Positions 1 through 64,000 of a stretch of DNA of 64,000 bases are shown here, piece by piece. Source of the stretch: Chryseobacterium sp. G0186 (lineage in GTDB: Bacteria > Bacteroidota > Bacteroidia > Flavobacteriales > Weeksellaceae). Every line of letters begins with the position of its first letter. Position 1 is the first letter of the stretch. The stretch covers positions 62,001 through 126,000 of the forward strand of contig NZ_CP033918.1 in NCBI RefSeq assembly GCF_003815675.1. The letters are read 5' to 3'. Position numbers and translations under genes: made by a program. The notes under the pieces were generated by a model, which had not been told where the DNA came from, ran no database searches, and saw only the letters and a program-made list of their open reading frames with translations.

Positions 1-1
1 G

Positions 2-604
2 AAGTATGCCGGGACCATGTCTACAGTAGGAACGACATCTTTCTTCCCTTCCAAAAACCTGGGATGCTATGGTGATGGAGGTGCTATTTTTACCAATAAT
101 GATGAATTGGCACACCGTTTAAGAGGAATTGTAAACCACGGAATGTATGAAAGATATTACCATGATGAAGTAGGAGTGAATTCACGTTTAGACAGTATTC
201 AGGCAGCTGTTTTAAGAAAAAAACTTCCTCACCTTGACTCTTACAATGACGCGAGAAGAAAGGCCGCAGATTATTATGATGAAGCATTTGCAGGTCATTC
301 GGATATTTTAACTCCAAAAAGATCGGAGAACTCTACTCACGTATTCCACCAGTATACTTTAAGAATTCTGAACGGAAAACGTAATGAGCTTCAGAAATTC
401 CTTACAGAAAAGGAAATTCCGGCAATGATCTATTATCCGGTAGCTTTAAGAAAGCAAAAAGCATACTTCCAGGAAAGTAATGATGCCGATTTTGTGAATA
501 CAGACAAGCTTTTGGATCAGGTAGTTTCTTTGCCAATGCATACAGAATTAGACGAAGAGCAGCTGAAGTACATTACGGATGCAGTGCTTGAGTTTATGAA
601 GTAA
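2..604 (+). CDS. DegT/DnrJ/EryC1/StrS-family sugar aminotransferase, 5'-truncated by the window edge
   Basis: This is the C-terminal half of a PLP-dependent aminotransferase that makes amino-sugar nucleotides for surface polysaccharides. The reading frame is open to the left window edge, so the gene starts outside; the first internal ATG at 17 is not the real start. The segment around SFFPSKNLGCYGDGGA is the family's PLP-lysine region, with the Schiff-base lysine codon at 53-55. The following VNHGMYERYYHDEVGVNSR stretch matches the sugar-binding region (usual form G-N-R-D). The next gene overlaps the stop codon by one base, and galE lies just downstream, which supports a sugar-nucleotide role. 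The family is clear; the exact substrate is not readable. Confidence 0.9.
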   Translation, partial: KYAGTMSTVGTTSFFPSKNLGCYGDGGAIFTNNDELAHRLRGIVNHGMYERYYHDEVGVNSRLDSIQAAVLRKKLPHLDSYNDARRKAADYYDEAFAGHSDILTPKRSENSTHVFHQYTLRILNGKRNELQKFLTEKEIPAMIYYPVALRKQKAYFQESNDADFVNTDKLLDQVVSLPMHTELDEEQLKYITDAVLEFMK

Positions 605-1014
605 TGAAAAAAAAGATATTTAAATATAGACTCGTTTATTACTTAGCAGTAATGATAAGTTTATTACTTTTTATAATATCAGCATTTTCAACGATAAGAT
701 TATTTGATAATTTTAACATATTTAAAGCATTAATTATCAGTATTTCACTTGTGATTAATTCATTTGCATTTATTAATTTGATTGAAAAATATGAAAAAGC
801 TGTTTTGTTTCTAAACATTAGTTTATGCTTATCCATCATTGCTTTAGGATATCCATTATTGTTGGGTTCTTTAAGTGGATATAACGTTTTGGGACATTTC
901 AGCTTTAAATTTTTAGTTGTATTCATATTAACTTTGATCATTGTCAATGTATTTAAAGTGAAAGAAATTAAGGGAATTAATGAAATAGAAAACATAGGAA
1001 AACACGAAGATTAA
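604..1014 (+). CDS. Small multi-pass membrane protein, unknown function
   Basis: This 136-residue protein overlaps the upstream stop codon by one base (TAATG) and ends two bases before galE, so it is surely in the same transcript. It is very hydrophobic, with about four membrane segments (roughly residues 10-30, 40-60, 67-87 and 100-118), and ends in a charged Lys/Glu tail. Its codons are more A/T-rich than those of the neighbours, common for genes within variable polysaccharide loci. I do not recognise the family. Position suggests a helper in surface-glycan synthesis or export, but that is inference only. Confidence 0.7.
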   Translation: MKKKIFKYRLVYYLAVMISLLLFIISAFSTIRLFDNFNIFKALIISISLVINSFAFINLIEKYEKAVLFLNISLCLSIIALGYPLLLGSLSGYNVLGHFSFKFLVVFILTLIIVNVFKVKEIKGINEIENIGKHED

Positions 1015-1016
1015 AA

Positions 1017-2039
1017 ATGGCAATATTGGTTACAGGAGGACTTGGGTATATCGGTTCTCACACAGTAGTAGAACTTCTTAATAACGACTTTGATGTAGTT
1101 ATTGTAGATGACTTATCCAATTCAGAAAGGTTTATTTTAAAGAATATAGAGGAAATTACAGGTAAAAAGCCTATCTTTTATCCCTTTGATTTAAAAAGAA
1201 AAGAACTGCTTAATCAGGTTTTTGACGCCCACCAAATTGATGGTTGTATTAATTTTGCTGCTTCCAAGGCAGTGGGAGAGAGTCAGATAAAGCCTGTGGA
1301 TTATTATGAAAATAATTTGTTTTCACTTATTAATATTCTGCAGGAGTTTAAAGAAAGAGGAATTTCCAATTTTATTTTCAGTTCATCATGTACAGTGTAC
1401 GGACAGGCTGATGTAATGCCTATTGATGAAAATACTCCTTTAAAAATGCCGGAAAGTGTGTATGGCAAAACTAAGCAAATGGGAGAGGAAATCCTTGCTG
1501 ATTTTGCTAAGGCATATCACCGAAAAATTACATTATTAAGATATTTTAATCCGATCGGGGCACACCCATCTGCAAAACTTGGGGAATTACCAATAGGAGT
1601 TCCTAATAATTTGGTTCCTTATGTGACGCAAACTGCTGCTGGAATCCGCGAGAAGCTAAGCATTTGGGGAGATGATTATCCTACTGAGGATGGAACTGCC
1701 GTTCGTGATTATATTTATGTTGTAGACCTTGCAAAAGCCCATGTTCTAGCGTTAAAAAAACTTATTGACGACCAAGCTGAAGGAGCTGTTATTGATATCT
1801 ATAACCTGGGAACAGGGAAAGGATCTTCTGTTTTAGAAGTGGTAAAAGCCTTTGAGAGTGCAAATAATGTGGATGTACCTTACGAAGTCTGTACGAGAAG
1901 AGAGGGCGATATTACCATTGCTTATGCCAATCCCGGCAAAGCCGAAAACGAACTTGGCTGGAAGTCTGAAACTACCCTTGAAGAATCTTTGAGAACAACA
2001 TGGGAATGGCAAAAGTATCTGAATTCTAGAAACTCATAA
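1017..2039 (+). CDS. galE: UDP-glucose 4-epimerase
   Basis: Interconverts UDP-glucose and UDP-galactose in the cytoplasm, feeding surface-polysaccharide synthesis. It is an extended short-chain dehydrogenase of 340 residues, the usual size. The N-terminal NAD-binding motif TGGLGYIG is at residues 6-13. The catalytic Ser/Thr region is SSSCTVYG near 122-129, and the YxxxK motif is Y149 and K153 within SVYGKTK. The C-terminal block with RREGDITIAYANP is typical of GalE. It lies in tight series with the DegT and membrane-protein genes, and the methyltransferase follows after 11 bases. Specificity for UDP-GalNAc/GlcNAc cannot be excluded. Confidence 0.95.
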   Translation: MAILVTGGLGYIGSHTVVELLNNDFDVVIVDDLSNSERFILKNIEEITGKKPIFYPFDLKRKELLNQVFDAHQIDGCINFAASKAVGESQIKPVDYYENNLFSLINILQEFKERGISNFIFSSSCTVYGQADVMPIDENTPLKMPESVYGKTKQMGEEILADFAKAYHRKITLLRYFNPIGAHPSAKLGELPIGVPNNLVPYVTQTAAGIREKLSIWGDDYPTEDGTAVRDYIYVVDLAKAHVLALKKLIDDQAEGAVIDIYNLGTGKGSSVLEVVKAFESANNVDVPYEVCTRREGDITIAYANPGKAENELGWKSETTLEESLRTTWEWQKYLNSRNS

Positions 2040-2050
2040 AAATATTCATT

Positions 2051-2815
2051 ATGGCTTGGAATCCCGAAGTATATGATCAGTTTAAAGAAGAACGCTCAGC
2101 TCCTTTCTTTGATTTATTAAAACTTGTTGAATCAAGAACGGGAATATCCGTTATAGATCTAGGATGTGGAACAGGGGAGCTTACCTCTAAGCTTCTGGAC
2201 TATTTGGAGGATTCTAAGGTGGTAGGTATAGACTCATCTGAAGAAATGCTTGAGAAAGCAGCTCAGTTCAAAACAAACAGGCTGACCTTTGAAAAAAGAA
2301 GTATAGAAGAGCAACTTCATCTGGGAGATACCTATGATTTGATTATTTCCAATGCAGCTATCCAATGGTGTAGCAATCACAGGGAACTTTTCCCCAGAAT
2401 CATCAGTAAGATTAAAGAAGGAGGGCAATTGGCAGTGCAGATTCCATCCAACCATGAGTATGTAGTCCATCAGTTGCTTAGAAAAATTGCGGGAACAGAA
2501 CCTTACAAAACGGCTTATCATTCTTGGGAGAGAGAATATTCAGTTTTAAAGATAGAAGATTACGCAAAAATACTATTTGATCATAAAGGACGGGAAATTA
2601 CCGTTTATGAGAAAGTATTTCCTCATGTTCTTGAAAATGCCGAAGCAGTATTTACCTGGGCTTCAGGTACAGCGATGCTTCCGTATATTGAAAGACTTCC
2701 GGAGGATATGAAAGAACAATTTAAGAACGACTATAAAAAAGAATTACAAAACATCTTCCCTGAATCACCGGTCTTTTATCCATTTAAAAGAACGTTTATC
2801 TCAGCGAAGTTTTAA
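2051..2815 (+). CDS. Class I SAM-dependent methyltransferase, trans-aconitate 2-methyltransferase-like
   Basis: A 254-residue Rossmann-fold methyltransferase. The SAM-binding motif I is VIDLGCGTGELT near residues 34-45, followed by the acidic motif VVGIDSSEEML. The opening MAWNPEVYDQF and the overall length match the trans-aconitate methyltransferase (Tam) group, which esterifies trans-aconitate to limit aconitase inhibition. The assignment rests on general similarity of layout, so another small carboxylic acid or metabolite is possible. It sits between galE and a nucleotidyltransferase with short spacers, so it is probably co-transcribed with them. Confidence 0.8.
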   Translation: MAWNPEVYDQFKEERSAPFFDLLKLVESRTGISVIDLGCGTGELTSKLLDYLEDSKVVGIDSSEEMLEKAAQFKTNRLTFEKRSIEEQLHLGDTYDLIISNAAIQWCSNHRELFPRIISKIKEGGQLAVQIPSNHEYVVHQLLRKIAGTEPYKTAYHSWEREYSVLKIEDYAKILFDHKGREITVYEKVFPHVLENAEAVFTWASGTAMLPYIERLPEDMKEQFKNDYKKELQNIFPESPVFYPFKRTFISAKF

Positions 2816-2826
2816 TTTAAATTAAT

Positions 2827-3279
2827 ATGAAGACACAAAGAATAGGTATTACATTCTCCTCGTTTGATTTATTACATGCGGGACACATTAAAATGCTTGA
2901 AGAAGCTAAAACGGTATGTGACTATTTAATCGTTGGACTGCAAATTGATCCGTCTCATGATCGTCCAAACAAAAATAGACCAACTCAGACCATTGTTGAA
3001 AGATACATTCAACTTAAAGCTGTCAATGCTGTGGATGAGATCATTCCTTATTATACAGAGGAAGATCTGTTGGATATTCTAAAATCTTTTGTTATTGATG
3101 TAAGAATCATTGGTGATGATTATATGGACAGAGACTTTACAGGTAAACAATACTGTGAAGATAAAGGTATTGAGATCTTTTATAATAAAAGAGATCATAG
3201 GTTTTCCACCAGTGACTTAAGAAAAAGAATCTATGAAGCAGAAAAAGAAAAAGCTTCGAGAACTGAATCAGTAAAATAA
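2827..3279 (+). CDS. Cytidylyltransferase-like nucleotidyltransferase (glycerol-3-phosphate cytidylyltransferase type)
   Basis: A 150-residue protein with a single cytidylyltransferase fold. The nucleotide-binding HxGH signature appears as LLHAGHIKML near residues 15-24, and the second signature (usual form RTEGISTT) appears as RFSTSDLRKRI near 126-136. Enzymes of this family transfer CMP or AMP to a phosphorylated alcohol, for example TagD or GlmU-like partners in envelope synthesis. The last gene of the polysaccharide-type run, it is followed directly by a strong terminator. Substrate is not determinable; the context favours an activated glycerol or sugar-alcohol precursor. Confidence 0.82.
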   Translation: MKTQRIGITFSSFDLLHAGHIKMLEEAKTVCDYLIVGLQIDPSHDRPNKNRPTQTIVERYIQLKAVNAVDEIIPYYTEEDLLDILKSFVIDVRIIGDDYMDRDFTGKQYCEDKGIEIFYNKRDHRFSTSDLRKRIYEAEKEKASRTESVK

Positions 3280-3291
3280 AAGAATAAAAAA

Positions 3292-3320
3292 ATCCCGAAA
3301 AGTAATTTTCGGGATTTTTG
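3292..3320. terminator. Bidirectional intrinsic terminator
   Basis: A perfect 10-bp stem (ATCCCGAAAA / TTTTCGGGAT, 3292-3301 and 3306-3315) with a GTAA loop. It is flanked by an A-run on the left and a T-run on the right. It lies between two convergent genes and can serve both. Confidence 0.93.
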
Positions 3321-3325
3321 TTGTA

Positions 3326-5932
3326 TTACATTGGACCACCTTGTTGGTCGTCTCCTGTTTCATTGGAATTGATATCCTTTTTCTTCTTAGGCGGATCTAC
3401 TTTTTCACCCTGTTTGAATCTATAAGTTAGCGCAATAGAAAACTGTCTTGGCTGCCATTGCATATAGCTGCTACGGGTATAGTCACTGCTGTAGTTAAAC
3501 ACTTCCATGCTTCTTGTATTGAAGATATCCTGAATGTTGAACGAAATAGTACCATCTCCTTTCCAGATTGTTTTGGATGCTCCTAAGTTTAGCGCATACA
3601 TATCCTGTCTGTCTTGGCTGGCTGTTTTTTGTGCTCCTCTGTAGAAACCTTGTAGCTGTACACTTAAAGTCTTATCAAGCTTGAATGTTGTATTAAGACG
3701 CAGTCTCGTAGAGAATCCGCTTCCCGTAAAGTTTAATGATCTAACTTGAGTAAGCCCATCTACATCTTTTGTTTCGTAAGTTGCAATTCCGGTAGTCTTG
3801 TATCCGAATAAATCTACGCTACCCATGATTTTGAACCAGGCAAAAGGATCATACGTAAAGTTCAGATCCAGACCATATCGGTCATCATTACCTAGATTTT
3901 CAGGCTTTGTATAGAATACTTTTTCTCTTTCATCGGGCCTGTAGACTAGCATTTTCGTATCATCTGTTGCATGTCTGTAGTATAGGGTAGGATTGATGGT
4001 AAATTTCTTCCTGGTGATATTATATCCTACTTCATAGGAATCTACATAGGATGGATTCAGATCGATGTTTCCCTCAAAAATATTTTGGTTATTAGTGTAA
4101 TTGGGGAAAGGAACCATAAAGAATGACCTAGGTCTGTCTATCCTGCGGGAATAATTTACCAAGATCTGATTATTCTTAGAGATATCATAGCTTAAGAACA
4201 CACTTGGAAATAAGTTGTTGTAGTTTTTGGTTTTATTTAAAGGAGCCTTATCCGGGTTCTGGCTAATATAGTTGATCTTCACATTTGAAATCTCATCTCT
4301 TAACCCTAACTGGTAACCAAGGTTCCCGATCTTACTTTTAAATTGTAAATAGAATGCATTGAACATCTCCCTGTAATCCGTATTGTTGTTATAATTCGGA
4401 ATAAGAGGATTGTTAGAAGTACTGCTCACAAAATTGTCATAAGTATTATCGTTGATATCCAATCTGTATCCTGCCTCAATTTTGGAGTTTTCTCCTATAG
4501 GCAATTCATAATCTGCTTTTCCTATCACGGTTTTGCTTACAGAATGTCTTCTGGTAATATCTTCTACAGAAGGGACATAGTCAACACTTTCAAGAATATT
4601 AGCATTATTATTACTTCTGTTTCTTTGTAAACTTAAAGATAGGGCCAAATTTTGACCATTATCATCAAATTTATGATCTAAGCCAAAATCTCCCTGAAAT
4701 GCAAGGTTGTTATAAACACTTTTTGAATCTCTCAGCGTATAAGGATTAAGCAATTTCCAAGGTTCTGCTCCTCCGGTGTATTTATAAAAGGTATCGTAAG
4801 TATTTACAAGCTCATTTCCATCTCCCTCAAACGTTCTTACCAATCCTGTAGCATTGATGGATGTTTTATCAGAAATATCATATACAAAACCTGCGCTTAC
4901 GTTATAGTTTTTGCTATAGGTTTTATTAACTGAATTTTGATACTGATGAACCGGTACATTAGGTACTTTGGCAATCTCTGCAGGGGTCGTTGGAATCGGA
5001 TTTAGCGTTGGAAATTTAATATCATGGTACGTCGTTTCAGCATTATTTTTGGTTTTATTTTCAGTATAGCCACCGCCACCATTCACGAACCATGTCCAGT
5101 TGTTTTTTCTCCAGCTTAGATTGGCATTAAGGGCTGTTCTTGGGAAATAGCCCAGAGTTCCGACAACACTACCGTTAAAACCAATTTTTTTATTCTTTTT
5201 AAGGATAATATTCAAGATCCCGGAAGTTCCGCTTGCTTCAAATTTTGAAGAAGGGTTGGTAATCACCTCAATTCTTTCAATCTGGTCTGCCGGAATACTT
5301 TGTAAAGCATTGGCCCCATCATCAATTCCAAGAAGAGAAGATGGCTTTCCATTGATCAGGAATTTTACATTGGTGCTTCCTCTCATGGAAACCGTTCCGT
5401 CCGTATCCACAGAAACAGAAGGTACATTAGTCAAAACATCCTGAAGACTTCCTCCTTTGCTTACAATATCCTGTGAGGGATCATAGGTTCTTTTATCCAG
5501 TTCTACTTTGTAGGGTTTGGCTGCGGATGCTGTAATAACCACACCTTGTAGTTCTTTTGTCTTTCCGTCCAAAGTACTGGAAGCTTCGGCTTCTATGGAT
5601 AATGCTCCAATGTTACCGGCTCCGGTAATATTTTTATTGACTACATTTTTTTTGTAATCAATGGCTTCTACAGTGATGTCATAATCACCGGGAGTAAGCA
5701 GAAGTTGGTACTGTCCCTTTTCATCAGTAAGTACAGCGTCACTTAACGCTTTGTTGGCTTTATTGCTGAAAGTTACAGAAGCATAGGGTACCGGTTGGTT
5801 CTTTTTGTTGACAATGATCCCTGAAATGCCTGCCTTTTCCTGTGCGAAAGCCATTGCCGCCGCAGAAAGTACTAAAGTAAGTCCTAGTGTTTTTCTTGTG
5901 AAAATATTGACAATTTCTGTCTTATTCTTCAT
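3326..5932 (-). CDS. TonB-dependent outer-membrane receptor-like beta-barrel protein
   Basis: An 868-residue outer-membrane protein. A signal peptide ends near AMAFAQ, residues 26-31. It is followed by a carboxypeptidase-regulatory-like beta-sandwich (about 34-110, with the PVPYASV core), a plug domain (about 150-245, with the SLQDVLTNVPSVSVDTDG and INGKPSS features) and a large C-terminal barrel. This layout matches the Bacteroidota family annotated as outer membrane beta-barrel / TonB receptor. It probably imports or binds a bulky substrate that cannot be named from sequence. There is no SusD-like partner beside it, so it is not a classic glycan-uptake pair. A charged tail rich in Lys and Asn follows the last strand. 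Confidence 0.88.
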   Translation of the reverse strand: MKNKTEIVNIFTRKTLGLTLVLSAAAMAFAQEKAGISGIIVNKKNQPVPYASVTFSNKANKALSDAVLTDEKGQYQLLLTPGDYDITVEAIDYKKNVVNKNITGAGNIGALSIEAEASSTLDGKTKELQGVVITASAAKPYKVELDKRTYDPSQDIVSKGGSLQDVLTNVPSVSVDTDGTVSMRGSTNVKFLINGKPSSLLGIDDGANALQSIPADQIERIEVITNPSSKFEASGTSGILNIILKKNKKIGFNGSVVGTLGYFPRTALNANLSWRKNNWTWFVNGGGGYTENKTKNNAETTYHDIKFPTLNPIPTTPAEIAKVPNVPVHQYQNSVNKTYSKNYNVSAGFVYDISDKTSINATGLVRTFEGDGNELVNTYDTFYKYTGGAEPWKLLNPYTLRDSKSVYNNLAFQGDFGLDHKFDDNGQNLALSLSLQRNRSNNNANILESVDYVPSVEDITRRHSVSKTVIGKADYELPIGENSKIEAGYRLDINDNTYDNFVSSTSNNPLIPNYNNNTDYREMFNAFYLQFKSKIGNLGYQLGLRDEISNVKINYISQNPDKAPLNKTKNYNNLFPSVFLSYDISKNNQILVNYSRRIDRPRSFFMVPFPNYTNNQNIFEGNIDLNPSYVDSYEVGYNITRKKFTINPTLYYRHATDDTKMLVYRPDEREKVFYTKPENLGNDDRYGLDLNFTYDPFAWFKIMGSVDLFGYKTTGIATYETKDVDGLTQVRSLNFTGSGFSTRLRLNTTFKLDKTLSVQLQGFYRGAQKTASQDRQDMYALNLGASKTIWKGDGTISFNIQDIFNTRSMEVFNYSSDYTRSSYMQWQPRQFSIALTYRFKQGEKVDPPKKKKDINSNETGDDQQGGPM

Positions 5933-6064
5933 AGGTTATTTTTTTGTATAAAATCGTGAAAGGATAACCCTTAATATTTTAAAAGTCTGTATTGATTTGA
6001 TTTTTAAAATATTATGATTTATTTATTGTTTTCTAACTGTATAAATTTCAGGTGCCTGCTTAGC

Positions 6065-7090
6065 CTATTTTATATTTTTTGAATTAAGCCAGTTCTGATA
6101 GGCTTTTGCATTTACAGCATGCTCCTCAGCACTAGCAGTAAATTTGTGATAACCAAATCTTGCAGGATCAGCACACATAAATATATAATTATTGTTTTCT
6201 GCACTCAAAACAGCATCCACTGAATTCTTATCTACCACACAGATGGGGCCCGGAGGAATCCCTGCATTGGCATACGTATTATACGGAGACGGAGTAGACA
6301 GATGTTTATATAATACCCTTTTGATAGGTTCCTTAAAATTAGTCTGTTTATTGATTGCATAGATCACCGTAGGATCAGACTGAAGCTTCATGCCTTTTCT
6401 GTAACGGTTTAAATATAATCCTGCAATGGTCTTCATTTCATCTTTCTTTCCTCCGGATTCTTTATATACAATAGAGGCAAGAGCATAAACCTGCTCTCTT
6501 GTAAGTCCGGATTGCTGTTCTTTATTTTTTCTTTCACTGGTCCAGAAGTCATTATACTGATCTTCAAATTTTGCAAAAAATTCTCTTGGGCTTACTGTCC
6601 AGAAAAAATTGTAGGTGTCAATGAAGAAATATTTCTTCAGATCTTCAACACTTTTATATCCTTTTTCCTGAGCAACAACATCCAGGTCATTCACGAAGTG
6701 TAGTGAATCCAATTCTGTTTTTTTGCTAACCTTGCCAATCATCTGGTACATATCCCCAAAATCTCCGATTCTGAAAGAATTTGCTGTCTGGTTACCTGCC
6801 TTAATCATATTAACGAGGTCGGTATTTCCTTTTCCGCTTTCAACATGATAACGACCAGGCTTAAAATTTGCACTAAGACCTTTATCCTTGGCTACGGCCT
6901 CAAAGGATTCACGATCTTTAATATAGGGAGCAATGGAGTCTAAGATTTGCTTAAAGTCTGCCTTATGAGGGATCAAAACATAGCCGTCCTTTTCTACATT
7001 GTTTCCGAAATATTTATTATAAAATCTCAAACCAAAAAATCCTGCGACTACAAAAACCAGCAGAATGATAATGAGAATAGCTTTTTTCAT
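6065..7090 (-). CDS. mltG: Endolytic murein transglycosylase MltG (YceG-like)
   Basis: A 341-residue inner-membrane lytic transglycosylase thought to cleave nascent glycan strands and set peptidoglycan chain length. One N-terminal membrane anchor (residues 3-22) precedes a LysM-like region. In the catalytic YceG domain, ASIVYKESGG places the catalytic glutamate at E211, matching the E. coli ASIVEKE motif. The conserved SDPTVIYAI and PYNTY..GIPPGPI blocks follow. It lies 34 bases downstream of dapF on the same strand, so wall-precursor synthesis and wall processing are probably co-transcribed. Confidence 0.94.
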   Translation of the reverse strand: MKKAILIIILLVFVVAGFFGLRFYNKYFGNNVEKDGYVLIPHKADFKQILDSIAPYIKDRESFEAVAKDKGLSANFKPGRYHVESGKGNTDLVNMIKAGNQTANSFRIGDFGDMYQMIGKVSKKTELDSLHFVNDLDVVAQEKGYKSVEDLKKYFFIDTYNFFWTVSPREFFAKFEDQYNDFWTSERKNKEQQSGLTREQVYALASIVYKESGGKKDEMKTIAGLYLNRYRKGMKLQSDPTVIYAINKQTNFKEPIKRVLYKHLSTPSPYNTYANAGIPPGPICVVDKNSVDAVLSAENNNYIFMCADPARFGYHKFTASAEEHAVNAKAYQNWLNSKNIK

Positions 7091-7124
7091 TCTTAAATAA
7101 TGTTGATTAAAAGTTTTTTTGATT

Positions 7125-7892
7125 TTAAAGAATATCTACTTTGCCTTTAAAAACTTGCTTTGCAGGACCTTCCAGCCAAATGTTGCAGAAAGAATCACCG
7201 CTTTTTTCAGCATATACCTTAAGATTTCCTCCTAGGGTTTTAACTTTTACGGAAGTTAGATTGTCTTTTTGAAGAAAAGTTAAAGCAGAAGCTGTAACTC
7301 CGGTTCCACAGCTGTAAGTTTCATCCTCAACGCCTCGTTCATAGGTTCTTACAAAAATTTCATTATCGGAAATTTTTTCTACAAAGTTTACATTAATTCC
7401 TTTTTCTTTATAATTTTCTGAATTTCTGATCCCATATCCTTCCGTATACACATCATAATCTTTCAGATGGTCTACATATTTTACATAATGAGGAGATCCG
7501 GTATTAAGAACAGAGTCATTTCCATCATGTGAAATGGTATTTACATCAATCATCTTTAGTTTAATGATTCCATTGTGAATCTCTGCATCGTGTTCACCAT
7601 CGATGGCGATGAACTTACATTTATCTTCAAAAACATCAAGGAAAAAAGCAAACGCTACAAGACATCTTCCTCCGTTTCCGCACATCGTACTTTCGCCACC
7701 GTCAGAATTGTAGTAAACCATTTTGAAATCATAATGAGGATCGTTTTCCAAAAGGATAAGTCCATCGGCCCCAATTCCGAAACGTCTGTCACATAATTTT
7801 TCAATGATAGCTTTGTCTTTAGGAAACTGAAGATCACGGTTGTCTACCATTACAAAATCATTCCCGGTTCCCTGATATTTATAAAATTCCAT
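7125..7892 (-). CDS. dapF: Diaminopimelate epimerase
   Basis: Converts LL- to meso-diaminopimelate, the last step before lysine and the peptidoglycan cross-linking residue. The ATG at 7892 (MEFYKYQGTGND) is chosen because the frame upstream opens only with a TTG at 7919 and the preceding nine residues do not fit the family. From this start the protein is 255 residues. The two catalytic cysteines are C71 in MCGNGGRC and C195 in SCGTGVTA. The substrate-binding GTGNDF motif opens the protein. It is followed closely by mltG. Confidence 0.96.
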   Translation of the reverse strand: MEFYKYQGTGNDFVMVDNRDLQFPKDKAIIEKLCDRRFGIGADGLILLENDPHYDFKMVYYNSDGGESTMCGNGGRCLVAFAFFLDVFEDKCKFIAIDGEHDAEIHNGIIKLKMIDVNTISHDGNDSVLNTGSPHYVKYVDHLKDYDVYTEGYGIRNSENYKEKGINVNFVEKISDNEIFVRTYERGVEDETYSCGTGVTASALTFLQKDNLTSVKVKTLGGNLKVYAEKSGDSFCNIWLEGPAKQVFKGKVDIL

Positions 7893-7936
7893 ATTTTTTT
7901 GTCTAAATTGAAGAGGCAAAATTAGTATATTTAAAA

Positions 7937-7966
7937 TGAAAAACGAACAGTGTTAACTGTTCGTTT
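7937..7966 (-). terminator. Intrinsic terminator after the low-complexity lipoprotein gene
   Basis: An 11-bp perfect stem (arms 7941-7951 and 7956-7966, AAACGAACAGT / ACTGTTCGTTT) with a GTTA loop. Read on the minus strand it is followed by a T-rich tail. It separates the lipoprotein gene from dapF. Confidence 0.85.
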
Positions 7967-7983
7967 CCTTATTTATAATCGTT

Positions 7984-8679
7984 TTATCTAAAGCCTCCGC
8001 CGCTGTTCTGTCTGCTTGAGTTGCCGGAACTGCTGCTAGAGCCACTGCTTTGGTTGCTAGAGCTGTTTCTGAAGCCTCCGCTGTTTGAAGATTCTGAGCG
8101 GCTGCTGCTGTTATTGCTGCTGCTTTCAGTTCTAAATCCTCCACTTTGGCTTCTAAATCCACCATTGCTTTGAGTATTCTGGCTTCCCTGAGAGCTGCTG
8201 CTCTGGTTTCTGAATCCTCCGTTGCTTTGGTTTCCTTGATTGTTCTGGTTACCATTGTTTGAGTTTCTGAACCCGCTATTGCTATTTCTGCCGCTGTTAG
8301 AATTTCGGTTATTGTAACTTCCGTTATTATATGAACCTCCATTATTGTATCCTCCATCATTTCTGAAACCGTTATTCGGTCTTTGTGAAGTTATGGTAGA
8401 TCTTCTTTCTACATATACTTTTCTTCTGGAGTTATTGTAATTATCATAATAGTAAGGAATGCCGTTATCATAATAATAATTAATGTTGTTTCTATAATAA
8501 TAGCCATCATTTCCATAGTATCCTCCATTTCCATAATATCCCGAAGGAGCATAGTAATATCCATTGTTATAATATGGGTCACCATAACCATTGCTGCCAT
8601 ATCCGTCTGAATATGCTAAACAAGATGTTAAACTGGTGATAGCAAAAATACTGACTGCTATTTTAAATAAATTTTTCAT
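7984..8679 (-). CDS. Low-complexity lipoprotein with Tyr/Gly/Asn-rich region and repeated GFR motifs
   Basis: A 231-residue predicted lipoprotein: a signal peptide ends in the lipobox LTSC (cysteine near residue 20). Residues 22-85 are rich in Tyr, Gly and Asn. From about residue 100 to the end the sequence is mostly Gly, Ser, Asn and Arg, with seven GFR motifs at irregular spacing, the last being the C-terminus. No enzymatic domain is visible. Such composition suggests an extended, possibly surface-exposed or self-associating chain. The frame is trustworthy because it carries the signal peptide, ends just before a clean terminator, and the competing frame at 7953-8360 has none of this. Confidence 0.8.
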   Translation of the reverse strand: MKNLFKIAVSIFAITSLTSCLAYSDGYGSNGYGDPYYNNGYYYAPSGYYGNGGYYGNDGYYYRNNINYYYDNGIPYYYDNYNNSRRKVYVERRSTITSQRPNNGFRNDGGYNNGGSYNNGSYNNRNSNSGRNSNSGFRNSNNGNQNNQGNQSNGGFRNQSSSSQGSQNTQSNGGFRSQSGGFRTESSSNNSSSRSESSNSGGFRNSSSNQSSGSSSSSGNSSRQNSGGGFR

Positions 8680-8683
8680 GACT

Positions 8684-9355
8684 TTATTGTACTTTTTTTT
8701 CTTTAAAACTTTTTTTCCAATTAAGGTATCCTAAGATAGCCATTATAGTAAATACCAAATATTGAACCGAAGTGATTCCAAGACCCTTAAAAATCATCAT
8801 TGGCATGCAAATAAAATCTCCGATAATCCAGAAGATCCAGTTCTCAATGCGCTGTTTAGCCATAAACCACATTCCTACTAAAAATATTGAAGTGGTAAAA
8901 ATATCCAGCCAGTTGGCCCAATCCAAATGATACAATCCAAGATTGGTTCCCTCCATGGAAAACTGATTATCAATATAAGGCTTATAATAGTAAATAAGGG
9001 TAACAAATGCCAGACTAAAGATGAAAAGTATGCTTGCATAGAACCATTCTTTTCTGGTGGCCCAGCTAACATCTACATGAACATGATCTTCAGAGTTTTT
9101 TGCCCATAAGATCCAGCCATAAACACTCATCACCGAATAATATACATTGATGAGACAATCTCCCAGCAAACCAAAGTTGAACAGGATATAAACGTAGATC
9201 AGGGTAGAAATAATGCCGGTAGGGTATACCCAAATATTTTTTTTAATGGAAAAATATACGCTCAGAGTTCCGAAAATAGCACCTGATGCTTCGAGCATAA
9301 TCTGTAAAGAATCATAGCTTTCATAAGGCTTTACAAAAAGATCATATAAATTCAT
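8684..9355 (-). CDS. pnuC: Nicotinamide riboside/mononucleotide transporter PnuC
   Basis: A seven-helix inner-membrane carrier that takes up nicotinamide riboside for NAD synthesis. The family signatures are near the N-terminus (GAIFGTLSVYFSIKKNIWVYP) and in the YVYILFNFGLLGDCLINVYY and W..WI..D..C.PM regions. The ATG at 9355 (MNLYDLF) is preferred over the in-frame TTG at 9373, giving 223 residues. The lipoprotein gene starts 4 bases downstream of its stop, so the two probably share a transcript. No NadR-like kinase gene is next to it. Confidence 0.9.
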   Translation of the reverse strand: MNLYDLFVKPYESYDSLQIMLEASGAIFGTLSVYFSIKKNIWVYPTGIISTLIYVYILFNFGLLGDCLINVYYSVMSVYGWILWAKNSEDHVHVDVSWATRKEWFYASILFIFSLAFVTLIYYYKPYIDNQFSMEGTNLGLYHLDWANWLDIFTTSIFLVGMWFMAKQRIENWIFWIIGDFICMPMMIFKGLGITSVQYLVFTIMAILGYLNWKKSFKEKKVQ

Positions 9356-9521
9356 GCGATCAAAAATAAGCAAAAAAATGGACTTTTTAAAATGAATTAA
9401 ATAATGTGTTGCTCAGGTTTTTAAAGGCTTTAATGTAAAATAAATAATGAAAGTTTAACGATAAATGGGAGAGTTCCTAATTTTTTTATATTTTCGTAAA
9501 TCCTTAATAAATTAAAAAAAC

Positions 9522-11036
9522 ATGTCGAAAATTTGGGTTAAGAAGCCACTAAGTGCCTATGAGGCAGATATGAAGAAAAGTGAGCTGAAGAAAGTCCTTG
9601 GAAAATGGAGTTTAACAGCAATTGGAGTAGGTGCTATCATTGGAGGTGGAATCTTTGTTCTAACAGGAACAGGAGCCTATTACCATGCAGGACCAGCACT
9701 TGCCATTTCCTTTATTATAGCAGGTATTGCCTGCGTTTTTGCAGCATTATGCTATGCTGAATTTGCATCAATTATTCCTGTTGAAGGTTCTGCTTATGCT
9801 TATGCATACGGAACAGTAGGGGAAATTTTCGCATGGGCAATGGGGTGGTGCCTCATCCTGGAGTATGCCATGGCCAGTATGGCTGTTTCCGTGAGTTGGT
9901 CCGGATATTTCACTAAATTTTTGAAGATATTTAATATTCACTTGCCGACCTATCTTACTTCAGATCCGTCAAGTTATACAGGAGATGGGTTTTCTATGAA
10001 CCTGCCTGCATTTATTCTGGTTTTGCTTATTACCGCCTTATTGGTAAAAGGAACTAAAGAAGCAGCAGGAGCAAATAACCTTATCGTTCTGATGAAAACT
10101 TCCGCGGTTATTTTTGTAATTATAGCAGGTGTTTATATTATTTTCTCTAATACAGATCTTTATAATGCTGTAGATGGTGTGAAAAACTGGAAGCCTTTTA
10201 TTCCCGACCAGGTAAAGCTTAAAAACTCCGAGGGAGATATGGTTTCAGCCTATGGTCTCAAGGGGATTATCTCTGGTGCAGCGGCTATTTTCTTTGCTTA
10301 TATTGGCTTTGATGCTGTTTCTACACAGGCAGGTGAGGCAATTAATCCTAAAAAAGACGTACCTTTTGCTATTATCGCTTCATTATTGGTTTGTACAGCT
10401 TTATATATCTGTGTATCTCTTGTATTGACAGGGATGATGCATTATACAGATTTTAATCCGGAGGGAAAATATCCTGATGCGATTAAAGCTCCTGTAGCCT
10501 ATGCTTTTGAAATTGCAGGAAAGCACTGGGCGAGTAATGTAGTAACCATTGCTGCTACAGTAGGATTGATCTCTGTAGTGATGGTAATGATGATGGGGCA
10601 GTCCAGAATCTTTATCGGAATGGCAAAAGACGGATTAATTCCTCAGTTTTTCGGACAACTTCATCCAAAAACAAAAACACCTTACAAAGGGATTATTTTA
10701 TTAGGAGTAGTAGTAGCATTTATCGCTGCATTTACCCCAATTTCCACTTTGGCAGATATGACGAGTTTTGGGACCCTGTTTGCCTTTACACTGGTTTGTA
10801 TTGCTGTGTGGGTAATGAGAAAGAAAGAACCTAATTTGATTAGACCCTTCAAAGTGCCGGCTTACAAAATAGTGGTTGCATTAGGAGTGGTGATTAATAT
10901 CTACCTGATCTTTAACCTAAGTGCTCATGCATTAGAGCTTTCAGCTATATGGTTATTCCTAGGAGGTTTGGTGTATTTCCTTTATGGAAAATCAAACAGT
11001 AAACTTAACAATCCTGAAAAATATCAGAACGATTAA
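9522..11036 (+). CDS. APC-family amino acid permease
   Basis: A 504-residue cytoplasmic-membrane transporter with about 12-13 helices. The first helix has the unwound GVGAIIGGGIFVLTG motif typical of the APC superfamily. The segment ALCYAEFASIIPVEGSAYAY is the classic second signature of the cationic or general amino acid permeases (YfnA/YhdG/CAT group). The C-terminal part has the FKVPAY motif. It is a single-gene unit followed by a strong terminator. The substrate amino acid cannot be read from sequence. Confidence 0.92.
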   Translation: MSKIWVKKPLSAYEADMKKSELKKVLGKWSLTAIGVGAIIGGGIFVLTGTGAYYHAGPALAISFIIAGIACVFAALCYAEFASIIPVEGSAYAYAYGTVGEIFAWAMGWCLILEYAMASMAVSVSWSGYFTKFLKIFNIHLPTYLTSDPSSYTGDGFSMNLPAFILVLLITALLVKGTKEAAGANNLIVLMKTSAVIFVIIAGVYIIFSNTDLYNAVDGVKNWKPFIPDQVKLKNSEGDMVSAYGLKGIISGAAAIFFAYIGFDAVSTQAGEAINPKKDVPFAIIASLLVCTALYICVSLVLTGMMHYTDFNPEGKYPDAIKAPVAYAFEIAGKHWASNVVTIAATVGLISVVMVMMMGQSRIFIGMAKDGLIPQFFGQLHPKTKTPYKGIILLGVVVAFIAAFTPISTLADMTSFGTLFAFTLVCIAVWVMRKKEPNLIRPFKVPAYKIVVALGVVINIYLIFNLSAHALELSAIWLFLGGLVYFLYGKSNSKLNNPEKYQND

Positions 11037-11046
11037 ATAATAATAT

Positions 11047-11070
11047 AAACCGCTTCGGCGGTTTTTTTTT
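11047..11070 (+). terminator. Intrinsic terminator after the permease gene
   Basis: A 7-bp stem (AAACCGC / GCGGTTT, 11047-11053 and 11058-11064) with a UUCG tetraloop, followed by a run of T. It lies directly after the permease stop codon. Confidence 0.93.
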
Positions 11071-11079
11071 GTAAATAAT

Positions 11080-12093
11080 ATGAAAAAGATGTTCACCATA
11101 CTATTCCTATCCATAGGAATGACCGCATTTTCTCAACAGGTAGAAAATATAGAAACCATTCTGAATGATAAAATAAGCATCAGAGCCCTTGAAGTTTATG
11201 ATGGTAAGGTCTGGTACAGTGGTACAGATTCTAAATTTGGATTTGTAGATCTTAAGGATTTTAAAAATCAAAAGCAGATCAGACTTTCTGAGGAAAAACT
11301 TCAGTTCAGAACGCTGGGACCGGATAAAACTTCTTTTTATGCCATCAATATAGAAAGCCCGGGACGTTTCTTTAAAATTGATAAACAGAATTTCAAGTCT
11401 CAAATTGTCTTTACTGATACTGCAAAAACAGCATTTTATGATGCCTTACATTTTGTAAATAATAAACTTGCTTATACTTTTAGTGACGCAGATAAAGATC
11501 ATATGCTGAAACTTGCCGTTTATAGAGATGGGAAATGGAGTAGGTTTAAAAATAATTTGAAATTAAACGAGGGTGAGGCTGCTTTTGCTGCCAGCAATAC
11601 CAATATTTCATCTGCTAAAAAGTATGTTTGGATTGCAACGGGAGGAAAGGCGTCCAGAATCTTAAGAATGAACCTCAAAAATGATAATATTGAAGTTTTC
11701 AATACCCCTTTTGTACAAGGTGAGTCTTCACAGGGAATGTATTCCATAGATTTTAATAACGATCAGTTTGGAATTGCAGTCGGAGGTGATTACACCAAGC
11801 AGGATGCTAATGTCAACAATATTGCTACAACTAATAATGGCGGAGAAACCTGGCAGATTCAGGCTTCAGGAAAGAATGCAGGTTATATGACCTGTGTGAA
11901 AATAAAACCGGGTTCAAAAGGAAAAGAAATTATTGCAGTAGGAGACCAGCATATTAGCTATTCTTCAGATTTTGGAAAAACATGGAAGAAAATTTCCGAT
12001 GAAAAAGGATTTTTCGTTTGTGAGTGGATTGATGGAAATAAGGTGGTCTTTGCAGGAAAAGACAGAATGGCGGTGATGAAATTAAAATTTTAA
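11080..12093 (+). CDS. Secreted YCF48/BNR-repeat-like beta-propeller protein
   Basis: A 337-residue exported protein with a signal peptide ending near MTAFSQ (residues 14-19). The body has repeated propeller-like blades with Asp-box-like patterns such as TTNNGGETWQIQ and SSDFGKTWKKIS. These resemble the sialidase/BNR and YCF48 families, often annotated as oxidoreductase or glycosyl hydrolase although catalytic residues are absent. The role is unknown; it is probably periplasmic. It starts within 10 bases of the upstream terminator and has no clear partner genes. Confidence 0.78.
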   Translation: MKKMFTILFLSIGMTAFSQQVENIETILNDKISIRALEVYDGKVWYSGTDSKFGFVDLKDFKNQKQIRLSEEKLQFRTLGPDKTSFYAINIESPGRFFKIDKQNFKSQIVFTDTAKTAFYDALHFVNNKLAYTFSDADKDHMLKLAVYRDGKWSRFKNNLKLNEGEAAFAASNTNISSAKKYVWIATGGKASRILRMNLKNDNIEVFNTPFVQGESSQGMYSIDFNNDQFGIAVGGDYTKQDANVNNIATTNNGGETWQIQASGKNAGYMTCVKIKPGSKGKEIIAVGDQHISYSSDFGKTWKKISDEKGFFVCEWIDGNKVVFAGKDRMAVMKLKF

Positions 12094-12271
12094 ATAGTAG
12101 GAATAGATTTTATCACTATTGTACAAAGGCTTCATCATCCGTATTTAGACTCATTATAAAATAGAACCTAATATAATTCATAGGTTAAAATTCATAACTT
12201 ATGGTTAATTTTGTAGGATGGAATTTTAATGATGTTAAATTTCCTGACCTTATAAAATTTTATTTTTCAAA

Positions 12272-13630
12272 ATGAACTCTTTAATAGATAAGTATAATAT
12301 TCCCGGACCACGTTACACTTCTTATCCTACTGTTCCATATTGGGATGAATCTACATTTTCTCCGGAAAAGTGGAAGGAAACAGTAATCAGGTCTTTTCAT
12401 GAAACCAATGCAGAGGAGGGGATTTCTATTTATATCCATTTACCTTTCTGCGAGGCATTGTGTACATTCTGTGCATGTCATAAAAGAATTACAAAGCAAC
12501 ACAGTGTTGAAGTTCCATACCTGGAAAGTGTTTTAAAGGAATGGAAACTTTATCTTGAACTTTTCAATGAGAGACCGAAGCTGAAAGAATTGCATTTGGG
12601 AGGTGGAACGCCTACTTTTTTCTCTCCTGAAAACTTAAAAACATTATTGGAGGGGATCTTTACAAGTGTAGATATTGCAGAACATCCTGAGTTCTCTTTT
12701 GAGGGGCACCCAAACAATACGACAAAAGAGCATCTTCAGACTCTATATGATCTTGGTTTCAGAAGAGTAAGTTTCGGAGTTCAGGATTATGATCCTAAGG
12801 TACAGAAAGCAATCAACAGGATTCAGCCATTTGAAAACGTGAAAAATGTAACAGAATGGGCTAAAGAGATTGGATACAGAGGAATTAGCCATGATTTGGT
12901 TTTTGGGCTTCCTCACCAGACTTGGGAAGCAATGGAGCATACCATCAGAAAAACAATGGAACTAAAGCCTGACAGACTGGCGTTTTATTCCTATGCACAC
13001 GTTCCATGGGTAAAAGGAGTCGGGCAGAGAGGATTCGATGAAAATGACCTTCCAAGCGGTGAAGAAAAACGCCGTTTGTATGAAGATGGGAAAAAATTAC
13101 TTGAGGACTTAGGATATATTGAAGTAGGAATGGATCACTTCTCTCTGGAGCATGATGATTTATACCAATCTTTAATCCATAAGAAACTTCACCGAAACTT
13201 TATGGGATATACTTCAAGCAATACCCAGTTGATGGTAGGGCTTGGCATGTCTGCTATTTCAGATTCATGGTATGCTTTCGCTCAAAATGTAAAAACAGTG
13301 GAGGATTATCAGAAAATGGTAGAGGAAGGCGAAATTCCTGTAGTAAAAGGACATGTTTTGAATGAAGAAGACCTTACTGTAAGAAGACATATTCTGAACC
13401 TGATGTGTCAGCTTGAAACAACTTTTAATAGTAGTAACTCTTTCCCTGAGCTTGACAACGCACTGGAAATGTTAGAGGAAATGGAAAACGACGGACTGGT
13501 TGAAATTGATGGCCACGAAATTAAAATTACCGAAGCCGGCAGAGCATTCACCAGAAATGTAGCAATGGTTTTTGATCTTAGAATGATGAGAAATAAACCG
13601 GAAACGAGGATTTTCTCAATGACGATATAA
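12272..13630 (+). CDS. hemN: Oxygen-independent coproporphyrinogen III oxidase
   Basis: A radical-SAM enzyme that decarboxylates coproporphyrinogen III to protoporphyrinogen IX when oxygen is limiting. The 4Fe-4S ligands are C60, C64 and C67 in PFCEALCTFCAC. The glycine-rich SAM motif LHLGGGTPTF follows, and the C-terminal HemN domain ends in the RMMRNKPETRIFSMTI region. At 452 residues it is full length and closer to true HemN than to the shorter HemW. The -7 like box TAATTTTG at 12206-12213 is the best promoter element seen upstream. A terminator follows at once, so it is monocistronic. Confidence 0.95.
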   Translation: MNSLIDKYNIPGPRYTSYPTVPYWDESTFSPEKWKETVIRSFHETNAEEGISIYIHLPFCEALCTFCACHKRITKQHSVEVPYLESVLKEWKLYLELFNERPKLKELHLGGGTPTFFSPENLKTLLEGIFTSVDIAEHPEFSFEGHPNNTTKEHLQTLYDLGFRRVSFGVQDYDPKVQKAINRIQPFENVKNVTEWAKEIGYRGISHDLVFGLPHQTWEAMEHTIRKTMELKPDRLAFYSYAHVPWVKGVGQRGFDENDLPSGEEKRRLYEDGKKLLEDLGYIEVGMDHFSLEHDDLYQSLIHKKLHRNFMGYTSSNTQLMVGLGMSAISDSWYAFAQNVKTVEDYQKMVEEGEIPVVKGHVLNEEDLTVRRHILNLMCQLETTFNSSNSFPELDNALEMLEEMENDGLVEIDGHEIKITEAGRAFTRNVAMVFDLRMMRNKPETRIFSMTI

Positions 13631-13632
13631 AC

Positions 13633-13663
13633 AAAAGCGGTTCAATGTTGAGCCGCTTTTTTA
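13633..13663 (+). terminator. Intrinsic terminator after hemN
   Basis: A stem of AAAAGCGG and CCGCTTTT (13633-13640 and 13653-13660), extended by a wobble and an A-T pair and followed by Ts. The A-run on the other side also suits the convergent gene. Confidence 0.88.
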
Positions 13664-13782
13664 TTTGCTTTATTATTTTAGTTTAAATATAAAATACCTT
13701 TAAGAATCAGTTCCTATTCGTTATAAAACCTTTGTACTTAAAAAAATAAATATTGGTTCAGCTGTTTTGTTTTAAAATTATA

Positions 13783-15153
13783 CTATTTAACAATAATCTT
13801 CTGACTGTAGGATTTCAAATCTCCGGATTTCAGATTAATGAAATAAACGCCGGCAGGAACTTTAGAAATATTAATGCTTTGTCCATTGCTAAGCTGATCT
13901 GTTTCCAAGACCTTTCTGCCTTCTGCGCTGATGATTTCCGCAGTTACTTTTTTATCCCTGATTCCACTGATGAAAATCTCTTTTGAAGCAGGATTAGGAT
14001 ATATTTTTATGGTTCCTAAAGAATTGCTTTCCTGAGTTCCCAAAGTTCCTGTTGTGACTTTAAAGATCTTTCCGCTATTGACTGCTGCTACATACAGTTC
14101 TTTTTGTGAATTCTGACCAAAAGTTGAAAAATTATTTCCGCTGTAAGCTGATGTCCATGTAATAGAATTGTCAGTATTCAAAATACCGATCTGGGTAGAG
14201 CAGTAATCTGCAAAAAAATATTTTCCCTGAAGCGAAGGGTATTGAGAGCCTCGGTAGACATAGCCTCCCGTAATAGAGCATTTTCCTCCGGAATGGTCAT
14301 ATACAGCAATGGGAAAGGTCATAGAAGATTGAGCAGGACACCCTGTTGTATTATATGCGGTGTTTCCTTCGTAGCAACGCCAACCGTAATTAATTCCGGC
14401 CTGAGTGATGGGCATTCTGTTAATTTCCTCAATAGCTCCCTGCCCTACATCAGCAATCCATGCATTTCCCGTATCGAGATCAAAAGAAAATTTCCATGCA
14501 TTTCTAAGACCGTAAGCCCAGATTTCATCTAATCCGTCTACTGTACTTCCTGCAAAAGGGTTGTCGGGAGGAATAGTATAAGGTCCTGTAGCATTCACAT
14601 CAATTCTTAACATTTTTCCGAGTAACGCGTTCTTATTTTGGGCATTGTTGTTGGGATCTCCGCCACTTCCTCCGTCACCCGTAATGATCCAGAGTTTTCC
14701 GTCAGGAGCAAAATGAATGCTTCCTCCATTGTGATTATTGAATGGTTTTGGAATGTTCAGGAGGATTTTTTCAGAATTTGGATCAGCTACATTGGGATCA
14801 GCCGTACTCACACTGTATCTTGCCACTACAATATTTCCGGCGGTGTTATTATAATACACAAAAAAATACCCATTGGTAGGGTATTGTGGATGGAATGCAA
14901 GTCCCAGAAGGCCTCTTTCTCCGCCATAGACGATTTTTGAGGAAATATTCAGGAAATTAGTAGGGTTTATGGCTCCGTTAGGTTGAAGAATCTTTATCAT
15001 TCCATCTTGTTGTACAACAAATAATCTACTGTCGTTAGCATTCGTAATCTCTACAGGACTGGTCAGTCCGCTAGCAAATTCTTCCAAATTAATGCTTTGA
15101 GAATTAACAATTAGGGAAGAAAAAATACTGATGGTAAAAAGTAAGTTTTTCAT
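13783..15153 (-). CDS. Secreted PQQ-type glucose/sorbosone dehydrogenase with type IX secretion C-terminal domain
   Basis: A 456-residue exported protein. The signal peptide (about residues 1-18) is followed by a six-bladed glucose/sorbosone dehydrogenase propeller (about 20-365) with GGERGLLGLAFHPQY, NHNGGSIHFAPDGKLWI and DEIWAYGLRNAWKFSFD, features of the soluble PQQ aldose dehydrogenase (YliI/Asd) family. The last 80 residues (IKIYPNPASKEIFIS to SYSQKIIVK) form a T9SS type A sorting domain, so the enzyme should leave the cell through the Bacteroidota gliding/secretion machine. It probably oxidises sugars outside the cell if PQQ is available. Alone on its strand, it converges on hemN. Confidence 0.9.
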   Translation of the reverse strand: MKNLLFTISIFSSLIVNSQSINLEEFASGLTSPVEITNANDSRLFVVQQDGMIKILQPNGAINPTNFLNISSKIVYGGERGLLGLAFHPQYPTNGYFFVYYNNTAGNIVVARYSVSTADPNVADPNSEKILLNIPKPFNNHNGGSIHFAPDGKLWIITGDGGSGGDPNNNAQNKNALLGKMLRIDVNATGPYTIPPDNPFAGSTVDGLDEIWAYGLRNAWKFSFDLDTGNAWIADVGQGAIEEINRMPITQAGINYGWRCYEGNTAYNTTGCPAQSSMTFPIAVYDHSGGKCSITGGYVYRGSQYPSLQGKYFFADYCSTQIGILNTDNSITWTSAYSGNNFSTFGQNSQKELYVAAVNSGKIFKVTTGTLGTQESNSLGTIKIYPNPASKEIFISGIRDKKVTAEIISAEGRKVLETDQLSNGQSINISKVPAGVYFINLKSGDLKSYSQKIIVK

Positions 15154-15332
15154 AATATTGTGAAAATTAATGTGTTGAAATAGGAATGAAAATTTTATAC
15201 CAATTAATTTTTGAAAATTTCATTATGATACGCTGAAAAAATTGTTAAATCTTAAATGGAAGTCAGAATACTGATATATCTGAAAATAAACCATTTCTGT
15301 TGTTAAAAATTCATAAAATACAAGAAAATCAT

Positions 15333-15340
15333 TATATTTG
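15333..15340 (+). promoter_or_regulatory. Candidate -7 box of the secDF promoter
   Basis: TATATTTG matches the Bacteroidota TAnnTTTG consensus and lies 29 bases before the secDF start codon. No TTTG element at the preferred 19-21 base spacing is visible, so only the -7 element is supported. Confidence 0.5.
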
Positions 15341-15369
15341 CCGACTTAATTTAACGTAGTTATAACAAA

Positions 15370-18264
15370 ATGCAAGGAAAAGGACTTATTACAATTGTTG
15401 CTATTGTCCTGGGGTTGATTTGCTTAAACGAGCTATTACCAACCTGGTACGCCAGCAAAATTGAATCGCAGATAGAAGCTGCGAAAGGAAACGAGAAAGA
15501 GATCAAACGAATCAAGGAAGATACTCTGAATCTTGGGTATACAAAGCTTTATTATTCAAAAGCTAAAGACAAGGAAATGAAACTTGGTCTTGACTTAAAA
15601 GGCGGGATCAACGTTCTATTGGAAATCAACCAGAGAGATTTGGTAAATGATTTAACCAATTATTCTACAAATCCTGTTCTTATTGATGCTTTAAACAAAA
15701 CTGATGAAGCTCAGAAAAACTCAACAAAATCTTACATCGACAACTTCTTTGAACAGTTCGATGCGGTTAACAAAGCTAAAGGAACAAACCTGAAGCTTGC
15801 TGATCCGGAACTTTTCGGAAACACAAACTTATCTGAAATCAAGTATAATACGACTGATGAGCAGGTGAAAAGTATTGTGAAAAGAAGAATCGACCTTTCT
15901 GTAGGTACAGCCTTCGAGGTAATCAGAACGAGAATTGATAAGCTTGGAGCGATCCAGCCAAACGTTCAGAGAGTACCTGGTACAGCGAGAATTTCTGTAG
16001 AAATGCCTGGTATGAAAGATATCGATAAGGTGAAGAAAATGCTTCAGACTTCCGCAAAACTTCAGTTCTGGGAAGTACAGCAGGTTCCTGAAATTGCGCC
16101 TTATTTCCAAACATTAACCACTATGGTTGCTGCAAAAGGAGATTCTATGGGAGTTGCAAAGAATGTAAACTTCATGAATCTTTTACAGCTTGACAAATTA
16201 AGATCGAATGGTGTTGCCAACGTTAAATTATCTGATACAGCGGTTGTAAATAAAATTTTAAACAGCAAGGTAGGTCAGTCTTTACGTCCGGCAAACATTA
16301 AATATACACAGTTCATGTGGGGGTACAAGCCTGAGGCTACAAGTCCTGACGCTTTGGTATTGTATGCAATCAGAGGTAACATCAATCAGAAAGCACCTGT
16401 AGATGGAGCTGTAGAATCAGCAAACATTAGCTATGATGAGCTTAGCAGAGTGGTTGTAGATATGCAGATGGATTCTAAAGGAGCTAAGGAATGGAAAACC
16501 TTAACAGAAAAAAATGTTGGAAAGCCAGTTGCTGTAACTCTTGATGGTAGAGTATATACTGCACCAAACGTTGTAAATGCTATCCCTAACGGTAGAACGC
16601 AAATCTCTGGTAACTTCTCTCAGGAGGAAGCTAAAGAATTGGTAGACGTTCTAGGAGCAGGTAAATTACCGGCAGGTGCAAAAGTAGTACAGGCGACTCA
16701 GGTAGGTCCGTCTCTAGGACAGGAATCTATCAACGCAGGTATGATCTCTTTTGCTATCGCATTCTTGATTATTATTGTTTATATCATTTTCTATTACGGT
16801 GGTGCCGGTGTGTACGCTGTAATTGCAATGGTTATTAACTTATTCTATATTTTCGGAATTATGGATTCCGGAGACTTTACATTAACTCTTCCTGGTATCG
16901 CAGGTATTGTATTGACAATGGCGATGGCCGTTGATACAAACGTAATTATCTACGAAAGAACCAAAGAGGAATTATTTGCCGGCAAGAGTATCTTGGAAGC
17001 TTATAAGGATGGTTTCAAGCACGCATTAAGTGCAATTATTGATGGTCACTCAACTACTTTATTAACGGCAGTTGTATTGTTCTTCTTCGGAACAGGGCCT
17101 ATCAAAGGATTTGCATTGACATTGATGATCGGTATTATCATGACATTGTTCACTTCTGTATTATTATCAAGAGTAATGATTTTCCACAGACTGAACAAAG
17201 GAAAGCACCTTTCTGTATGGACGCCTCCTACGAAAAACCTATTCAGAAATACTTGGATTGACTTTATCGGTAAGAGAAAATATGCTTATATCATTTCTGC
17301 GGTATTAACTGTAATCTGTATTGTTTCTATGGTTACACAAGGATTCAAATATGGTATCGACTTTACAGGAGGTAGAAACTATGTGGTAAGATTTGACAAA
17401 GCAGTAAATGCGAATGATGTTGAAGAGAAATTAGTAAAACTATTCAAAACTGAAGACGGTAAAAACTCTTCTGTAGAAGCTAAGACATTCGGAAATTCAA
17501 ATCAGTTGAAGATTTCTACGGATTACCTTATTGAAGATGAATCTTTAAAAGCTGACCAAACGATTGAGCAGAAATTATATGAAGGGTTAAAAGGAGATCT
17601 TCCTGCAAACATTACATTACACGATTTCAAATCTGCAGATAAAGATCACGCTGGTATCATTTCTTCTGAAAAAGTAGGACCTACGGTAGCTGATGATATC
17701 CAGACACATGGTATTCTAGCTGTAGTAGCTGCTTTAGGTGGTATTTTCTTATACATCTTATTCAGATTTAGAAAATGGCAGTTCTCTTTAGGGGCAGTAG
17801 CAGCTCTATTCCACGATGCGGTTATTATTTTAGGAACGTATTCATTACTTCACAAATATATGCCGTTCAACATGGAGATCAACCAGGACTTCATTGCGGC
17901 GATCCTTACGGTATTAGGGTATTCAATTAACGATACGGTAATTATCTTCGACAGAATTAGAGAATATCTGAGAGAGAAGAAATCATTAACATTAGCAGGA
18001 TTATTTGATGACTCTATCTCAAGTACATTGGGTAGAACATTCAACACTTCATTTACTACTATCCTGGTAATTCTTGCCATCTTTATCTTCGGAGGTGATA
18101 ACCTTAGAGGGTTCATGTTTGCAATGCTAATCGGTATTGGATTCGGTACTTACTCATCTATCTTTATTGCATCTGCAATTGCTTATGACTTCCTTAAAAA
18201 AGGAAAAGAAGACGAAGTACATGGGAAGACCACTTCCGATAAAGAAGTACTTGCTTCAAAGTAA
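15370..18264 (+). CDS. secDF: Fused protein-export membrane protein SecDF
   Basis: A 964-residue fusion of SecD (about 1-640) and SecF (about 660-955). The complex uses proton flow to pull translocating proteins out of SecYEG. The SecD signature KLGLDLKGGINVLLEI is near residue 75, and the P1 periplasmic domain follows. The first six-helix bundle has GIVLTMAMAVDTNVIIYERTKEE. The SecF half begins with YGIDFTGGRNYVVRF and has VLGYSINDTVIIFDRIREYL. The fusion is standard in Bacteroidota. A single-gene unit with a strong terminator. Confidence 0.97.
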   Translation: MQGKGLITIVAIVLGLICLNELLPTWYASKIESQIEAAKGNEKEIKRIKEDTLNLGYTKLYYSKAKDKEMKLGLDLKGGINVLLEINQRDLVNDLTNYSTNPVLIDALNKTDEAQKNSTKSYIDNFFEQFDAVNKAKGTNLKLADPELFGNTNLSEIKYNTTDEQVKSIVKRRIDLSVGTAFEVIRTRIDKLGAIQPNVQRVPGTARISVEMPGMKDIDKVKKMLQTSAKLQFWEVQQVPEIAPYFQTLTTMVAAKGDSMGVAKNVNFMNLLQLDKLRSNGVANVKLSDTAVVNKILNSKVGQSLRPANIKYTQFMWGYKPEATSPDALVLYAIRGNINQKAPVDGAVESANISYDELSRVVVDMQMDSKGAKEWKTLTEKNVGKPVAVTLDGRVYTAPNVVNAIPNGRTQISGNFSQEEAKELVDVLGAGKLPAGAKVVQATQVGPSLGQESINAGMISFAIAFLIIIVYIIFYYGGAGVYAVIAMVINLFYIFGIMDSGDFTLTLPGIAGIVLTMAMAVDTNVIIYERTKEELFAGKSILEAYKDGFKHALSAIIDGHSTTLLTAVVLFFFGTGPIKGFALTLMIGIIMTLFTSVLLSRVMIFHRLNKGKHLSVWTPPTKNLFRNTWIDFIGKRKYAYIISAVLTVICIVSMVTQGFKYGIDFTGGRNYVVRFDKAVNANDVEEKLVKLFKTEDGKNSSVEAKTFGNSNQLKISTDYLIEDESLKADQTIEQKLYEGLKGDLPANITLHDFKSADKDHAGIISSEKVGPTVADDIQTHGILAVVAALGGIFLYILFRFRKWQFSLGAVAALFHDAVIILGTYSLLHKYMPFNMEINQDFIAAILTVLGYSINDTVIIFDRIREYLREKKSLTLAGLFDDSISSTLGRTFNTSFTTILVILAIFIFGGDNLRGFMFAMLIGIGFGTYSSIFIASAIAYDFLKKGKEDEVHGKTTSDKEVLASK

Positions 18265-18284
18265 TACAAACTACATAAATTAGT

Positions 18285-18312
18285 AAAAGCCTTTCGAAAG
18301 AAAGGCTTTTTT
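18285..18312 (+). terminator. Intrinsic terminator after secDF
   Basis: A perfect 11-bp stem (AAAAGCCTTTC / GAAAGGCTTTT, 18285-18295 and 18300-18310) closed by a GAAA tetraloop and followed by T residues. Confidence 0.94.
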
Positions 18313-18460
18313 GATTTATGATTATTAAATATTCAATCTTTTTATTGCTGATTGTTTAATATAACATTAAAAATAAAAAGTTTTTTAATAGTATTCTGTT
18401 GCTTAAGATTATACTTCTTTAATATAATGAAATTTAGAACCATTATTTTTAAGATTTGAT

Positions 18461-18468
18461 TAATTTTG
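18461..18468 (+). promoter_or_regulatory. Candidate -7 box very close to the MFS start codon
   Basis: TAATTTTG followed by CACC, only 7 bases before the ATG at 18476. If used, the transcript would be leaderless or nearly so. No good TTTG element is seen 19-21 bases upstream. Confidence 0.5.
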
Positions 18469-18475
18469 CACCATC

Positions 18476-19696
18476 ATGGAAAATTCAAAGAAAAAAGCGG
18501 CCATAGGCTTTATATTTATAACCTTACTGATTGACATTACGGGATGGGGGATCATTATTCCTGTTGTTCCTAAACTGATTGAAGAGTTGATTCATGCAGA
18601 TATCAGTGAAGCTGCAAAGTATGGAGGCTGGCTGGGATTTGCCTATGCATTTACACAGTTCATCTTTTCTCCGCTTGTAGGTAATTTAAGTGATAAATAT
18701 GGGCGTAGACCTATTATTTTGATTTCCCTTTTCGGGTTTGCGGTGGATTATATTTTTCTGGCGCTGGCACCTACAATCTGGTGGCTGTTCCTGGGAAGGG
18801 TTATTGCTGGGATTACCGGAGCCAGTGTAACCACGGCGAGTGCTTATATTGCAGACATTTCTACAGATGAAGACAGAGCAAAGAACTTCGGACTGATAGG
18901 AGCTGCATTCGGGCTTGGATTTATTATAGGACCGGTTTTGGGTGGTGTTTTGGGACATTATGGAGCCAGGGTTCCTTTCTATGCGGCAGCAGGACTATGC
19001 TTGCTTAACTTCCTTTACGGGTACTTCATTCTTCCTGAAAGTTTAGATAAAGATAAAAGAAGAGAATTTGACTGGAAACGGGCTAACCCTATTGGATCAT
19101 TTAAATTTTTAGGGAAGCACCCGGAAATTTCGGGACTTATTGTTGCCTTAATATTAATCTATATTGCAGGACATGCTGTACAAAGTAACTGGAGCTTCTT
19201 TACCATGTATAAGTTTGGCTGGACAGAGAGAATGGTTGGAATTTCACTGGGAGTTGTTGGTTTGTTGGTAGGTTTGGTACAAGGGCTTTTGATCAGATGG
19301 ACAACACCAAGACTGGGTGAGCAGAAAAGTATTTATTATGGACTTACAATGTATGCCATAGGGTTGTTACTGTTTGCTTTTGCTTCTGAGGGATGGATGA
19401 TGTTTGCCTTTTTGGGCCCTTATTGTTTGGGAGGAATCTGTGGACCGGCCTTGCAGTCTGTGATTACAAAGAGTGTTCCTTCCAATGAACAGGGAGAGCT
19501 TCAGGGTGCATTAACGAGTTTAATGAGTGCTACTTCCATTATCGGACCTCCGATGATGACGAATCTGTTTTACTTTTTCACTCATGATGAAGCGCCATTC
19601 AAGTTTTCTGGAGCACCGTTCTTCCTGGCATTTATTTTAATGGCAATCAGTGTTGTTGTTACGTATTCTGCCTTTAAGAAAAAAAGAAAAATTTAA
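18476..19696 (+). CDS. MFS transporter, TCR/Tet family
   Basis: A 406-residue, 12-helix drug:proton antiporter of the DHA1 group. Motif A appears as [12 protein letters not shown] between helices 2 and 3, and motif C (the antiporter motif) as [16 protein letters not shown] in helix 5. The first helix has the acidic residue of the Tet family ([16 protein letters not shown]). Members include TetA pumps, but most chromosomal flavobacterial copies are of unproven substrate, so resistance should not be assumed. It forms a single unit ending at a strong terminator. Confidence 0.88.
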
Positions 19697-19751
19697 GTTT
19701 ATATTGTAAGCAGAAAAGAAAAGTATTCATATTTTTCAGTACTATAAAGTA

Positions 19752-19780
19752 ATAAAGGGAAGTCATTGACTTCCCTTTAT
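19752..19780. terminator. Long inverted repeat between convergent genes, bidirectional terminator
   Basis: A near-perfect palindrome of 14-base arms (ATAAAGGGAAGTCA / TGACTTCCCTTTAT, one central T). It lies between the plus-strand MFS gene and the minus-strand lipoprotein gene. Confidence 0.88.
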
Positions 19781-19809
19781 CTGTTTAAAAATTTTATATT
19801 CTATGAAAA

Positions 19810-20757
19810 TTAAGGATATAGAGAGTGTACTCCGTTATTCACAATATTGCTACCTAATCCTGAGAATGAGATGGAGAATTGGCTGGAATTAAAGCTTAAA
19901 GATCCTGTAGGAGTACAAAGTCCTAATGCATATTGACATTTTCCATATGCTCCAGAGTTTTTGGTAATCTTACTTTCGCTTTTTGCTTTCCCTAGGCTGA
20001 TGTTGGCCCAATCGCTGACGTCTGTATTAGATACTGTTGAACCTGTGTAGTAAATGGTAATCTGATATCCCATTTCGCCTCTTTTAGATCCCCAAAGCCA
20101 GTTGGCGGTCCACCATTGCTTATACCATTTAGAAACCACTCTTGCAGAAGCTCCTTCGTTAGAACTTTCAGCATTTCCTCTTGTGTCCATCATGACCAAT
20201 CCCCCAAGAATATTATCCCAGATAATCCCTGAATCATTATAAAAGCAGAGCGTCGTAAACTTTCCGTTTTTGCTGTTCCAGATGATTTCCATGACGTTGG
20301 TTCCTGCCTTTATTTCTTCCGTAACCATTTCCTTTAACCCTGTTTGGGCCATAGCCAGGTCATCTCCGGTATATAGATCTCCCATTCTTCCCATTTTTAC
20401 AGAAGAAAGATCCGATACATTTCCAAAGGCAACAAACTGGTCCTTGTCTGAAATCAGACTTTGGGAAATATCAATCCCCTTTTGAGTTGAAATTTTTCCG
20501 ATGACATGTGCTCCGGCAATCTGTAAATCACTTTTCAGATATTTTTCAAGACTCTTTTGGGATTCGTCCAACTGGGTCTGTACAATTCCCGGGACTACCT
20601 GTGAAGCAATGGTAATCTCATTTTTTAAATCAGCAGTGGTCATTTTAGCCTGAACGGTTTCCTGTTGGGAAATTTCATTGTTTTCATCGCGGCAACTGTG
20701 GAGTGCCAATACCGATAATACGGCTAGAATTTTAAATCCAGTAGTAAGTTTTTTCAT
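19810..20757 (-). CDS. Lipoprotein of unknown function
   Basis: A 315-residue predicted lipoprotein with a signal peptide and the lipobox LALHSC (cysteine near residue 22). The N-terminal part (about 40-190) is mixed alpha/beta with no recognised motif. A tryptophan-rich patch (SKWYKQWWTANWLWG, near 208-222) is followed by a Gly/Ser-rich beta segment that ends without a sorting domain. I do not recognise the family. It is alone on its strand between two plus-strand units, with about 260 A/T-rich bases upstream. Confidence 0.75.
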   Translation of the reverse strand: MKKLTTGFKILAVLSVLALHSCRDENNEISQQETVQAKMTTADLKNEITIASQVVPGIVQTQLDESQKSLEKYLKSDLQIAGAHVIGKISTQKGIDISQSLISDKDQFVAFGNVSDLSSVKMGRMGDLYTGDDLAMAQTGLKEMVTEEIKAGTNVMEIIWNSKNGKFTTLCFYNDSGIIWDNILGGLVMMDTRGNAESSNEGASARVVSKWYKQWWTANWLWGSKRGEMGYQITIYYTGSTVSNTDVSDWANISLGKAKSESKITKNSGAYGKCQYALGLCTPTGSLSFNSSQFSISFSGLGSNIVNNGVHSLYP

Positions 20758-21018
20758 AATAAATATTTATTTGATTGTGTATAGTAAATATAATAAAATG
20801 ATGCGTAATTCTCAATAATTTGAATTAATTATTTATTAATTGATGAATGTTGTGATTGGAGGTAGCTGGTAATAGGTGATAGGGTGTAGAGTGCTTTAAA
20901 TAGTTGATTTATAGTTAGTTATTGTTTTTATTTTGAACGTATCGATTAAAAATCTTAAAATTTGTTTAAATTTTTAGTTTACCGTCAATAAATGTATAAT
21001 CTTTTGTAATTTTACAGC

Positions 21019-21360
21019 ATGGAATTAAGCATTGGAGAAATGGCCCTGATTGCAATAGCAATCGTTGTATTATTCGGTCCGGATAAATTGCCTCAGATTG
21101 CGCGTGACCTAGGTTCAGGTATTAGAAAGATGCGTGGTGCAGTGGAAGATATCAAAACTGAGATCATGAAAGAGACGGATAACCCTGTTTCTGAGATTAA
21201 GCGTGAAATTGAGAAGGTAAAAGATGCTGCCAAGGATTTCAATCCAATGAAAGACATTGAAAAAGATATTCTTACAGAGCCTTCTACTATGGCGACCAAT
21301 GAACCTCCAAAACCAAAGCCTGCCGATGATGAAACCTACGAAGGGCCTGTAAGCAGATAA
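21019..21360 (+). CDS. tatA: Twin-arginine translocase subunit, TatA/TatE/TatB family
   Basis: A 113-residue Sec-independent protein-export component. A single N-terminal membrane helix (about 5-18) is followed by the FGP hinge (residues 19-21) and an amphipathic helix (PQIARDLGSGIRKMRG). A long charged tail then ends in a Pro/Lys-rich segment. The tail is longer than in typical TatA, so a TatB-like role is possible; Bacteroidota often have only TatA-like proteins. No tatC is present here. The PAP2 gene starts 3 bases after its stop codon. Confidence 0.9.
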   Translation: MELSIGEMALIAIAIVVLFGPDKLPQIARDLGSGIRKMRGAVEDIKTEIMKETDNPVSEIKREIEKVKDAAKDFNPMKDIEKDILTEPSTMATNEPPKPKPADDETYEGPVSR

Positions 21361-21363
21361 TCT

Positions 21364-21930
21364 ATGGAGGAAATTATTCAGGAAGACAAACAGGTATTTT
21401 TATACCTTAATAATCTGGGAGACCCTGCCTTTGATCAGTTTTGGATGTTGATATCCAGTACATGGATCTGGGTGCCTCTTTATATTATATTCCTTTATTT
21501 TTTATACAAAAACTATCAACTAAAATCCTTAGTTTTTATTCTTATATTTTTAGCACTTGGAGCAACGGTTTCAGATCAGCTGGCAAGTGTTTTCAAATAC
21601 GGGGTAGCAAGGTTGAGACCCTGCCATGACCCTACACTGGAGCATTATATGAGAATTGTGAAATGTGGCGGGCAATTTGGATTCTATTCTGCTCATGCTT
21701 CCAATACATTCTTTTTAGCCGCTTTTTTAAGTATCTTATTAAAAAACAAGCTAAAATGGTTTCCATATGCTATATTTGTGTGGGCTATAGTGGTTTCCTA
21801 CAGCCGAATATATTTAGGGGTGCATTTTCCAATTGATATTTTGGTGGGGGCGTTTGTTGGATCTTTATTGGGAGTGATATTTGGTGCACTCGCCAAAAAA
21901 GTGATCAACAAACAAAATATAACTTCATGA
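21364..21930 (+). CDS. PAP2-family membrane phosphatase
   Basis: A 188-residue integral-membrane phosphatase, probably acting on undecaprenyl diphosphate or phosphatidic-acid-type lipids. The three active-site motifs are visible: KYGVARLRP (KxxxxxxRP), YSAHASN (the PSGH-type motif with SAH), and SRIYLGVHFPIDI (SRxxxxxHxxxD). Five to six membrane segments are predicted. Placed between tatA and a TPR gene with a 4-base overlap downstream, so the three are one operon. Confidence 0.92.
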   Translation: MEEIIQEDKQVFLYLNNLGDPAFDQFWMLISSTWIWVPLYIIFLYFLYKNYQLKSLVFILIFLALGATVSDQLASVFKYGVARLRPCHDPTLEHYMRIVKCGGQFGFYSAHASNTFFLAAFLSILLKNKLKWFPYAIFVWAIVVSYSRIYLGVHFPIDILVGAFVGSLLGVIFGALAKKVINKQNITS

Positions 21931-22742
21931 AAAAACCTTTATTACTTTTAGCAACCATTAGTTTTTTTTCGTTGAATATGTATGGCCAGGATAAAAAAGT
22001 GGCCGAAGAATGTTTCAAAAAAGCAGATTATAAATGTGCTGAAGAACAATATTCAGTATTAGCAGAGAAAGAACAGATTCAGAAATTTAAATCCGAATAT
22101 TACAATTATCTGGGAACCTCCCAAAGAAGACTGGGAAAGACAGACTTAGCTTTTAAGTCTTATGAAAAGGCATTTAAAACCGATCCCAGATCAGTCTCTG
22201 TATATGTAAATCTTGCCTCATTGTGTAGCCAGAAAGGAGATAAGGCAAAAGCACTGGAATATATTGAGAATGGACTTAAGCTGGATGCTGAGAATCCTGA
22301 TTTTTACCTTATTCGTTCAAAGATCTATGACAGTCAGGGGAAAAAAGAAATGGCCATGAAGGATCTTAATCAGATTCTGACCTTTGCGCCGGATAATATT
22401 TTTGCCAAAACAGGGCTGGCCAACCTGAAAAAAAATAATGATGAACTTGACGAAGCGTTAAAGGATTACAACAAGCTTATTGCTGAAAAACCTGAATCAT
22501 TGCTGTATAATGGAAGAGCCGATGTTTACTTAAAAATGAAGAAAACTAAAGAAGCCCTTGCAGATGTTAGCAAAGCCATTTCCATTGATCCTAAATTTTC
22601 ACAGTCCTTTGTAACCAAGGCAATGATTTTATTTGAAATGGCAAAACCTAAGGAAGCCTGTGACAATCTTAACAAAGCTGTAGGGCTAGGCTATGAAAAG
22701 GCTATGCTGGCAGATTACTATGCTAAATGTACAAAGAAATAG
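21927..22742 (+). CDS. Secreted tetratricopeptide-repeat protein
   Basis: A 271-residue protein with a signal peptide ending near NMYGQ (residues 17-21). About six TPR units fill the rest; typical helices include YYNYLGTSQRRLGKTDLAFK and SVYVNLASLCSQKGDKAKAL. It overlaps the PAP2 gene by 4 bases (ATGA), so translation is coupled. TPR proteins are scaffolds; a periplasmic or outer-membrane assembly role is likely but the partner is unknown. Confidence 0.88.
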   Translation: MKKPLLLLATISFFSLNMYGQDKKVAEECFKKADYKCAEEQYSVLAEKEQIQKFKSEYYNYLGTSQRRLGKTDLAFKSYEKAFKTDPRSVSVYVNLASLCSQKGDKAKALEYIENGLKLDAENPDFYLIRSKIYDSQGKKEMAMKDLNQILTFAPDNIFAKTGLANLKKNNDELDEALKDYNKLIAEKPESLLYNGRADVYLKMKKTKEALADVSKAISIDPKFSQSFVTKAMILFEMAKPKEACDNLNKAVGLGYEKAMLADYYAKCTKK

Positions 22743-22817
22743 TATAATGATGTGAAGCTTTTTTCCTGTAAAATAAATTACAAATTAACTTCAGAGGCAT
22801 CATTATTAACCATAAAT

Positions 22818-22862
22818 AAAAAACAGTTAAATAGAGCACAGGCTTAGCTTTAGCTGTTTTTT
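22818..22862 (+). terminator. Terminator-like hairpin after the tatA operon
   Basis: Arms of 14 bases with one G-U pair (22818-22831 and 22849-22862, AAAAAACAGTTAAA / TTTAGCTGTTTTTT) around a 17-base loop. The right arm ends in six Ts. The loop is longer than usual, so strength is uncertain. Confidence 0.65.
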
Positions 22863-22882
22863 AGTTCATTAAAAAGATATAC

Positions 22883-23338
22883 ATGTTAAATATCGTTCTT
22901 GTAGAGCCCGAAATACCTAATAATACAGGGAATATTGGGCGTTTATGTGTGGGGACACAGTCTAGGCTGCACTTAATTCATCCCTTTGGATTTGTCATTA
23001 ATGATAAAAATCTGAAACGCTCCGGATTGGATTATTGGGTGCATCTTGATGTTTCTGAATATGCCAATGTAGAGGAGTGGGTGAAAACTATTCCCGATCC
23101 GTCACGTGTTTTCCTGATGAGTTCACATGCAGAAAAATCATATCTGGAAAATGATTTTCAGGAGGGTGATTGGCTTGTTTTCGGAAAGGAAAGTGTTGGA
23201 TTGAGTAAGGAAGTTCTGGATCAATTTGAAAACCACCTAACAATCCCAATGTCAAAGCTAATCCGAAGCTTTAATATTGCTAATTCTGTGGCTTTTGTTG
23301 TAGGAGAAGCGAAAAGACAAATCGGTTTAAAGATATAA
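22883..23338 (+). CDS. trmL: tRNA (cytidine/uridine-34 2'-O)-methyltransferase TrmL
   Basis: A 151-residue SPOUT-fold enzyme that methylates the wobble ribose of tRNA-Leu isoacceptors. The opening NIVLVEPEIPNNTGNIGRLC is diagnostic. The knot region has LVFGKESVGLS and LTIPM..LIRSFNIANSVAFVVGEA, the SAM-binding trefoil. The length equals the minimal TrmL family with no RNA-binding extension. A terminator-like hairpin lies just upstream, so it is probably expressed alone. Confidence 0.94.
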   Translation: MLNIVLVEPEIPNNTGNIGRLCVGTQSRLHLIHPFGFVINDKNLKRSGLDYWVHLDVSEYANVEEWVKTIPDPSRVFLMSSHAEKSYLENDFQEGDWLVFGKESVGLSKEVLDQFENHLTIPMSKLIRSFNIANSVAFVVGEAKRQIGLKI

Positions 23339-23416
23339 CCCATTTTTACGATACTTCCTTACAGAAGTAACATCCTTTTGTCTGATAAAAAGACAGGTTT
23401 TTGAAATAAATGGTTT

Positions 23417-23890
23417 TTAATCATTGTGATAGGGTTTCCCCTGTAGGATTTGATCTGCGCGGTAAAGCTGTTCCACAATGAATAGTCTGATCATCTGATG
23501 AGTAAATGTCATTTTAGATAATGACATTTTTTCATTGGCTCTGCCATACATCTCTTCTGAAAAACCGTAGGCCCCCCCAATCAGTATGTGTACTTTTTTC
23601 ACGGAGGAGTTCATCCAGGTATCTATTTTCTGGGAGAATTCACGGCTGGTAAACTGTTTTCCTTTTTCATCAAGAATCACCACCAGGTCATTTTTATCAA
23701 TGTGGTTTAAAAATAATTTGGCTTCTTCCTTTTTAAGCAGATCTGAAGACAGATTTTTTGCATTTTTTACATCAGGAATTTCGATAATTTCAAAATTCCA
23801 GTGTTTAGGAAGACGGTTGAGATAGTAATTAATTAAGGAAGTAATTTCCTTATCGTCTGTTTTTCCGATACAAAGTAAACTGATTCGCAT
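23417..23890 (-). CDS. rlmH: 23S rRNA (pseudouridine-1915 N3)-methyltransferase RlmH
   Basis: A 157-residue SPOUT methyltransferase modifying helix 69 of 23S rRNA. Conserved features are the start MRISLLCIGKT, the block LVVILDEKGKQFTSREFSQ, the SAM-binding glycine-rich ILIGGAYGF and the C-terminal MTFTHQMIRLFIVEQLYRA..I..G.PYH. It converges on trmL with a 78-base spacer that shows no strong terminator. Confidence 0.97.
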   Translation of the reverse strand: MRISLLCIGKTDDKEITSLINYYLNRLPKHWNFEIIEIPDVKNAKNLSSDLLKKEEAKLFLNHIDKNDLVVILDEKGKQFTSREFSQKIDTWMNSSVKKVHILIGGAYGFSEEMYGRANEKMSLSKMTFTHQMIRLFIVEQLYRADQILQGKPYHND

Positions 23891-24262
23891 TGATAAAATT
23901 TTCAGGCGGCAAAGATAGTGATTTTTTAATGGGGTAAGATTGAGGGAAGATGCTTTGAAGGGTGCTATTTGAAAAAAGGGAGGTGTTTTATACCCATACT
24001 CTCTATAACTGACTTTAATTTTGATTATTTTAATGGTTTTACGGTTAATTTGAATAGGATCTTATCTATAAAAGCAGAAAACATCAGGATTTTTATTATT
24101 CTTACCTATCTGCCTCAATTCTATATAATTTACATGGAGAAACAGGAGATATAAAATGTTTATATTTGTAGGAGAGACAGAGAAAATATCTTTAAAAACT
24201 TTCCTGTAATAGGAGTTATTAGGTGTTGAATCTTTTGTTTAATTACAAAACTGCAGCAATAG
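23891..24262. other. 372-base spacer without a convincing gene
   Basis: A/T-rich region between the divergent rlmH and brkB genes. A 61-codon open frame (23969-24154) has no family features or plausible start context and is not called. A TATATTTG at 24161-24168 fits the -7 consensus and could start the brkB transcript about 90 bases upstream of its ATG, but no TTTG element is correctly spaced. Confidence 0.5.
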
Positions 24263-25276
24263 ATGAGTGTAAAAGTTCCCAGATTTATCCTGAAAGTTCA
24301 GGAGTTTTTTGATGACATACATATTCCTGTTTTGGGAATATCGCTTTGGCAGATGTTTCAGATCTATATCTCCGGAATTTTTAAAGGAAAAATAGGAAGA
24401 AAAGCGGCTGCCATTTCCTGGAGCTTTACGATAAGTTTATTCCCTTTTATCCTTTTCCTGCTGTCGGTGCTGCCTTATATGCCGCATTACGACAAATTAC
24501 AGTTCTATATTTTTGATGTATTGATGCATAATGTATTTCCATCCAATATGGAAGGCGATGTGAGAGGATATATAGAAACCAATATCATTCCCAATATGAA
24601 AGGAATCAGTAATCTGACGATTGTTTTGGCATTGATATTTGCAACGAATGGTACTTTCTCTCTTATCAATGGATTTAATGAAAATACAGAAGAAAAGTTA
24701 AGTGATGTAAAGGAATTTATCCTTTCATTTTTTATCACAATAGGTTTTATTACTATTGTCTTCTTAGCATTGTTTGGAGTGTATTATGTAGAGGTGGTGA
24801 TGAAGCTGTTTACTCCCGCCTATGATGTGCCATGGCTGGTGGATAACCTTTCCAGTATCATTGGTTTTGTATCTTTTCCGCTGTTTTACTTTATTCTTCT
24901 TACTCTTTTCTATTGGTTGGGAACTGTGAAAATAAGCAGATTCAGACAGGCTATTCCGGGAGCTATTCTGACCACTATATTATTTGTGGTCACAACGTAT
25001 ATCTTTGCTATTTATGTAAAGGATATTGCCCGTTACAACGTTCTTTACGGTTCCATTGGAAGTATGATCCTGTTGATGGTATGGGTGAATGTAAATGTGT
25101 ATCTTCTGTTATTCGGAAATGAGCTGAATATGGCCATCAGAAAGCTCAGAATAGAAAAGCTGCTGTCTGATGAGATTCAAAAAGAAACGGTTCATTATCA
25201 TTCTCAGATCACAGAACCCAACTTTGACAGTGATGAAGAACATCAAAGAAAGCTGGGTGATCTGAAAAAAAATTAA
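24263..25276 (+). CDS. YihY/BrkB-family inner-membrane protein
   Basis: A 337-residue multi-pass membrane protein (about six helices between residues 45 and 290). Family markers include RKAAAISWSFTISLFPFILFLLS, then GTFSLINGFNE, and late RYNVLYGSIGSMILLMVWVNVNVYLLLFGNELN. The C-terminal tail is charged. Formerly misnamed ribonuclease BN; the function is unresolved. Its stop codon overlaps that of the convergent nhaA by 4 bases. Confidence 0.9.
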   Translation: MSVKVPRFILKVQEFFDDIHIPVLGISLWQMFQIYISGIFKGKIGRKAAAISWSFTISLFPFILFLLSVLPYMPHYDKLQFYIFDVLMHNVFPSNMEGDVRGYIETNIIPNMKGISNLTIVLALIFATNGTFSLINGFNENTEEKLSDVKEFILSFFITIGFITIVFLALFGVYYVEVVMKLFTPAYDVPWLVDNLSSIIGFVSFPLFYFILLTLFYWLGTVKISRFRQAIPGAILTTILFVVTTYIFAIYVKDIARYNVLYGSIGSMILLMVWVNVNVYLLLFGNELNMAIRKLRIEKLLSDEIQKETVHYHSQITEPNFDSDEEHQRKLGDLKKN

Positions 25277-26451
25277 TTTTCTTCAAGTTCTGTATTTTCC
25301 TTTGAGCTTAAACTTAAGATGGTAAATCCTAAGATGGCTGCAATAAAGGAAGCAATAAGAATGGCGAATTTCGCTTCATCCTGAATCATAATTTCACCTT
25401 TAAAGGATAGTAACGCGATAAAAATAGACATGGTAAAGCCAATTCCGGCAAGTAAACCTACTCCGATCATCTGAAGCCAGTTGCTGTTTTGTGGCAATGA
25501 ACTTAGCTTAAATTTAATAGCGATAAAAGAGAATAGATTAATACCAATCAGTTTTCCAAGAACCAATCCGAAGATAATACCTAAGCCTAATGTACTGGTA
25601 GCACCTGCCACCATTTCACTTGAAAAAGTAATATTGGTATTCGTTAATGCAAAGATTGGCATGATCAGAAAACTTACAGGGATGTGAAGCTGGTGTTCCA
25701 GTTTTTCCAGGGGTGAAATTTCCACATTGGAAGCATTGGTAGGAATTGAAAATGCCAGCACAACTCCTGCTATTGTTGCATGAATTCCGGAATGATGCAG
25801 GAAATACCATAAAAACAGTCCCGGAATAATATAAAATATCGTTTTGGTAACCTTTAAAAAATTTAAAGCAAACAGAAGAGCTGTAACGCCAAAAGATAAT
25901 AAAAGATAAGTCCAATGGATCTGATCCGTATAGAAAATAGCAATCACAAGAATAGCACCCAGGTCATCTACGATGGCCAATGCAGCAAGGAATATCTTAA
26001 TGGAATTTGGGATTTTCTTACCCAGCATAGAAATAATGGCAAGAGAAAAGGCAATATCTGTAGCCATTGGAATTCCCCAACCGTTGCTGTATTCCGTTCC
26101 TGAGTTGAAAATAGTATAAATAACAGCCGGAACAAGCATTCCGCCTACCGCTGCAAAAATAGGGAGCGAGGCATTTTTAAAGGAAGAGAGTTCTCCTTCT
26201 ACCAATTCCCTTTTTATTTCAAGACCTACCAAAAGGAAAAATATGGCCATCAGACCGTCATTGATCCAGATGCTGACCGGATATTCGAGATGGAATAGGT
26301 GAGTGCCCACTTCTTTGTCTAAAAACTGCTGAAAGCTTTCTGCAGCAGAAGAGTTGGCAATAAGTAATGAAATAAGCACACAGAAAATAAGGATGATTCC
26401 TGAGGCCTGACTGTTGTTGAAAAATTTTTTAAAATAAAGAGATAAATTCAT
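25273..26451 (-). CDS. nhaA: Na+/H+ antiporter NhaA
   Basis: A 392-residue, 12-helix antiporter for sodium and pH homeostasis. The paired aspartates of the ion site lie in the block LAALAIVDDLGAILVIA, and the discontinuous-helix segment GWGIPMATDIAFSLAI is conserved. The NDGLMAIFFLLVGLEIKRELVEGELSS region near the N-terminus is diagnostic (cytoplasmic helix 2-3 region). It lies two bases downstream of rel on the same strand, so the two are likely co-transcribed. Confidence 0.96.
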   Translation of the reverse strand: MNLSLYFKKFFNNSQASGIILIFCVLISLLIANSSAAESFQQFLDKEVGTHLFHLEYPVSIWINDGLMAIFFLLVGLEIKRELVEGELSSFKNASLPIFAAVGGMLVPAVIYTIFNSGTEYSNGWGIPMATDIAFSLAIISMLGKKIPNSIKIFLAALAIVDDLGAILVIAIFYTDQIHWTYLLLSFGVTALLFALNFLKVTKTIFYIIPGLFLWYFLHHSGIHATIAGVVLAFSIPTNASNVEISPLEKLEHQLHIPVSFLIMPIFALTNTNITFSSEMVAGATSTLGLGIIFGLVLGKLIGINLFSFIAIKFKLSSLPQNSNWLQMIGVGLLAGIGFTMSIFIALLSFKGEIMIQDEAKFAILIASFIAAILGFTILSLSSKENTELEEN

Positions 26452-26453
26452 AT

Positions 26454-28664
26454 TTATGATTGTAGTCGTCTCACAATGGAGACTCCATTAATATTCTTGA
26501 GCTTCTTGAAAGTTTCTTCCAATTGCCCCTTGTTTTTGACTTCAAGATTGATATTTCCGGTGAAGATTCCATTATTGGATTCAATAGACATACTTTTCAT
26601 ATCCATTCCCATACTTCCACTGATGACGGTGGTAATATCATTGATCATCCCCATTCTGTCAAGACCTTCAATCTCAATTTTCACTCTGTTCTTAAAGCTT
26701 TCCGCATTTACCCATTTGGCGGGAATAACACGATAGTCATATTGCGCTCTAAGATTGATTGCATTCGGGCAATTATCGCTGTGTACCTTAATTCCATCGG
26801 AAATGGTAATGAATCCGAAGATTTTGTCTCCCGGAATTACCGTACAGCACTTTGCATAGCTGTAGTTCAGTTTTTCCTCGTCTTTTCCGAAGACAATCAT
26901 GTCCAGGTTTTGCTCCTTAGGTTCTTCGAAGCGCAGATTTTTTGTCGGAGATTTTCTGAATCTTGAAAGAAGGTTGTTGAATACGTTCTTACTTTCAATG
27001 TATTTTCTTAAGCTGCTTGCATCCAGTTCATTGGTCTGGAATTTAAGAAACAACTCTTGTGAGGATTTTAAATTAAAGAATTTCTGAAGTTTATTAATTT
27101 CTTCATCATTGAAATTGATCTTCGCATGACGAAGTTTTCTCTGTAAAGTTTCTTTTCCTTCTTCTACCAGTTGATTTTTCTGAGAATTCAGATAGCTTTT
27201 AATCTTGGACTTCGCTTTTGAGGTGACTACAAATTCCAGCCAGTCGGATTTTGGTTTTTGATTTTGAGAGGAAAGAATATCCACCTGATCTCCGTTCTGA
27301 AGAATGTAAGAGATGGGAACCAGTTTTCCGTTAATTTTAGCGCCCAGGCACTTCATTCCCAAATCAGAGTGAACTGAAAAGGCAAAATCCAGAGCTGTGG
27401 CATTGGTAGGTAAAATTTTGATTTCTCCTTTTGGGGTAAATACGAAAACCTCCTTTGAATAAAGATTAAGCTTAATATTGTCTAGAAGCTCAGAAGTGGA
27501 AAGATTTTGTTGCTGTTCAAGAACTTCACGAATTTCTGTTACCCATTTTTCAAAATTTCTGTCATCAGAACTTTGCTTGTAGCCTTCCTTGTATTTGTAG
27601 TGGGCAGCCACTCCTTTTTCAGCAATTTCATCCATACGCTCTGAACGGATCTGTACTTCGATCCATTTTTTATCAGGACCTAAAACCGTTAAGTGTAAAC
27701 TCTCATATCCGGTGGAACGTGGCTGTGTGATCCAGTCACGCATTCTTGACGGGTTACTGTGATATACATCTGTAACAATAGAATAGATCTTCCAGGCCAG
27801 AAATTTTTCATTTTTAGCGTCAGATTTATAAATAATTCTGATGGCGTAGTTATCAAAAACCTCTTCAAAAGAAACTCCCTGCTTCAGCATTTTCCTGTAA
27901 ATGGAAGAAATTGCCTTTGCACGACCTTTGATCTTAAAGTTTAATCCTTCTTCGCGAAGTCTTTCAGAAGCCTCTTTCTTGAACTCTTCAATGTATCTTT
28001 CACGGCTTTCCTTAGCCAGTTCCAATTTCTCGGTGATCTCATTATAGACTTCGGGATTATTATATTTTAATGAAAGATCTTCCAGCTCAGACTTGATGTT
28101 GTATAATCCAAGACGGTGGGCCATCGGAGCATAGATGTAAACCGTTTCTGAAGCAATTTTTTTCTGCTTGTCCGGAGCCATGCTTTCAAGGGTCCGCATA
28201 TTGTGAAGACGGTCTGCAATTTTGATCAAAATTACCCTGAAATCCTCAGACAGCGTTAACAACAGTTTTCTGTAGTTTTCAGACTGTACGGAGATATTCT
28301 GATGATTCATGATGGAGATCTTGGTAAGGCCATTCACGATACCGGCAATCTTTTCTCCAAAAATCTTTTTAAGATCATCATAGGTGTAATCAGAGTCTTC
28401 AATCACATCATGCAAAAGAGCACAGGCAATGGAAGTTGCTCCCAAACCAATTTCTGTCGCTACAATTTTGGCTACAGCGATTGGGTGGTAGATGTAGGGT
28501 TCGCCAGATTTTCTCCTTTGATCTTTGTGGGCATCCAATGCAATGTCGAATGCCTTTCGGATGAGTTTATTATTTTCCTCATCCAATGTTCTGTATGTGT
28601 TAGAAATCAGGTCCTTATATCTGGCAAGGATCTCTTTATTCTCTTGTTCTAGATCGTAACTCAT
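26454..28664 (-). CDS. rel: Bifunctional (p)ppGpp synthetase/hydrolase, RelA/SpoT family
   Basis: A 736-residue stringent-response enzyme. In order: HD hydrolase domain with H85-D86 in LLHDVIEDSDYTYDDL and later ADRLHNMRTL; synthetase domain (about 235-350) with STGYESLHLTVLGPDK and EVQIRSERMDEIAEKGVAAH; TGS domain (about 395-455); a helical/zinc-finger region with YAKCCTVIPGD; C-terminal ACT domain. The HD motif is intact, so both hydrolase and synthetase activity are expected. Expression probably starts at the promoter at 28688-28718. NhaA follows two bases downstream. Confidence 0.96.
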   Translation of the reverse strand: MSYDLEQENKEILARYKDLISNTYRTLDEENNKLIRKAFDIALDAHKDQRRKSGEPYIYHPIAVAKIVATEIGLGATSIACALLHDVIEDSDYTYDDLKKIFGEKIAGIVNGLTKISIMNHQNISVQSENYRKLLLTLSEDFRVILIKIADRLHNMRTLESMAPDKQKKIASETVYIYAPMAHRLGLYNIKSELEDLSLKYNNPEVYNEITEKLELAKESRERYIEEFKKEASERLREEGLNFKIKGRAKAISSIYRKMLKQGVSFEEVFDNYAIRIIYKSDAKNEKFLAWKIYSIVTDVYHSNPSRMRDWITQPRSTGYESLHLTVLGPDKKWIEVQIRSERMDEIAEKGVAAHYKYKEGYKQSSDDRNFEKWVTEIREVLEQQQNLSTSELLDNIKLNLYSKEVFVFTPKGEIKILPTNATALDFAFSVHSDLGMKCLGAKINGKLVPISYILQNGDQVDILSSQNQKPKSDWLEFVVTSKAKSKIKSYLNSQKNQLVEEGKETLQRKLRHAKINFNDEEINKLQKFFNLKSSQELFLKFQTNELDASSLRKYIESKNVFNNLLSRFRKSPTKNLRFEEPKEQNLDMIVFGKDEEKLNYSYAKCCTVIPGDKIFGFITISDGIKVHSDNCPNAINLRAQYDYRVIPAKWVNAESFKNRVKIEIEGLDRMGMINDITTVISGSMGMDMKSMSIESNNGIFTGNINLEVKNKGQLEETFKKLKNINGVSIVRRLQS

Positions 28665-28687
28665 TTGTGCAGATGCCTATATTTAGA

Positions 28688-28718
28688 CGAAAATACGAAA
28701 AATTTTAGTTTTTTCAAA
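28688..28718 (-). promoter_or_regulatory. Candidate promoter for rel
   Basis: On the minus strand a TTTG (28718-28715) is followed after exactly 19 bases by TATTTTCG (28695-28688). This is a one-mismatch version of the Bacteroidota TTTG-N19-TAnnTTTG promoter, 24 bases before the rel start codon. Confidence 0.55.
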
Positions 28719-28721
28719 CAT

Positions 28722-28749
28722 AAAAAATCCGTAGAATATACTACGGATT
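28722..28749 (-). terminator. Intrinsic terminator of the small gene upstream of rel
   Basis: A 9-bp perfect stem (AATCCGTAG / CTACGGATT, 28726-28734 and 28741-28749) with a 6-base loop. Read on the minus strand it ends in a T-run. It isolates the 28774-29139 gene from rel. Confidence 0.88.
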
Positions 28750-28773
28750 CTTGGTTACTAGGTTTTATATCGA

Positions 28774-29139
28774 TTAGAATTTTACTTCTGAATTCATCCC
28801 GTCGCTTGACGTTTTGATCTTAATGTCAGGGCTGTTATGGATTTCGGCCCTGTTTCTGGCGTCGATGTACTTTTTAATAGTGTCATAGTTGGCCTGGTCA
28901 ATGCTCATGTTTTCAAATACATAGGTTTTTTTTACTGCATATTGAGAGAAAATACTCCGGGCAGTATCAAGTTGGCCACTATCCTTTACCGCAACACTGG
29001 CTAGGTACTGGGTATTATCCATTTCACTATTAAGGTATATAATATAATCTGAATTTTGGAATCCTGAATTCTCCAGATCGCTTTCAAGCTTTTTGTAATC
29101 GCTATGGTGCTCAAATAGCCCAGCTAATATATTTGACAT
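28774..29139 (-). CDS. Small cytoplasmic protein of unknown function
   Basis: A 121-residue protein without signal peptide or membrane segment. It opens with ILAGLFEHHSDYKKLESDLENSG, reminiscent of the start of general-stress proteins that carry a ferredoxin-like repeat (two beta-alpha-beta units around residues 3-30 and 45-80), but I cannot name the family. It has its own terminator, so it is monocistronic. A stress-related role is only a guess. Confidence 0.7.
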   Translation of the reverse strand: MSNILAGLFEHHSDYKKLESDLENSGFQNSDYIIYLNSEMDNTQYLASVAVKDSGQLDTARSIFSQYAVKKTYVFENMSIDQANYDTIKKYIDARNRAEIHNSPDIKIKTSSDGMNSEVKF

Positions 29140-29439
29140 AATTAATGGGTTTTAAAGTTGATTAAAGTTAATGATATTTTTTTAAATTTTAATAGTAATT
29201 CAATAAAAATTACTTATTAATATTCTATCTATATAGTTTTGTTAAAATGTTTGAAAATATCTATTTAATGGGTGTTTAATTTTTTGGATTAAATAAATAA
29301 AACCAACATTTTTTGATTGACTCTGTCTCTCTGGTATAAAGCTCCGAAGAGTAGTATTGCTATCTTAACTCTAATTTTATGATATAGATGAATACATTGC
29401 TCACAAGGATTTGATCCTTCATTTCTTTATTTTGTAGCC

Positions 29440-29456
29440 TGTCATTCTGAATGACA
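29440..29456. repeat. Minimal TGTCATTC palindrome
   Basis: TGTCATTC and GAATGACA stand back to back around a single T (29440-29456). The arms equal those of the longer elements at 45204 and 52910. Confidence 0.6.
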
Positions 29457-29531
29457 TGATGTGAATTGTTTGTATTTGCTCGATCTGCAAAATCAAAGAG
29501 AGATGATTCAAAAAGCTTTCATGATACATAA

Positions 29532-29564
29532 AAAGAGACCATTTCATGTAGAAATGATCTCTTT
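29532..29564 (-). terminator. Intrinsic terminator after acs
   Basis: 14-base arms with one mismatch (29532-29545 and 29551-29564, AAAGAGACCATTTC / GAAATGATCTCTTT) and an ATGTA loop. On the minus strand they are followed by Ts. Twenty-one bases downstream of the acs stop. Confidence 0.85.
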
Positions 29565-29585
29565 GTTTTAAAAGTTGAAATTGAA

Positions 29586-31493
29586 TTAAATTCTTTCGTT
29601 CTTTATTTCCTCTACAATTTCAGGATTCAATAAGGTACTGATATCTCCAAAGTTGCTGAAGTCTCCCTCTGCAATCTTTCTTAATATTCTACGCATTATC
29701 TTTCCGGAGCGGGTCTTCGGAAGACCTGACACAAACTGTATCTTATCCAGTTTTGCGATAGGACCAATCTGATCTGAAATCAACTGATTGATCTCTTTTT
29801 TAAGATTTTCTTTATCACGGCCTTCTCCGGTCTCTTTAAGTGTTATATATCCATAAAGTGCACTTCCTTTAATGTCATGCGGATAGCCTACAATAGCAGA
29901 TTCTGCGACAGCAGGATGCTGATTGATGCTGTCTTCAATAGGGGCAGTTCCCAGATTATGCCCTGAAACAATGATGACATCATCCACACGACCTGTAATT
30001 CTGTAATAACCTACTTCGTCTCTCAGTGCTCCGTCACCGGTAAAGTATTTCCCCGGGAAAGCTGTAAAGTAAGTTTCCTTATATCTTTGGTGATCTCCCC
30101 AGATTGTTCTTGCAATTCCCGGCCACGGAAAACGGATGCAAAGATTTCCCGTTACCTGATTTCCTGTAATTTCGTTGCGTTTGTCATCCATCAGTACAGG
30201 CTGAATTCCCGGTAAAGGCAGGGTAGCATAGGTTGGTTTTGTAGGGGTAACAAATGGGAGTGGTGAGATCATAATTCCTCCAGTTTCAGTCTGCCACCAG
30301 GTATCCACAATGGGGCATTTTTTCTTTCCGACATGATCATTGAACCAGTGCCATGCTTCGTCATTAATAGGTTCACCTACAGATCCTATTACCTTCAGGG
30401 AACTTAGGTCGTGTTTGTCTACCCATTCCGTGCTTTCTTTGGCTAAGGAACGGATTGCGGTAGGAGCGGTATAGAACTGAGTAATTTTATGTTTTTCAAT
30501 TACTTCCCAGAAACGGTCCGGTTCAGGGTAGGTAGGAACCCCTTCGAAGATGACGGTAGTAGCTCCGTTTAATAACGGTCCGTAAAGAATATAAGAGTGT
30601 CCTGTGATCCATCCAATGTCGGCAGTACACCAATAAATATCATTTTCCTTATAATTGAATACGTTTTTAAAGGTATAGGCAGTGTAGACCATATAGCCTG
30701 CACAGGTATGAAGCATTCCTTTTGGTTTTCCTGTAGAACCGGAAGTATAAAGGATGAAAAGCGGATCTTCAGAATCCATGATTACCGTTACAAAATCCGG
30801 AGATGCTTTTTCGTAAAGATCGGCCAGCCAGTAATCTCTTTCTTCTTTCATTTTGATTTCGTTGTGGGTTCTTTTAACAACAAGAACTTTTTCAACGGTT
30901 GGTGTTTTTTCCAAGGCTTCATCTACAATGCTTTTCAGGTCCAAAACCTTGTTTCCTCTATAGCTTCCGTCTGAGGTGATGACCATCTTAGCTTCACAGT
31001 CATTAACTCTTGAGGCTACTGCCGAAGCGGAGAACCCTGCAAATATAACGGAATGAACGGCCCCCAATTTAGCACAAGCCAGCATGGTAACGGCCAGTTC
31101 AGGAATCATAGGCAGGTAAATACATACCCTGTCTCCTTTTTCAATTCCCATATCACGCAGAACGTTTGCCGTTTTGTTGACACGGGTATATAATTCGTTG
31201 TAAGAAATGTGTTGTGCCTCCTCTTTCGGATCATTAGGTTCCCAGATGATGGCGGTTTTATCTCCTCTTATGGCTAGATGTCTGTCGATACAGTTTTTTG
31301 TGATATTGAGCTTGGCATTTTTGAACCAAGTAATCTTAGCTTCATTCATGTCATATTTAACGACCTTGCTCCATCTCTGATACCACACAAAGTTTTGATC
31401 AGCTACCTTATCCCAGAATTTCTTTGGATTTTTGATAGACTTTTTATAATCCTCAAAGTATTGTGGTAAATCTTCTATTAAGTAATTTCTCAT
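29586..31493 (-). CDS. acs: Acetyl-CoA synthetase
   Basis: Activates acetate with ATP and CoA to acetyl-CoA, allowing growth on acetate. The 635-residue protein has the full ANL layout: P-loop YTSGSTGKPKGMLHT (about 251-265), the WWQTETGG adenine-binding block, the hinge region ITGRVDDVI, and the C-terminal catalytic lysine in KTRSGKIMRRILR. It is the last gene of a co-directional set that includes a second acyl-CoA synthetase and a symporter-kinase two-component system. In other bacteria CrbS/R-type systems switch acs on, so regulation by these neighbours is plausible. Confidence 0.95.
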   Translation of the reverse strand: MRNYLIEDLPQYFEDYKKSIKNPKKFWDKVADQNFVWYQRWSKVVKYDMNEAKITWFKNAKLNITKNCIDRHLAIRGDKTAIIWEPNDPKEEAQHISYNELYTRVNKTANVLRDMGIEKGDRVCIYLPMIPELAVTMLACAKLGAVHSVIFAGFSASAVASRVNDCEAKMVITSDGSYRGNKVLDLKSIVDEALEKTPTVEKVLVVKRTHNEIKMKEERDYWLADLYEKASPDFVTVIMDSEDPLFILYTSGSTGKPKGMLHTCAGYMVYTAYTFKNVFNYKENDIYWCTADIGWITGHSYILYGPLLNGATTVIFEGVPTYPEPDRFWEVIEKHKITQFYTAPTAIRSLAKESTEWVDKHDLSSLKVIGSVGEPINDEAWHWFNDHVGKKKCPIVDTWWQTETGGIMISPLPFVTPTKPTYATLPLPGIQPVLMDDKRNEITGNQVTGNLCIRFPWPGIARTIWGDHQRYKETYFTAFPGKYFTGDGALRDEVGYYRITGRVDDVIIVSGHNLGTAPIEDSINQHPAVAESAIVGYPHDIKGSALYGYITLKETGEGRDKENLKKEINQLISDQIGPIAKLDKIQFVSGLPKTRSGKIMRRILRKIAEGDFSNFGDISTLLNPEIVEEIKNERI

Positions 31494-31659
31494 ATCCCTT
31501 TTGTTTTTTTGAAATTTGAATTGTATTGATAATTTGTTTAGCGTTTTGATTAATGTGAACTTACATTTTAAAATATAAGGACTATTTGTTGTTTAGAATT
31601 TTTGTTTTTCTGTGATTTGCTCCATCAAATGATACTTAAATATATGTTTAATTTTTCGG

Positions 31660-33558
31660 CTAAGCCCTATATTCATTGATTTTTTCCTGAATTTCTTCAA
31701 TGATTTTCTCATCGTCAATTGTAGAGGGAATCTGAAAATCTTTTCCATCCAGCAGTGTTCTGATCAGTTTTCTTAAGATCTTTCCGGAACGGGTTTTGGG
31801 TAAACGTTTGACCACCATAGCATTTTTTAAAAAAGCTACCGCTCCAATTTTCTCACGAACCATTTGGATAATGTCTTTCTCAATATCTTCCTCCGAAATT
31901 GTTGTTCCATTCTTCAAAACAATGGCTGCAAAAGGTACCTGACCTCTTAAGGCATCATCAATTCCCACTACAGCGCATTCCGCAACATCAGGGTGTGAAG
32001 CAACAATCTCTTCCATTTCGGAAGTAGAGAGTCTGTGTCCCGCAACATTGATCACATCATCCACTCTTCCCGTGATGAAGATATAGCCGTCTTCATCCTG
32101 TATGGCACCGTCTCCGGAGAAATAATACCCATTGTATTGTGATAGGTAGCTGCTTTCAAAACGGCTGTGATCTTTCCATATTCCAAGTAAAGCACCTGGA
32201 GGAAGCGGAAGTTTGATAACTAAGTACCCTTCATGATGGGGATTGAGTTCCAGTCCATTTTCATCAAAAATTTTAATATCATACCCCGGAATAGGTTTTC
32301 CGGCGGAAGCTCTTTTTATTTTATACTGATCATCAAAGGTCATTAACCCCAGCATAGGCCATCCTGATTCTGTCTGCCACCAATGGTCAATGGCAGGAAC
32401 GCCAATATGTTCTTCAAACCAATCCAGTGTGGCTACATCGCATCTTTCACCTGCTAAAAACTGTTTTTTGAAATGAGACAGATCATATTTTTTCACCAGT
32501 TCTCCATCCGGATCTTCCTTTTTGATCGCTCTGATTGCGGTAGGAGCAGTAAACATTACAGAAACCTTGTATTCCGAAATAATTCTCCAGAAAGTTCCCG
32601 CATCAGGGGTCATAATAGGTTTTCCCTCAAAGATAATTGTAGTATTTCTGTTGAGCAGCGGTCCATACACTGAAAAACTATGGCCTACAGCCCATCCAAA
32701 GTCTGATGCTGCCCAATAGGTTTCTCCCGGATCAACACCATATACATACTTCATTGAAAATTTCAATGCGGTGGCATAGCCTCCGGTATCACGAACGATT
32801 CCTTTCGGTTTTCCTGTGGTACCTGAAGTATAGAGCAGATAAAGCGGGTGAGTGGATTCAACAGAAACACAGTCTGCGGGTTCTGATTGTTGAAGCAATT
32901 CTTCATAATCGATCAATCCGTCAAACATTTCGTGTTGATTTTCAACCAGTTTCCTGTTGTAAACAATGATGTTATCTACCTTGTCTTGCGCCAGCTCAAT
33001 CGCTTTTTCTACCAATGGAAGATAGGGGATTCTCTTTGCAATTTCTATCCCTGCGGTTGCTGTGATTAAAACCTTGGGCTTGCAGTCATCAATTCTCACC
33101 ACCAATTCATGAGGAGCAAATCCTCCGAAAACAACATTATGAATCACTCCAATCCTTGCGCAGGCTAACATTGCAAAAAGAGTCTGCGGAATCATAGGCA
33201 TATAGATCACAGCTGTATCTCCTTTTTTTAATCCAAGAGAAGTTAGTCCGCCCGCAAACTTTGAAATTTCTTCCTTAGCCTGATTGAAGGTATAGGTTTT
33301 CTTTTGCTTGGTTACAGGAGAATCATATACGATGGCGATCTGTTCTCCAAAACCGTCTTCAATATGCTGGTCAATGCATAGATAGCACATATTGAGCTTC
33401 CCGTCAGCAAACCACTGTGGATAATCATTGGGATCCTTCGAAAGAATCTGCTGCGGAAATTCAAACCACTTAATTTCTTCAGCCTGTTCTTTCCAGAAGT
33501 GCTCTTTATTTTCTATGCTTTGTTTAAACTGAGTATCTGTGTTCATATCAATAGTCAT
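31660..33558 (-). CDS. prpE: Propionyl-CoA synthetase-like acyl-CoA synthetase
   Basis: A 632-residue ANL enzyme distinct from the neighbouring Acs. The P-loop is LYTSGTTGKPKGIVRDTGG; the IVRDTGGYATAL extension is typical of PrpE-type propionyl-CoA synthetases. The WWQTESGWPM and RVDDVINVAGHRLST blocks and the C-terminal KTRSGKILRKLIRTL catalytic lysine are intact. Two start codons (33558 and 33546) are possible. It probably activates propionate or a similar short acid; acetoacetate or acetate cannot be excluded. The spacer to acs is 166 bases. Confidence 0.87.
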   Translation of the reverse strand: MTIDMNTDTQFKQSIENKEHFWKEQAEEIKWFEFPQQILSKDPNDYPQWFADGKLNMCYLCIDQHIEDGFGEQIAIVYDSPVTKQKKTYTFNQAKEEISKFAGGLTSLGLKKGDTAVIYMPMIPQTLFAMLACARIGVIHNVVFGGFAPHELVVRIDDCKPKVLITATAGIEIAKRIPYLPLVEKAIELAQDKVDNIIVYNRKLVENQHEMFDGLIDYEELLQQSEPADCVSVESTHPLYLLYTSGTTGKPKGIVRDTGGYATALKFSMKYVYGVDPGETYWAASDFGWAVGHSFSVYGPLLNRNTTIIFEGKPIMTPDAGTFWRIISEYKVSVMFTAPTAIRAIKKEDPDGELVKKYDLSHFKKQFLAGERCDVATLDWFEEHIGVPAIDHWWQTESGWPMLGLMTFDDQYKIKRASAGKPIPGYDIKIFDENGLELNPHHEGYLVIKLPLPPGALLGIWKDHSRFESSYLSQYNGYYFSGDGAIQDEDGYIFITGRVDDVINVAGHRLSTSEMEEIVASHPDVAECAVVGIDDALRGQVPFAAIVLKNGTTISEEDIEKDIIQMVREKIGAVAFLKNAMVVKRLPKTRSGKILRKLIRTLLDGKDFQIPSTIDDEKIIEEIQEKINEYRA

Positions 33559-33640
33559 GTAGTTTTTTTTGAGGCTTATTGCTAATCGGGTGATTTTTTA
33601 TTTTGAACCATTAAGGCTTGAGTTAAATTTTATCTGAAGT

Positions 33641-33674
33641 CTTGATTCTTGTCTCTTGATTCTCGCTTCTTCTT
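33641..33674. repeat. Degenerate short tandem repeat in spacer
   Basis: Five imperfect copies of a 6-9 base CTTGATTCT-like unit, between the response-regulator gene and the prpE-like gene. See the similar blocks at 44009, 51781 and 53034. Confidence 0.55.
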
Positions 33675-33679
33675 TCCTG

Positions 33680-34042
33680 CTACTCAAACATCTCCTCAAT
33701 CTGCTGCATCAGTTTCTTAATGGAATAAGGCTTCGTTACATAAGCGTCAGCACCCATATCCAATCCTTTTTCAATGTCTCTTGGATTGTTTTTGGCACTC
33801 AGGAAAATAACTTTTGTATTCTTTAGCTTTTCATCCTGTTTGATGATGTCCAGAGTACTGTAGCCGTCAAGATTAGGCATCATGATGTCGAGGAGGATCA
33901 CATCGGGAACCATTGTTTTTAAAAATTCAAGTACTTCAGTTCCGTCTCTGGCAATATAAACATCATAGCCGCTCTTTTTAAAGCTATATTCCAGTGTCAT
34001 TAATATTTTGTGTTCGTCGTCTGCAATGATTATCTTTTTCAT
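33680..34042 (-). CDS. Response regulator consisting of a receiver domain only
   Basis: A 120-residue CheY-like protein. Acidic pocket residues are D8-D9, the phospho-acceptor is D52 in ILLDIMMPNLDG, and the conserved lysine lies in the YVTKPYS block near residue 104. There is no DNA-binding or enzymatic output domain; the frame stops right after the last receiver helix. It lies 9 bases after the symporter-kinase gene, so the two form a pair. Output must go through protein contacts or onward phosphotransfer. In known CrbR and CbrB partners an output domain is present, so this is a departure. Confidence 0.93.
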   Translation of the reverse strand: MKKIIIADDEHKILMTLEYSFKKSGYDVYIARDGTEVLEFLKTMVPDVILLDIMMPNLDGYSTLDIIKQDEKLKNTKVIFLSAKNNPRDIEKGLDMGADAYVTKPYSIKKLMQQIEEMFE

Positions 34043-34051
34043 AAAGGCTTT

Positions 34052-36757
34052 TTAGGGGTGTTCAACTTCATTTTTAATCCCGTTTGTTATTTTTTCAGGC
34101 ATGCTGATGGTGAAAGTTACGCCAAGTCCGCTATTTTCGGCTTTGATACTTCCGTTGTGGGCCTGTATTATCTTTTTTGAAATAGCGAGTCCGAGACCGC
34201 TTCCTGTAGGTTTTAAAATATTCTGGTTTTTAGATTGATAGAATTTATCAAAGATCATTTCCAGATCTTCTTCCGGAATATGTTTTCCCGTATTAAAGAT
34301 CGTAATGACCAGCTGGTTATCCTTTTCAAACAGCTTGGTTTGTATAGTTCCCTGTTCATCCGTAAATTTTAAGGCATTTCCCCAGATGTTCTGAAGCAGC
34401 TGGATCATTCTTGCTTCATCATATTCAAAGATAAACTCATTCAAAAGATTGACCTCGCTCAAATGAATGTTTTTCTGTTGTATCAGATGGAGCAGTGGGT
34501 TCAATGCTTTTTTATAGGTTTCAATAATATTGTTTTGCTGAATATGTAGCGAAATCTCACCATGTTGAAGCTTATCGAGATAAAGAATATCATTGATAAT
34601 TTCACTTAGCCTGTCTGATTCTGTAATGATGTTATTTAAAAATTCCTGTTTGATGTCTAACGGAATATCTTCGTCGTCAGCCAGAATTTCCCCTGCCGAG
34701 CGGATGGCTGTGATCGGCGTTCTCAGTTCGTGGGCTACAGAATCCAGAAAGTCATCTTTTTGACGGTCTTTGACGATAAGGCTCTGATTGGCGGTTCTAA
34801 GGTCGTCTGAAAGCTTTTGTAACTCTTCAGACTGTTCTGTAAGTTTTTTATTTAAACTGATGTTTTCCTTAGATTCCTCAAGGATATTCAATACCTCCTT
34901 TAAAGATATTTTATCTTCCTTGGTTACCCCTTCAATCAAAATCTTGGCAGATGCTGTACCGATTCTTCCAGCCAAAAGGTTCTCTGAAAATTTGATAAAT
35001 CTTGAATCGGCAGTTTCAGTTTTAGAATCGATATTATATTTTAAATTGAAAATTCTTAAAGCCTGTTCCGTCTTGTTTTTGCCTAAAAATCTCTCCAGAA
35101 TGTTTTGAATATCAGAAATATAAGCCGTTCCCCGCCAGATAAAAGCGTTTTCATGGTTTTGAATATATTTGTCGATGTCTACATATAGTTCTGCAAAGTT
35201 TCTTTCCCGGTAATTTCCTTTGGTGCTGACAGAAATAATGGTAAATAAGCCTGTATTCACCAGAAGAGACCAAAAGAAGATCTGCGGGATTTTTGTCAGA
35301 AAAGGAATCGTGAAAAAGTCAAAAGAATTGTACATATCCCTTAAAACACCTTTGAATTCCTGATTATATGAGAAATAATACTGAGGAATGATCAATCCGA
35401 AATAACAGATGGCCAATCCTGCTGCAAGTCCGATAACAGCACCTTTATAGCTTCCTCTCCTCCAGAATAAGGCTCCGAAAAATGCAGGTGCCAATTGTGC
35501 AATCACTACAAATGAAATTAATCCCACAGAATCCAGTGATGTTTTCAGAATAAAGTATTTATAGAAGACAAATGCCATAATGATCAGCGCGAAAATGCTG
35601 AATTTTCGGATGTTGGTAATGCTTCTTGTATTTTGTACCTCATTTTCAGACTTAAATTTTCCAAGCAATCCGTAAGGAATGATCAGGTTATTGGAAAGCA
35701 TGATGGATAAGGTGATAGCGGAAATAATAATCATGGAAATGCATGAGCTTAATCCTCCGAGAAAAACCAAAACAGTGATCAGCGTATTGTCAAAATGTTG
35801 GGGAATCAGGATGGAGTAGAACTCGGGATTTACTTTTTGTCCGTCAAAAATTAGTCTTCCTCCCCATGCGATGGGAAAGATAAAGATGGTAAATATTAAA
35901 AGATAAAGCGGGAAAAACCAGATAGCGGTTCTGATATGCTTCTCCTGTCTGTTTTCAACGATGGCTGTATGAAATTGTCTCGGCAGGATGCAGATGGCTG
36001 TTGCTGAAATCATGCACAGGACCATCCAGTTCATAGCTCCTTCAGTGCCATTGAATGTATTTTTTTCTTTAAAATCTTCAAACTGACTCGCTTTCTGATA
36101 AATGTCTGAAAAGCCATCAAAAACATAATAGATGACAAAAAAACCAAGAATAATAATGAAAAATAATTTAAGAAAACTTTCCAGTGCGATAGCTGAAATA
36201 ATTCCCAGTCGTTTTTCCGAGGCATCTACATATTTTGTTCCGTAATAAGAAGAAAATAAAGCAATCAGTACCACAACAAAAGTGGCGTTATCTGTTAAAA
36301 TATCCTTTGACATGGATGTTTCTGTCACCAAATGAAAGGTTTCAGAAATGGCCTTGATCTGTAATCCGATATAAGGGACAATCGCTAAAAGGCAGACCAC
36401 CGTAATGATCGCACTGAAGCTTCTGCTGTTTCCGTATCGTAATGAAATGAAATCTGCGAGACTGCTTATTTTATTGACCCTGGAAATTCTTACAATTCTG
36501 GTGTTAATATAAATCCAGGCAGGAATAATCATGACAGGTCCAATGTAGATCGGAAGGTAGTTTAATCCACTGGTAGCGGCTACACCAATACTTCCATAGT
36601 AAGTCCATGCCGTACAGTACACCGCCAAAGACAATGCATAAATGTACGGATTGTTGATCCATAGCTTGCTTCTTTTCTTCTCTGCCAAATGAGCAACTAA
36701 GAAAAGGAGGGCCAGGTAAAACAGAACTACGAAAAATAATGCGAAGCTACTCATCAT
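34052..36757 (-). CDS. Sensor histidine kinase fused to a sodium/solute symporter domain (CbrA/CrbS type)
   Basis: A 901-residue membrane sensor. Residues 1-480 are a complete sodium:solute symporter (SSS) domain of about 13 helices (AVYCTAWTYYGSIGVAATSG, ISSLADFISLRYGNSRSFSA, SSCISMIIISAITLS). A STAC-like linker follows (about 540-630; WRGTAYISDIQNILERFLG, ENLLAGRIGTASAKILIEG), then a coiled coil. HisKA has H676 in SVAHELRTPITAIRSAGE. HATPase_c has the N box (LLQNIWGNALKFTDE) and the G2 box (GSGLGLAISKKII). No PAS domain is visible. The family couples substrate transport or sensing to kinase activity; relatives respond to acetate or histidine. The upstream small gene overlaps it by 11 bases. 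Confidence 0.93.
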   Translation of the reverse strand: MMSSFALFFVVLFYLALLFLVAHLAEKKRSKLWINNPYIYALSLAVYCTAWTYYGSIGVAATSGLNYLPIYIGPVMIIPAWIYINTRIVRISRVNKISSLADFISLRYGNSRSFSAIITVVCLLAIVPYIGLQIKAISETFHLVTETSMSKDILTDNATFVVVLIALFSSYYGTKYVDASEKRLGIISAIALESFLKLFFIIILGFFVIYYVFDGFSDIYQKASQFEDFKEKNTFNGTEGAMNWMVLCMISATAICILPRQFHTAIVENRQEKHIRTAIWFFPLYLLIFTIFIFPIAWGGRLIFDGQKVNPEFYSILIPQHFDNTLITVLVFLGGLSSCISMIIISAITLSIMLSNNLIIPYGLLGKFKSENEVQNTRSITNIRKFSIFALIIMAFVFYKYFILKTSLDSVGLISFVVIAQLAPAFFGALFWRRGSYKGAVIGLAAGLAICYFGLIIPQYYFSYNQEFKGVLRDMYNSFDFFTIPFLTKIPQIFFWSLLVNTGLFTIISVSTKGNYRERNFAELYVDIDKYIQNHENAFIWRGTAYISDIQNILERFLGKNKTEQALRIFNLKYNIDSKTETADSRFIKFSENLLAGRIGTASAKILIEGVTKEDKISLKEVLNILEESKENISLNKKLTEQSEELQKLSDDLRTANQSLIVKDRQKDDFLDSVAHELRTPITAIRSAGEILADDEDIPLDIKQEFLNNIITESDRLSEIINDILYLDKLQHGEISLHIQQNNIIETYKKALNPLLHLIQQKNIHLSEVNLLNEFIFEYDEARMIQLLQNIWGNALKFTDEQGTIQTKLFEKDNQLVITIFNTGKHIPEEDLEMIFDKFYQSKNQNILKPTGSGLGLAISKKIIQAHNGSIKAENSGLGVTFTISMPEKITNGIKNEVEHP

Positions 36758-36941
36758 ATTTTTTAACGATTACAAAAGAAATCACAATGGAGATCATCCA
36801 GACAGCGAACAGGTAGATCAAAATCATGGGATACCCTAAAACTTCCCGATCACTGTTGAAGAGCAGTGATATCGGAATACTGAACGCAAGCATCAGTCCG
36901 ATGCTCAGGATAACCAATTTTTGTTCGTGTCTTTTTTTCAT
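36747..36941 (-). CDS. Small two-helix membrane protein upstream of the symporter-kinase
   Basis: A 64-residue protein with two membrane segments (about 10-26 and 38-59) and a positively charged N-terminus (MKKRHEQK). Its last 11 bases overlap the start of the symporter-kinase gene, so translation is coupled. Small two-helix partners are known beside some SSS transporters, which suggests a subunit or regulator of the fused symporter domain. I do not recognise a named family with certainty. Confidence 0.75.
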   Translation of the reverse strand: MKKRHEQKLVILSIGLMLAFSIPISLLFNSDREVLGYPMILIYLFAVWMISIVISFVIVKKYDE

Positions 36942-36960
36942 ACAGAATACGTTGTAAAAG

Positions 36961-37001
36961 ATAATTGATGAATGGATATTTGCTTACCATTCACCAATTA
37001 T
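36961..37001. repeat. 15-base inverted repeat between two minus-strand genes
   Basis: Arms 36961-36975 and 36987-37001 (ATAATTGATGAATGG / CCATTCACCAATTAT) pair with a single non-Watson-Crick position and an 11-base loop. It could act as a weak terminator or RNA-processing site between the 75-residue and 64-residue protein genes. There is no good T-run. Confidence 0.6.
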
Positions 37002-37016
37002 CATTTATTGTTATAC

Positions 37017-37244
37017 TTATATTTTGTCGTCAGAATATTCTCCTGTTAAGGCATAATAACCGAAAATGGCCATTCCGCCTGAAATAATCGGCATCAGTAC
37101 AAATAAGATTATGATCCCGAAAACCAGATCTTCCTGCTTTCCTGAGGCAATTTTTGGAATTCCCATTACCGTAATTCCGAAATATCCTACAATCACCGCT
37201 ATTGCGATCCAGAGAATGCCTAATATTTTTTTTAGTCCGTTCAT
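37017..37244 (-). CDS. Small two-helix membrane protein downstream of the MHS transporter
   Basis: A 75-residue protein with two membrane helices (about 5-28 and 41-66) and an acidic C-terminus (EYSDDKI). It starts 43 bases after the MHS transporter stop codon, on the same strand. No recognised motif. It may be an accessory of the transporter; evidence is positional only. Confidence 0.7.
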   Translation of the reverse strand: MNGLKKILGILWIAIAVIVGYFGITVMGIPKIASGKQEDLVFGIIILFVLMPIISGGMAIFGYYALTGEYSDDKI

Positions 37245-37287
37245 TTTAGTAGTTTTAAAATTAATAAAAATTTGAGTGATTCAGTGA

Positions 37288-38868
37288 TTAATCATGAAGA
37301 TTATTGTTCTTATTTTTAAGATAGAATAATCCGATAATCAAACAGACGGCAGCAACTCCTATCGGATACCAAAGCCCCTCAAGATACCAGGTTGCATGTC
37401 CGGCTTCTTTTCCTGTCGTTACAAGATAAGTGGCTACGGCCGGAAGAAGTCCTCCAAATACCCCGTTTCCAATATGATAAGGTAAAGACATGGAGGTATA
37501 ACGAATTCTCACAGGGAACATTTCAACAAGGAATGCTGCAATCGGTCCATATACCATGGTCACAAATATTACCTGAATAAATACCAGAAAGACCAAGTAC
37601 CATTTTGTATCATCGCTTAATTTTAAAGATTGAGAAACTTTTGGTTCCTCAGCTTTGCCGTCTTTCATAACGGGACCACTTGGAGACCAATGAACAATAC
37701 TGTCTTTTTTGATTAAAGTTCCATCTGTATAAAGTGTTTCCTTGTGAAAAGTTACCAGACTGTCTGTAGCAATCGTATTATGGATTTTGGCTGTTCTTTT
37801 TTCTGTAATTCCATTGGTGGCAAGTGTTTTATTTTCAAGGTTAACACTTTTAAACATGCTTTCGTAGATAGGTCGGTAAGCCAGGATCGCAATCAGCATT
37901 CCGGTCATCATTACTGCTTTACGTCCGATTTTGTCAGACAGCCAACCGAAAAATACAAAGAATGGAGTTCCTAGAAATAATGCAGTAGCCATTAAGTAGT
38001 CAACCTGCATAGAATCTACATTCATTACCTTTTGCAAAAAGCTCATGGCATAGAATTGTCCAGTATACCATATTACCCCTTGTCCCATTGCAGCTCCAAA
38101 AAGAGCCAGAAGAACAAACTTGAAGTTGTATTTATTACCGAAACTTTCTTTTAAAGGATTTTTAGATGTTTTTCCCTCACTTTTAGCCTTTGCGAAAAGG
38201 GGAGATTCTTTCATGTTTTTTCTGATGACGTAAGAGACAGCCACCATCAAGATAGAAATCCAGAAGGGAATTCTCCATCCCCAGTTGTCAAATTCCTCTG
38301 TAGAAAGAGAGGTTTTTGTAATTAAAATAACGATCAATGAGATAAAAAGTCCTGCTGTTGCTGTAGTTTGAATCCAGGAAGTCCAGTAGCCTCTTCGATG
38401 AGGTTGTGCATATTCTGCAACATACGTGGCGGCACCTCCATATTCCCCTCCAAGAGCTAATCCTTGCAATAGTCTTAAGATTAAAACCAAAACAGGAGCC
38501 ATAAATCCAATGGTTTCATAACTTGGGATACATCCGATAAGGAATGTGGAGAATCCCATAATAAGTAAGGTAACAAGGAAAGTATATTTTCTTCCGATAA
38601 TATCTCCCAGTCGTCCGAAGAATAAAGCGCCAAAAGGTCTTACAACAAATCCCGCGGCAAACGTGGCAAGGGTTGATAAAAATGCTGCTGTCGGATTATC
38701 TGCTGGGAAAAATTTTGTGGCTAAAACAATGGCTAAACTTCCAAAAATGTAGAAGTCATACCATTCTATAAGGGTTCCGAGGGAGGAAGCAGTGATCACA
38801 CTCCAAATGGTGCGGTTTTTCTGCTTATCGGTCATATTCTCGTAGCTTTCGTGATGATTTTCGCTCAT
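37288..38868 (-). CDS. MFS transporter of the metabolite:H+ symporter (MHS/ProP-like) family with a large central insertion
   Basis: A 526-residue permease. The N-terminal half has the family signatures SSLGTLIEWYDFYIFGSLA, RPFGALFFGRLGDIIGRK (motif A) and LRLLQGLALGGEYGGAATY. Typical members carry dicarboxylates, osmolytes or short acids with protons. Between about residues 337 and 420, after the second motif A copy (GWLSDKIGRKAVMM) and a helix, a hydrophilic stretch of roughly 85 residues interrupts the C-terminal half. This explains the unusual length (standard members are near 430-450). Given acs, prpE and the kinase next door, uptake of acetate, propionate or another short acid is plausible. 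Confidence 0.88.
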   Translation of the reverse strand: MSENHHESYENMTDKQKNRTIWSVITASSLGTLIEWYDFYIFGSLAIVLATKFFPADNPTAAFLSTLATFAAGFVVRPFGALFFGRLGDIIGRKYTFLVTLLIMGFSTFLIGCIPSYETIGFMAPVLVLILRLLQGLALGGEYGGAATYVAEYAQPHRRGYWTSWIQTTATAGLFISLIVILITKTSLSTEEFDNWGWRIPFWISILMVAVSYVIRKNMKESPLFAKAKSEGKTSKNPLKESFGNKYNFKFVLLALFGAAMGQGVIWYTGQFYAMSFLQKVMNVDSMQVDYLMATALFLGTPFFVFFGWLSDKIGRKAVMMTGMLIAILAYRPIYESMFKSVNLENKTLATNGITEKRTAKIHNTIATDSLVTFHKETLYTDGTLIKKDSIVHWSPSGPVMKDGKAEEPKVSQSLKLSDDTKWYLVFLVFIQVIFVTMVYGPIAAFLVEMFPVRIRYTSMSLPYHIGNGVFGGLLPAVATYLVTTGKEAGHATWYLEGLWYPIGVAAVCLIIGLFYLKNKNNNLHD

Positions 38869-38945
38869 ATTGATTAGTTTTGATGTTAATGGAATAGGAT
38901 ATTAGGGCGTTTTTTAAATCTTTATTTCTTTTAGAGGCCTAAACT

Positions 38946-40325
38946 TTATAAGTAGATCTGGAACTGTACAATGAATTCCCCTTTTGAAGTTGGTTTTTCC
39001 GTAGGATTGGTGTAAACCGGTCTTGTTGAGTACTGGGTGGTGATTTTTGCATGATGTCCGTCTATGAACCAATTGGCTCCCACATCAAACTGAGAAGAAG
39101 ATTTGTCGAATGCCTCAAAGCTTTTATGAGTATATGCTGCAAAAGGCTGTATTCTTATCTTTGGTTTCTCTGCCTGGCTTGGCAATAGTAAACCGGCTTG
39201 TGCGTAGATAATATTACCTGTTCCAATGGTAGGTTGTAGATTTCCGGGACCTGCAATAGCTTTATTTCCGATGAAGTTAGGATCGGATGCTGCAATATTC
39301 ATTGTTCCCAGGTTTCTTATGTAATTAGGCCCGAAGTTGTAGTTGTAATATCCTGCATAGGCAGAAACGGCCATTTTGTTTTTCGCTTCTCCCAACGGAA
39401 TATCAGCAAAGGCATCCACTGCAAAAAGAGTAATGTCGTGTTTTTCAATATTGGAATTCACAGAAGTTCTTGTTCCGTCTGCCTGGTGATAAAAACCTGC
39501 TCCTACATTGAAAACTTTCTTGGTTCCCAGATAAGATCCCACTTTGAAAGGGAGTGTATTCGATTCTTCATCAAGAAATTGATATTCTACATAGCCTGCC
39601 TTGGAGAAACTAGGATTTCCGTTATTGTCTACGGCTACAGCCTTGGACGGATCCGTTACATTCATTGGGGTAAGGTCTGTGGCAAATGGTTTATTTAAGC
39701 TGAAACGGTATTCCAGTTTTCCGTACTTACCTTTTGCAAACATTCCAAGCTGTCTTGCAAACTGATCAGAATTGTCAATCAAAGGCCAGGAAAAAACAGG
39801 AGAGTCTAGTGTAAGGAAGTTCAATGTAGAAGCCATGGTCATACGGGAAAGTCCCATATAGTAATGAAGCCCTGCCCCTAAAGATAAACTGAATTTTCCT
39901 GCTTCTCCAGGTAAAATAACTGCGTACTCATTCCAGGCATCGTGAAAGAACAGTTGAGTTTTCTTTCCGTTTCCATAGCCTCCTGTCCCTGAAGTTCCTG
40001 TAGCACCCCCATTAATGAATGTCTGATTGTTGATTCCAAAATGGAGGAGGATCATGTATCTTTTAGAGATCTGTGCATACGTTAAAGCACGTAACCTTCT
40101 GTTTCCTATGCTCCAGGAGTTGTCTGTAGGTTCCCCTCCAACCATGCTTCCGGGATTCATAGAGGTATTTCTTACCCAAAGTTGGTCCCAGAGAATAAAT
40201 CTGATGAATTTGTCACCTTCAGGATTAAGATTTAATTTCAGTCCGCTGCCGTAATCAGGAGAGCCCTGCGAATACATAGATCCGCTGATTAAGGCTATTC
40301 CAATAAATGTAAGTAATTTCTTCAT
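38946..40325 (-). CDS. Outer-membrane porin-like protein
   Basis: A 459-residue protein with a signal peptide ending near SGSMYSQG (residues 14-21). The body shows alternating hydrophobic/polar beta strands with aromatic girdles and a C-terminal strand ending in QFQIYL, typical of outer-membrane barrels. It most resembles phosphate-selective-porin-like (OprO/P) proteins of Bacteroidota. It lies 77 bases upstream of the MHS transporter on the same strand, so it may be the outer-membrane entry route for that transporter's substrate. The substrate is unknown. Confidence 0.8.
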   Translation of the reverse strand: MKKLLTFIGIALISGSMYSQGSPDYGSGLKLNLNPEGDKFIRFILWDQLWVRNTSMNPGSMVGGEPTDNSWSIGNRRLRALTYAQISKRYMILLHFGINNQTFINGGATGTSGTGGYGNGKKTQLFFHDAWNEYAVILPGEAGKFSLSLGAGLHYYMGLSRMTMASTLNFLTLDSPVFSWPLIDNSDQFARQLGMFAKGKYGKLEYRFSLNKPFATDLTPMNVTDPSKAVAVDNNGNPSFSKAGYVEYQFLDEESNTLPFKVGSYLGTKKVFNVGAGFYHQADGTRTSVNSNIEKHDITLFAVDAFADIPLGEAKNKMAVSAYAGYYNYNFGPNYIRNLGTMNIAASDPNFIGNKAIAGPGNLQPTIGTGNIIYAQAGLLLPSQAEKPKIRIQPFAAYTHKSFEAFDKSSSQFDVGANWFIDGHHAKITTQYSTRPVYTNPTEKPTSKGEFIVQFQIYL

Positions 40326-40541
40326 AAATTATCAATTTTTGGCGTTGTTTTTTGTGAATGCCAAATTGGAATTAATAATTTATTTATGAAAATTTAATAT
40401 ATATTAGTGTTAATAGTATAGTTGAACATTTTTGTTATTGATTATCAGGTGTATAATTTGGTTTGTAGTTTTCTCTTGTGTCTGGCTTTAATACAGCATC
40501 TAACATCTGGAATCCTGTCTCCTGGTTCTTCTCCCCTGATC

Positions 40542-40958
40542 TTATTTCTTAAACCTCTCCCATTTAATCAACATATACTTATCGGCAAATTGAGTAATGA
40601 TAATCCCTGAGTTTTTAATGTTTTCTTCCTTGGCAATGTATTCTATTAATTCATTCTGTTTTAGTATTTTATAAACAGGATGAAATTCAGAATGAGGAGG
40701 TCTTGTGATGTTGTATTTTTTAATCCATGAACTTATGGTGACATGGGAAACCCCAATGATTCTTTCAATCTCACGAAAACTTAACCCCTCCAGATATAAC
40801 TGAAGTGCCTTGGTTACGTAATAATCATCAATTTGTTTTCCCAGTTTTTTAACGGTAAAATAATAGTTGCAGGATTTGCAGTGAAAACGTTGTTTATTGT
40901 TGATGATTCCGCTTTTAACGACTTTATTACCCTTGCATTTTGGACAGGTGTTTTCCAT
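40542..40958 (-). CDS. Zinc-ribbon/helix-turn-helix protein related to the IS1 InsA N-terminus
   Basis: A 138-residue DNA-binding protein. An N-terminal zinc ribbon has cysteine pairs CPKC (near 5-8) and CKSC (near 27-30), spaced as in IS1 InsA. An HTH follows with LSFREIERIIGVSHVTISSWIKKY (about 57-80). The last 50 residues form a small alpha/beta tail with no DDE catalytic motif. There is no second transposase ORF, no terminal inverted repeat and no target duplication, so this looks like a domesticated regulator. It is divergent from the arginine operon, and a pair of direct repeats sits in front of its own start codon. Confidence 0.82.
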   Translation of the reverse strand: MENTCPKCKGNKVVKSGIINNKQRFHCKSCNYYFTVKKLGKQIDDYYVTKALQLYLEGLSFREIERIIGVSHVTISSWIKKYNITRPPHSEFHPVYKILKQNELIEYIAKEENIKNSGIIITQFADKYMLIKWERFKK

Positions 40959-40970
40959 AGCTATATTATT

Positions 40971-41003
40971 TTAGCAAATATATAATAAATTAGCAAATAT
41001 ATA
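40971..41003. promoter_or_regulatory. Candidate operator: two direct repeats TTAGCAAATATATA
   Basis: Two identical 14-base copies begin at 40971 and 40990, 19 bases apart, close to two helical turns. A diverged inverted partner (AAATTTGCCAAA) lies at 41091-41102, over the arg promoter. A 12-base inverted pair (TATATTTTCTTT near 41000 / AAAGAAAATATA at 41075-41086) spans the same spacer. The arrangement fits a dimeric regulator controlling both divergent genes. Confidence 0.6.
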
Positions 41004-41064
41004 TTTTCTTTCAAAGATAATTTTACCTGTATAAATTTTTAAAACAAAAAAAATATCTTTTTTA

Positions 41065-41097
41065 TTTGGTTTTTAAAGAAAATATATTTTAAATTTG
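41065..41097 (+). promoter_or_regulatory. Promoter of the arginine operon
   Basis: TTTG (41065-41068), a 21-base spacer and TAAATTTG (41090-41097) match the Bacteroidota primary sigma consensus exactly. Transcription should start near 41102-41106, leaving a 5' leader of about 15 bases before the ATG at 41119. Confidence 0.8.
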
Positions 41098-41118
41098 CCA
41101 AAAAAATTAGATAAATAA

Positions 41119-41715
41119 ATGGAAATAGAAATTTCCTCATGCGAACATCTAATGTATGTGAGTGAAATACAGCAGGAAATGTATGATTCTGCACAGCGTA
41201 GAGGAACGGGGATCGCAAAACGTTCTATCGAATATTTGAGCAAAAAGATTTCAGAGGGCAATGCTGTGGTAGCTACTGAAAACGGGGAGTGGGTAGGTTT
41301 CTGTTATATAGAGACCTGGTCGCATGGGAAGTTTGTTGCCAATTCAGGATTGATTGTGTCTCCCAAATTTAGGAATGGAGGTGTTGCTACTCAGATTAAG
41401 CATAAGGTTTTCCAATTATCTAGAGAAAAATACCCGGAAGCAAAGGTATTCGGGTTAACAACAGGACTTGCGGTCATGAAAATCAATAGTGATTTAGGAT
41501 ATAAGCCGGTGATTTATTCCGAGCTTACTCAGGATGAAGAATTCTGGAGCGGTTGCAAGAACTGTGTAAACTATGAAATATTAATGAAAAAGGAACGTAA
41601 AAACTGTCTTTGTACAGCCATGTTATTTGTTCCGGACAATATAAAAGAAAATGAGGTTGTGAACAATCAGCCTGAAAATAAATATTATGAAGAAAAAAGT
41701 CATCTTAGCGTTTAG
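41119..41715 (+). CDS. GNAT-family N-acyltransferase, probable first enzyme of arginine synthesis
   Basis: A 198-residue GNAT protein. The acyl-CoA binding region is SPKFRNGGVATQIKHKVFQLS (a variant of the R/Q-x-x-G-x-A motif, near residues 93-113). The N-terminal part covers YVSEIQQEMYDSAQRRGTGIAKRS. It is the promoter-proximal gene of the arg operon and overlaps argG by 29 bases, so expression is tightly coupled. No argA or argJ is seen in the window, so it likely N-acylates glutamate. Because the downstream carbamoyltransferase looks succinyl-specific, succinyl-CoA may be the donor; this is inference. The Cys-rich tail (KNCVNYEILMKKERKNCLC) is unusual. Confidence 0.82.
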   Translation: MEIEISSCEHLMYVSEIQQEMYDSAQRRGTGIAKRSIEYLSKKISEGNAVVATENGEWVGFCYIETWSHGKFVANSGLIVSPKFRNGGVATQIKHKVFQLSREKYPEAKVFGLTTGLAVMKINSDLGYKPVIYSELTQDEEFWSGCKNCVNYEILMKKERKNCLCTAMLFVPDNIKENEVVNNQPENKYYEEKSHLSV

Positions 41716-42883
41716 TGGAGGTCTGGATACTTCCTATTGTGCTAAATATCTTAGTGAGACACTAGGATATGATGTGTATGCCGTTACTGTAAATACCGGA
41801 GGTTTTTCTAAGGAAGAGGAAAAAGAGTTGGAGAGAAAAGCTTTAAACCTAGGGGTGAAGGAGTACAGGTGCGTAGACGCTCAGGAAGACTATTACAATT
41901 CATGTGTGAAGTATTTGATTTTCGGGAATGTCTTGAAGAACAACACATATCCTCTCTCTGTAAGTGCTGAGCGTACAATTCAGGCGCAGGAAATTGCAAA
42001 ATATGCTATTGAAGTAAAGGCAGACTCCATTGCTCATGGAAGTACGGGAGCCGGAAATGACCAGGTTCGTTTTGATCTGATCTTTCAGGTAATGTGTCCC
42101 AATATTGAGATCATTACCCCAATTCGGGATATGGCTTTATCCCGTGAAGAAGAAATTGAGTTTTTGAAGAGTTATGGCTATGAAATGGAATTCCATAAAG
42201 CACAATATTCAGTAAATAAAGGACTTTGGGGAACTTCTGTAGGAGGAAAAGAAACTTTAACTTCTAGAAATTACCTGCCGGAAGAAGCTTTTCCATCGCA
42301 GATTAAAGAAACGCAGCCATCAGAATTGGAGATTGAATTTAAAAATGGAGAAGTGGTTGCAGTAAACGGAGAAAACTTTGATCATTCTGTGTATGCCATT
42401 CAAAAAATAGAAGAATTGGCTTCTGCTTACGGAATTGGGCGTGACATCCACGTGGGAGATACCATTGTAGGGATTAAAGGAAGAGTAGGATTTGAAGCAG
42501 CAGCGGCCTCAGTCATTATCAAGGCGCACCATTTATTGGAAAAACATACGCTTTCAAAATATCAGCAAATGATGAAGTCTCAATTATCCGACTGGTATGG
42601 AAACTGGCTTCATGAAGCATTATTCCTGGATCCTGTGATGAGAAATATTGAATCTTTCTTAGGCGATTCCCAGAAAACAGTAACGGGGAAAGTATTTATA
42701 ACACTTCATCCGTACAGATTTGTTTTAAATGGAATTGAATCCAATCATGATCTGATGTCTGATAAATTCGGAAGCTATGGAGAAGCCAACAGAGCATGGA
42801 CGGGAGATGATGTAAAGGGATATACAAAAATTGTAAGCAATTCTTTAAATATATATCACCAGATTAACCAAAATATCAACTAG
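41687..42883 (+). CDS. argG: Argininosuccinate synthase
   Basis: Joins citrulline and aspartate with ATP in the penultimate step of arginine synthesis. The PP-loop motif is AFSGGLDTSYCAKYL (residues 8-22). Other conserved blocks include AHGSTGAGNDQVRF, GLWGTSVGGKETL and the C-terminal GRVGFEAAAASVIIKAHH region. 398 residues, usual length. The start lies inside the end of the GNAT gene (29-base overlap). Confidence 0.97.
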   Translation: MKKKVILAFSGGLDTSYCAKYLSETLGYDVYAVTVNTGGFSKEEEKELERKALNLGVKEYRCVDAQEDYYNSCVKYLIFGNVLKNNTYPLSVSAERTIQAQEIAKYAIEVKADSIAHGSTGAGNDQVRFDLIFQVMCPNIEIITPIRDMALSREEEIEFLKSYGYEMEFHKAQYSVNKGLWGTSVGGKETLTSRNYLPEEAFPSQIKETQPSELEIEFKNGEVVAVNGENFDHSVYAIQKIEELASAYGIGRDIHVGDTIVGIKGRVGFEAAAASVIIKAHHLLEKHTLSKYQQMMKSQLSDWYGNWLHEALFLDPVMRNIESFLGDSQKTVTGKVFITLHPYRFVLNGIESNHDLMSDKFGSYGEANRAWTGDDVKGYTKIVSNSLNIYHQINQNIN

Positions 42884-42934
42884 TTCCCAAAGGAACAATT
42901 TAATAAAGATAGAACGAGTTCTATTAATGTAAAA

Positions 42935-43900
42935 ATGAAGAAAACAGTAGGAATTGTAGGTGCCAATGGCTATACAGGAAGTGAGTTGATACGCTTACTG
43001 GCTTTTCATCCCCACGTGACATTGAGTTTTTTATATAGTCGTTCAAATTCGGGAACAAGAATTACGGATTTGTACCCGGATTTAACGGCAGTTTGCGAGA
43101 TGGTTTTAACCAATCAGCCTGAGGAAGTTGACATCCTTTTTCTATGTCTTCCTCACAAGGAAAGTCAGAATTGGTTAGTTCAGCATCCTGTTAACGGTGA
43201 AACGCTGGTGATTGATTTAGGAAATGATTTCCGCCTGGATGGAAATTTTGAAAACAGAAATTTTATCTACGGATTACCTGAAATCAATAAAAAACAACTG
43301 AAAGGTTCAAAAAGTATTGCGAATCCTGGATGTTTTGCCACTGCGATTCAGTTAGCGCTGTTGCCACTGGCAGAAAAAGGATTGCTGGATGAGGTGTTTA
43401 CTACAGGAATTACGGGTTCTACAGGAGCCGGGCAATCTTTACAGCCAACCACTCATTTTACCTGGAGAAATGATAATGTATCAGCTTATAAAACGTTGAC
43501 CCATCAGCATGTGGATGAGATTCTCCAACAGTTGATTTCATTAAATAATAAAGAAGTAACCCTGAATTTTGTTCCATGGAGAGGAGATTTTGCAAGGGGA
43601 ATTTTTACAAGCTCTACCGTGAAAACAAATCTAGAGCTTGAGGAGATAGAACAATTGTATCAGGATTTTTATGCAGAGGAACCCTTTGTTACCGTAAGTG
43701 AAAAGGCAATGGATTTAAAGCAGGTTGTCAATACCAATCGCTGTGTGATTCAGATTGAAAAGAGTGGAAATGTTGTCGTTATTCACTCAGCGATTGACAA
43801 TTTGTTAAAAGGAGCTTCAGGCCAAGCCGTACAGAATATGAATCTTGCGATGGGCTGGGAAGAAAATGCAGGTTTGAATTTAAAGCCGATTGCGTTCTGA
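42935..43900 (+). CDS. argC: N-acetyl-gamma-glutamyl-phosphate reductase
   Basis: NADPH-dependent reduction of N-acylglutamyl phosphate to the semialdehyde. The Rossmann motif is GIVGANGYTGSELIRLL (6-22), and the catalytic cysteine lies in SIANPGCFATAIQLAL (near C133). GSTGAGQ, part of the substrate-binding block, follows. 321 residues, typical of the short ArgC type. It follows argG after 51 bases. A spacer of 136 bases with a tandem-repeat block precedes argD. Confidence 0.95.
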   Translation: MKKTVGIVGANGYTGSELIRLLAFHPHVTLSFLYSRSNSGTRITDLYPDLTAVCEMVLTNQPEEVDILFLCLPHKESQNWLVQHPVNGETLVIDLGNDFRLDGNFENRNFIYGLPEINKKQLKGSKSIANPGCFATAIQLALLPLAEKGLLDEVFTTGITGSTGAGQSLQPTTHFTWRNDNVSAYKTLTHQHVDEILQQLISLNNKEVTLNFVPWRGDFARGIFTSSTVKTNLELEEIEQLYQDFYAEEPFVTVSEKAMDLKQVVNTNRCVIQIEKSGNVVVIHSAIDNLLKGASGQAVQNMNLAMGWEENAGLNLKPIAF

Positions 43901-44008
43901 TGAAGAATGTACAAAGTAAAAAGTATTAATGAGGTAAGAGGTTGCAGGTAATAGACTACAGCAGAATGGAAAACAAATAGGTGCCATAGCTGAATCTTTA
44001 CCCTGTCA

Positions 44009-44034
44009 ACCATCAACTAACAACTATCAACTAA
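44009..44034. repeat. Degenerate short tandem repeat before argD
   Basis: Three imperfect copies of an ATCAACTAA-like unit fill the 26 bases immediately before the argD start codon, so they would lie in the translation-initiation region of the mRNA. Confidence 0.55.
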
Positions 44035-44036
44035 AA

Positions 44037-45176
44037 ATGAATTTATTCAACGTATATCCATTATTTAATATAAATCCGGTTAAAGCTCTGGGGTCTTTTC
44101 TTTGGGATGATAAAGGAGAAAAGTATCTTGATTTTTACGGTGGTCACGCAGTAATTTCTATTGGGCACAACCATCCGTATTATCAGAATAAGCTTAAAGA
44201 GCAATTGGAAAAAATCTCTTTCTACTCAAACTCTGTTCAGAATGAATTGCAGACTGAACTGGCAGATAAATTAGGAAAACTTTCAGGGTATGAAGACTAT
44301 AACCTTTTCCTTTGTAATTCAGGGGCGGAGGCCAATGAAAATGCTTTGAAGCTGGCTTCTTTCCATAACGGAAAAAGCAAGGTTCTTTACTTTTCAGGTT
44401 CTTTCCATGGGCGAACGTCAGCCGCAGTTTCTGTAACAGATAACCCAAAAATTGTTGCACCGGTTAACTTTTCAGAAAGATTTATCAAATCAGAATGGAA
44501 CAATGTAGAACAGCTTGAAGAAACTTTCGCTGTACATGGAAACGAAATTTCTTCTATAATCATTGAGGGAATCCAGGGTGTTGGAGGAATTATGATCCCA
44601 ACTGCTGCATTTTTATCTAAAATTAAAGAATTGTGTGATAAATACGATGTTGTTTTGATTTTGGATGAAGTACAGTCTGGATATGGAAGAAGCGGATATT
44701 TCTTTGCCCACCAGGAATTCGGAGTAGAAGCGGATATCATTACTACAGCAAAAGGAATGGGGAATGGTTTCCCGGTTGGCGGAGTTCTGATCAGTCCGAA
44801 ATTTCAGGCAAGCAATGGCTTGTTGGGAACTACTTTTGGAGGAAATCACTTAGCTTGTGCCGCTTCAATTGCCGTTCTGGATGTGATGAAAGATGAAAAT
44901 CTTATCGAAAATGCTCAGAAAATGGGCGAGTATATTGAAAGTGAAATTAAAGATTTACCACATATCAGATCAATCCGAAGGAAAGGATTGATGATTGGAA
45001 TAGAACTCGACAGGGACTGTTCAGAAGTAAGGAAAAACTTACTGTATGATCATCATATTTTCACAGGAAACTCGAATGATAAAAGTGTTCTGAGGATTCT
45101 TCCCGCACTGAATATCAGGAAAGAGGAAACTGATCTTTTCATCAATGCCCTGAAAACGGTATTGGAGAATATTTAG
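44037..45176 (+). CDS. argD: Acetylornithine (or succinylornithine) aminotransferase
   Basis: A class III PLP aminotransferase of 379 residues that converts N-acylglutamate semialdehyde to N-acylornithine. Signatures: SGAEANENALKLA, HGRTSAAVSVT, ILDEVQSGYGRSG with the pyridine-N aspartate, and the PLP lysine in TTAKGMGNGFPVGG. Placed between argC and argF', which is the biosynthetic order. N-acyl group preference (acetyl or succinyl) is not readable here. Confidence 0.93.
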   Translation: MNLFNVYPLFNINPVKALGSFLWDDKGEKYLDFYGGHAVISIGHNHPYYQNKLKEQLEKISFYSNSVQNELQTELADKLGKLSGYEDYNLFLCNSGAEANENALKLASFHNGKSKVLYFSGSFHGRTSAAVSVTDNPKIVAPVNFSERFIKSEWNNVEQLEETFAVHGNEISSIIIEGIQGVGGIMIPTAAFLSKIKELCDKYDVVLILDEVQSGYGRSGYFFAHQEFGVEADIITTAKGMGNGFPVGGVLISPKFQASNGLLGTTFGGNHLACAASIAVLDVMKDENLIENAQKMGEYIESEIKDLPHIRSIRRKGLMIGIELDRDCSEVRKNLLYDHHIFTGNSNDKSVLRILPALNIRKEETDLFINALKTVLENI

Positions 45177-45203
45177 GATAAAAGGACAAAATTGTAACAT
45201 AAT

Positions 45204-45229
45204 CTTTGTCATTCCGTAGGAATCTAAAC
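45204..45229. repeat. Copy of the TTGTCATTCYG dispersed repeat
   Basis: Twenty-six bases that match the reverse complement of 52965-52990 with a single difference (C for T). It lies between argD and argF'. Because it ends just before 45234, the first ATG of the argF' frame is inside repeat-derived sequence and is unlikely to be the real start. Confidence 0.75.
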
Positions 45230-45275
45230 AAAAATGTTTAGCCTAGTATTTAATATGTCTTTAAAATCAATTCAA

Positions 45276-46232
45276 ATGAAAAATTTTACCGCTGTAAGTG
45301 ATGTAGAAAACTTACAGGAAATCATAAAAAAAGCTTTACAGATCAAAGCAAATCCCCTTTCGGAAACAGAAAAGGGAAAAGGAAAAACAATAGGACTTGT
45401 ATTTTTAAACTCAAGCCTGAGAACGCGTTTAAGCAGCCAGATTGCAGCACAAAACCTAGGATTAAATGTATTGACACTAAATGCAGCACAGGAAGCCTGG
45501 AATCTTGAATTTGCTGACGGTGCAGTGATGAACGGAGATACTGTTGAACATATCAAAGATGCCATTGAAGTGTTGAATCAATATTGTGATATTATCGCAG
45601 TACGTTGCTTTGCGGGAATGAAAAGTAAGGAAGATGATGTGAATGAAAGTATTCTCAGTCAATTTGAAAAGCATGCAAAAGTTCCTGTTATTTCCCTGGA
45701 ATCTGCAACCCGTCACCCTTTGCAAAGCCTTGCAGACTGTATCACCATCACAGAAAACTGGCAAAAAGAACATAAACCAAAAGTAGTTTTAACCTGGGCG
45801 CCACACATTAAACCGATTGCCCATGCTGTAGGAAATTCCTTTGCAGAATGGATGCAGGAAATGGATGTAGAATTAGTGATCGCCAACCCTGAGGGATATG
45901 ATTTGGATAAAAACTTTACCAAAGAGGTAAAAGTAATCCACGATCAGGATGAGGCGCTAAAAGATGCAGACTTTATCTATGTGAAAAACTGGTCTTCCTT
46001 TGATGATTATGCTGCAATGCCGGAAGTGAAAGGAGACTGGATGCTGACGAATGAAAAACTGGCCAATACCAATCAGGCAAAGGTAATGCACTGCCTTCCT
46101 GTTCGTCGTAATGTAGAGTTAAGTGATGAAGTAATGGACGGAGAAAACTCCATCATCTATCAACAGGCAAAGAATCGTATTTTCTCGGCACAGGCTGTGT
46201 TCAGTGAAATATTAGATACGATAAAAGGATAA
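45276..46232 (+). CDS. argF': N-acylornithine carbamoyltransferase, probably N-succinylornithine-specific
   Basis: Transfers the carbamoyl group to N-acylornithine. The ATG at 45276 (MKNFTAVSDVENL) is chosen over 45234 because it aligns with the Bacteroides fragilis protein start; the earlier ATG follows directly on a dispersed repeat. This gives 318 residues. The carbamoyl-phosphate motif is FLNSSLRTRLSSQ (44-55 region, replacing the usual STRT). HCLPVRRNVE is the acylornithine-type version of the HCLP loop. Residue 90, in NGDTVEH, is Val; the equivalent Pro90 (B. fragilis) or Glu92 (Xanthomonas) decides succinyl versus acetyl specificity, and Glu-to-Val gives succinyl specificity in published work. 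Confidence 0.93.
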   Translation: MKNFTAVSDVENLQEIIKKALQIKANPLSETEKGKGKTIGLVFLNSSLRTRLSSQIAAQNLGLNVLTLNAAQEAWNLEFADGAVMNGDTVEHIKDAIEVLNQYCDIIAVRCFAGMKSKEDDVNESILSQFEKHAKVPVISLESATRHPLQSLADCITITENWQKEHKPKVVLTWAPHIKPIAHAVGNSFAEWMQEMDVELVIANPEGYDLDKNFTKEVKVIHDQDEALKDADFIYVKNWSSFDDYAAMPEVKGDWMLTNEKLANTNQAKVMHCLPVRRNVELSDEVMDGENSIIYQQAKNRIFSAQAVFSEILDTIKG

Positions 46233-46305
46233 AAGCAAAGTTCCAATGTGTAATAAGCGTTTTGAATGATAAAAATAAAACGCATGTAATTAAATCTTTA
46301 ACCCT

Positions 46306-47100
46306 ATGAAACAGAAAATATACATCATAAAAATAGGCGGAGCCCTCATTGATGATGAACGATTGCTGGATCAGTTTTTAGAACAGTTTTCCGAAATAAA
46401 AGAAAAGAAAATCCTTGTTCATGGCGGAGGGAAGTTAGCTACAGAATTGGCTGCTAAACTTGGCTTGGAGCAAAAGATGATCAACGGAAGGAGGATTACA
46501 GATAAAGATACATTGGATATTGTAACGATGGTATATGCAGGGGGAATCAACAAAAATGTAGTTGAAAAATTGCAGCAGAAAAAATGTAATGCCATTGGGT
46601 TTTCCGGTGCAGACGGGAATTTGATTAAGGCTAAAAAAAGAGAACACCCTGAAATAGACTTTGGATTTGTAGGAGACATTGACAAAAAAAGTGTGAATAA
46701 GAAACTGCTTTCCAAATTGCTTAAACTGGATCTGGTTCCCGTATTTTCTGCCATTACCCACGATAAAAAAGGAAACCTTTTCAATACCAATGCAGATACC
46801 ATTGCATCAGTGATGGCGCAGGCTTTATCTTCTAAATATGAAGTTGAGTTATTGTACTGCTTTGATAAAAAAGGCGTATTGGAAAATGTAGAGGATCCCG
46901 AATCCCTTATTAAAAGTATTTCTGAAGAGAATTTTACCGCTTTAAAAGAAGAGGGAAAATTACACAAAGGGATTCTACCCAAACTTGAAAATGCTCTTGG
47001 AGCGATAAAGAATAATGTAAATAAGGTGTTTCTGATTAAGGAAACCGAATTGAAAAATCATATAGAGAATCATCATGCAGGAACTGAAATCTGTTTATAA
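46306..47100 (+). CDS. argB: N-acetylglutamate kinase
   Basis: Phosphorylates N-acylglutamate; an amino-acid-kinase fold of 264 residues. The lysine motif IIKIGGALIDD (7-17), the glycine-rich VHGGGKLATELAAKLG (39-54) and the distal NTNADTIASVMAQALSS block are intact. It lacks the N-terminal helix found in arginine-inhibited hexameric ArgB, so feedback inhibition may be absent or different. It overlaps the next gene by 26 bases. Confidence 0.94.
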   Translation: MKQKIYIIKIGGALIDDERLLDQFLEQFSEIKEKKILVHGGGKLATELAAKLGLEQKMINGRRITDKDTLDIVTMVYAGGINKNVVEKLQQKKCNAIGFSGADGNLIKAKKREHPEIDFGFVGDIDKKSVNKKLLSKLLKLDLVPVFSAITHDKKGNLFNTNADTIASVMAQALSSKYEVELLYCFDKKGVLENVEDPESLIKSISEENFTALKEEGKLHKGILPKLENALGAIKNNVNKVFLIKETELKNHIENHHAGTEICL

Positions 47101-48157
47101 TAAAGAAGAATTGTTGAATAATGCGGTTGGATTACTTAAAAATCTGATTGAAATTCCATCATTCAGTAAAGATGAATTCAATACCTCGGTAGAAATTGAA
47201 AATTTTTTCAAAAAGCATCAGATTCCAACCAAGCGTTTCAAGAATAATATCTGGGCAGTCAATAAAAACTTTGATGTTTTTAAACCCTCAGTTTTATTGA
47301 ACACACATCATGATACTGTGAAACCGAATAAAGCATACACACTGGATCCGTTTATCCCAATTGAAAAAGACGGAAAGTTGTATGGGTTGGGAAGTAATGA
47401 TGCCGGAGCTTCTTTGGTTTCCATGGCGCAGGTTTTTCTGCATTTTTATGATAAAGAAGATTTAAAATATAATTTAGTGATTGCTTTGACGGCAGAGGAG
47501 GAGATTTCAGGTTTTGACGGAATTGAAGCTCTGTTTCCACAACTACCCAATATAGAACTTGCCATTGTAGGAGAACCCACGCAGATGAATTTGGCAATTG
47601 CAGAAAAAGGCTTGCTTGTGATAGACGGGGAAATGAAGGGAACTCCTTCTCATGCTGCTCATCCCAATGACGATAATTCCATTATAAAATGTATGCAGGA
47701 TCTGCAGCATATCTTAGACTTTAAATTTCCAAAGGTTTCTGATTATCTGGGAGATGTTAAAATTACGCTGTCGGGAATTCATGCAGGAGTTCAGCACAAC
47801 GTAGTGCCTGAGGCATGTAACTTCACATTGGATGTAAGGGTAACGGATGAATATTCCAATAAAGAAGCCTTTGAAATCATCCAGTCACAAATGAAGTCGA
47901 CCCTTACAGCAAGGTCTTTCAGGCTGAATTCCTCAAAAATAGAAATGGATCATCCATTTGTAAAGGCAGGTCTTGAAATAGGGAGGACCACATATGGCTC
48001 ACCAACCTCTTCAGATCAGGCAATCATTCCCTGTACATCAGTAAAAATGGGACCTGGGGATAGTAGGCGCTCTCATACTGCGGATGAATTCATCTATATC
48101 AATGAGATAGAAGAGGGAATTGAAATTTACATCCGGATTTTGGAGAAAGTGTTATAA
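47075..48157 (+). CDS. argE: M20-family deacylase, probable N-acylornithine/N-acylcitrulline deacylase
   Basis: A 360-residue zinc peptidase-like enzyme. Metal-ligand motifs: LNTHHDTVKP (near 76-85), [28 protein letters not shown] with the general-base glutamate, IVGEPTQ, and the final histidine in RRSHTADEF. In the arg operon it should remove the acyl group. With a carbamoyltransferase acting before deacylation, the substrate is expected to be N-acylcitrulline rather than N-acylornithine. It overlaps argB by 26 bases. Confidence 0.9.
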   Translation: MQELKSVYNKEELLNNAVGLLKNLIEIPSFSKDEFNTSVEIENFFKKHQIPTKRFKNNIWAVNKNFDVFKPSVLLNTHHDTVKPNKAYTLDPFIPIEKDGKLYGLGSNDAGASLVSMAQVFLHFYDKEDLKYNLVIALTAEEEISGFDGIEALFPQLPNIELAIVGEPTQMNLAIAEKGLLVIDGEMKGTPSHAAHPNDDNSIIKCMQDLQHILDFKFPKVSDYLGDVKITLSGIHAGVQHNVVPEACNFTLDVRVTDEYSNKEAFEIIQSQMKSTLTARSFRLNSSKIEMDHPFVKAGLEIGRTTYGSPTSSDQAIIPCTSVKMGPGDSRRSHTADEFIYINEIEEGIEIYIRILEKVL

Positions 48158-48258
48158 ATAAAAAAAGAGATTAGATCGTAGAAGCTATAAATGAAAGGAA
48201 GTATTTCCAGAAAAGTAAAGCTAGCTTCTCATATTTAGCGTCTGATTTCTGAAAATAT

Positions 48259-48406
48259 ATTTTGACAACGCTCAGCAGGCATTAAAGTTTACGTTTCTAA
48301 TAAGGATTTATGCAAAAAAGAAAATTAGAAACCACAACTTTATCATAAGAACATGTTTTTTTATAGTTAATAGTAATAAGGATCGCTTTGCTGGGCATGT
48401 CAAAAT
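48259..48406. repeat. Structured inverted-repeat element between argE and argH
   Basis: The outer arms are 48259-48280 and 48385-48406 (both begin or end with ATTTTGACA and CAGCA, diverged inside). The nested inner arms are AAAGTT..GTTTCTAAT near 48284-48301 and ATTAGAAAC..AACTTT near 48324-48341. The 325-base spacer 48158-48482 has no gene; this element takes up nearly half of it. Confidence 0.6.
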
Positions 48407-48482
48407 CAATCAAATATTTTAAATCAGATCATTTTGAAACTATGAAAAGGTTATAAATGATCTCATAAAAATCAATTATTAT

Positions 48483-49787
48483 ATGAAAAAGATATGGCAA
48501 AAGGATGACCTGGCCACCAATATATTAGTCAATAACTTTACTGTAGGAAAGGATCTTGACTTTGATGAGCGTTTGGCAAAATACGATGTCAAAGGTTCTA
48601 TGGCACACTGCAAAATGCTTGCAGAAACCGGAATTATTTCCAACGAAGAATCAGAGCAGATGTTGTCTGTATTACATGATATTTTAAATAAAATTGAAGA
48701 AGGAAATTTTGAAATTGATAAAGAAGCTGAGGATATCCATTCTCAGGTAGAGGCGATCTTAATTGCAGAATTAGGAGACACTGGAAAAAAGATCCATACC
48801 GCAAGATCAAGAAACGATCAGGTTTTATTGGATATTAAACTGTATCTGTTGGATGAAATTCGTGAAATAACGGCTCTTACCGATGAATTCTTTCAAATCT
48901 TGATTCAGCTGGCTGATCAGCATAAAAACGTATTGCTTCCAGGGTATACCCACTTGCAGATTGCGATGCCTTCATCCTTTGGGTTGTGGTTTGGAGCTTA
49001 TGCAGAAGCCCTTTTGGATGATGTTGAAATGTTGTTTTCAATCAAGAATATTATCAATAAAAATCCATTAGGTTCCGCAGCTGGATATGGTTCATCTTTC
49101 CCTATCAATCGTGAAAGTACAACCTATAACCTGGGCTTTCAGTCCATGAATTACAATTCTGTGTATGCCCAAATGACCCGTGGAAAATCGGAGAAATTAC
49201 TGGCGATGTCGATGGCTACATTAGCGGGAACACTTGGTAAGTTTGCTTACGATGTTTGTCTGTATTTGAATCAAAACTTCGATTTTATAAGCTTTCCAAA
49301 GGAATTTACTACAGGAAGCAGCATTATGCCACATAAAAAGAATCCGGATATCTTCGAGTTGGTTCGTGCACGATGTAACAGAATTCAGGCCTTACCGAAT
49401 GAACTGATCCTGTTAACGAATAATCTGCCGTCAGGATATCACCGTGATGTACAGTTGACTAAGGAAATTCTTTTCCCTGCTATTGATTCATTAAAGGAAT
49501 GTCTGGAAATTCTAAGCTATACTTTGCCAAATATTCAGGTAAAAGACGGAATTCTGGAAGATGAAAAATACAAATATCTTTTCAGTGTAGAAAAGATCAA
49601 TGAAGAAGTGAAAAGCGGAAGCTCTTTCCGTGATGCCTATGTAAAAGTAGGGCAGGATATTGAAAACAACGAGTTTGACTTTGAAGCAGGAAACCTTGAC
49701 CATACCCATCAGGGAAGCATCGGGAATCTTTGCCTGGATAAAATAGAATATCAGTTCAATAAACTGAAAAATAAATTATTGGGTTAA
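48483..49787 (+). CDS. argH: Argininosuccinate lyase
   Basis: Splits argininosuccinate to arginine and fumarate. It belongs to the fumarase/aspartase superfamily: the TARSRNDQV block (near 104-112), TQL-type H in PGYTHLQIAMPSSFG, and the catalytic-loop signature GSSIMPHKKNPDIFEL near residue 281. 434 residues, usual length. It is last in the operon, 325 bases after argE, so it may have its own promoter or rely on read-through. Confidence 0.96.
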   Translation: MKKIWQKDDLATNILVNNFTVGKDLDFDERLAKYDVKGSMAHCKMLAETGIISNEESEQMLSVLHDILNKIEEGNFEIDKEAEDIHSQVEAILIAELGDTGKKIHTARSRNDQVLLDIKLYLLDEIREITALTDEFFQILIQLADQHKNVLLPGYTHLQIAMPSSFGLWFGAYAEALLDDVEMLFSIKNIINKNPLGSAAGYGSSFPINRESTTYNLGFQSMNYNSVYAQMTRGKSEKLLAMSMATLAGTLGKFAYDVCLYLNQNFDFISFPKEFTTGSSIMPHKKNPDIFELVRARCNRIQALPNELILLTNNLPSGYHRDVQLTKEILFPAIDSLKECLEILSYTLPNIQVKDGILEDEKYKYLFSVEKINEEVKSGSSFRDAYVKVGQDIENNEFDFEAGNLDHTHQGSIGNLCLDKIEYQFNKLKNKLLG

Positions 49788-49789
49788 AA

Positions 49790-50062
49790 ATATAAACCAT
49801 TAAGACGATAAAAAGCTTGAGTGGACATATCATCTAAAATTACTTTTAGAATAGCCTTATGTTTTTATCGTTCATAAATCCTCACATCTTAATTGCTTAG
49901 GCAGTCTTAATGGTTTTATTTTATTTCGATCTTTGAATTTGATGTTTTTTGAACCATTAAGGGTAATGAAGATGATAAGATGAATTAAGAAAAGTGGGAT
50001 AGCTTTTTTGCTTACAAATGTTTAACTATTCTTCACTGCTTAAAGCTTCTTAATGGCTTAAA
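49790..50062. repeat. Alternating CCATTAAG / CTTAATGG repeats in the argH-asnC spacer
   Basis: Copies near 49797 (+), 49907 (-), 49953 (+) and 50047 (-). The first pair extends to an inverted 11-13 base match (AACCATTAAGAC / GTCTTAATGGTT). Another copy in the same sequence context (GAACCATTAAGGCTTGAG) lies at 33605-33622. The spacer 49788-50082 contains no gene. Confidence 0.55.
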
Positions 50063-50082
50063 AATAATGGTTTAGAATAAAA

Positions 50083-50544
50083 TTATTCCAGATCAATCTT
50101 GAATTTGGTAGATTTTTTTACCTCATGCAAGACAATGGAGCTGTGGTATTGTCCGATATTAGGAAGATTGGAAATAATATTGACTGCAAATTCATTATAA
50201 GAATTGATGTCTTTAGCGATAATCTTCAGCATGTAGTCGTACTCTCCGGAAAGACTGATGATTTCCTGTACTTCATCATGATTTCCGATATGTTTTTCGA
50301 AAGTTTCCAATACCTTTTTGGATTGCTCCTTAAGACGAACATTACAATAGACGACAATATTCAAACCCAATTTTTCACGGTTTAAGAGGCCGACATACTT
50401 TTCAATGATCCCCTGTTTCTCCAATTGTTTGATTCTTTCATACGTTGGAGTAAAGGTAAGACCTATCTTTTCTGAAATTTCCTTAACAGATAAAGTAGAG
50501 TCTTCCTGTATAATGCTGAGAATCATTTTGTCTTTTAAATCCAT
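50083..50544 (-). CDS. Lrp/AsnC-family transcriptional regulator
   Basis: A 153-residue regulator. The N-terminal winged HTH has STLSVKEISEKIGLTFTPTYERIKQLEKQGII (about 17-48). The C-terminal RAM domain has GEYDYMLKIIAKDINSYNEF with the conserved G-x-Y-D-Y ligand-binding segment. It is transcribed away from the pyrB leader and toward argH. An amino-acid ligand is expected. Control of the flanking arg or pyr genes is plausible but unproven. Confidence 0.93.
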   Translation of the reverse strand: MDLKDKMILSIIQEDSTLSVKEISEKIGLTFTPTYERIKQLEKQGIIEKYVGLLNREKLGLNIVVYCNVRLKEQSKKVLETFEKHIGNHDEVQEIISLSGEYDYMLKIIAKDINSYNEFAVNIISNLPNIGQYHSSIVLHEVKKSTKFKIDLE

Positions 50545-50629
50545 AGAACTAATTTGAGTGGTAACAAAAATATTAATTTTAAATGAGAATAAGGAAATAC
50601 TAAGTTTTTAATTTATTTCAACCTTAATT

Positions 50630-50660
50630 TTTGTAGGTTCATAAAATTGTTGTATCTTTG
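50630..50660 (+). promoter_or_regulatory. Promoter of the pyrB leader
   Basis: TTTG (50630-50633), 19 bases, TATCTTTG (50653-50660): a full match to the Bacteroidota consensus. The leader-peptide ATG at 50667 is only six bases after the box, so the transcript should be leaderless or nearly so. Confidence 0.82.
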
Positions 50661-50666
50661 CACCTA

Positions 50667-50738
50667 ATGAATAAAAAAGCATTTATATCATTAGATTTAC
50701 CGGGCGAAAGCGCCCTTTACGATATTTATTGTTATTAG
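50667..50738 (+). CDS. pyrB leader peptide (23 residues)
   Basis: A short frame right after the promoter, reading MNKKAFISLDLPGESALYDI and then Tyr-Cys-Tyr before a TAG stop. Codons 13-17 span a GC pause hairpin, the last seven codons are U-rich, and the stop codon overlaps the 5' arm of the terminator by two bases. A ribosome following RNA polymerase closely would cover the terminator stem. It corresponds to pyrL of the enterobacterial pyrBI attenuator in arrangement, not in sequence. Confidence 0.75.
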   Translation: MNKKAFISLDLPGESALYDIYCY

Positions 50739-50764
50739 CGAAGATTGTTGTCTTCGCTTTTTTT
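50702..50764 (+). promoter_or_regulatory. UTP-type transcription attenuator of pyrB
   Basis: Three elements in order. A pause hairpin GGGCG-AAAG-CGCCC lies at 50702-50715. A U-rich tract follows at 50716-50736 (13 of 21 bases are T). The intrinsic terminator has an 8-bp perfect stem AGCGAAGA / TCTTCGCT (50737-50744 and 50751-50758) and six Ts (50759-50764). The pyrB start codon comes 20 bases later. The order equals the E. coli pyrBI attenuator, where low UTP stalls polymerase in the U tract and lets the ribosome prevent termination. Confidence 0.82.
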
Positions 50765-50783
50765 ATGCCCAAAAATTAGAATT

Positions 50784-51674
50784 ATGTTTACGATTACAGA
50801 ACTAAGCACCGAGAGAATCAACAGTATACTGACAGAAGCACTGGCTTTTGCGAACGGGAAAACTGCTAAAATTGATGGAGAAGTTTTTTGCTCAAACCTT
50901 TTCTTCGAAGACAGCACAAGAACGAAGACAAGCTTTGATATTGCAGAAAGAAAATTAGGACTTCAGGTTGTTCCCTTTGATGCTTCCCACAGTTCTGTAA
51001 ATAAAGGAGAGAGTCTTTATGATACCGTAAGGACGATTGAAAGCCTGGGAGTAAACCTCGTGGTAATTCGTGATAAAAAAGACAGATACTTCGAGGAACT
51101 AAAGAATATAAAAATCCCTGTGATCAACGGTGGAGACGGAACAGGAAACCACCCATCACAATGTATGCTGGACCTGATGACGATCTACCAGGAATTTGGA
51201 AAGTTTGAGGGATTAAAAGTAGGAATTGTAGGAGATGTAAAACACAGCCGTGTAGCCAACTCCAATGCTGAAGCCTTAAGAAGATTAGGCGCTAAAGTAT
51301 ACTTTTCAGGACCGGAGCAGTGGTTTGATGAGGGGGCTTTAATTAACGGAACCTATCTTTCAGTTGATGAACTCATCTCTGAAGTGGATGTTCTGATGTT
51401 ATTGAGAATTCAACATGAAAGACATGATGATGCCATGAGTTTTACAGCTTCTGAATATCATAAAAGATATGGCTTGACTATAGAAAGAGAGCAAGCAATG
51501 AAAAAAGAAGCAATCATTATGCATCCCGCGCCTATCAACAGAGGAGTTGAAATAGATTCAGACCTTGTGGAATGCAAACGTTCAAGAGTCTTCAAACAAA
51601 TGGAAAATGGGGTTTTCGCAAGAATGGCCATCTTGAAAGAAGCGCTGGAACAAAAAGGATTTACATTTAAGTAA
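50784..51674 (+). CDS. pyrB: Aspartate carbamoyltransferase catalytic subunit
   Basis: First committed step of pyrimidine synthesis. The ATG at 50784 ([13 protein letters not shown]) is chosen because the longer frame from TTG 50745 would be read through the terminator hairpin; this gives 296 residues. The carbamoyl-phosphate motif is [11 protein letters not shown] (41-51), with [13 protein letters not shown] the HPxQ block, and [13 protein letters not shown] and [11 protein letters not shown] conserved. No pyrI gene follows, so feedback by the regulatory subunit is not expected from this locus. Control is probably by the leader attenuator. Confidence 0.95.
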
Positions 51675-51780
51675 ATTGTAAAAGCAGAACATACGAATAT
51701 AAAGTATAATCGGATTAAGATACATGATACGGTGTACAATCCCAATTATACAAAAAGAAAATAAATAATATATAGAACGA

Positions 51781-51820
51781 GGAAGTCTGACTTCTAACTT
51801 CTACAATCTAATATCTAATT
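51781..51820. repeat. Degenerate short tandem repeat before carA
   Basis: Imperfect copies of a CTTCTAA-like unit (ACTTCTAACTTCTACAATCT and following bases) end 8 bases before the carA start codon. Confidence 0.55.
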
Positions 51821-51827
51821 TTTAAAA

Positions 51828-52901
51828 ATGAAGAAAAAATTAATACTGGAGTCCGGTGAAGTGTTTCATGGAGAAGGTTTCGGAGCAGAATTGGAAACTG
51901 CAGGAGAGGTAGTTTTCAATACCGGAATGACAGGGTATCAGGAATTGATTTCTGACCCATCATATTGCGGTCAGATAGTTTGTATGACCTATCCGCTTAT
52001 CGGAAATTATGGTATTAACCGTGATGATTATGAAAGTATTGAGCCGGCAATCAAGGGGCTTATCGTAAAGGAAATTTGCGATCTTCCTTCCAACTTCCGT
52101 ACTCAGATTACTTTAGATGAATTATTTAAAAAGAAAAACCTTTCAGGAATCTCTGGAATCGATACGAGAAGACTGACAAGAGTTCTACGTAACTACGGGG
52201 TTGTAAAAGGAAAAATTGTAAATGCTGATGCGGATGAAAATGCAACAGTTTCAGAATTAAAATCAACCAATTTCCCAACCAATCAGGTAGAAGAGGTTTC
52301 TACAAAGACACCTTATGCTAATCCAAACAGAGGTTTCAAGGTAGTGTTGGTTGACTTCGGGGCAAAACTGGGAATCATCAGAGAGCTATCTCAAAGAAAC
52401 TGTGACATTATTGTTGTTTCTCAGGATACAACAGCAGAAGAAATCTTATTGATGAACCCTGATGGGATTATGCTTTCAAACGGTCCTGGAGATCCGGAAG
52501 ATGTACCACACGCATTGGATATGATCCGTGGATTATTAGGAAAAGTTCCAATCTTCGGAATCTGTTTAGGACACCAATTGATCGGACTGGCTTGTGGAGC
52601 AAAGACGTTCAAGTTAAAATTCGGACACAGAGGAGGAAACCACCCGGTATTGGATTTAGAGAAAAACAAAGTGGCTATCACTTCTCAAAACCATGGGTAT
52701 GCAGTAGATCAGGAAAGCTTAAAAGGAACAGACCTAATCGAAACGCACATCGCATTGAACGACAGAACGAACGAGGGATTAAAACACAAAATCCACCCTT
52801 GCTTCTCTGTTCAGTATCACCCGGAAGCAAGCCCGGGCCCGGAAGATGCAAACTACTTGTTTGATGAGTTTATTGATATGATGGAGGACTTTAAAAAGTA
52901 A
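51828..52901 (+). CDS. carA: Carbamoyl-phosphate synthase small (glutaminase) subunit
   Basis: Supplies ammonia from glutamine to CarB. The N-terminal CPSase_sm domain has NTGMTGYQELISDPSYCGQI. The class I glutaminase domain has the nucleophile C246 in IFGICLGHQLIG and the HPE pair in SVQYHPEASPGP. 357 residues, standard. It lies 153 bases after pyrB on the same strand, so the pyrB attenuator may also control it. Confidence 0.97.
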   Translation: MKKKLILESGEVFHGEGFGAELETAGEVVFNTGMTGYQELISDPSYCGQIVCMTYPLIGNYGINRDDYESIEPAIKGLIVKEICDLPSNFRTQITLDELFKKKNLSGISGIDTRRLTRVLRNYGVVKGKIVNADADENATVSELKSTNFPTNQVEEVSTKTPYANPNRGFKVVLVDFGAKLGIIRELSQRNCDIIVVSQDTTAEEILLMNPDGIMLSNGPGDPEDVPHALDMIRGLLGKVPIFGICLGHQLIGLACGAKTFKLKFGHRGGNHPVLDLEKNKVAITSQNHGYAVDQESLKGTDLIETHIALNDRTNEGLKHKIHPCFSVQYHPEASPGPEDANYLFDEFIDMMEDFKK

Positions 52902-52909
52902 AACTGCTT

Positions 52910-52989
52910 TTTGTCATTCTGAACGAAGTGAAAGCGTAGTGAAGAATCTCTACAAGACATATATGTTTAGATTCCTACAGAATGACAAA
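52910..52989. repeat. TTGTCATTCYG dispersed inverted repeat between carA and carB
   Basis: 12-base arms TTTGTCATTCTG / CAGAATGACAAA (52910-52921 and 52978-52989) enclose about 56 bases, with an inner GAATCT / AGATTC pair and the palindrome ACATATATGT at 52957-52966. The right 26 bases recur, inverted, at 45204-45229. Confidence 0.8.
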
Positions 52990-53033
52990 GTAGAAGAATA
53001 AAGTCTGATAAAAGTAAAAAATAAAGTCTGAAA

Positions 53034-53067
53034 ATCTTGGCTCTTGGCTCTAGATTCTTGACTCTAA
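53034..53067. repeat. Degenerate short tandem repeat before carB
   Basis: Four imperfect copies of a TCTTGGCTC-like unit lie 14 bases before the carB start codon. Confidence 0.55.
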
Positions 53068-53080
53068 TAAAAAAAGAAAA

Positions 53081-56000
53081 ATGGCAAAACGTACAGATAT
53101 AAAAACAATTTTAGTAATCGGTTCAGGACCTATCATCATTGGTCAGGCAGCTGAATTTGATTACGCAGGAACGCAGGCTTGTCTGTCTTTGAAAGAAGAA
53201 GGCTACAAAGTAATTTTGATCAACTCAAACCCTGCAACGATCATGACAGATGTGGAAATCGCAGATAAAGTATATATCGAGCCGATTTCATTACAGTTTG
53301 TAAGCCACATTATCAGAAAAGAACGTCCGGATGCATTGTTACCAACGCTTGGAGGTCAGACAGGACTGAATATGGCAGTGGAATTAGAAAAATCGGGAAT
53401 TCTTGAAGAATGCAAAGTGGAAGTATTGGGAACAAAGCTTTCTGCAATCAACAGAGCAGAAGACAGAGACCTTTTCCGTGAGCTGATGAGAGAACTGAAC
53501 GAACCGGTTCCTGAGTCTGATATTGTAAACACAGTAGAGGGAGCTATTGCCTTTGCTGATGAGATTGGTTATCCTGTTATTGTTCGTCCTGCCTTTACCA
53601 TGGGAGGAACCGGAGGTGGTATTGCTTCTACCGAGGTGGAATTGAAAGAAATTGCTGAACTAGGTCTGAAACACAGCCCCGTTACACAATGTCTTATCGA
53701 AAAATCAATTGCAGGTTTCAAGGAGATTGAATACGAAGTAATGCGTGATGCAAACGACAACGCCATTGTGGTTTGTAACATGGAAAATATAGATCCTGTA
53801 GGAGTTCACACAGGAGACTCAATTGTAGTAGCACCTTCTCAGACCCTTTCAGACAGAGAGTATCAGTTATTGAGAAATGCCTCTCTGAAAATTATCAGAG
53901 CCTTAGGAATTGAAGGAGGATGTAATGTACAGCTGGCTTTAGATCCACACTCTTTCGAGTATTACATCATCGAGGTAAACCCTAGAGTTTCCCGTTCATC
54001 AGCGTTAGCAAGTAAGGCAACAGGATATCCGATTGCGAAGATTGCAGCAAAGATTGCAGTAGGATTAACTCTGGATGAAATTATGAATCCTGTGACAGGG
54101 AAAACATATGCTTGTTTTGAACCTGCATTAGACTATGTTGTAACGAAATTCCCAAGATTCCCATTCGATAAATTCGAAACGGCGGACAGAAGACTTTCAA
54201 CGCAGATGAAGGCAACCGGTGAAGTAATGGCTATCGGAAGAAACTTTGAAGAATCTTTACAGAAGGCAATCCGTTCATTAGAAACAGGTATTAAGCACCT
54301 TGGATTAAAAACAAAGCAGGCTCAGGCATTGACAGCAGAAGAAATCGAAAGAAGAATCAGAGTTTGTGATGACGAAAGATTATTCATCATCGGAGATGCT
54401 TTAAGAAGAGGATATGACTGGGAGCAAATCGTAGAATGGAGTAAAATTGATAAGTTCTTTATCTGGAAAATGAAAAAATTAGTTGATTTCGAAAAAGTCA
54501 TCGCTGATAACAAGTTTGATAAAGAGACTTTAATCCAGGCTAAGAAACTAGGTTTTGCTGACATCAATATTGCGGTTCTTTGGGAAGTAAAGGAGCGTGA
54601 GATCTTCAATTTCAGAAAAGAAAACGGAGTGATGCCGGTGTACAAAATGGTAGATACTTGTGCTGCAGAATTTGAAAGTGAAACACCATACTTCTATGGA
54701 ACATACGAAGAAGAAAACGAAAGTGTTGTTTCGGATAAAGAAAAAATTATCGTACTAGGTTCAGGGCCTATCAGAATCGGACAGGGAGTTGAATTTGACT
54801 ACGCAACCGTTCACTCAGTTTGGGCAATCAAGGAAATGGGGTACGAAGCAATCATCATCAACAATAACCCGGAAACAGTTTCTACAGACTTCTCAATCTC
54901 AGATAAACTATACTTCGAGCCTCTTACAGAAGAAGATGTAATGAACATCATTGATCTTGAAAAGCCTAAAGGAGTAGTGGTTCAGTTCGGTGGGCAGACA
55001 GCGATTAACCTTGCAGATAAATTAGCTTCTCACGGAGTTCAGATTCTTGGAACTTCCCTTGAAGACCTTGACAGAGCTGAAAACAGAGATAAATTTGAAA
55101 AAGCCCTACAGGAGATGGGAATTCCTCAGCCAAAAGGAAGAACTTCAACTTCTAAGGAAGAAGCGATAAAAATTGCTAACGAAATCGGTTATCCGGTATT
55201 GGTTCGTCCAAGCTACGTATTGGGAGGTAGAGCCATGGAAATTGTATACGCAGAAGCAGAGCTTGCTTACTATATGGAGCATGCAGTAGATGCAAGCCCT
55301 GAGCACCCTGTTTTGGTTGACAAATACATGGTAGGAAAGGAAATTGAGGTAGATGCCATCTGTGATGGTGAAACAGTGGTAATCCCGGGGATTATGGAGC
55401 ATATCGAAAGAGCGGGGGTTCACTCCGGAGACTCTATCGCAGTGTATCCGCCACAGAACATCTCACAAAGCGAAATAGACACTTTGGTAGATTACACGAA
55501 AAGACTGGCAAAAGGACTTAATGTTATCGGATTGATGAACATCCAATACGTTCTTTTCGAAGGAAATGTATATGTGATTGAAGTAAACCCACGTTCTTCA
55601 AGAACAGTTCCTTTCTTATCCAAAATTACTGAAGTTCCGATGGCCAACCTTGCTACAAAAGCAATCTTAGGTCAGAAACTGGCAGATCTTGGCTACAAAA
55701 ACGGATTGGTTCCGAATAAAGAGGGAGTCTTTGTAAAAGTTCCTGTATTCTCTTTCTCTAAACTGACAAAGGTTGATATCTCTTTAGGCCCTGAAATGAA
55801 GTCTACAGGAGAGGTGATGGGGAAAGATACAACACTTGAAAAAGCTCTTTACAAAGGTCTTGTTGCTGCAGGAAGAAAAGTTCCGATGCACGGATCTATT
55901 CTGTTCACAGTGGCAGATAAGCACAAAGAAGAAGCCGCTGAACTGGCAGCAAGATTCCATGAAGTAGGTTTTAGAATCTGGGCTACAGAAGGAACCGCGA

Positions 56001-56263
56001 AATTCTTTGGCGAAAAAGGAATCCCTTGCAAAATCGGATACAAGATCGGAGAAGAAAATGTAAATCTTATCGACCTGATCCAGAAAGGAAAAGTTCAGTA
56101 TGTTGTAAATACCACTACAAAAGGGAAGCAAGCTGAAAGAGACGGATTCCAGATCAGAAGAATGAGCGTGGAGAACGGTGTTCCTTGTTTAACCTCAATG
56201 GACACAGTAGAAGCAATCTTAAAGGTAATTGAAAGTATGAGTTTCAAAATGGAAACAATGTAG
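53081..56263 (+). CDS. carB: Carbamoyl-phosphate synthase large subunit
   Basis: Makes carbamoyl phosphate from bicarbonate, ammonia and two ATP, for both PyrB and the arginine carbamoyltransferase. The 1060-residue protein shows the duplicated ATP-grasp layout: first half opens with [20 protein letters not shown], second half with [20 protein letters not shown] near residue 560. Each half has an ATP-grasp core ([29 protein letters not shown]). The C-terminal MGS-like allosteric domain (about 935-1060) is present. The carA-carB gap of 179 bases is unusually long and filled with repeats. Confidence 0.97.
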
Positions 56264-56287
56264 TTTTAAGTATAAAAAAATATCTTA

Positions 56288-56313
56288 AACCCCGTAAGTT
56301 TTCTTGCGGGGTT
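56288..56313 (+). terminator. Hairpin after carB
   Basis: An 11-bp stem with one G-U pair (AACCCCGTAAG / CTTGCGGGGTT, 56288-56298 and 56303-56313) and a TTTT loop, 25 bases after the carB stop codon. The T-tail (ATTTATT) is weak, but the position and stem strength support termination. Confidence 0.82.
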
Positions 56314-56385
56314 ATTTATTGAAATAATTTTATAAACTGTGGTAATATTACTAGTTTTACAAAAATCTTAAAACCACAGAAAATT

Positions 56386-56832
56386 ATGAATATAGTTAAG
56401 AAAACTGGAATCTTAGTTGTTATTTTTTTTGCTCTTTTGTTTATTGGGTGCTCCACACTCAATGATTTTTATGTTCAAAATTTTACACAAACCAAGAAAA
56501 CAATTAAAATAAGTTATAAAACAAGTATTTCAAAAGTTTTAAATCCTCAGTTTCCCGGACGATTCAGCTTCAACTATGAAAATGAGATCATCAAGCCAAG
56601 GCTATTTGTAAAAAGAAAAAATCTAAAATCCCTTGAAAAAATAGAAGTGGGAGATTCTGCTCTTATTTTGGAAATCCCTCCACATTCAACAGTCAGAATT
56701 GAACGAACACGAAATTATAATTGGAGTTGGGCCATTGACCATGTTGAAGTAGACCATCAAAAATACAGCATTGAAGAGCTGCAAAAACAATCCAAAAGGT
56801 TTAAAACAGACTATGTCTACGAAATCAAATAA
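56386..56832 (+). CDS. Small lipoprotein of unknown function
   Basis: A 148-residue predicted lipoprotein with the lipobox LLFIGC (cysteine near residue 22). The rest is basic, with a predicted beta-rich segment and no recognised domain. It is short, A/T-rich and follows the carB terminator, so it is a separate unit. Real because of the signal peptide and start context; function unknown. Confidence 0.7.
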   Translation: MNIVKKTGILVVIFFALLFIGCSTLNDFYVQNFTQTKKTIKISYKTSISKVLNPQFPGRFSFNYENEIIKPRLFVKRKNLKSLEKIEVGDSALILEIPPHSTVRIERTRNYNWSWAIDHVEVDHQKYSIEELQKQSKRFKTDYVYEIK

Positions 56833-56971
56833 GGGGTTTTTTAATAGAAAATAAGACCATGCGATTTTTTTTGCGGATTTATATAAGAGATTGTAAATTA
56901 GGGGATCATAAATAAATTATTTAGTCATATTGAAAAACTGATCATTCTTTTCCACCAAACTCAAACTAACC

Positions 56972-57472
56972 ATGGCAGAATACCAAGCAAAATCTAGCAA
57001 TTCTTTATCTTTCGATATTACAAGAGAAGAAAAATTAATTGGAAAACTTACTTATACAAGTTGGTTTAAATTTAATTCTGTCATTGAAATTGCGGACGGA
57101 CAGATCTGTCAGATTGAGCCAAAGGGCTTTTGGGGGACAACCATAGAGCTAAAAGATAAAGATAGGGTTCTTCTGAAATTCAGAATGAACTGGAATGGAG
57201 AAATTATTGTGCAGACCTATTTTGATGGACTAAAAGAGAGTTACGTTTTTAAGCATAGAGGAATTTTTAAAGAATCATTTGTTCTCACCGATAAAATGGG
57301 TACAGAACTTTTGGTCATGAAACCAAGCTTAAGATGGAACTTAATGGATTATGAATATAAGATCACAACATCCGATGCTTTCGAAGAAGTTTCTCACAAA
57401 GACATATTATTGCTTAATTCATTGCATTGTGCTAATTATTATATGTCGATGATGATGTCTTCATTGATGTAA
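56972..57472 (+). CDS. Unknown cytoplasmic protein, possibly Tubby/LURP-one-like
   Basis: A 166-residue protein without signal peptide. It is built mostly of beta strands in a pattern of short hydrophobic strands and charged turns (EEKLIGKLTYTSWFKF, RVLLKFRMNWNGEIIV, LLVMKPSLRWNLMDYEY). That resembles the beta-barrel of LURP-one/Tubby-C-like proteins, but I cannot confirm it. The C-terminus ends in Met/Ser-rich residues. A terminator follows 24 bases later. Confidence 0.68.
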   Translation: MAEYQAKSSNSLSFDITREEKLIGKLTYTSWFKFNSVIEIADGQICQIEPKGFWGTTIELKDKDRVLLKFRMNWNGEIIVQTYFDGLKESYVFKHRGIFKESFVLTDKMGTELLVMKPSLRWNLMDYEYKITTSDAFEEVSHKDILLLNSLHCANYYMSMMMSSLM

Positions 57473-57496
57473 GAAGTATATTTTCATTTAAAGATA

Positions 57497-57526
57497 AAAG
57501 GGTTTTCGTTTGTTCGGAAACCCTTT
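57497..57526 (+). terminator. Intrinsic terminator
   Basis: A 12-bp stem with one wobble pair (AAAGGGTTTTCG / CGGAAACCCTTT, 57497-57508 and 57515-57526) and a 6-base loop, just after the 56972-57472 gene. Confidence 0.85.
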
Positions 57527-57728
57527 ATTATGGGCTTTTTTCTATTTAACAAATTGTATGACTTGTATCATGTTTTTATTTAGAATTAATAAAAATAACT
57601 AATTTTACGGCACATAGCCTTACAACTTCGTTTTATATAAATCCTTGCACCCTTGCGTTCTCCAACATTTTGAAGAACAACCTTTATCCTAAGGTTAAAT
57701 AATTGAAATACTATAAACAGGATGAAAT

Positions 57729-57775
57729 GTGGGGTATATTGATGAATTTCAATGTACCCCACTTATTTTTTAGCA
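57729..57775 (+). terminator. Second strong hairpin in the convergent spacer
   Basis: A 14-bp stem with one wobble pair (arms 57729-57742 and 57749-57762, GTGGGGTATATTGA / TCAATGTACCCCAC) followed by TTATTTTTT on the plus strand. The spacer 57473-57812 holds no gene. The hairpin is far from the plus-strand gene, so it may be a back-up terminator or a barrier to antisense transcription into the minus-strand gene. Confidence 0.65.
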
Positions 57776-57812
57776 TAAAAATTAAATCTGTGAAGGCAAA
57801 CTTGTCTTTTTA

Positions 57813-58820
57813 TTAATGTCTGTTATCACAATTGATGTTCAGCACGGTTTTATCTTTATCTAAAAAGGTAATCACAGGGCAGCCAAAAGATGGAGAAATA
57901 AAACCAAAGACTACCGGAGCCTTTCCCTTAAAAAGATGGCCTGTCCACTGAGCATAATAATGGGCTTCATCATTTTCCATTCTTTCAAGAGGGTTGAATT
58001 CAGCACCATCATCCATGGAAAATATTTTTTCAAATATTTTTTCATTACGATCATTGATCACGACCAGTTTACGTTCATGAGTTCCATACTCTTCAAGAAG
58101 ATCCTGTACATAATAGGTAAGGTTGTCATACTTAGCCTGATAAGTGCCGCCATACCTAAGTTTCGAGCCGAAAAAATACTTTTTCTGAACATCAGTACTA
58201 GCCTTTTCCCATTTAATCATCTTCATTTTATTTTCTACAAACGGATTCTTATTTCCAAAATACGCAATAGCATTGGCATACTTATCAAAAATATTCATGC
58301 TTTTCTGACTGTCCATCTGGAAGCCCAGCATATAGGAACCTGCATCAATCTCTTCTCCTTCACTTACGTAAGGTGACAGGTAGGCAACTGCTTTTAGCTG
58401 ACGTACCGGAAACTTTTGCAATTTATTAGCCCCATAGTTGTAAAGATATAAAGAGTCATTTTCAGTGATATGAATTCCTGTAAGCATCTTTTGTCTGTAT
58501 TGCTCATCCAGCTCAAAATAGGATAGCTTATCAAAAGGAAGTTCTTTCTGTTTTTTAAGGAGATCTTCCGGAACAGACTTGGGATCAGTGTAAATGTCAG
58601 ATACCGAGATGAAAGAATCCATAAGCTCATTACGCTGTACCGTAGAAACATTGAAAATATTGAAATTCTTAAAATCTACTTCATCTTCTGTTTTGGCTGC
58701 CGTTTTTATAGAATCACTGGGTACATTTTGTTGATTCTGAACCGGTTTTTTGTCATCTTTTTTACAACTGATAGCAGTCAGCTGCAACAATAAAAGCACT
58801 AAGGCTGTATTACGCTTCAT
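57813..58820 (-). CDS. Lipoprotein of unknown function
   Basis: A 335-residue predicted lipoprotein with the lipobox LTAISC (cysteine near residue 19) and a Lys/Asp/Gln-rich linker to about residue 50. The remaining 280 residues have no motif I recognise. The two cysteines near the C-terminus (SFGCPVITF, NINCDNRH) could form a disulfide. It is 30 bases downstream of the protease-like gene on the same strand, so they are probably one transcript. Confidence 0.75.
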   Translation of the reverse strand: MKRNTALVLLLLQLTAISCKKDDKKPVQNQQNVPSDSIKTAAKTEDEVDFKNFNIFNVSTVQRNELMDSFISVSDIYTDPKSVPEDLLKKQKELPFDKLSYFELDEQYRQKMLTGIHITENDSLYLYNYGANKLQKFPVRQLKAVAYLSPYVSEGEEIDAGSYMLGFQMDSQKSMNIFDKYANAIAYFGNKNPFVENKMKMIKWEKASTDVQKKYFFGSKLRYGGTYQAKYDNLTYYVQDLLEEYGTHERKLVVINDRNEKIFEKIFSMDDGAEFNPLERMENDEAHYYAQWTGHLFKGKAPVVFGFISPSFGCPVITFLDKDKTVLNINCDNRH

Positions 58821-58850
58821 TAGTAAGAATTTTTTTGAATATTGTGATAT

Positions 58851-59705
58851 TTAATTCAGTTTATAATAAGGTTCTGAATAATATTTGCTCGGTTTAATGT
58901 AAGCTATTTCATTTTCTGCATCAAAGATCCAGATAAATCGGCGGAGCATGTCGGCGCCAAAATAACTTACATTCTGGGTCTTCAGCTCTCCTGCGAAAAA
59001 GCCTGCAGATACATCCTTAAATACAAAATTACCCAGTCTGAAAAAAGGAACAACTCCCTGCTTGATCACCAGACTTTCTGCCTTTGAATTTTTCAGGTTC
59101 TTTTCTCCGATAATTTTCAGTTTTTTATTCAGTTCATATTTTTCTGCAAAATCATTGCTGTAAAGAATTCCGCCCGAATAGCCGGATTGCAGTGCAAAAT
59201 AGGCTTCCTGCTGTTGATGCCCCTCAAGAATATTATCTGCGGAAATATAAAAGGTATTTTCATTCAGGAGAATTTTTACAGGTTGGAATCCTTTAAGGTC
59301 AGGTATTTTATCATAAATAACAAACTGGTTGTTGTCATAATCTATGGCAAATATTTTACCTTCAAAAATTCCTGTTCCAATCTTTCCATCCGCTTCGTGC
59401 CCAGTGAGTTCATTATCCGTAAAACGGATGTTTTTCAAGCTTATAGTGCCAATATCTACTGTATTATGATCACTTATTTCTTCTTTGTTGAAAAGAACAT
59501 GATCTGCTTTTCGCTTTCGCTCCGGAGAAAGGGAGCCTTCTTTCATGGCAATCTGAAACATAAGATCCAGTGAATCTTTTTTGTTAACAAGAACCTTTAC
59601 AATGATATTATTATACTTTGTGACCCGAAAAGGGATCGTTTTCTGGGCTTGGATGCCGGAAAATCCGGCAAAAAGTAGAATGCAGAGAAACGTTTTTTTG
59701 AGCAT
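58851..59705 (-). CDS. Secreted retropepsin-like protein with apparently lost catalytic aspartates
   Basis: A 284-residue protein with a signal peptide ending near IQAQ (residues 18-21). Two similar lobes are visible. Residues 107-132 (DGKIGTGIFEGKIFAIDYD and following) match the strand that follows the active site in bacterial aspartyl proteases (usual form DGILG..FL..). The sites where DTG should occur read LDLMFQIAM (46-54) and YFALQSGYSGGIL (169-181), with no Asp in the right place. It is probably a binding protein or pseudo-enzyme. It likely forms an operon with the downstream lipoprotein. Confidence 0.7.
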   Translation of the reverse strand: MLKKTFLCILLFAGFSGIQAQKTIPFRVTKYNNIIVKVLVNKKDSLDLMFQIAMKEGSLSPERKRKADHVLFNKEEISDHNTVDIGTISLKNIRFTDNELTGHEADGKIGTGIFEGKIFAIDYDNNQFVIYDKIPDLKGFQPVKILLNENTFYISADNILEGHQQQEAYFALQSGYSGGILYSNDFAEKYELNKKLKIIGEKNLKNSKAESLVIKQGVVPFFRLGNFVFKDVSAGFFAGELKTQNVSYFGADMLRRFIWIFDAENEIAYIKPSKYYSEPYYKLN

Positions 59706-59742
59706 TATTCGTGATTAGTGTTAAATCTTTAAAATTACCCAT

Positions 59743-59750
59743 TATCTTTG
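59743..59750 (+). promoter_or_regulatory. Candidate -7 box for the Crp/Fnr-family gene
   Basis: TATCTTTG, 22 bases before the ATG at 59773, identical to the pyrB leader -7 box. No TTTG element is seen at the expected spacing. Confidence 0.5.
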
Positions 59751-59772
59751 GAACACCAAATAATAAAATGAA

Positions 59773-60291
59773 ATGGTTGAAAAATTACTTCAAAGCGAGA
59801 TCCATTGGGAAAGCAAAGAATTCAAAAGAAATGAATTTCTGAAAGTCTCGGGAAGTACAGATACTCATATTTATTTTATAGAACAAGGGAGTGTAAGGAT
59901 CTTCATGACCGATGAAAATGAAGAAAGGATTATCCGTTTCGGATATACAGGAAATATTATTGTTTCCTTGGACTCTTTTCTTAGTGAAAAGCCATCAGAA
60001 CTTTATATTCAGACGATTAAAAAAGCATCAGTGAAAGTAGCTTCAAAAAAGGATTTCTATCAATTTATTCAATCCTGCGAAGAACACATGAAGTTTTGGA
60101 TACAGATTCTGGAAGATCTGGTACTTCAGCAGTTGGAAAGAGAAAAAGATCTGCTGATTCATTCCCCGAAAGAGCGCTTTGAAAGAGTCTTAAAGCGAAG
60201 TCCAAAACTATTTCAGGAAGTCCCCAATAAATACATCGCCAATTATCTCAGAATGTCGCCTGAAACCTTATCAAGACTTAAAAAATCTTGA
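59773..60291 (+). CDS. Crp/Fnr-family transcriptional regulator
   Basis: A 172-residue regulator. The cyclic-nucleotide-binding-like beta-barrel covers residues 15-115 (IYFIEQGSVRIFMTDENEER, FGYTGNIIVSLDSFLSEKPS). The C-terminal HTH ends in PNKYIANYLRMSPETLSRLKKS, with the recognition helix at the extreme C-terminus. The family is common in Bacteroidota; cAMP-binding residues are not conserved and no Fnr cysteines are seen. It is followed by the DinB-family gene. Confidence 0.88.
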   Translation: MVEKLLQSEIHWESKEFKRNEFLKVSGSTDTHIYFIEQGSVRIFMTDENEERIIRFGYTGNIIVSLDSFLSEKPSELYIQTIKKASVKVASKKDFYQFIQSCEEHMKFWIQILEDLVLQQLEREKDLLIHSPKERFERVLKRSPKLFQEVPNKYIANYLRMSPETLSRLKKS

Positions 60292-60415
60292 GTTCAATCA
60301 ATATTTAAGAAAAAGAAGATCCTGAAATTTGCATTAAAAGTTACAATGAAACAAAGGAGTATCAATAATAAGGTAAAAAATTTCATTGCTCTTTAAGAAT
60401 GTAAAAAATAATCAG

Positions 60416-60964
60416 ATGAAAATTTCAACTACAGAATTATTAAATGAGTTACAAGACAGGACCCAAAAGCATTTACAATATGCCCAAACACTCTTACAGA
60501 GACCGGAAAATGAATTGAATTTCAGAATCTCAGCAGACAGTTGGAGTAGTCTGGAATGCCTGGAACATCTCAACAGGTATGGAGATTTTTATATTCCCGA
60601 AATCAACCAGAGAATATCTTCATCCAAGACCTCTTCAAAAGCAGTTTTTAGATCCGGAATCCTTGGGAACTACTTTGCGAATAGCATGATGCCTAAGGAT
60701 AAACTGAACAAAATGAAGACTCTTAGGACAATGAATCCTATTCATAGTCAGTTGAATAAAAATGTTGTAGATGAATTCATTAAACAGCAAAAGCAATTAC
60801 TAGAATTACTGGAAAGGGCACAGCACATTGATCTGGAAAAAACAAAAACAGGAATCAGTATTTCAAAATTAATCACCTTAAAGCTGGGAGATACTTTCCG
60901 TTTTGTAATCTATCATAATGCAAGACACATCGCCCAGGTGGAAGGGATTTTGAAGAATGTTTAA
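60416..60964 (+). CDS. DinB-family protein
   Basis: A four-helix-bundle protein of 182 residues from the ATG at 60416 (MKISTTELLNELQ); the upstream in-frame TTG at 60386 adds ten residues that do not fit. The late YHNARHIAQVEGIL motif carries the metal-binding histidines of the DinB/YfiT fold, and SWSSLECLEHLNRYGDFY the first one. The family includes thiol-dependent transferases and stress proteins. Next to a DNA alkyltransferase gene, but an operon is not certain. Confidence 0.85.
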   Translation: MKISTTELLNELQDRTQKHLQYAQTLLQRPENELNFRISADSWSSLECLEHLNRYGDFYIPEINQRISSSKTSSKAVFRSGILGNYFANSMMPKDKLNKMKTLRTMNPIHSQLNKNVVDEFIKQQKQLLELLERAQHIDLEKTKTGISISKLITLKLGDTFRFVIYHNARHIAQVEGILKNV

Positions 60965-61008
60965 ATGTCCGGGAGTATGAATTCCAAAAAAACACTAATT
61001 TTATATGA

Positions 61009-61521
61009 ATGGAAATCATATACCAAAAAACGATACAGACCCCACTGGGAGAAATGATAGCCTGTGCGGTAGATCAGGGCATTTGCCTGCTTGAATTTAC
61101 AGACCGGAAAAATAAAGAGAAACAGTTCAGATCTTTGTCAAAAGCATTGAATGCCGAAATAGAGGAAGGGGAACACATTCATTTTAAACAGTTAGAAGAG
61201 GAACTGATTGAGTATTTTGAGGGAAGAAGAGATCATTTTGAAGTTCCATTATTCATTACAGGAACAGCATTTCAGGAAAAGGTATGGCAGCTTCTCCGCG
61301 AGATTCCGATGGGGGAGACCAGAACCTATAAGCAACAGTCGGAATTTCTTGGAAATCCAAAAGCAATACGTGCTGTAGGAACTGCTAACGGAATTAATAA
61401 GATTGCCATTTTAATCCCTTGCCATCGTGTGATTGGTTCAAATGGAGAATTAGTAGGCTACGCGGGCGGGATCTGGAGAAAGCAAAAATTATTGGAGCTA
61501 GAGAAAGCTATTTTATTTTGA
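61009..61521 (+). CDS. ogt: Methylated-DNA-protein-cysteine methyltransferase
   Basis: Removes alkyl groups from O6-alkylguanine in a suicide reaction. The acceptor cysteine is C138 in ILIPCHRVIGSNG. The helix-turn-helix segment GETRTYKQQSEFLGNPKAIRA precedes it. 170 residues, the length of Ogt rather than the larger Ada. The downstream DUF2911 gene begins 30 bases after the stop. Confidence 0.95.
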   Translation: MEIIYQKTIQTPLGEMIACAVDQGICLLEFTDRKNKEKQFRSLSKALNAEIEEGEHIHFKQLEEELIEYFEGRRDHFEVPLFITGTAFQEKVWQLLREIPMGETRTYKQQSEFLGNPKAIRAVGTANGINKIAILIPCHRVIGSNGELVGYAGGIWRKQKLLELEKAILF

Positions 61522-61550
61522 TTTTTGTAATTTTAAGCAAAAATTTACAC

Positions 61551-62153
61551 GTGAAAAAGTTATTAGCAGCAGTTTGCATTTCAGTTTCAGCATTCACTTT
61601 TGCACAGGATTACTCTGTGCCGGCGGTAAGTCCGCGTCAGAAAGTAGAACAGCAGTTTTCTATGTCTAAAATATCCATCGATTATGGAAGACCGGGAGTA
61701 AAAGGACGTAAGATCTTTGGAGAACTGGTTCCTTATGGTCAGGTTTGGAGAGCAGGAGCTAACTCCTCTACGAAAATCACATTTGGTCAGGCGGTAAGCT
61801 TTGGTGGGAAAACAGTTCCTCCGGGAACTTATGGTTTATTCATTGTTCCTACAGAAAAAGAATGGAAAGTGATTTTGAATAAGGACTTCCAGCAATGGGG
61901 TGCTTACACTTATGATCCTAAGCAGGATGTGGTAGACGTTACAGTGCCGGTAAATGCATTGGCTGATAAGCAGGAGTGGTTTGAAATTACCCTGAATCCT
62001 ACAGATGAAAACTCAGGAAACCTGGTTATCAAATGGGATATGGCTCAGGCTGAAATTTCCCTGAAGCCATCTAAACTGGATACTGTTATCAAGATTTCTG
62101 ATAAATTAAAAGAAATCAAGAAAATAGAATCAGACTCTAACAAAAAAGGCTAA
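61551..62153 (+). CDS. Secreted DUF2911-family protein
   Basis: A 200-residue exported protein. The start is the GTG at 61551 (MKKLLAAVCISVSAFTFAQ as a signal peptide); the earlier frame from 61419 lies inside ogt and makes no sense. The family core is SKISIDYGRPGVKGRKIFG, then VPYGQVWRAGANSSTKITF and FGGKTVPPGTYGLFIVPTE. DUF2911 proteins are common in Bacteroidota and of unknown function. The use of GTG is worth noting. Confidence 0.85.
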   Translation: MKKLLAAVCISVSAFTFAQDYSVPAVSPRQKVEQQFSMSKISIDYGRPGVKGRKIFGELVPYGQVWRAGANSSTKITFGQAVSFGGKTVPPGTYGLFIVPTEKEWKVILNKDFQQWGAYTYDPKQDVVDVTVPVNALADKQEWFEITLNPTDENSGNLVIKWDMAQAEISLKPSKLDTVIKISDKLKEIKKIESDSNKKG

Positions 62154-62155
62154 GA

Positions 62156-62683
62156 ATGAATTTTTCTATTCAACCTGTTTTAGAGAATGAAGAATTTCAA
62201 TTAATCCCCTTACAGCAAGGGGATTTTGAATCTTTATATGAGGTGGCTTCCGATCCTAAGGTTTGGGAACAACACCCCAACAAAGATCGTTATCAAAGAG
62301 AAGTTTTTGAAAATTTCTTCAGAGGGGCTATGGAAAGTGAGGGGGCTTTTAAAATTATAGAGAAAGCAACTGGTGACGTTCTGGGAAGCAGCCGCTATTA
62401 CAACTTTGATGAAGAAGATAACCATATTTTCATAGGATATACTTTTTATGGAACAAAATCATGGGGCAAAGGGATTAATCCACAGGTGAAAAAACTGATG
62501 CTGGATTATATCTTTCAGTTTGTAGAGAAGGCTCATTTTCACATAGGAAAAGAAAACTTCCGTTCACAGACTGCTTTGGAAAGACTTGGAGGTGTAAAAA
62601 TAGCCGAAGAAGAAGTGGCATACTTTGCTGAACCTACTAGAACTAATTTTGTATACGAAATTAAAAAAGGAGATTGGAAATGA
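62156..62683 (+). CDS. GNAT-family N-acetyltransferase (RimJ/RimL-like)
   Basis: A 175-residue acetyltransferase. The acceptor half has EVASDPKVWEQHPNKDRY. The acyl-CoA region is SWGKGINPQVKKLMLDYIF, a variant of the Q/R-x-x-G-x-G/A motif. ENFRSQTALERLGG is the typical late helix. It starts 2 bases after the DUF2911 stop and overlaps the cupin gene by 4, so the three are an operon. Target not known. Confidence 0.85.
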   Translation: MNFSIQPVLENEEFQLIPLQQGDFESLYEVASDPKVWEQHPNKDRYQREVFENFFRGAMESEGAFKIIEKATGDVLGSSRYYNFDEEDNHIFIGYTFYGTKSWGKGINPQVKKLMLDYIFQFVEKAHFHIGKENFRSQTALERLGGVKIAEEEVAYFAEPTRTNFVYEIKKGDWK

Positions 62684-63039
62684 AAAAATATAAAATCCAG
62701 CAATCCCCATTTGTAGTTCCTACTACAGACGGAAAGCTGATTGAAGAACACTGGGGAAATTCAACAGGAAATTCCAATGTTTCCATTGCACATATGGTAG
62801 CTCCTCCGGATTGGAGTGAGCCTCACCAGACACCGGAATTTGATGAGTTTACCTATATTATTTCAGGGAAAAAACAGTTTGAAATAGATGGGGAGATCGT
62901 AGTGCTGGAAAAAGGAAGCAGTATCCTTATTGAAAAAGGAGCAAGAATCCGTTACAGTAACCCGTTCTCAGAACCTTGTGAATATCTTGCGATTTGTCTT
63001 CCCGCCTTTTCCATGGAATTGGTAAACAGAGAAGATTAA
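62680..63039 (+). CDS. Cupin-domain protein
   Basis: A 119-residue single-domain cupin. The start is the ATG at 62680, overlapping the preceding stop (ATGA); a TTG two codons earlier is not needed. Metal-ligand motif 1 is degenerate (PHQTPEFDEFTYIISG) and motif 2 is LEKGSSILIEKGARIRYSN. A small-molecule binding or isomerase role is likely; the substrate cannot be given. Translationally coupled with the GNAT gene. Confidence 0.85.
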   Translation: MKKYKIQQSPFVVPTTDGKLIEEHWGNSTGNSNVSIAHMVAPPDWSEPHQTPEFDEFTYIISGKKQFEIDGEIVVLEKGSSILIEKGARIRYSNPFSEPCEYLAICLPAFSMELVNRED

Positions 63040-63060
63040 GATAATCCTCTAAAAAAATAG

Positions 63061-63096
63061 AAATGCTCCTGAATATTTTCATGGAGCATTTTTTAT
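63061..63096 (+). terminator. Intrinsic terminator after the cupin gene
   Basis: A 9-bp stem (AAATGCTCC / GGAGCATTT, 63061-63069 and 63083-63091) with a T-rich tail, 21 bases after the cupin stop. Confidence 0.87.
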
Positions 63097-63201
63097 TTTT
63101 CATTACATGATATTATCACTGATAATGCCCATTATTTCTGATTATTTTGTATGTTCGCGGCCTGAAAATTTTTCAGAATACTTAAACTTTTATAAAACTA
63201 T

Positions 63202-63582
63202 ATGAAAAACAAATTATCGATTGTATTATCGTTGGGCATCGTACTTTCTACAACTTCCTGTGCAACCATCTTTACAGGAACCCAGGATTCAATTACTTTT
63301 ACTTCTACCCCTGAGGGAGCTACAGTGCTTCACAAAGGAATTGAAAAATGTGTTACTCCTTGTACTACAAAAATTCCAAGAGCTTTGAGTAAGCAAACCG
63401 TTACATTTGAAAAAGAAGGGTTTACAGGGAAAGAAGTAAAGCTGACAAAAACCTTTAATCCGGTAACATTATTAAATATCCTTCTAGGAGGAGCAATTGG
63501 TGTTGGAATTGATGCCGCAACAGGCTCACTTACAAAATATTCTCCAAAGAAATATGATGTTGCATTAGAAGCGAAACAGTAA
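63202..63582 (+). CDS. PEGA-like lipoprotein
   Basis: A 126-residue predicted lipoprotein with the lipobox STTSC (cysteine near residue 20). Residues 30-75 (TFTSTPEGATVLHKG, TPCTTKIPRALSKQTVTFEKEGF) form the small beta-sandwich of the PEGA domain. A hydrophobic glycine-rich helix (LNILLGGAIGVGIDAATG) follows near 92-110, as in small outer-membrane proteins of the same layout. It is probably envelope-located; function unknown. Confidence 0.8.
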   Translation: MKNKLSIVLSLGIVLSTTSCATIFTGTQDSITFTSTPEGATVLHKGIEKCVTPCTTKIPRALSKQTVTFEKEGFTGKEVKLTKTFNPVTLLNILLGGAIGVGIDAATGSLTKYSPKKYDVALEAKQ

Positions 63583-63591
63583 CAATCTACT

Positions 63592-63692
63592 AATATAACA
63601 ATATAACAATATAACAATATAACAATGTATCAATGAATACTTTGATGTAAACCATTCATTGGTACATTGTTAAACTGACACATTGTTATATT
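63592..63692. repeat. Four tandem AATATAAC units and an imperfect inverted repeat
   Basis: Four exact copies of AATATAAC fill 63592-63623. The last unit begins an arm (63616-63637) that pairs imperfectly with 63655-63692. The structure sits between the convergent PEGA-like and dienelactone-hydrolase genes and could end transcription from both sides. Confidence 0.7.
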
Positions 63693-63701
63693 GAATTTAT
63701 T

Positions 63702-64000
63702 TTATTTCAGTATTTCTTTCAAAAACAACAGCGTGTGATTCCAGGCTCTTTTAGCCATCACTTCATTATAGTCCGGTGACTTCGGATCTGTAAAGGTATG
63801 TTTGGAGTGGGCATAGGTAATGATTTGCCAGTCTGCATCTCCATCATTCATTTCCTTGATGAGGTTGCTGTAGTCTTCAGGAGTTACACTTTTATCATCA
63901 GCCGGATTTTCTACTAATATTTTAGCTGTTAACTTTTCATTTTTTCTGTTTTGATCTCTTCCCAGGCTTCCATGAATGGAGACAACCCCTGCAACGGGCA
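63702..64000 (-). CDS. Dienelactone hydrolase-family protein, C-terminal part
   Basis: The reading frame is open to the right window edge, so only the last 98 residues are seen. VVSIHGSLGRD is the region after the nucleophile. NPADDKSVTP holds the catalytic aspartate of the alpha/beta-hydrolase triad, and YAHSKHTFTDP the catalytic histidine. The conserved final helix is SPDYNEVMAKRAWNHTLLFL. The stop codon is at 63702-63704. Dienelactone hydrolase-type enzymes hydrolyse small esters or lactones; the substrate is unknown. Confidence 0.88.
   Translation of the reverse strand, partial: PVAGVVSIHGSLGRDQNRKNEKLTAKILVENPADDKSVTPEDYSNLIKEMNDGDADWQIITYAHSKHTFTDPKSPDYNEVMAKRAWNHTLLFLKEILK

Follow-up and report, generated by a model that had tools for sequence, protein, structure and literature searches.

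A probable ribosome-dependent attenuator of the pyrBI type precedes pyrB in Chryseobacterium and across its family

The DNA in front of pyrB in Chryseobacterium sp. G0186 raises the question of whether this gene is governed by a UTP-sensing attenuator like that of Escherichia coli pyrBI, as the initial annotation had proposed, and of how such a device would have come to stand there. Coordinates refer to the window, the whole stretch of 64,000 nucleotides that was analyzed (contig NZ_CP033918.1, positions 62,001 to 126,000), and all features of the pyrB locus given below lie on the forward strand. The aspartate carbamoyltransferase gene pyrB (50784–51674; Pfam PF02729 and PF00185) is followed by carA (51828–52901; PF00988 and PF00117), presumably in the same operon, and by carB (53081–56263), an ORF named from its sequence as the large chain of carbamoyl phosphate synthase. 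The upstream neighbor, assigned by Pfam, is a divergent gene for an Lrp/AsnC-type regulator (50083–50544), and the putative attenuator sits between the two. This regulator gene adjoins the pyrB promoter and could control either pyrB or the arginine biosynthesis genes found just upstream of pyrB-carAB (44037–49787), namely those of an aminotransferase, an OTCace-family protein, an acetylglutamate kinase-like protein and an argH-like lyase, two assigned by Pfam and the others named from sequence. The two carbamoyl phosphate users, the arginine genes and pyrB-carAB, are neighbors in the window.

Upstream of pyrB the sequence reads, in this order, as a promoter element, a leader ORF, a GC-rich hairpin, a T-rich tract and a terminator. 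The promoter element TATCTTTG (50653–50660) is of the Bacteroidota −7 type, whose consensus is TAHHTTTG with a start site 4–5 nt downstream (PMC6847099). The leader ORF (50667–50738) extends from the ATG at 50667 to the TAG at 50736–50738 and has 23 codons, MNKKAFISLDLPGESALYDIYCY. The proposed pause hairpin GGGCG-AAAG-CGCCC (50702–50715) is followed by the U-rich tract (50716–50736; 13 T of 21), a proposed zone of UTP-dependent pausing. The intrinsic terminator, or attenuator proper (50737–50764), comprises a stem (50737–50758) that starts inside the leader stop codon and a run of T (50759–50764), and ends 20 nt before the pyrB ATG at 50784. On re-reading, the initial annotation held in all its coordinates, as well as in the 23-codon frame, the GC hairpin, the T content of the tract, the stem starting in the stop codon and the distance to pyrB. 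The "consensus promoter" that it reported stood as a promoter, of the TAnnTTTG kind; a sigma-70 promoter was rejected, as a sigma-70 scan lists no site there.

A consensus scan of 6 kb says little alone, with four terminator-like sites against 3.9 in shuffled sequences, the pyrB attenuator terminator having the most pairs of the four. This terminator folds at −12 kcal/mol with a z-score of −5.1, and the whole leader RNA has a z-score of −3.4, while the stretch with the pause hairpin, taken alone in the window sequence, reaches only −2.0. Promoter, ORF, hairpin stem and terminator were kept in all 81 genus-level loci, namely the window and the best 80 of 238 relatives (79 titled Chryseobacterium and one Weeksellaceae MAG, L081). 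The stem of the pause hairpin was constant in these 81 loci and its loop took 10 different forms; one stem base was changed in a further locus of the same genus from outside this set (L092). Third codon positions were invariant at 17 of 23 codons in the leader (73 leaders of equal length, eight of the 81 having another length and being left out) versus 14 of 295 in pyrB (81 sequences), which argues that the nucleotides of the leader are constrained, and not the peptide alone. The anatomy of the attenuator is not a product of chance, and conservation settles this.

In the family compared here, which we take to be the Weeksellaceae, PyrB was present in 89 of 120 genomes, representing 26 of 33 genera, and 89 of the 90 pyrB places listed were examined, one fragment (G057) being left out. 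A leader ORF and a terminator were found at 88 of these 89 places, in 26 genera, one of which (g17) has them in a longer form. Outside g17 they were detected by script at 79 of 80 places and by eye at the remaining one (L101). Eight of the nine g17 places carry a longer, TTG-started ORF of 64–89 codons that runs through the terminator, in a frame that was picked because it is open, and at the ninth (L153) neither leader ORF nor terminator was found. All nine were omitted from the cross-genus statistics, and two duplicates (L157 and L158) were dropped from later counts. A single script demanding promoter element, ATG, ORF and terminator recovered 82 of 84 family loci, missing L101 and L153, the latter being the only g17 place entered, and none of 30 testable pyrB loci from outside the family (33 loci, three of them skipped as cut by contig ends); 26 of these 30 had no terminator within 300 nt and four had a terminator but no such ORF. 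A carA match followed pyrB in all 39 family loci searched, one of them cut by a contig end. In one genome (L123) the spacer from terminator to pyrB is longer by about 115 bases. Genome-wide, the hairpin pattern with up to three mismatches matched once, at pyrB (a reversed control pattern matched twice), and TANNTTTG-N6-ATG occurred at 149 sites versus 90 for its reversed control; among the 30 of these 149 sites inspected, an ORF that stops at a terminator was seen at pyrB alone.

Of 72 distinct leaders from 25 genera, 70 keep the ORF open up to a point 6 nt short of the terminator stem; the other two frames are open in 2 and 25 of the 72. In none of the 72 did the stop codon precede the stem by over 14 nt; some ORFs end beyond the stem, and in 44 of the 72 leaders the stop codon ends exactly 2 nt inside it. 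Four genera, along with individual leaders from four more, have an ORF that enters or crosses the terminator. In E. coli, a terminator dropped in efficiency from about 90% to <10% when the stop codon ahead of it was shifted from a distance of 28 bp to one of 5 bp, and terminator folding needs 10–15 nt of free RNA (PMC4824070). The position of the leader stop codon would thus fit direct cover of the terminator by the ribosome. Compared by eye, the leader peptides fall into several dissimilar groups, some of them common to neighboring genera.

The 40 nt holding the pause hairpin folded better than their shuffles (mean z −1.5, Stouffer −7.4 over 25 genera), with 6 of the 25 genera below p 0.05 individually and a combined significance that is too strong, the genera being related. 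Stems vary and stay paired, e.g. GGGCG/CGCCC, ATGGCT/AGCCAT, TCGGA/TCCGA, GAAGGGC/GTCCTTC and others; these pairs are best-scoring picks, for which the shuffle test is the control. The gap between hairpin and terminator spans 10–42 nt (16–28 nt in 23 of 25 genera). With one leader taken from each of the 25 genera, the T fraction is 0.54 and the A fraction 0.31 over the 20 nt that precede the terminator, as against 0.29 and 0.36 over the remainder. The initial annotation had pointed to conserved hairpins beside a variable peptide as the pattern to look for in related genomes, and this was borne out: the architecture is kept, the peptide varies, and the hairpin changes in sequence with its pairing preserved. 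We propose that GC hairpin and U tract form a polymerase pause site, on which so short a leader would depend. For E. coli, the same source holds that, without the help of a pause site, a ribosome is unlikely to draw level with the polymerase over the first 100 bp (PMC4824070).

Parts, order, spacing and conservation are read directly from the sequences; from them we infer the start site, the pausing, the action of the ribosome, the UTP signal and the operon with carAB. It is likely, in our judgment, that a ribosome-dependent transcription attenuator sets the expression of pyrB, and probably of carAB, by the UTP pool. RNA polymerase would start just before the leader AUG, ribosomes would load on a nearly leaderless message, and the GC hairpin followed by the U-rich tract would pause the polymerase. 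When UTP is scarce, the long pause would give a ribosome time to reach the leader stop codon, at the foot of the terminator, and cover the 5′ arm of the stem, giving read-through into pyrB; when UTP is plentiful, the polymerase would leave the tract ahead of the ribosome and stop at about 50759–50764. A literature search found, in the portions of text covered, no paper showing transcription-translation coupling in this phylum. UTP is proposed as the signal from the U-rich tract and the pyr genes behind it. The same anatomy might instead respond to ATP plus UTP, to general polymerase speed or to the state of coupling (growth rate, translation capacity), as the overall A+T richness of the tract would allow, but T is enriched over the remainder of the leader and A is not, and the genes behind the attenuator are pyrB and carA, so that we consider such a signal unlikely.

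Pairing of the leader with the 5′ arm of the terminator, examined for this arm only in one leader per genus, did not exceed chance: the combined p was 0.26, and individual values fell below 0.05 in 2 of the 25 genera. This makes a general antiterminator unlikely, and this element was rejected. The exception is g24, whose leader pairs well with the 5′ arm (p 0.005). PyrR-controlled pyr attenuators likewise have a terminator upstream of pyr genes and need PyrR and an antiterminator. The terminator is common to both; the antiterminator was not found here, and neither was PyrR, no match exceeding the 138-bit cut-off in the G0186 genome or in any of the 120 family genomes, in agreement with the initial annotation, which knew of no PyrR gene (97 of the 120 have weaker matches, none above 37 bits). 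Rfam gave no family at gathering score, only three weak matches far below it, and a riboswitch or other Rfam family was rejected on this ground. An RNA that binds a ligand or a protein and toggles between terminator and antiterminator, such as a riboswitch or a PyrR-like element, would account for the very strong nucleotide conservation of the leader inside Chryseobacterium and for the pairing in g24. Across genera, however, the core that is kept, judged by eye and by column counts, consists of promoter, AUG, U tract and terminator only, the stems and loops of the pause hairpin change, and the missing antiterminator, PyrR and Rfam family add to making this reading very improbable.

The leader peptides contain isoleucine in all 25 genera and phenylalanine in 24, as might be expected if the leader stalled ribosomes in sensing an amino acid or through the nascent peptide, but both residues follow from U-rich codons. 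The motif ATATTT, present in the last stretch of 59 of the 72 leaders, falls in one frame in 50 and in the other two in 6 and 3; with the U-rich motif in all three frames and the residues so explained, amino-acid sensing was rejected. The dissimilarity of the peptide groups also speaks against it, and a ribosome stalled upstream would, with no antiterminator, favor rather than prevent termination, leaving this alternative with hardly any plausibility. A constitutive, unregulated partial terminator with an upstream ORF is similarly implausible: a fixed terminator would require neither a frame that stays open as far as the terminator while the peptides differ nor a conserved hairpin and U tract.

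The ribosome-dependent attenuator would begin with an unusual message. The distance from the TAnnTTTG element to the AUG was 6 nt in 75 of 82 loci, 5 nt in six and 7 nt in one, and the base before the AUG was A in 81. Since many transcripts of Flavobacterium johnsoniae begin at a distance of 4 or 5 nt downstream from this element (PMC6847099), the first base of the message would lie about 1–2 nt before the AUG. From this deduced start site, the pyrB message is probably leaderless, unlike most in the phylum: according to the same source, Bacteroidota messages do without Shine-Dalgarno sites and are mostly leadered, with a leader of more than 10 nt in 87% of the predicted transcripts of F. johnsoniae (PMC6847099), and for Bacteroides thetaiotaomicron the share of 5′ UTRs under 10 nt is put at about 3.7% (PMC7366714).

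Pairing tests point to a candidate 5′ hairpin over the leader AUG (50664–50694), in which CTAATGA (50664–50670) can pair with TCATTAG (50688–50694), with a p of 0.05 for the window alone. Over 25 genera the pairing had a combined p of 4e-4, with five genera at or below p 0.05 and several showing no pairing over the AUG. A downstream CATT occurs in 14 of the 25 genera and is absent from 11; in 12 of the 14, against an expected 6.3 (p 0.0003), base −2 meets a matching partner (T with A or C with G). This count takes one leader per genus and does not allow for the kinship of the genera, so that perhaps one or two events underlie it. An earlier covariation count, which disregarded 10 of the 25 genus combinations, those whose T or C does not pair, gave p 0.04. 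Foldable with a covarying base in about half of the genera, the candidate hairpin is only moderately supported; if it is real, base −2 must be transcribed. It might act as a brake on ribosome loading.

The origin of the arrangement may be glimpsed in the enzyme and its neighbors. The closest solved structures to the window PyrB are 3r7d and 2at2 (352 bits), which we take to be from Bacillus subtilis. The one g17 PyrB tested (L214) is likewise of the Bacillus type (353 bits); for a PyrB from elsewhere in the order (L196, another family), a part of 280 aa scores 173 bits with the same structures. The window PyrB is 34% identical to the part of E. coli PyrB compared (279 aa), and its best named relative, among the best 80 of 238, is that of C. 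indologenes (97% identical). PyrI (PF01948) had no match in the G0186 genome, and 7 of 14 control genomes, E. coli included, had one. In an order-wide run, PyrR exceeded the cut-off in 97 of 156 genomes, none of them of this family, and in all six loci checked from other families of the order (L164–L169) the coordinates place pyrR next to pyrB on its upstream side. The simplest reading that these comparisons suggest is that pyrB was replaced by a Bacillus-type copy that came without PyrR.

The "pyrBI-type" architecture of the initial annotation is well supported by the anatomy across the family, where a short ORF, a pause hairpin with a U tract and a terminator without antiterminator were found. 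As in E. coli pyrBI, promoter, short ORF, GC hairpin, U-rich tract, terminator and pyrB follow one another in the same order. In E. coli pyrL, low UTP slows the polymerase on the U-rich template and the ribosome keeps the terminator from forming, according to PMC10135430. The E. coli leader is 44 codons long, crosses the terminator and ends 3 nt short of pyrB, with GGAGG, seen by eye, just before its ATG, whereas that of Chryseobacterium has 23 codons, stops at the base of the terminator and is probably leaderless. Chryseobacterium further differs in its 21 nt between hairpin and terminator, in the lack of PyrI and in carA behind pyrB. The long g17 leaders (L211–L218), likewise with leader ORF, U-rich stretch and terminator before pyrB, come closer to E. 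coli pyrL there, in that their TTG-started frames pass through the terminator. Given the deduced start site, there is no U run for reiterative transcription in the start region of the window, CACCTAATGAATAA, and TTT occurs in only 4 of 82 promoter-to-AUG spacers of the family. Side by side and by eye, the leader peptide has no resemblance to PyrL, in line with the statement of the initial annotation that the two are unrelated. Descent from pyrL was rejected on account of the dissimilar peptide, the missing PyrI and the lack of a U run at the deduced start. The suggestion that the mechanism may have evolved independently gains from the comparison, since a separate origin fits both the dissimilar peptide and the position of pyrR upstream of pyrB in those six loci of the order. 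A freer leader peptide is also what the E. coli model predicts and, if that model is right here, the peptide would be largely free to vary. The family would have traded the pyrR-pyrB pair seen in its relatives for a Bacillus-type pyrB without regulator and evolved a leaderless UTP attenuator de novo, with the AUG hairpin timing ribosome loading against the UTP-dependent pause, a scenario that we advance tentatively as possible.

To the initial annotation the present analysis adds a probable leaderless start, a possible hairpin over the AUG, a pyrB of the Bacillus type and the longer variant of g17; our literature search found no paper describing the pyrB attenuator of Chryseobacterium or the Weeksellaceae. 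If the UTP-sensing, ribosome-dependent reading is right, attenuation of this kind arose at least twice, and a regulator-based switch was swapped for a regulator-free one in front of the same gene. A ribosome would be needed close behind the polymerase, which would make coupling directly testable in Bacteroidota. Should the de novo scenario also be true, this locus and E. coli pyrBI would have converged on one design, and the former could serve as a natural reporter of tight coupling in a phylum that lacks Shine-Dalgarno signals.
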